NCBI GenBank assembly: GCA_027021085.1
Contig: JALUVB010000047.1
Location: 1 to 15,383 of the forward strand
From: a bacterium
GTDB lineage: Bacteria; CAIJMQ01; JAADFP01
Direction: 5' to 3'
DNA length: 15,383 nucleotides
Below the pieces are notes generated by a model that saw only the letters and a program-made list of their open reading frames with translations, made no database searches and was not told where the DNA came from. The first letter of the stretch is position 1. Each line of letters begins with the position of its first letter. This document shows, in pieces, positions 1-15,383 of this stretch. A program made the translations under genes and the position numbers.

Positions 1-176
1 ACTTCAGCAATATCTCCTAACCTTACAAGCAGAGGTTTTAGTTCTTCAGGCTTTACAAGGAAATAGCTATCTCCATCGCGCTCTTTTACAATCCTGTAGC
101 CTGCTTGTTTTATCTCTTTCAGGCTGCGAAAGCCAGGGTTGTTTACAATTTTGGGTTTTATTTCCGAAAATTTCAT
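1..176 (-). CDS. Partial ORF, possible target-recognition (specificity) polypeptide of the restriction system
   Basis: Only the first 58 codons are present; the gene continues past the left edge. It begins with ATG at 176-174, and an in-frame TGA at 194-192 limits the start. The protein opens MKFSEIKPKIVNNPGF and near the edge reads LKPLLVRLGDIAEV. That last stretch resembles the entry into the C-terminal target-recognition region of Eco57I-type methyltransferases, where a phrase like 'LVRLGDIAEV' usually follows the 'KYLRAPDI' segment of the same protein. Here the methyltransferase at 1987-4839 carries the KYLRAPDI part but stops soon after, so this ORF may supply the missing half as a separate chain. 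The resemblance is from memory of the family. Only about 20 residues support it, and the rest of the gene is not visible. No strong ribosome binding site precedes the ATG. Confidence 0.5.
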   Translation of the reverse strand, partial: MKFSEIKPKIVNNPGFRSLKEIKQAGYRIVKERDGDSYFLVKPEELKPLLVRLGDIAE

Positions 177-209
177 ATATCTAACCGCTATTCATCCGCA
201 TATCTGGCG

Positions 210-238
210 AAAATAAACCGAACAGAAGAGGCCTGCAA
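210..238 (-). promoter_or_regulatory. Candidate promoter overlapping a palindrome, ahead of the left-edge ORF
   Basis: On the minus strand TTGCAG (238-233) is followed after exactly 17 nt by TATTTT (215-210), giving weak -35 and -10 matches. A start near 203 would leave a leader of about 27 nt before the ATG at 176. The -35 hexamer lies inside one arm of the inverted repeat at 233-275, so a protein binding that repeat would cover the promoter. The match is imperfect (3/6 and 4/6 of consensus), so this is tentative. Confidence 0.3.
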
Positions 239-275
239 TATCTTATGTTGCACTGCAAGATAGTGGATATTGCAG
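233..275. repeat. Nested inverted repeats, possible operator
   Basis: CTGCAATATC at 233-242 is matched perfectly by GATATTGCAG at 266-275. Between them lies a second palindrome, TTGCA-c-TGCAA at 248-258. Further TTGCA-type words continue at about 280-304, up to and over the stop codon of the AlbA_2 gene. No T-run follows on the minus strand, so it does not look like an intrinsic terminator. Its place between a gene with winged-helix domains and the next ORF fits an operator, but no binding protein is shown. Confidence 0.55.
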
Positions 276-295
276 CTTCAACATCTTGCAACATA

Positions 296-1984
296 TTAAT
301 GCAACACATACTTATAATCTCCAGCATAGTATCCTTTTCTTTTTAATTTTTTATCCTCTACAAGTTTTCTCAACAATCTGCTTGCCTTAAACTTATCCAC
401 TCCCAATAGCTCCCTTACCTGCCTGTTGGTTATCTCTCCATACTCTTTTACATATTGCAAAATCAATTCAGGGTATCTTATTTCATCAATTCCCTTTTCT
501 CTAATATAAGAGAGAGATTCTCCCAGTTTTTTACAAAGGTTGCCACTCAGCCTATAGATTAAGCCTTTTTTAACCCCGCTTTTTTCCAGAAATCCTCTCT
601 TTATCATCTGATTAAGAATCTCTCTTGTTCTGTGTATATCTAATTGCAGGGTTTCTGCTGCGGAAGTAATCGCAATCTCTCTCTGACGCCTCAATACAGA
701 CAAAATTATCAGCTCATCAAGTCCTATCTCCCTTCCTTTCTGCTCATTTTCTTTGATAAATTTTATGAAAGGTTCATCTATTGCCCCGTTTCTGATAATT
801 AGCCTAACATTATGCTCATCTGCTTGAAATGAGGGCTCTGTTTTTCCAGACGCAAGCTGAGTATAAAACATCCTCTTGACACCCATCCCTGCCTTTTCTA
901 TGAGGCCAATTTTTCTTAGTATTTCTGCAAGATGTTTGTTTCTGGGTCTGGAGTCCTGTCGCAGGATATTTTTAGGAGTAATACCAGCAATAAAGCCCCC
1001 TGGGTTGCTGATTTCCATTCTATCAGGATAGTGCTTGATAAATACTGCTCCAGTTTGTGAGTAATCCCTGTGCAAAAGTGCATTGAGTATAGCCTCTCTG
1101 TATGTGAATTCAGGGAAGTCTTTTATTTCAAAATGAAATAGCCCCATCTTCACAGTAGTGAGCCTACCGCGAGCTTCTATATTCCTGGAAATATCATCCA
1201 GAACATAAAGAAGTGCTTTTCTGTAATCCCGACGGAATTCATATTCAATGTCGTTCTTCATATACAAGTAAATCACCTCGTGAGCGGGGATATGTTCCTG
1301 TATAATCTCATCTTTCCCGATAAGGAGAATACCTGCTATGGTGGGATGGCCATTTTTTATGATTCCCGTCTGTTCAAGGAATTCCTTTTCTTTGAGTTTC
1401 AATAATGTGGAGTCTGGCTTTTTGGTTTTTATTATAGATTTCAATCTCTCTATTTCTATCTTACTTAAATCAGAGAGGGTTAATTCAGGTCTTAACTCAG
1501 CAGTTACATCTATTAGTCCCAGTTCTACCATTCTTCTCTGACGCATTGTGCCTGTCATCGGCTTGCACTCTTTACCAATTCTAATCTTTGCTGTTCCGTC
1601 AGTGGTTGTGTGAACTCCCACACCTGATGGAATGTGAACGATTAATAACACTGTATTTAATTCCGGAACAGGAAATTCTTCTACATCTACAAGTATTCTG
1701 GGATCAGTTGATTCATAAATCCGAGATTTTATTTCACTAATGTTATAACCCCAGCATCCTGTAAGTGCCTTTTCTTTTGTCTTCACATTATCCTTTATTC
1801 CAAGAATTAAAGTGCCTCCCTTATTGTTTGCAAAACATACTGCATACTCGGCAAGCATTTTGTACAGTCTTCTTGAATCGGTAATCCATTCCTTGAATTC
1901 TAATACCTCAGATTCCAGTTCTCTTGCCGGTTTTGTTTCTATCGTTTCCAGTAAATTTTTAATCGTCTCTTTTGAGTAAGGCAT
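296..1984 (-). CDS. AlbA_2 (Schlafen-type) ATP-binding protein with C-terminal winged helices (COG2865-like)
   Basis: Residue numbers below count from the upstream GTG at 1990; subtract 2 for the preferred start. The AlbA_2 domain covers about 25-150, with LESEVLEFKEW and the hallmark FANNKGGTLILGI. A GHKL-type ATPase-like segment (HATPase_c_4) follows at about 295-380, with REAILNALLHRDY, the NPGG turn and RNKHLAEILRKIGLIEKAGMG. Two winged helix-turn-helix segments lie at about 425-480 and 505-560. COG2865 proteins are called predicted transcriptional regulators, while AlbA_2 relatives in Schlafen proteins can act on nucleic acids, so either regulator or defence effector is possible. The ATG at 1984 is preferred because GGAGGA (1996-1991) sits 6 nt before it; the GTG at 1990 abuts that site. 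The gene starts 2 nt after the methyltransferase stop, so the two are very likely co-transcribed. Confidence 0.85.
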   Translation of the reverse strand: MPYSKETIKNLLETIETKPARELESEVLEFKEWITDSRRLYKMLAEYAVCFANNKGGTLILGIKDNVKTKEKALTGCWGYNISEIKSRIYESTDPRILVDVEEFPVPELNTVLLIVHIPSGVGVHTTTDGTAKIRIGKECKPMTGTMRQRRMVELGLIDVTAELRPELTLSDLSKIEIERLKSIIKTKKPDSTLLKLKEKEFLEQTGIIKNGHPTIAGILLIGKDEIIQEHIPAHEVIYLYMKNDIEYEFRRDYRKALLYVLDDISRNIEARGRLTTVKMGLFHFEIKDFPEFTYREAILNALLHRDYSQTGAVFIKHYPDRMEISNPGGFIAGITPKNILRQDSRPRNKHLAEILRKIGLIEKAGMGVKRMFYTQLASGKTEPSFQADEHNVRLIIRNGAIDEPFIKFIKENEQKGREIGLDELIILSVLRRQREIAITSAAETLQLDIHRTREILNQMIKRGFLEKSGVKKGLIYRLSGNLCKKLGESLSYIREKGIDEIRYPELILQYVKEYGEITNRQVRELLGVDKFKASRLLRKLVEDKKLKRKGYYAGDYKYVLH

Positions 1985-1986
1985 TC

Positions 1987-4839
1987 TCACTCCTCCAGTG
2001 TATCTGTTACATCTTCAACAATGATACTTTCATTTTTATATTTTATCCATTTATATCTTTCTGCCTTCTCCAGTATAGTAAAGAATATATCCGGTGCCCT
2101 GAGATATTTCCCACCCCATTTGTTGCCGGTGTATTTGCCGATATTAAATTTAAACGCCTTTTTGTGTTTCTCGGTAATGCCTTCGGGATACTCCCAGCCT
2201 TCTTCAAGTAATTTCTTCTGAGGAACAGATACAACTCTGTAAGAATCAGTGTTTAAGGTATCTTTTACCTCCTCAATTTCAATTAGATTCCGGGAAGTCA
2301 ATACATCCTCAAAGGGCTTCTTAAAAAGAACGAATTTGGCATAATTTGAAAGTCCCTCTCCTCTCTGTTTCAGAGGGGCCGAGAAGATAACTATTATTGT
2401 ATTTATGTCAGCCTGAGTAAAACTTCTTTTGGCAGAATTGTCATAGATTGCTTTAATATGGACATTTTCCAGAAGAAACTGCTGAAGGTCTTTTCCGTAA
2501 CCGACATCGAGCCAGGAGTTGGATGTAATAAAACAGAAGGTTCCTTTAGAATTAAGGAGTGAAAGGCCATAAAAATAGAAGTAGATATACAGGTCGCTTT
2601 TCTTATCAAGTTTTTTAGGAAGACGCTTTTCAAAATGAGCCCTGATGGAGGATTCCAGTTTATCTTTGTATATCCTTTTTATTTCATTTGTTACTTTCTC
2701 TTTAGAAATAAGTGGAGGAGCAATCTTTTCCTGTCTCACATAAGGTGGGTTACCAATAACTATGTCAAAACCATTTTTTTCTCCTGAGAAAATCTCAGCA
2801 AAATCAATATCCCAGACAAAAGGTTTATCATGTATTCCCTTTAAAGCCTGTCGTGCGGATTTTACATTCTCAAGTTCTTCTTTGAATTTTTCAATTTCTT
2901 TTTTAATCTTTTCTTTCGGGTCGAATAATTTAGTTTTTCCTTCTTTCTTTTCATCTTTAAAAAACTCTATCTGCTTTGGCGTTTCCTGCATTATCCTTTG
3001 TAGTGATTTTATGCGATTGAAAAGGTTTAATGCTCTGTCGTCAAGGATGGCACGGAATATATTTAACTCCTCCTGTAGAAGCATTGATTCACTTCTAAAC
3101 TTGCGTGAAGGGTCATTATTATAGAACTTGAGTTTCTCGTTCTTAAGATTAGTGAGCTTTCTTTTAAGAGATGGAGATATACTTGATGTTCCAGCTCTTA
3201 TGGCAAGATTTATTCCTCCTATCTCCTGAACGAGGCTATCGCCCTGGCGAATTTTGAAGGAAAGGTTGGGAAGTAATGGCTGGATTCTCAATTGCTCTGG
3301 CTTCAGTTCAGTTTCTACTATGAGTTGTAACCAGAGGCGAAGCTCAGCTACATGAACTGCCCAATCCATTACATCAACGCCGTATAAGGAGCGACCAATA
3401 ATGGATTTCTTGATATCGAAATCGCTCATTTGCCGATTGAGGTGAACATAAGTTCTTTTGTAGAGGTGAGCCAGAATATTAAGCATCCCTACAAGAAACG
3501 AACCGCTGCCACAGGCAGGGTCAACAACGGTAAGTTCATCAAGAAGTAATTCTATCTTTTCCCATAACCTATGTTGAGAAATTTGTTTATCAACCTTCTT
3601 TTTGTCTTCCTCTGTCTTAGCAAATATAAACTCATAGATAAGGGCTTTATTAACATCTAAGTGATTGTGAAAATACTCAACAAGGCTTCGGCGACACATA
3701 AAATCAATTTCTGTTCTGGCAGTATAGAAAATTCCCGCTTCGCCTCTTTCGTCTGCTTCTTCTGAAATATTGACCAAACTTTCATAGACTTTACCTATCA
3801 TCTCAGGGTCAACAGCTACCTCTACTTCCAGCGGCAGTTCTTCTCTTATAGTGAAGTTATATTTATCAAAGAAGGCGAATATCTTCTCGAAAAGAGAGTC
3901 GTTAATTTTAAAGATTTTCTCATCAAGTTTGTTGGGAGTGAAAAGTCCTCCGTTAAGATAAGGGACAAGAGCCAAAGCAGAATTTATGTCTTTGGGGAAA
4001 TAGGGCTTGGGGAAAAACTTGTTGTTAAAAGCTTCAAAGAATAAGACGGACAGCCATTTCTCATAGAAAGAGTCTTTCCCCTGGTTTTCTCTTTTATAGA
4101 CTTGCCAGAAGTAGGTAATAAACCGGGGATTATTGTCCAACCATCTTTTCTTTTGAACGAAATACAGGAACATAATGCGGTTCAGTAATTGAAGGCTATA
4201 GTCATGAGCCCATTTAGTATCGGGGATTTGTTTAAGAAGTAAATTTTTGACTTCGGAAAAGGAGGTTCGGTAGTCATTGAAAAACCGTTTGGTTACTTTC
4301 TCAATGTTGAGAGATTGGGTGAGGGTATTATAAATTCGCACGGGGTCTTGAAGTCCTTCTTCAACAGCAATTTCAGATAGAATCCATTTATCTGTGTAGT
4401 GGGCATCGTGTATATCAAGATTTAGTTTCACCAGCTTCCGCTTCCACACTCCCACATCTTCACGGATTTTCTCTACGAGAACGAAGGTATAATTTTTATA
4501 GTCAGAAGTAATAACAAAGAATGGATATTGAGTTTCTTTTTCAAAATAGAGGGGGAGGTTCCGAATGGTAGGAGAAGAATAGGATTTGAGTTCTACCAGG
4601 AAAATTTGAAATCTTTTCTGGTAGGTGGCGATAGTATAAATTTCTTTTACGATTTCTCTGTCTTTTTCTCTCAAGCCCCAGGCTTCTTTCCCCCGGAAGG
4701 AGGGGTCTAAGGTTTTATAGCCTAAGCCCTGGAAAAGTTGATAGACTTTCTCGGGGCTGTCCATCTGGGGGATATGAGTTTCTATGAAATGTTTTATGTT
4801 CATGATTCCAGTTTCACGGGCTGTCTTGCTATTTGCCAT
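1987..4839 (-). CDS. Eco57I-type N6-adenine DNA methyltransferase, apparently without its C-terminal recognition region
   Basis: This 950-aa protein is predicted to methylate adenine N6 using S-adenosylmethionine. Motif I (VDPACGSGSF) is at 439-448, the catalytic GNPPY is at 696-700, and ITSNSWLDVGYG is at 771-782. A lysine/glutamate-rich, probably coiled segment is at 640-665. KYLRAPDI at 911-918 normally leads into a target-recognition region of a few hundred residues, but the protein ends about 32 residues later in a charged tail (DVTDTLEE). The N-terminal 160 residues contain FLVELKS (E83, K85), reminiscent of a PD-(D/E)xK nuclease strand, unproven. The start is uncertain. ATG 4839 has AGAGG only 1 nt away, and a second ATG at 4803 begins MNIKHFIETHIPQ, which reads like a natural family N-terminus. 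It sits 57 nt after the helicase gene and 2 nt before the AlbA_2 gene. Confidence 0.9.
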   Translation of the reverse strand: MANSKTARETGIMNIKHFIETHIPQMDSPEKVYQLFQGLGYKTLDPSFRGKEAWGLREKDREIVKEIYTIATYQKRFQIFLVELKSYSSPTIRNLPLYFEKETQYPFFVITSDYKNYTFVLVEKIREDVGVWKRKLVKLNLDIHDAHYTDKWILSEIAVEEGLQDPVRIYNTLTQSLNIEKVTKRFFNDYRTSFSEVKNLLLKQIPDTKWAHDYSLQLLNRIMFLYFVQKKRWLDNNPRFITYFWQVYKRENQGKDSFYEKWLSVLFFEAFNNKFFPKPYFPKDINSALALVPYLNGGLFTPNKLDEKIFKINDSLFEKIFAFFDKYNFTIREELPLEVEVAVDPEMIGKVYESLVNISEEADERGEAGIFYTARTEIDFMCRRSLVEYFHNHLDVNKALIYEFIFAKTEEDKKKVDKQISQHRLWEKIELLLDELTVVDPACGSGSFLVGMLNILAHLYKRTYVHLNRQMSDFDIKKSIIGRSLYGVDVMDWAVHVAELRLWLQLIVETELKPEQLRIQPLLPNLSFKIRQGDSLVQEIGGINLAIRAGTSSISPSLKRKLTNLKNEKLKFYNNDPSRKFRSESMLLQEELNIFRAILDDRALNLFNRIKSLQRIMQETPKQIEFFKDEKKEGKTKLFDPKEKIKKEIEKFKEELENVKSARQALKGIHDKPFVWDIDFAEIFSGEKNGFDIVIGNPPYVRQEKIAPPLISKEKVTNEIKRIYKDKLESSIRAHFEKRLPKKLDKKSDLYIYFYFYGLSLLNSKGTFCFITSNSWLDVGYGKDLQQFLLENVHIKAIYDNSAKRSFTQADINTIIVIFSAPLKQRGEGLSNYAKFVLFKKPFEDVLTSRNLIEIEEVKDTLNTDSYRVVSVPQKKLLEEGWEYPEGITEKHKKAFKFNIGKYTGNKWGGKYLRAPDIFFTILEKAERYKWIKYKNESIIVEDVTDTLEE
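1991..1996 (-). promoter_or_regulatory. Ribosome binding site that decides the AlbA_2 gene start
   Basis: GGAGGA lies in the last codons (Leu-Glu-Glu) of the methyltransferase gene. Its spacing is 6 nt to the ATG at 1984 and 0 nt to the GTG at 1990, which favours the ATG. The site is covered by ribosomes finishing the upstream gene, so expression of the two proteins may be coupled. Confidence 0.7.
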
Positions 4840-4845
4840 ACCTCT

Positions 4846-4893
4846 AAATCTTTAAATCTTTCAATCTTTAATCTTACCATTTCCAATCTTTTT
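4846..4893. repeat. Short degenerate tandem repeat of AATCTT in the helicase-methyltransferase gap
   Basis: AATCTT begins at 4847, 4855, 4863, 4870 and 4885 on the plus strand, mostly at 7-8 nt spacing. It fills nearly the whole 57-nt gap. On the coding strand this reads as repeated AAGATT. It is not a hairpin and contains no obvious promoter. A similar run with the same 8-nt period lies inside the helicase gene at 5457-5496. Confidence 0.6.
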
Positions 4894-4896
4894 CCC

Positions 4897-7800
4897 CTAT
4901 GAAATAAAGTCTACACAGATAAGTTTCAATTTTCTTTCGTCAAACTTCACTGCTTCCTGTTCTTCATTCAAAGGTTTTCCCTGCAAAAAACTATCGAGTT
5001 CTGAAACTAAAATATTCCAGTTTTTGGAACGCTTGTAGTTTTTCCAGATTTTTCTCAGGGTTCGCATTCTTAGCTTGGTGAAAGCAATATTATGTAGATT
5101 AGCAATCATAACGGTAATTCTCTCTCGCCAGGGGTCATTCTCTTCAATGTAATTTTCTTTGATGAAATCAAGCTCGTCCCTTAAATCTCGCAGGGTTTTT
5201 TCCATTCGTCCGACCGCTGTACGAATCTGTGTAGCAATTAATCCTTCGGAAAAGAATTTCTTTATCTCTTCTCTTACCTTATGATGGATCTCAAATACAT
5301 CTAAGTCTTCAGGAATAACTCTCGGTTCATCTTCTTTACAGGATATAAATTTTAGTATCTCTGTTTTGTTGGTAATGAATCTATTATTCACCACATCATA
5401 TAAAAACCAGAGATGATAATCTTCCTTATACTTGTAATAAAAGAAGATTCCTTTAAAATCTTTTGACTCTTTGAATCTTGTAATCTTCCAATCTCTTTTC
5501 AATCCGCTCTGTATTCCATGAGGGAGAGATTCGCAGAATTCTTTTAATTTTTCAAGGCCGAAGTCTTTGAGAGGCTGCCAGAATAGTTCCCCACCTCCAA
5601 ACTGCTCTTCCTCAAGTTCTTTGAGTATCTGCTCTTTTTTGTCCTTTGCCTCTCTTAAACCCCGAATGATACCGAATACCTTAGGATTGATTGTTTCTCC
5701 TAATACCGAGGCATCAAGCCCTATGGTTTCATTTATCATTTCTATTTTCCCCTGCAATATCTTTACCAATTCCAGAAGGCTTTCCAACTCCTCCTCGGGA
5801 TAGAAATTGTAAATAAAAATTACATCATATGGAGAGCCTATGCGGTCGATTCTGCCGGCTCGTTGAATCATTCTTACCGGATTCCAGTGAAGGTCATAGT
5901 TTATAACTATCCTTGCCTTTTGAAGATTCTGCCCTTCAGAGAGAATATCTGTAGATAAAAGTACATCGGTATCTGCATTGAGGAATCCATCAACAACTTC
6001 CTTTCTTCTCCGGGTTGAAAAACTACCTGTTATTTTGGCTATTTTTCCATTAAATTTAGCAGAAAAATCCTTGTCCTCATTAAGGGCTTCATAAAGATAG
6101 TCAATTGTATCGGCGTAAAAGGAGAAGAGAAGAACCTTCCCTTTATCTTTAAACTCTATTAGTTTCTTCTTTAGTTCTTTGAGTTTAGCATCCTGGGTTC
6201 TATCTATGGGGTCTACAAGTTTCTTTATCTCTTTAAATATCTCTATATCCTTGTCCAGGTCCTCGTAAAATTTTTCAAGATTAAAATCTGAAAGATTGAC
6301 AGATTCAAGATTCTTTTTCAGTTCTTTTATAAGATAACCTGAATCTCCTGCCTGCGCCGATGCTTCGGCAGGCAGGTGTGCTTCTTCTTCAAGGTAAGCG
6401 AGATATTTATTGTAGAACTTCTTCCTTAGAATCTTACCTTCTTTGAATACCTCTTTGAAAGTGGAGAGAAAATCTATTTGTGTTTGAATACTCTTTCTAA
6501 ATGCCTCTACGCTGCTTTCTAACCGCTTTAAGAGAAGGGTTTGCAAAATACCACCCAAAGCCTTCATCCTTCCCAGTTCCATCTCGTCTTTCTTTCCCAC
6601 GACTCGATATTCCTCAAGTCGGTAATAGGCAAGATTCAATTCCTTCTCTATCTTTTCTGCTATCTGGTAATAAAGACCCTGGTAGGTTTCATCAAGGCTA
6701 TAGTTTATCTCAGAAAGTTCTCTTTCAGGAAATTCTATTCTTACCCACTCGCCTTTTTCATTTTTATACTTTGCGTCTGGATAGTTATCTTTTATATACT
6801 GCCTTGTTCTACGAATAGAGATGATTTGCAGAATATCTGCTAACTGGGAAATGTTTCCTTTATCAGCTTTCTTAAATTGTTTTTCCAGGTCAAAAACACC
6901 TTCTTTGAAGAAAATTCTTTTATTGTTTTGTGCCAACAGCATTAATTGAAAATAGAGATCCCAGTGGGTATTATTCATTGGGGTAGCAGTCAAGAGTAGG
7001 ATTTTGGGTTTAAGTCTTTTACCCGCTTTCTCTATAAGTGTAAACAAACTCTCATATCGATTGGAGAAAGGATTTCTAAAATTGTGAGATTCATCAACAA
7101 CGATGAGGGCTATATCCTCAAGGTTGAAATTTAGTTTTTTCTCCAATTCCGTAAAATCAAAATCTTCACGACCGAGTTCTTCCTGATGAATAATATTCTC
7201 AGATAGGCCAATATCTTTTAGCGCAGGTCTCCATAAAGGCTCATCTACACTGGCAGGGCATACGACAAGAAATCTTTTGCGTCTGTAGAAGCCAAAATCT
7301 TCGATAACTTTCTTAGCAATCCAAGTTTTTCCCAAGCCTACAGAATCAGCAATTAAAACACCATTATAGGTTTTAAGCCTGGAATAAATTCGCTTGACAG
7401 CGTCTTCTTGAAAATTAGCAAGGTCCACCTCGCTTTCGGGAAGAATTTCCGGAGATTCATACTGAAATGAGATATCTTCCTTCTGAAGTTCGTAAAGTGA
7501 TTTTATGAAGATATAATAGGGTGGGTATTCCTTTGTGCCAAATTTCGACTCATCAAGAGTTTTTATCAGGTCCTTTTTGAAATCCCGGGACTGTTCCCAA
7601 AATTTTTCAAACCACTCCTCTCTTATATATCTTGCATGTGCTTCGTCCAACACTGCATTGAGTTCTGTGTTGGAGGTAAAACCGGAGTAGGTGAAATTGC
7701 TTGAACCAATAATAGCCAGTTTATCAAAAATGTAAACTTTACCATGAAGAAAACCTTTATCGTAAAGTCTAACTTTCCAATCGGGATTTTGCAGGAGTTG

Positions 7801-8112
7801 GATTAGTGATACAACTATTTCCTTGTTCTCTTTTTCAAAGACCTCTTCTTCTAAATCTTCCCGGAATTTCTTCTTGTACAGTTCTTCTGGCTGAAAAATG
7901 TCGGGCTGTTTTTCCTCTATCTGGGGAGAACATCCTATTAGTAACCTAAACTTATAGACATCGTGCAATGCTTCTTTTATAAGTTGAAACCCTGCTATAT
8001 TGAAGTAAGCACTGGCTATATCTAAAGATTTCTGTTCTCTAAGTACTTTATTTAATTCTTCAAAAAGTTTGAGCTTGCTATTATCTATAATTAGATTTTC
8101 GGGTCTATACAT
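4897..8112 (-). CDS. Phospholipase-D-family nuclease fused to SNF2/DEAD-like helicase, motor and nuclease of a restriction system
   Basis: This 1071-aa protein joins two activities. Residues about 1-190 form a PLD-type domain with a single HKD motif (H123, K125, D130, then GSSN at 136-139), so an active nuclease would need a dimer, as in BfiI-like enzymes. Residues about 230-770 form an SF2/SNF2 helicase: motif I SVGLGKT (257-263), motif II VDESH (339-343), motif III TATP (375-378), and motifs V-VI through SEGQNLQKA to QRAGRIDRIGS (725-760). The C-terminal 300 residues are mostly helical and unassigned. PLD nucleases paired with helicases are known from the NgoAVII and CglI restriction systems, and a methyltransferase follows here. 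Two repeat-derived stretches sit in non-catalytic parts (residues 580-592 and 875-887). The ATG at 8112 has no good ribosome binding site of its own and overlaps the mini-ORF at 8105-8152 by 8 nt. Confidence 0.92.
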   Translation of the reverse strand: MYRPENLIIDNSKLKLFEELNKVLREQKSLDIASAYFNIAGFQLIKEALHDVYKFRLLIGCSPQIEEKQPDIFQPEELYKKKFREDLEEEVFEKENKEIVVSLIQLLQNPDWKVRLYDKGFLHGKVYIFDKLAIIGSSNFTYSGFTSNTELNAVLDEAHARYIREEWFEKFWEQSRDFKKDLIKTLDESKFGTKEYPPYYIFIKSLYELQKEDISFQYESPEILPESEVDLANFQEDAVKRIYSRLKTYNGVLIADSVGLGKTWIAKKVIEDFGFYRRKRFLVVCPASVDEPLWRPALKDIGLSENIIHQEELGREDFDFTELEKKLNFNLEDIALIVVDESHNFRNPFSNRYESLFTLIEKAGKRLKPKILLLTATPMNNTHWDLYFQLMLLAQNNKRIFFKEGVFDLEKQFKKADKGNISQLADILQIISIRRTRQYIKDNYPDAKYKNEKGEWVRIEFPERELSEINYSLDETYQGLYYQIAEKIEKELNLAYYRLEEYRVVGKKDEMELGRMKALGGILQTLLLKRLESSVEAFRKSIQTQIDFLSTFKEVFKEGKILRKKFYNKYLAYLEEEAHLPAEASAQAGDSGYLIKELKKNLESVNLSDFNLEKFYEDLDKDIEIFKEIKKLVDPIDRTQDAKLKELKKKLIEFKDKGKVLLFSFYADTIDYLYEALNEDKDFSAKFNGKIAKITGSFSTRRRKEVVDGFLNADTDVLLSTDILSEGQNLQKARIVINYDLHWNPVRMIQRAGRIDRIGSPYDVIFIYNFYPEEELESLLELVKILQGKIEMINETIGLDASVLGETINPKVFGIIRGLREAKDKKEQILKELEEEQFGGGELFWQPLKDFGLEKLKEFCESLPHGIQSGLKRDWKITRFKESKDFKGIFFYYKYKEDYHLWFLYDVVNNRFITNKTEILKFISCKEDEPRVIPEDLDVFEIHHKVREEIKKFFSEGLIATQIRTAVGRMEKTLRDLRDELDFIKENYIEENDPWRERITVMIANLHNIAFTKLRMRTLRKIWKNYKRSKNWNILVSELDSFLQGKPLNEEQEAVKFDERKLKLICVDFIS
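5455..5499. repeat. AATCTT-type repeat inside the helicase coding sequence
   Basis: AATCT words begin at 5457, 5474, 5482 and 5490; the last three have the 8-nt period also seen in the intergenic run at 4846-4893. On the coding strand it encodes DWKITRFKESKDFK (about residues 874-887). It keeps the reading frame. A repeat-derived insertion is possible, but a chance run of Lys/Ile/Phe codons in AT-rich DNA would look similar. Confidence 0.35.
6347..6376. repeat. Palindromic element inserted in frame in the helicase gene
   Basis: The 30-nt element has perfect 9-nt arms, CCTGCCTGC (6347-6355) and GCAGGCAGG (6368-6376). An alternative fold pairs CCGA (6357-6360) with TCGG (6365-6368) around a TGCT loop. 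Its GC content is far above the surrounding gene. It encodes LPAEASAQAG (residues 580-589), a low-complexity peptide in the spacer between the two helicase lobes. Similar 'PAEASAQAG' stretches are, to my recollection, frequent interspersed palindromes in candidate-phylum genomes. Confidence 0.75.
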
Positions 8113-8152
8113 TTTCTAACTTTTCTTTTAAGGAACTTGAAATGTTAGTCAT
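8105..8152 (-). CDS. 15-codon mini-ORF overlapping the helicase start, leader peptide or frameshifted N-terminus
   Basis: ATG at 8152 opens a frame encoding MTNISSSLKEKLENV and ends with TAG at 8107-8105. That stop falls inside the helicase start region, in the 8-nt overlap ATGTATAG. It has the best ribosome binding site of the operon, AGGAGG at 8168-8163, 10 nt upstream, while the helicase ATG has none. Translation of the mini-ORF could therefore drive helicase translation by coupling. Alternatively a single-base slip in the A-run near 8113-8116 has split one gene, since the peptide would read naturally into YRPENLIIDN. Removing one base would fuse them. Confidence 0.45.
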   Translation of the reverse strand: MTNISSSLKEKLENV

Positions 8153-8162
8153 CAAAAATTCG

Positions 8163-8168
8163 CCTCCT
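8163..8168 (-). promoter_or_regulatory. Strong ribosome binding site of the defence operon
   Basis: AGGAGG is 10 nt from the mini-ORF ATG at 8152 but 50 nt from the helicase ATG at 8112. This is the main reason to take the mini-ORF, or a fused longer N-terminus, seriously. If transcription starts about 7 nt after the -10 hexamer, the site lies at the very 5' end of the mRNA. Confidence 0.65.
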
Positions 8169-8174
8169 GCTTCC

Positions 8175-8203
8175 ATTATAAGGGATTTTGCCGGTTATGC
8201 CAA
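8175..8203 (-). promoter_or_regulatory. Sigma-70-type promoter of the defence operon
   Basis: On the minus strand TTGGCA (8203-8198) and a consensus TATAAT (8180-8175) are separated by exactly 17 nt. Transcription would start near 8168 and read through the mini-ORF, helicase, methyltransferase and AlbA_2 genes. The segment upstream of it (8204-8261) holds an imperfect bulged stem, TTACCGG with CCGGGTAA (about 8222-8248), of unknown role. Confidence 0.75.
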
Positions 8204-8261
8204 TTTTGGAGGAGCTGGGCCTTACCGGGGTGATAAATGACCGGGTAATTGCCGGGCCATA

Positions 8262-8284
8262 AAAAAGGGGACTGTCCCCTTTTT
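8262..8284 (-). terminator. Intrinsic terminator of the housekeeping/lipoate operon
   Basis: An 11-bp perfect inverted repeat with a 1-nt centre spans 8262-8284. It contains GGGGACTGTCCCC flanked by an A-run and a T-run, and begins one base past the lipA stop codon. On the minus strand the GC stem is followed by TTTTTT, as expected of a Rho-independent terminator. Because it is symmetrical it would work in both directions. Confidence 0.85.
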
Positions 8285-8285
8285 C

Positions 8286-9143
8286 CTATCTTGAGGTGAC
8301 TTTCTGGTATACTTTTTCTGCCTGGTAGGAGCTTCGTACCCAGGGGCCGGATAAGACTACCAGTCCCATTTCTTTGCCTTTTTTTTGGTAGGTTTCAAAG
8401 GTGCGGGGGTGGATGAATTCTTGCAGTGGGTAGTGCCGGGAGGTGGGGGGTAGGTACTGGCCTATGGTGAAGATATCTACCTGGTTTTCTCGGGCGTCTT
8501 TCATTGCTTCGATAACTTCGCCTTCTGTTTCTCCCATGCCTACCATGATGCCTGACTTGGTAATCTGGGAGGGGGATAATTCTTTCGCTGTTTTCAGCAC
8601 GGCCAGGGAGCGGGCATAGTCTGCCTGGGGACGCACCAGGGGATACAGGCGGGGGACAGTTTCCAGGTTGTGGGCGAGTATCTCGGGTTTTGCCGAGGTT
8701 ACTGTTTCTATTGCCCGGGGAGAGCCCTGGAAATCCGGGATGAGCACTTCTACTTTTTTCCCTGCTTTGTGTAATTCCTGGATGACCCGGGCGAATAATC
8801 CTGCTCCTCCCTCGGGCAGGTCATCGCGGGTTACTGAGGTTATCACCACGAATTGCAGGCGAAGTTTTTCTACGGCTTTCCTTATTCTCAGGGGCTCACT
8901 TTTGTCCAGGGGGAGAGGGAGCCCTTTTTTTACCTGGCAGAAGCGGCAGTTTCTGGTGCAGGTGTCTCCCAGGATAAGGAAGGTGGCGGTGCCGCGTGCA
9001 AAGCATTCTCCCAGGTTGGGGCAGTGGGCGCTCTGGCATATGGTGTGGAGTTCGGAGGAGGAGATGAGCTCCCATACCTCTGCCATTTGTTCAGAGGAGG
9101 GGACTCTTTTCTTTAACCAGGGAGGGAAGGGTTTTCTATGCAT
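8286..9143 (-). CDS. lipA: Lipoyl synthase LipA
   Basis: This radical SAM enzyme inserts two sulfurs into octanoyl groups attached to E2 or GcvH proteins, the last step of lipoyl formation. The protein is 285 aa, normal for the family. The auxiliary [4Fe-4S] cluster ligands are C36, C41 and C47 (CQSAHCPNLGEC). The radical SAM cluster motif is C62, C66 and C69 (CTRNCRFC). The C-terminal RSSY (270-273) supplies the conserved serine ligand. VGMGETEGEV and IGQYLPPTSRHYP are also typical. The start ATG lies inside the stop of the upstream yihY-like gene (8-nt overlap, ATGCATAG), so translation is probably coupled. It is the last gene of the operon and is followed directly by the terminator. Together with LipB it makes the complete de novo lipoylation pair. 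Confidence 0.97.
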   Translation of the reverse strand: MHRKPFPPWLKKRVPSSEQMAEVWELISSSELHTICQSAHCPNLGECFARGTATFLILGDTCTRNCRFCQVKKGLPLPLDKSEPLRIRKAVEKLRLQFVVITSVTRDDLPEGGAGLFARVIQELHKAGKKVEVLIPDFQGSPRAIETVTSAKPEILAHNLETVPRLYPLVRPQADYARSLAVLKTAKELSPSQITKSGIMVGMGETEGEVIEAMKDARENQVDIFTIGQYLPPTSRHYPLQEFIHPRTFETYQKKGKEMGLVVLSGPWVRSSYQAEKVYQKVTSR

Positions 9144-10419
9144 TGAGCAGGTCTTTCAGGGTGAGCCGGGAGAATTCCTCCCAGCCTTTTTCCAGGTAAT
9201 TTTTTTGTAGTTCTTGCAGGTAATGCAGTTCCTGGTTTATGGGGATGTGGTCGCCTTCCTCCCGCAGGGAGTCAATAACTTCTTTTAGCGGGATATGCTC
9301 GTAGGGACGGGCAGGGAGGAATTGACCCTTTTCACTTTTTTTAATGAAGCCCTTTTCTTCGAGTAGGGAGAGCAGCTGGTTTATGGGGCGGAGGGGGATT
9401 TTCTGGGAGAGGTCCCACTCTTCGGGAGACCACTCCTCGCCTGCGGCATATTTCTTCCCCAGGTCCACGAGTATAGCCAAGGAGAGGATTTCCCGGGCGG
9501 AGAAGCTCAGCTGCCGGAATTGGAATTCTTTTTCCAGTGTCCTGAAGTTTTGATGCACGTAGGATATCTCTCCTCCCAGGAGTAGTATTGCCCAGGAGAG
9601 CTGGGTCCAGATGAGGAAGAGCAGTACCTGGGCAAAGCTGCCGTATATGGCGTTATAGCGGGTGAATCCCACCTGGTAGTGGAAGTAGCCCCATTGGGTT
9701 AGTTGCCACAGGCTTCCTCCTATTACTCCGGCCAGCAGGGCACTTTTGATTTTCACCCGGGTGTGGGGGAGAAAGAAGTAGAGGAAGGAGAAAACCAGCC
9801 AGGCGGAGAAGTAGGAGGTGAAGATGAGGAAGTATCGGTTGGTGAAGAGGGAGGAGAAGAATTTCTGGAAGAAGGTGGTGTGCTGCAGGGTGATGGTGAG
9901 GGTGATAGCGCCGGAGAGGAAAATAGGAGTGACGATTATCAGGGTGATGTATTCGCTTATTTTTTTCCACCAGGCTCTGCCTTCTTTTACTCCCCAGATT
10001 TCGTTGAAGATTCTTTCTACCAGGGAGATAATCCGCACGGCAATGAGGAAGGCAAAGATTACTCCCAGGGCTCCCAGGGTGGAGGCATTGGTATTTTCTA
10101 TGTAGGTGAGGAACTGGTTGAGGATTTGCTCCATGCCCCCGGTTACCTTTTCCAGGACTAATTTTTCCAGTAAGCTTTGTAGGCCCAGCCCCTTGCTCAC
10201 GGAAAACATCACTGCCAGGACGGGCACGAGCGAGAGCAGGGCACTAAAGGAAAGGGAGGAGGAAAAGAGCAGGCAACGGTCCTCTACAAAACCCTTCAGG
10301 GAGAGGAAAAGCATTTTCAGGAATTTCAGGAACCACATTTTGCAGCGGGAGAGCTGCTCTATTTCCGTTCTCCAGAGGTCTTTGCTGAAATAGTCCCGGA
10401 TTTTTTTTGGCCACATCAT
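9136..10419 (-). CDS. YihY/BrkB family inner membrane protein
   Basis: The 427-aa protein has about six hydrophobic segments (roughly 50-75, 113-135, 155-178, 197-217, 227-243 and 262-285). It shows the family pattern SLSFSALLSLVPVLAV near the N-terminus and RIFNEIWGVKEGRAWWKK after the second segment. A soluble C-terminal part (about 305-427) looks like a winged helix (INQLLSLLEEKGFIKKSEKGQF), as in many family members. The family was once called ribonuclease BN, but that was a misassignment; the real function is unclear, possibly transport or envelope-related. Two adjacent ATG codons (10419 and 10416) could each start it; neither has a good ribosome binding site. It begins 2 nt after lipB and overlaps lipA by 8 nt. 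Its place between two lipoate genes is probably operon packing rather than proof of a lipoate role. Confidence 0.93.
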   Translation of the reverse strand: MMWPKKIRDYFSKDLWRTEIEQLSRCKMWFLKFLKMLFLSLKGFVEDRCLLFSSSLSFSALLSLVPVLAVMFSVSKGLGLQSLLEKLVLEKVTGGMEQILNQFLTYIENTNASTLGALGVIFAFLIAVRIISLVERIFNEIWGVKEGRAWWKKISEYITLIIVTPIFLSGAITLTITLQHTTFFQKFFSSLFTNRYFLIFTSYFSAWLVFSFLYFFLPHTRVKIKSALLAGVIGGSLWQLTQWGYFHYQVGFTRYNAIYGSFAQVLLFLIWTQLSWAILLLGGEISYVHQNFRTLEKEFQFRQLSFSAREILSLAILVDLGKKYAAGEEWSPEEWDLSQKIPLRPINQLLSLLEEKGFIKKSEKGQFLPARPYEHIPLKEVIDSLREEGDHIPINQELHYLQELQKNYLEKGWEEFSRLTLKDLLNA

Positions 10420-10421
10420 TT

Positions 10422-11039
10422 CTATGAATAGATTTTCTGGAAGTTTTCTTTTATTTTCTCCTTCACCTCATCCATCTCTAATTTTGTGCCTATCTCTTCT
10501 TCCAGGGAGGTAATCTCTTTTCCCAGGCCGCAGGGATTTATCAGGTTAAAGTATTCTTTTTCCGGTTGGATGTTGAAGGCAAAGCCGTGGTAGGTAACCC
10601 AGCGGGATATGGCTACGCCGATGCTGGCAATTTTCTTTTCTCCTATCCATACGCCGGTCATTCCCGGAACTCTTTTGCCGGAGAGACCATAGTCTTTTAA
10701 GGTGTTGATGATAATCTCTTCCAGGTTGCGCAGGTAAAGGTGGACGTCGCGTTTCCTGCGTTTTAAATCAAGTATAGGATATCCCATCCACTGTCCCGGG
10801 CCGTGAAAGGTGACATCGCCGCCCCTTTCTATCCGGAAGATTTCCACGCCTTTTTTTCTGAGCACTTCTTCTCCCACCAGTATGTTGCTTTCATGGGAAC
10901 TTCTTCCCAGGGTAATCACCGGGAAGTGGCGGAGGATGAGAAAGGCTTCTTCCTTTCCCCCTACTACTTCTTCCCAGAGCCTCTTTTGTAAAGCCCAGGC
11001 TTCCCGGTATTTAGTTAGCCCTAATTCTATTATTCTCAC
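10422..11039 (-). CDS. lipB: Octanoyl-[acyl-carrier-protein]-protein octanoyltransferase LipB
   Basis: LipB moves octanoyl from acyl carrier protein to the lysine of lipoyl domains, making the substrate for LipA. The 205-aa length is normal. The signature RGGDVTFHGPGQ is at 72-83. The catalytic lysine is K136 in KKIASIGV, and the catalytic cysteine is C170 in INPCG. It starts with GTG at 11039, overlapping the TGA of the dihydrolipoamide dehydrogenase gene (GTGA). The early residues IIELGLTKYREAWALQ align with the usual family beginning, so the GTG start is credible even though no strong ribosome binding site is visible. Translation probably depends on coupling to the upstream gene. Confidence 0.96.
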   Translation of the reverse strand: MRIIELGLTKYREAWALQKRLWEEVVGGKEEAFLILRHFPVITLGRSSHESNILVGEEVLRKKGVEIFRIERGGDVTFHGPGQWMGYPILDLKRRKRDVHLYLRNLEEIIINTLKDYGLSGKRVPGMTGVWIGEKKIASIGVAISRWVTYHGFAFNIQPEKEYFNLINPCGLGKEITSLEEEIGTKLEMDEVKEKIKENFQKIYS

Positions 11040-12385
11040 TTTAGGAAATGTAAAGGCTCTCCTAAGAAAAGCTCTGCTACTTCCTGGATGCTTTCTGACC
11101 TGGTGGGGTGGGGATGGATGGAGTTGGCTATGTCTTCCGGGGTGGCCTCTAAGTTCATGGCCAGGATGCCTTCACCCAGTAATTCCCCGGCATTATGGGA
11201 AAAGATATGCAGCGCAAGAATTTCCTCGCTTTCTTCGTGTACCAGGATTTTTGCCCAGCCCTCGGTGTCTCCTTCGCTTAATGCTTTCCCGGAGGCGGTG
11301 AAGGGGAATCTCTCCACAGAGTAGGGAATCCCCTTGCTTTTTAGTTCTTCTTCGCTCATGCCCACACTGGCTGCTTCCGGCGAAGTAAAGATGACCCTGG
11401 GTATAGCACCATAATTGATTTCTGCCCTTTCTCCCATTGCGTTCTCTGCGGCTGTCTTTCCTTCTCTGTAAGCTACATGGGCAAGCTGGGGGGTGGGAAG
11501 TATATCGCCTGCCGCATAGACTCCGGGTAGGGAGGTTTCCAGGTATTCGTTTACCTGCACGCCCTCTTTGCTAACTTCTATGCCTGCTTCGGAAAAGCCT
11601 TCCGTGTTTCTCTTTCTTCCCATACAGAGCAGGATATAGTCCCCTTCCCATTTTTCTTCTCCTATCTGGCAGGAGGCGGCACTTTCGCTTTCTCTTATCT
11701 CGGATGCTTTGCAGGAAGTATAGATTTTTACTCCCTGTTTCCTGAGGGCTTTTTCCACACCCCGGGAAATTTCCTGGTCTTCTCCCGGAAGCAGTCTTTC
11801 TACCATTTCTACCAGGGTGACTTCTACCCCTAAGGAAGCGAATATATGAGCAAACTCGCAGCCGTTTACTCCTCCGCCGATGATGACTACTTTTTCGGGA
11901 AGTTTTTCTATCATGAGTGCTTCCCGGTGGGTAAGAATTCTTTTTCCCCTGACTCCGGGCAGTAAGACGGGGGAGGAGCCTGTGGCCAGGATGATGTTAT
12001 CGCCGGGGATTATTTTCCCATCCACGCTTACTCCTTCCCGGGTGAGCTTCCCTTCTTCTCTTATCCATTCTATGCCGTAGTGACGGAAAAGGAATCCTAT
12101 TCCCCCGGTTAGTTTTTTGACCACTTCGTTCTTTCGCTGGAAAACTTTTCCCCAGTCAATTCCCTTGAAATCAACTTCCACACCGAAGTCGGGGGCATTT
12201 TTTACTTCCTTTGCCAGTTCCGCTGTCTTTACCAGGGCTTTGGTGGGGATACATCCGTGGTTAAGGCATACTCCGCCCAGGTTCTCTTTCTCCACCACCC
12301 GTACCTCTGCTCCCAGCTGGGCGCATCTTATGGCTGCAGAGTAACCTGCGGGACCGCCACCGAGAATAACTACTTTCTTTTTCAT
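11036..12385 (-). CDS. lpdA: Dihydrolipoamide dehydrogenase (E3)
   Basis: This FAD flavoprotein reoxidises dihydrolipoyl groups of 2-oxoacid dehydrogenase complexes or the glycine cleavage system, passing electrons to NAD. The 449-aa protein has the FAD-binding GGGPAGYSAAIRCAQLG at 9-25. The redox-active disulfide is C40-C45 (GGVCLNHGCIPTK), and the NAD-binding GGGVNGCEFAHIFASLG is at 170-186. The C-terminal active-site base pair is H426/E431 in HPHPTRSE. AGGs such as AGAGG lie about 8 nt before the ATG, within the end of argS, and the gap to argS is 2 nt. No E1, E2 or glycine-cleavage gene is in the window, so the partner complex cannot be named. Confidence 0.95.
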   Translation of the reverse strand: MKKKVVILGGGPAGYSAAIRCAQLGAEVRVVEKENLGGVCLNHGCIPTKALVKTAELAKEVKNAPDFGVEVDFKGIDWGKVFQRKNEVVKKLTGGIGFLFRHYGIEWIREEGKLTREGVSVDGKIIPGDNIILATGSSPVLLPGVRGKRILTHREALMIEKLPEKVVIIGGGVNGCEFAHIFASLGVEVTLVEMVERLLPGEDQEISRGVEKALRKQGVKIYTSCKASEIRESESAASCQIGEEKWEGDYILLCMGRKRNTEGFSEAGIEVSKEGVQVNEYLETSLPGVYAAGDILPTPQLAHVAYREGKTAAENAMGERAEINYGAIPRVIFTSPEAASVGMSEEELKSKGIPYSVERFPFTASGKALSEGDTEGWAKILVHEESEEILALHIFSHNAGELLGEGILAMNLEATPEDIANSIHPHPTRSESIQEVAELFLGEPLHFLK

Positions 12386-12387
12386 CT

Positions 12388-14067
12388 CTACATCCTCTCT
12401 TTTGGCTTTACTCCCAATATCTTTAATCCCGAAGCAATAACCCGCCTGGTTATCGTACAGAGAGCAAGACGGGCTTCCATGAGGGACTCTTCTTCTCCCA
12501 GCACACGCTGGGTGTCGTAAAATTTGTGGAAGGAGGTGGCTAACTCCTGGAGGTATCCTGTGATGCGGTGAGGTTCCAGTGCTTCTGCCGCATTCTCCAG
12601 TACCCAGGGATAGAGGGCAAGTTTTCTTAATACTTCTTTTTCTTCCGGAGCCTGGAGCAGCTCCCAGGCAGGGGAAAGCGAGTCCTCTTTCCGTTCTGCT
12701 TTGTTAAATATGCTCCTTATGCGTGCGTGGGCATACTGCACGTAGTAAACGGGGTTTTCCGGAGCATCCTTTTTTGCCAGATCAATGTCAAATTCCAGCT
12801 GGGTGTCGGGGCGGCGGGTGAGAAATATGAAGTGGCATACATCTGAGCCAACTTCTTCTATGAGGTCTTTCAGGGATAGGAATTTACCGCCCCGGGTGGA
12901 AAGAGGGATTTTTTCTCCACCCTTAATCAGGCTTACCATTTGCACTAAAATCACTTTCAGATTTTCTGCCGGGAGTCCCAGGAACTGCAGGGCGGATTTG
13001 AGCCTTTTCACGTATCCGTGATGGTCTGCACCCCAGATATCAACTATTATTTCGTATCCTTTCCTGAATTTCTCCCGGTGGTAAGCAATATCAGAGGCGA
13101 GGTAAGTAGGCCTGCCGTCTTTTCTTATTACTACCCTGTCTTTCTCATCGCCTAAGCGGGTGGAGGCTAACCACCATGCCCCGTCTTTTTCGTAAATAGC
13201 GCCTTTGGTTTTTAGTTCTTCAATGGCTTCTATCACTTTTCCCTGCTGGTAGAGGGTGTTTTCAAAGGTGTAGGAGTCTATTTCTACCTCGAAGCTCTTT
13301 AAATCTTCTTTTATTTCTTTGAGGAGTTTCTCTGCGGCGAATTGCCCCAGGAAATTAGCATCATCCTTTTTCTCTTTTAGTTGAGTGAAATACTTTTCTG
13401 CCATATTTTTGAGGTATTCGCCTTTATAATGGTCTTCGCCCCACTCTATTTTTTCTCCTTCCATCTCTTTCAGGCGCAGGGCAAGAGATTCTCCCAGGAG
13501 TGCTATCTGTCTTCCCACGTTATTTACGTAGTATTCGCTTTCTACCTGGTAGCCTACTTTTCTCAGCAGGTGAGCGAGGGCGGAGCCCAGGGAGGCTCCC
13601 CTGCCATGTCCCACGTGGAGGGGGCCGGTGGGATTGGCACTTACAAATTCTACCTGCACTTTTTTCCCTTGCCCTGTGTTGAGGGAGGGAAAGGAGTCGC
13701 CCTGCCGCATGATTTCCCGGGCTACCTTGTACAGAGAGGAGGGAGTAAGGCTAAAATTCAGGTAGCCGCCTGCGGCTTCTACGGTTATCTCCTGCTCGGG
13801 AAGGGATATTTCTTTCTGGATGGTCTGGCTGGCTTCCTGGGGGGGGATGGAATTAAGGGAAGAGATTAAAAAGGGCAGATTGCTGGTGAAGTCGCCTTTT
13901 CCCTTTAGCCGGGTGGTCTGGAGCGGGGGTAGGGAGGAAGGAATATCCCATCCTCTGTCTTTAAGCTTCTCTAATGTCCTCTTTAATGCTTCCTCTATTT
14001 TCTTTTCCACTCGCCAAGGAGGTGAATTTTTCCTGGGGTGCATCTCCCCAGAGTCTTTCCAGGTCAT
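12388..14067 (-). CDS. argS: Arginyl-tRNA synthetase
   Basis: This class I synthetase charges tRNA-Arg. The 559-aa protein has an N-terminal recognition domain with LKGKGDFTSNLPF (about 54-66). The HIGH motif is HVGH (151-154) within FVSANPTGPLHVGHGRG. The second signature is a KMSKS-like KIPLSTRGGKF (386-396). The C-terminal DALR anticodon domain begins near YYVQYAHARIRSIF. The start at ATG 14067 is supported by GAGGG 6 nt upstream, but it makes argS overlap rsfS by 107 nt. Later in-frame starts exist: ATG at 14043, which has GGGGAG directly against it, and the GTG for V20, after which EKKIEEALKRTLEKL resembles a typical family N-terminus. Two nt separate its stop from the next gene. Confidence 0.97.
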   Translation of the reverse strand: MTWKDSGEMHPRKNSPPWRVEKKIEEALKRTLEKLKDRGWDIPSSLPPLQTTRLKGKGDFTSNLPFLISSLNSIPPQEASQTIQKEISLPEQEITVEAAGGYLNFSLTPSSLYKVAREIMRQGDSFPSLNTGQGKKVQVEFVSANPTGPLHVGHGRGASLGSALAHLLRKVGYQVESEYYVNNVGRQIALLGESLALRLKEMEGEKIEWGEDHYKGEYLKNMAEKYFTQLKEKKDDANFLGQFAAEKLLKEIKEDLKSFEVEIDSYTFENTLYQQGKVIEAIEELKTKGAIYEKDGAWWLASTRLGDEKDRVVIRKDGRPTYLASDIAYHREKFRKGYEIIVDIWGADHHGYVKRLKSALQFLGLPAENLKVILVQMVSLIKGGEKIPLSTRGGKFLSLKDLIEEVGSDVCHFIFLTRRPDTQLEFDIDLAKKDAPENPVYYVQYAHARIRSIFNKAERKEDSLSPAWELLQAPEEKEVLRKLALYPWVLENAAEALEPHRITGYLQELATSFHKFYDTQRVLGEEESLMEARLALCTITRRVIASGLKILGVKPKERM

Positions 14068-14362
14068 AATATTCCCTCAACTTCTGTGTGAAGATATGAA
14101 CTAAAACTCCTCCAAAGTCCATCAGAATCCATTGGCCTTCCTCGTATCCTTCTATGTGATGGAGTGCAATTCCTTGTTTTCCTTCTATTTCCTCTTTGAC
14201 TGCATCGCATAGGCTGCGGTTGTGTATCTCGGTTTCTCCGGTAACAATGACAAAATAGTCACAAATTATACTAATGCCTTCCAGGTTTATAACTATTACA
14301 TCCCCGCCTTTTTTATCCCAGCAGAGGCGGGCAATATCCCGGCTTAATTTCTGAAAGTCTAT
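13961..14362 (-). CDS. rsfS: Ribosomal silencing factor RsfS (YbeB/Iojap), apparent ATA start
   Basis: RsfS binds ribosomal protein uL14 on the large subunit and blocks subunit joining when nutrients are low. The translated frame gives 133 codons with clear family features: ICDYFVIVTGETEIHNRSL, HHIEGYEEGQWILMDFGGV, VHIFTQKLREYYDLERLWGD. The first residues, [ATA]-DFQKLSRDIARLCWDKKG, align with the normal start 'MDFQKL'. There is no ATG, GTG or TTG between the in-frame stop just upstream and the conserved core, so the gene must begin at ATA (14362-14360), at another ATA at 14368, or be affected by a sequence error. AGGAGG lies 10 nt upstream of the ATA, and the stop of the previous gene is 2 nt away, both as expected of a real start. 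The last 24 residues or so extend past the usual family end and overlap argS. Confidence 0.9.
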   Translation of the reverse strand: MDFQKLSRDIARLCWDKKGGDVIVINLEGISIICDYFVIVTGETEIHNRSLCDAVKEEIEGKQGIALHHIEGYEEGQWILMDFGGVLVHIFTQKLREYYDLERLWGDAPQEKFTSLASGKENRGSIKEDIREA

Positions 14363-14364
14363 TT

Positions 14365-14598
14365 TTATTCTTCCTCCTTAATCTCTGCGAGCAATTTCCT
14401 GGCCAAAGAGGCATCTTCTTCTTTTACCAGGATTCTAACTTCCGCCAACCCGTTTATAGTAAAGGGATAAACTGAAGAAGGCACCTGGCTCACAAGAATA
14501 CAAGAAATCCCGTTATTCTCCAGCATATTTTTTATTAATTGGGCTTCTATTGCATCACCGGCAGTAAATATTTTAACCGTGTTACTTTTTATATGCAC
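14365..14598 (-). CDS. DUF2007 family small protein
   Basis: This 77-aa protein matches the DUF2007 ('putative signal transducing protein') pattern: VKIFTAGDAIEAQLIKNMLENNGI at the N-terminus (key residues T12, A17-L21, L26), then a central hydrophobic strand and LVKEEDASLARKLLAEI at the end. The fold is ferredoxin-like and resembles PII-type or ACT-like small domains; no biochemical role is established. The GTG start at 14598 is forced, since a TAA directly precedes it in frame and no other start codon lies before the conserved region. There is no Shine-Dalgarno sequence, and a -10-like TAGAAT ends 7 nt upstream, so the mRNA may be leaderless. It leads the rsfS-argS-lpd-lipB-yihY-lipA run. 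Confidence 0.85.
   Translation of the reverse strand: MHIKSNTVKIFTAGDAIEAQLIKNMLENNGISCILVSQVPSSVYPFTINGLAEVRILVKEEDASLARKLLAEIKEEE
14373..14378 (-). promoter_or_regulatory. Ribosome binding site for rsfS
   Basis: AGGAGG is the strongest Shine-Dalgarno match in this operon. It points to the ATA at 14362 (10 nt) or 14368 (4 nt), where no normal start codon exists. The same 10-nt spacing is seen for the mini-ORF at 8152, which has a normal ATG. Confidence 0.75.
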
Positions 14599-14605
14599 TT
14601 AACGA

Positions 14606-14634
14606 ATTCTAACATAACCCCTTTTTACCTGCAA
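14606..14634 (-). promoter_or_regulatory. Candidate promoter of the housekeeping/lipoate operon
   Basis: TTGCAG (14634-14629) and TAGAAT (14611-14606) are 17 nt apart on the minus strand; the -35 is weak (3/6) and the -10 good (5/6). The -35 lies in the last codons of the glycosyltransferase gene. The expected start falls on or next to the GTG of the DUF2007 gene. Read-through from the upstream gene is an equally possible source of transcription. Confidence 0.4.
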
Positions 14635-15332
14635 CCGGTCTGGCTATCTGCTCGCAGTTTCAGTTTTAGAATTTCCCGGAGCATAGAGAGAGGAGAGGAG
14701 AACAGTTTTACTTTGGAGTCAGGAGTATTTATCCAGGTTACTCCGATTTCTTTTATGCTGTACCCTGCGGCTCTGGCTTTTAAGAGTATTTCCACGTCAA
14801 AGGCAAATCCTGCGCACTTTAGCTGGGAGAAGAGCTTTTTTGCCGCTTCCTTCCTGAATCCCTTGAAGCCGCACTGAGTATCCCGATAAGGCAGGCGGAA
14901 CAGAATTCTTACCAAAAGGTTAAAAATTTTTCCCATAATCTCTCTCTGTCTTGCCTGGTGTCGAAGGATCTTGGCTTCTGGATGAGCACGGGAGCCTATG
15001 GCCAGGTCGTAGCCCTTCTCCAGGTAGGCTACAAATTTATCTATTTCTTCAATAGGCGTGGAGAGATCGGCATCGGTAAAGAATATGTAATCGCCTTCTG
15101 CTGACTCTATCCCTCTTTTGACAGAAAAACCTTTTCCTTTGTTGGTAGGGTTATTTACTATTTTTGCTCTTTCCTTTTTTGCAATTTCTCCGGTATTATC
15201 CCGCGAACCATCATTGACCACGATAATCTCGCTTTCCCAGGGCTTTTCCCTGAAATAGTCCTTTACCCTTTTAATAGTATGAAGCAGGCGGGTTCCTTCA
15301 TTGTAGGCAGGGATGATAAGAGAAATTTTCAT
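14625..15332 (-). CDS. Family 2 glycosyltransferase, dolichyl/polyprenyl-phosphate glucosyl- or mannosyltransferase type
   Basis: The 235-aa protein is a GT-A fold transferase that would move a hexose from a nucleotide sugar to a polyprenyl phosphate. It begins with SLIIPAYNEGTRL (4-16), followed by IIVVNDGSRDNTGE (36-49). The metal-binding DAD is at 87-89 within FFTDADLSTPIEEI, and RDTQCGFKGFR and AGFAFDVEILLKARAAGY come later. These are the hallmarks of the ALG5/DPM1-like subgroup (DPG synthase). It ends soon after the catalytic domain and lacks the GtrA-like membrane segments of longer relatives, so it would act at the cytoplasmic face of the membrane. The ATG at 15332 has AAAGGG close before it. 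The next gene starts 26 nt downstream. The true sugar and acceptor cannot be read from the sequence. Confidence 0.92.
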   Translation of the reverse strand: MKISLIIPAYNEGTRLLHTIKRVKDYFREKPWESEIIVVNDGSRDNTGEIAKKERAKIVNNPTNKGKGFSVKRGIESAEGDYIFFTDADLSTPIEEIDKFVAYLEKGYDLAIGSRAHPEAKILRHQARQREIMGKIFNLLVRILFRLPYRDTQCGFKGFRKEAAKKLFSQLKCAGFAFDVEILLKARAAGYSIKEIGVTWINTPDSKVKLFSSPLSMLREILKLKLRADSQTGCR

Positions 15333-15383
15333 TACCCTTTATTTTATTCCTTTTTTAGGAATTTTTTTATTCTTTTTCTATCG

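Follow-up and report, generated by a model that had tools for sequence, protein, structure and literature searches.

Which codon starts rsfS when the gene offers no ATG, GTG or TTG at the expected place? RsfS prevents the 50S subunit from joining the 30S subunit and keeps the ribosome halves apart. UUG is a standard alternative start codon, while AUA is not. Natural AUA, AUC and AUU starts (AUH) are known in few bacterial genes, infC foremost, and autoregulation of E. coli infC by its own product is established. A sequence-only reading of the window (the whole 15,383-nt stretch of DNA analyzed here) had proposed an ATA start for rsfS and had drawn the parallel with infC.

The rsfS frame and its putative start codon

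The rsfS coding sequence occupies 13961-14362 on the minus strand (133 aa). Its product matches the RsfS family PF02410 (E 6e-30; 103.8 bits, cut-off 21.6; profile positions 2-98 of 98). The domain translated from the ATA frame is complete and is the sole RsfS domain detected in the genome. By homology to the S. aureus structures 6sj5 and 6sj6, the protein would bind uL14 on the 50S subunit and block subunit joining.

The sense strand reads GAGATTAAGGAGGAAGAATAA followed by AA ATA GAC TTT CAG AAA TTA. The upstream in-frame stop is a TAA at 14380-14378, which overlaps the Shine-Dalgarno (SD) sequence AAGGAGG (14379-14373, minus strand) and is followed by GGA GGA AGA ATA AAA ATA GAC. The ATA at 14362-14360 lies 10 nt downstream of this SD and 2 nt past the TAA (14367-14365) of the gene directly upstream, a DUF2007 gene with a GTG start (14365-14598, minus strand; PF09413, 53.2 bits). 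Both distances are those given by the sequence-only reading. Its claim that no canonical codon precedes the conserved core also holds, and extends further: ATG, GTG and TTG are absent from the in-frame upstream stop to about codon 80. The earliest canonical codon in the frame, 80 codons in, is the ATG near 14122; a start there would leave 53 residues.

Alignment pairs position 13 of the predicted protein with the same position in BH1328 (2o5a), and position 15 with its equally numbered counterpart in S. aureus RsfS (6sj5, 6sj6). Since the residue numbering agrees with these solved RsfS proteins, the ATA is most probably codon 1, where the earlier reading had placed it from family likeness. An N-terminal extension is excluded by the in-frame TAA at 14380-14378. 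Initiation at this ATA is strongly inferred. The earlier reading missed a second in-frame ATA at 14368-14366, which would add two residues and is conserved in the same-genus genome. It lies just 4 nt from AAGGAGG, against 10 nt for the proposed start, and is missing in a genome of the same family (G002, which reads AGA AAA ATA ATC). Initiation at this second codon is therefore quite improbable.

No stable mRNA structure was found at the rsfS start (z = 0.61), and no known RNA elements were found in the window. The listed ATG of argS (14067) gives an overlap of about 107 nt with the 3′ part of rsfS (13961-14067, minus strand); argS may begin further downstream. Besides, the minus strand at 296-8112 carries a likely defence or restriction cluster, including a Schlafen AlbA_2/RecG-C protein, an Eco57I-type methyltransferase (PADLOC type IIG) and a PLD-SNF2 helicase (PADLOC HKD+Snf2, DrmD-like).

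Conservation of the start in the genus and phylum

The same-genus genome G001 is an independently assembled MAG, 'Caldisericota bacterium M_MaxBin.041' (JAADFP010000055.1). Its RsfS protein is 94% identical to that of the window, and the SD, the spacer and the ATA are all identical. The surrounding DNA has diverged. On the 3′ side of the ATA, 32 bases differ between the two genomes, 20 of them at third codon positions of the rsfS frame, and 19 of the 26 changed rsfS codons are synonymous. On the 5′ side of the junction, 23 bases differ, 16 of them at third positions of the DUF2007 frame. In other words, the frame under selection switches from DUF2007 to rsfS at the TAA/ATA junction.

The dull alternative named earlier was a polymorphism of the start codon or an error of assembly, to which misread bases in an ATG can be added, and the assembly of the window genome is indeed in 307 contigs. 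However, the rsfS ATA is not an error, because the same-genus genome carries the identical codon amid many substitutions, and AUA, AUC or AUU is found throughout the phylum; we regard this explanation as hardly conceivable. A usable ATG, GTG or TTG is absent from the rsfS initiation window in 7/7 phylum genomes. The putative starts after an SD are AUA in G000, G001 and G002, and AUC or AUU in G003-G006. In G002, an in-frame ATG and a TTG exist upstream of the SD, and in G005 a TTG lies about nine codons inside the protein; these are implausible as starts. Thus, the situation is the opposite of a lone exception among ATG-starting relatives, which the sequence-only reading had held up as the outcome that would speak against an ATA start.

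The DUF2007 gene and rsfS are nearly contiguous, with an SD-like element before the stop, and RsfS could in principle be made as a fusion by programmed frameshifting out of DUF2007. By eye, no slippery heptamer precedes the TAA in GAGATTAAGGAGGAAGAATAA. Furthermore, in family f2 the stretch upstream of rsfS is not conserved, yet rsfS there still has no canonical start. With the slippery site absent and the arrangement not conserved, this very improbable explanation was rejected.

Recurrence and gene specificity of non-canonical rsfS starts

Loci of rsfS were gathered from diverse families, one further family, two larger orders and one small order. The genomes compared are mostly MAGs, and the start calls are based on position and SD. 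Possible starts were measured by their distance from the aspartate of the conserved KKxxD motif, and a locus was counted as having no canonical start when it had no ATG, GTG or TTG 12-60 codons upstream of this aspartate. In the set collected blind to the start codon, 12/153 rsfS loci had no canonical start (five in the phylum, the other seven each in a different family outside it). In the whole set the count was 34/223 distinct loci, in 10/118 clusters (60% identity); only the former estimates frequency, because later searches targeted lineages already found. One locus (L026), whose open frame extends far upstream, was excluded from the strict set. Among the clusters without a canonical start that have an SD of at least 5 bases, 8/9 carry an AUH codon within the SD window, whereas codon use predicts 2.3 (simulated P ~5e-5).

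With clusters weighted, AUH codons peak at 20 codons before the aspartate (14.0%, against 0% at 19), where TTG (13.0%) and ATG (9.3%) also peak; by itself this AUH peak is weak proof, because AUH is as common at 15, in the first helix, where isoleucine is ordinary. AUA starts are generally regarded as very rare, but AUH starts are not rare in this gene. Canonical rsfS starts are also common, as AUG, GUG and UUG, and a weak start is not obligatory. Among the canonical-start genes of the first 162-locus set, the automatic pick was TTG in 58/144, a rough figure because some of these loci may hide AUH starts.

Specific lineages retain particular codons. AUU persists in eight genomes of family f22 although the codons that follow vary. 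In the order of G067, most members of three families (f62, f212, f213) carry AUC, with AUA instead in one genus; some members have an additional ATG two codons upstream, and ATG is the codon in a single genus of f214. Families in the order of G127 differ at the aligned position, with AUA, UUA, GUA, CUA, GUC, UUG or AUG, in most cases preceded by an SD. UUA stands at the rsfS start position in L286, L298, L299, L303 and L313, GUA in L309, AUC or GUA in L287 and L305, CUA in L310 and GUC in L290 and L296. The UUA, GUA, CUA and GUC frames have a stop just upstream, an SD before the codon and usually a conserved Glu-Ser after it. The doubly mismatched UUA, GUA and CUA, together with GUC, would be exceptional as natural starts in this order.

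Control genes were compared in 30 genomes picked to include ones with non-canonical rsfS. A canonical start was missing in 0/28 frr, 0/29 smpB and 14/30 infC genes; since the genomes were chosen by rsfS status, these counts show gene specificity and not frequency. TTG served as the start in 3/57 of the frr and smpB controls, to be set beside the 58/144 for rsfS. When clusters were compared with the controls only, the Fisher test gave a modest P = 0.03. Judged from these predicted starts, the non-canonical habit is specific to the rsfS gene. In about 119 long ORFs (20 contigs and the window), a rough screen found a long SD with AUA and no canonical start in rsfS only. The infC parallel is thereby borne out across many diverse bacteria, where infC and rsfS lack canonical starts and frr and smpB of the same genomes never do. 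Inside this phylum, a common infC/rsfS habit fails, because infC has a GTG or TTG available there.

The 14 infC genes without ATG, GTG or TTG (L200, L201, L209, L210, L212, L213, L216, L218-L222, L224, L225) mostly have ATA, ATT or ATC behind an SD, and thereby widen the habit known for infC to many lineages. In family f2 (L035, L036, L037), infC has only a TTG and no clear SD; this TTG is preceded by TAA ATC/ATT immediately after the upstream gene, and the start is uncertain. A general relaxation of start codons in this genome was also considered and rejected, as G000 has ATG for frr, ATG for smpB and an available GTG for infC, and the rough ORF screen singled out rsfS.

Could the AUA be a real start whose weakness is unselected and has no regulatory role? 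The need for RsfS might be small, and start mutations would therefore be tolerated, with the strong SD covering the loss. Consistent with this, rsfS also has UUG, GUG and AUG starts, and the codon drifts among AUA, AUC, AUU, UUA, GUA and GUC within orders. However, AUU is kept across f22 and AUC across most of an order with AUG one mutation away, and frr and smpB, which are also small translation-factor genes, show no such starts. Unselected drift with SD compensation thus appears to be the main rival, weakened by lineage conservation and clean controls, and we judge it rather unlikely.

A possible connection with IF3

We consider it probable that the AUA at 14362-14360 is a genuine rsfS start, disfavored by IF3 and recurrently kept as in infC, which holds RsfS scarce. 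Comparison among predicted starts has shown which codon it is, that the lineage conserves it, that it recurs elsewhere and that the habit is particular to the gene. The strong, well-spaced AAGGAGG would recruit the 30S subunit to rsfS, where the initiator fMet-tRNA (anticodon CAU) would pair with AUA with a third-base mismatch. The SD may offset part of the loss from this mismatch. Proofreading by IF3, which is encoded in the genome, would disfavor the AUA/CAU pair, and RsfS would therefore be made at only part of the rate that AUG allows. Ribosomes terminating on DUF2007 two bases upstream may boost rsfS initiation; such coupling is not a general cause, because family f2 has another sequence upstream. 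By analogy, RsfS synthesis would be low and would fall with IF3 activity.

Work on other genes suggests both the low yield and the IF3 discrimination at AUA. In S. aureus, AUA starts infC and ccpN and AUU starts cvfC1, all with extended SDs, and reporters of such non-AUG starts gave about 10-30% of AUG expression (PMC13009471). In a reconstituted system, IF3 lowered the product from an AUU/CAU pair (PMC10158994). Streptomyces sigR, with a GUC start, is reported to be repressed by IF3 (PMC5472188). That IF3 and RsfS are linked in their regulation is conjecture.

The likeness to infC is closest: both genes encode a subunit anti-association factor and have a conserved IF3-disfavored start after a strong SD. 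In contrast to E. coli infC, which is controlled by its own product, any IF3 control of rsfS would act in trans. The ccpN and cvfC1 genes share with the window rsfS a conserved non-AUG start and an extended SD. However, they have other functions and were described within Staphylococci (ccpN also in B. subtilis), and their starts are proven by profiling, whereas the AUA of rsfS is a putative start identified by comparison. Streptomyces sigR resembles rsfS in using a weak start for control, and L290 and L296 likewise have GUC at the aligned position; sigR differs in encoding a sigma factor and in its GUC start. The E. coli ortholog has a weak though permitted UUG instead of AUA; in K-12, the TTG follows AGGGGG, and PMC10917681 gives the same start codon. 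Its expression is highest in exponential phase (PMC10917681). Taken alone, this peak of a UUG-started gene is no sign of an IF3 switch.

No report of AUH starts for rsfS was found in the open-access literature, and the novelty is provisional because the search covered open-access papers only. A wider generalization is possible, and we offer it tentatively: rsfS may stand beside infC as a second class, spread across bacteria, in which IF3-disfavored starts have been repeatedly fixed. This would tie both anti-association factors, IF3 on the 30S and RsfS on the 50S subunit, to initiation fidelity or free IF3, and UUA, GUA, CUA and GUC would serve as natural starts in one order.

Gene callers that accept only ATG, GTG and TTG can be expected to overlook rsfS in such genomes or to cut it short, and therefore reported rsfS absences and starts may need revision. 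The weak rsfS start also offers a direct genetic test of RsfS control. That a further gene found in nearly all bacteria shows the AUH habit, and that its product too is an anti-association factor, suggests initiation as the step that limits RsfS dosage.
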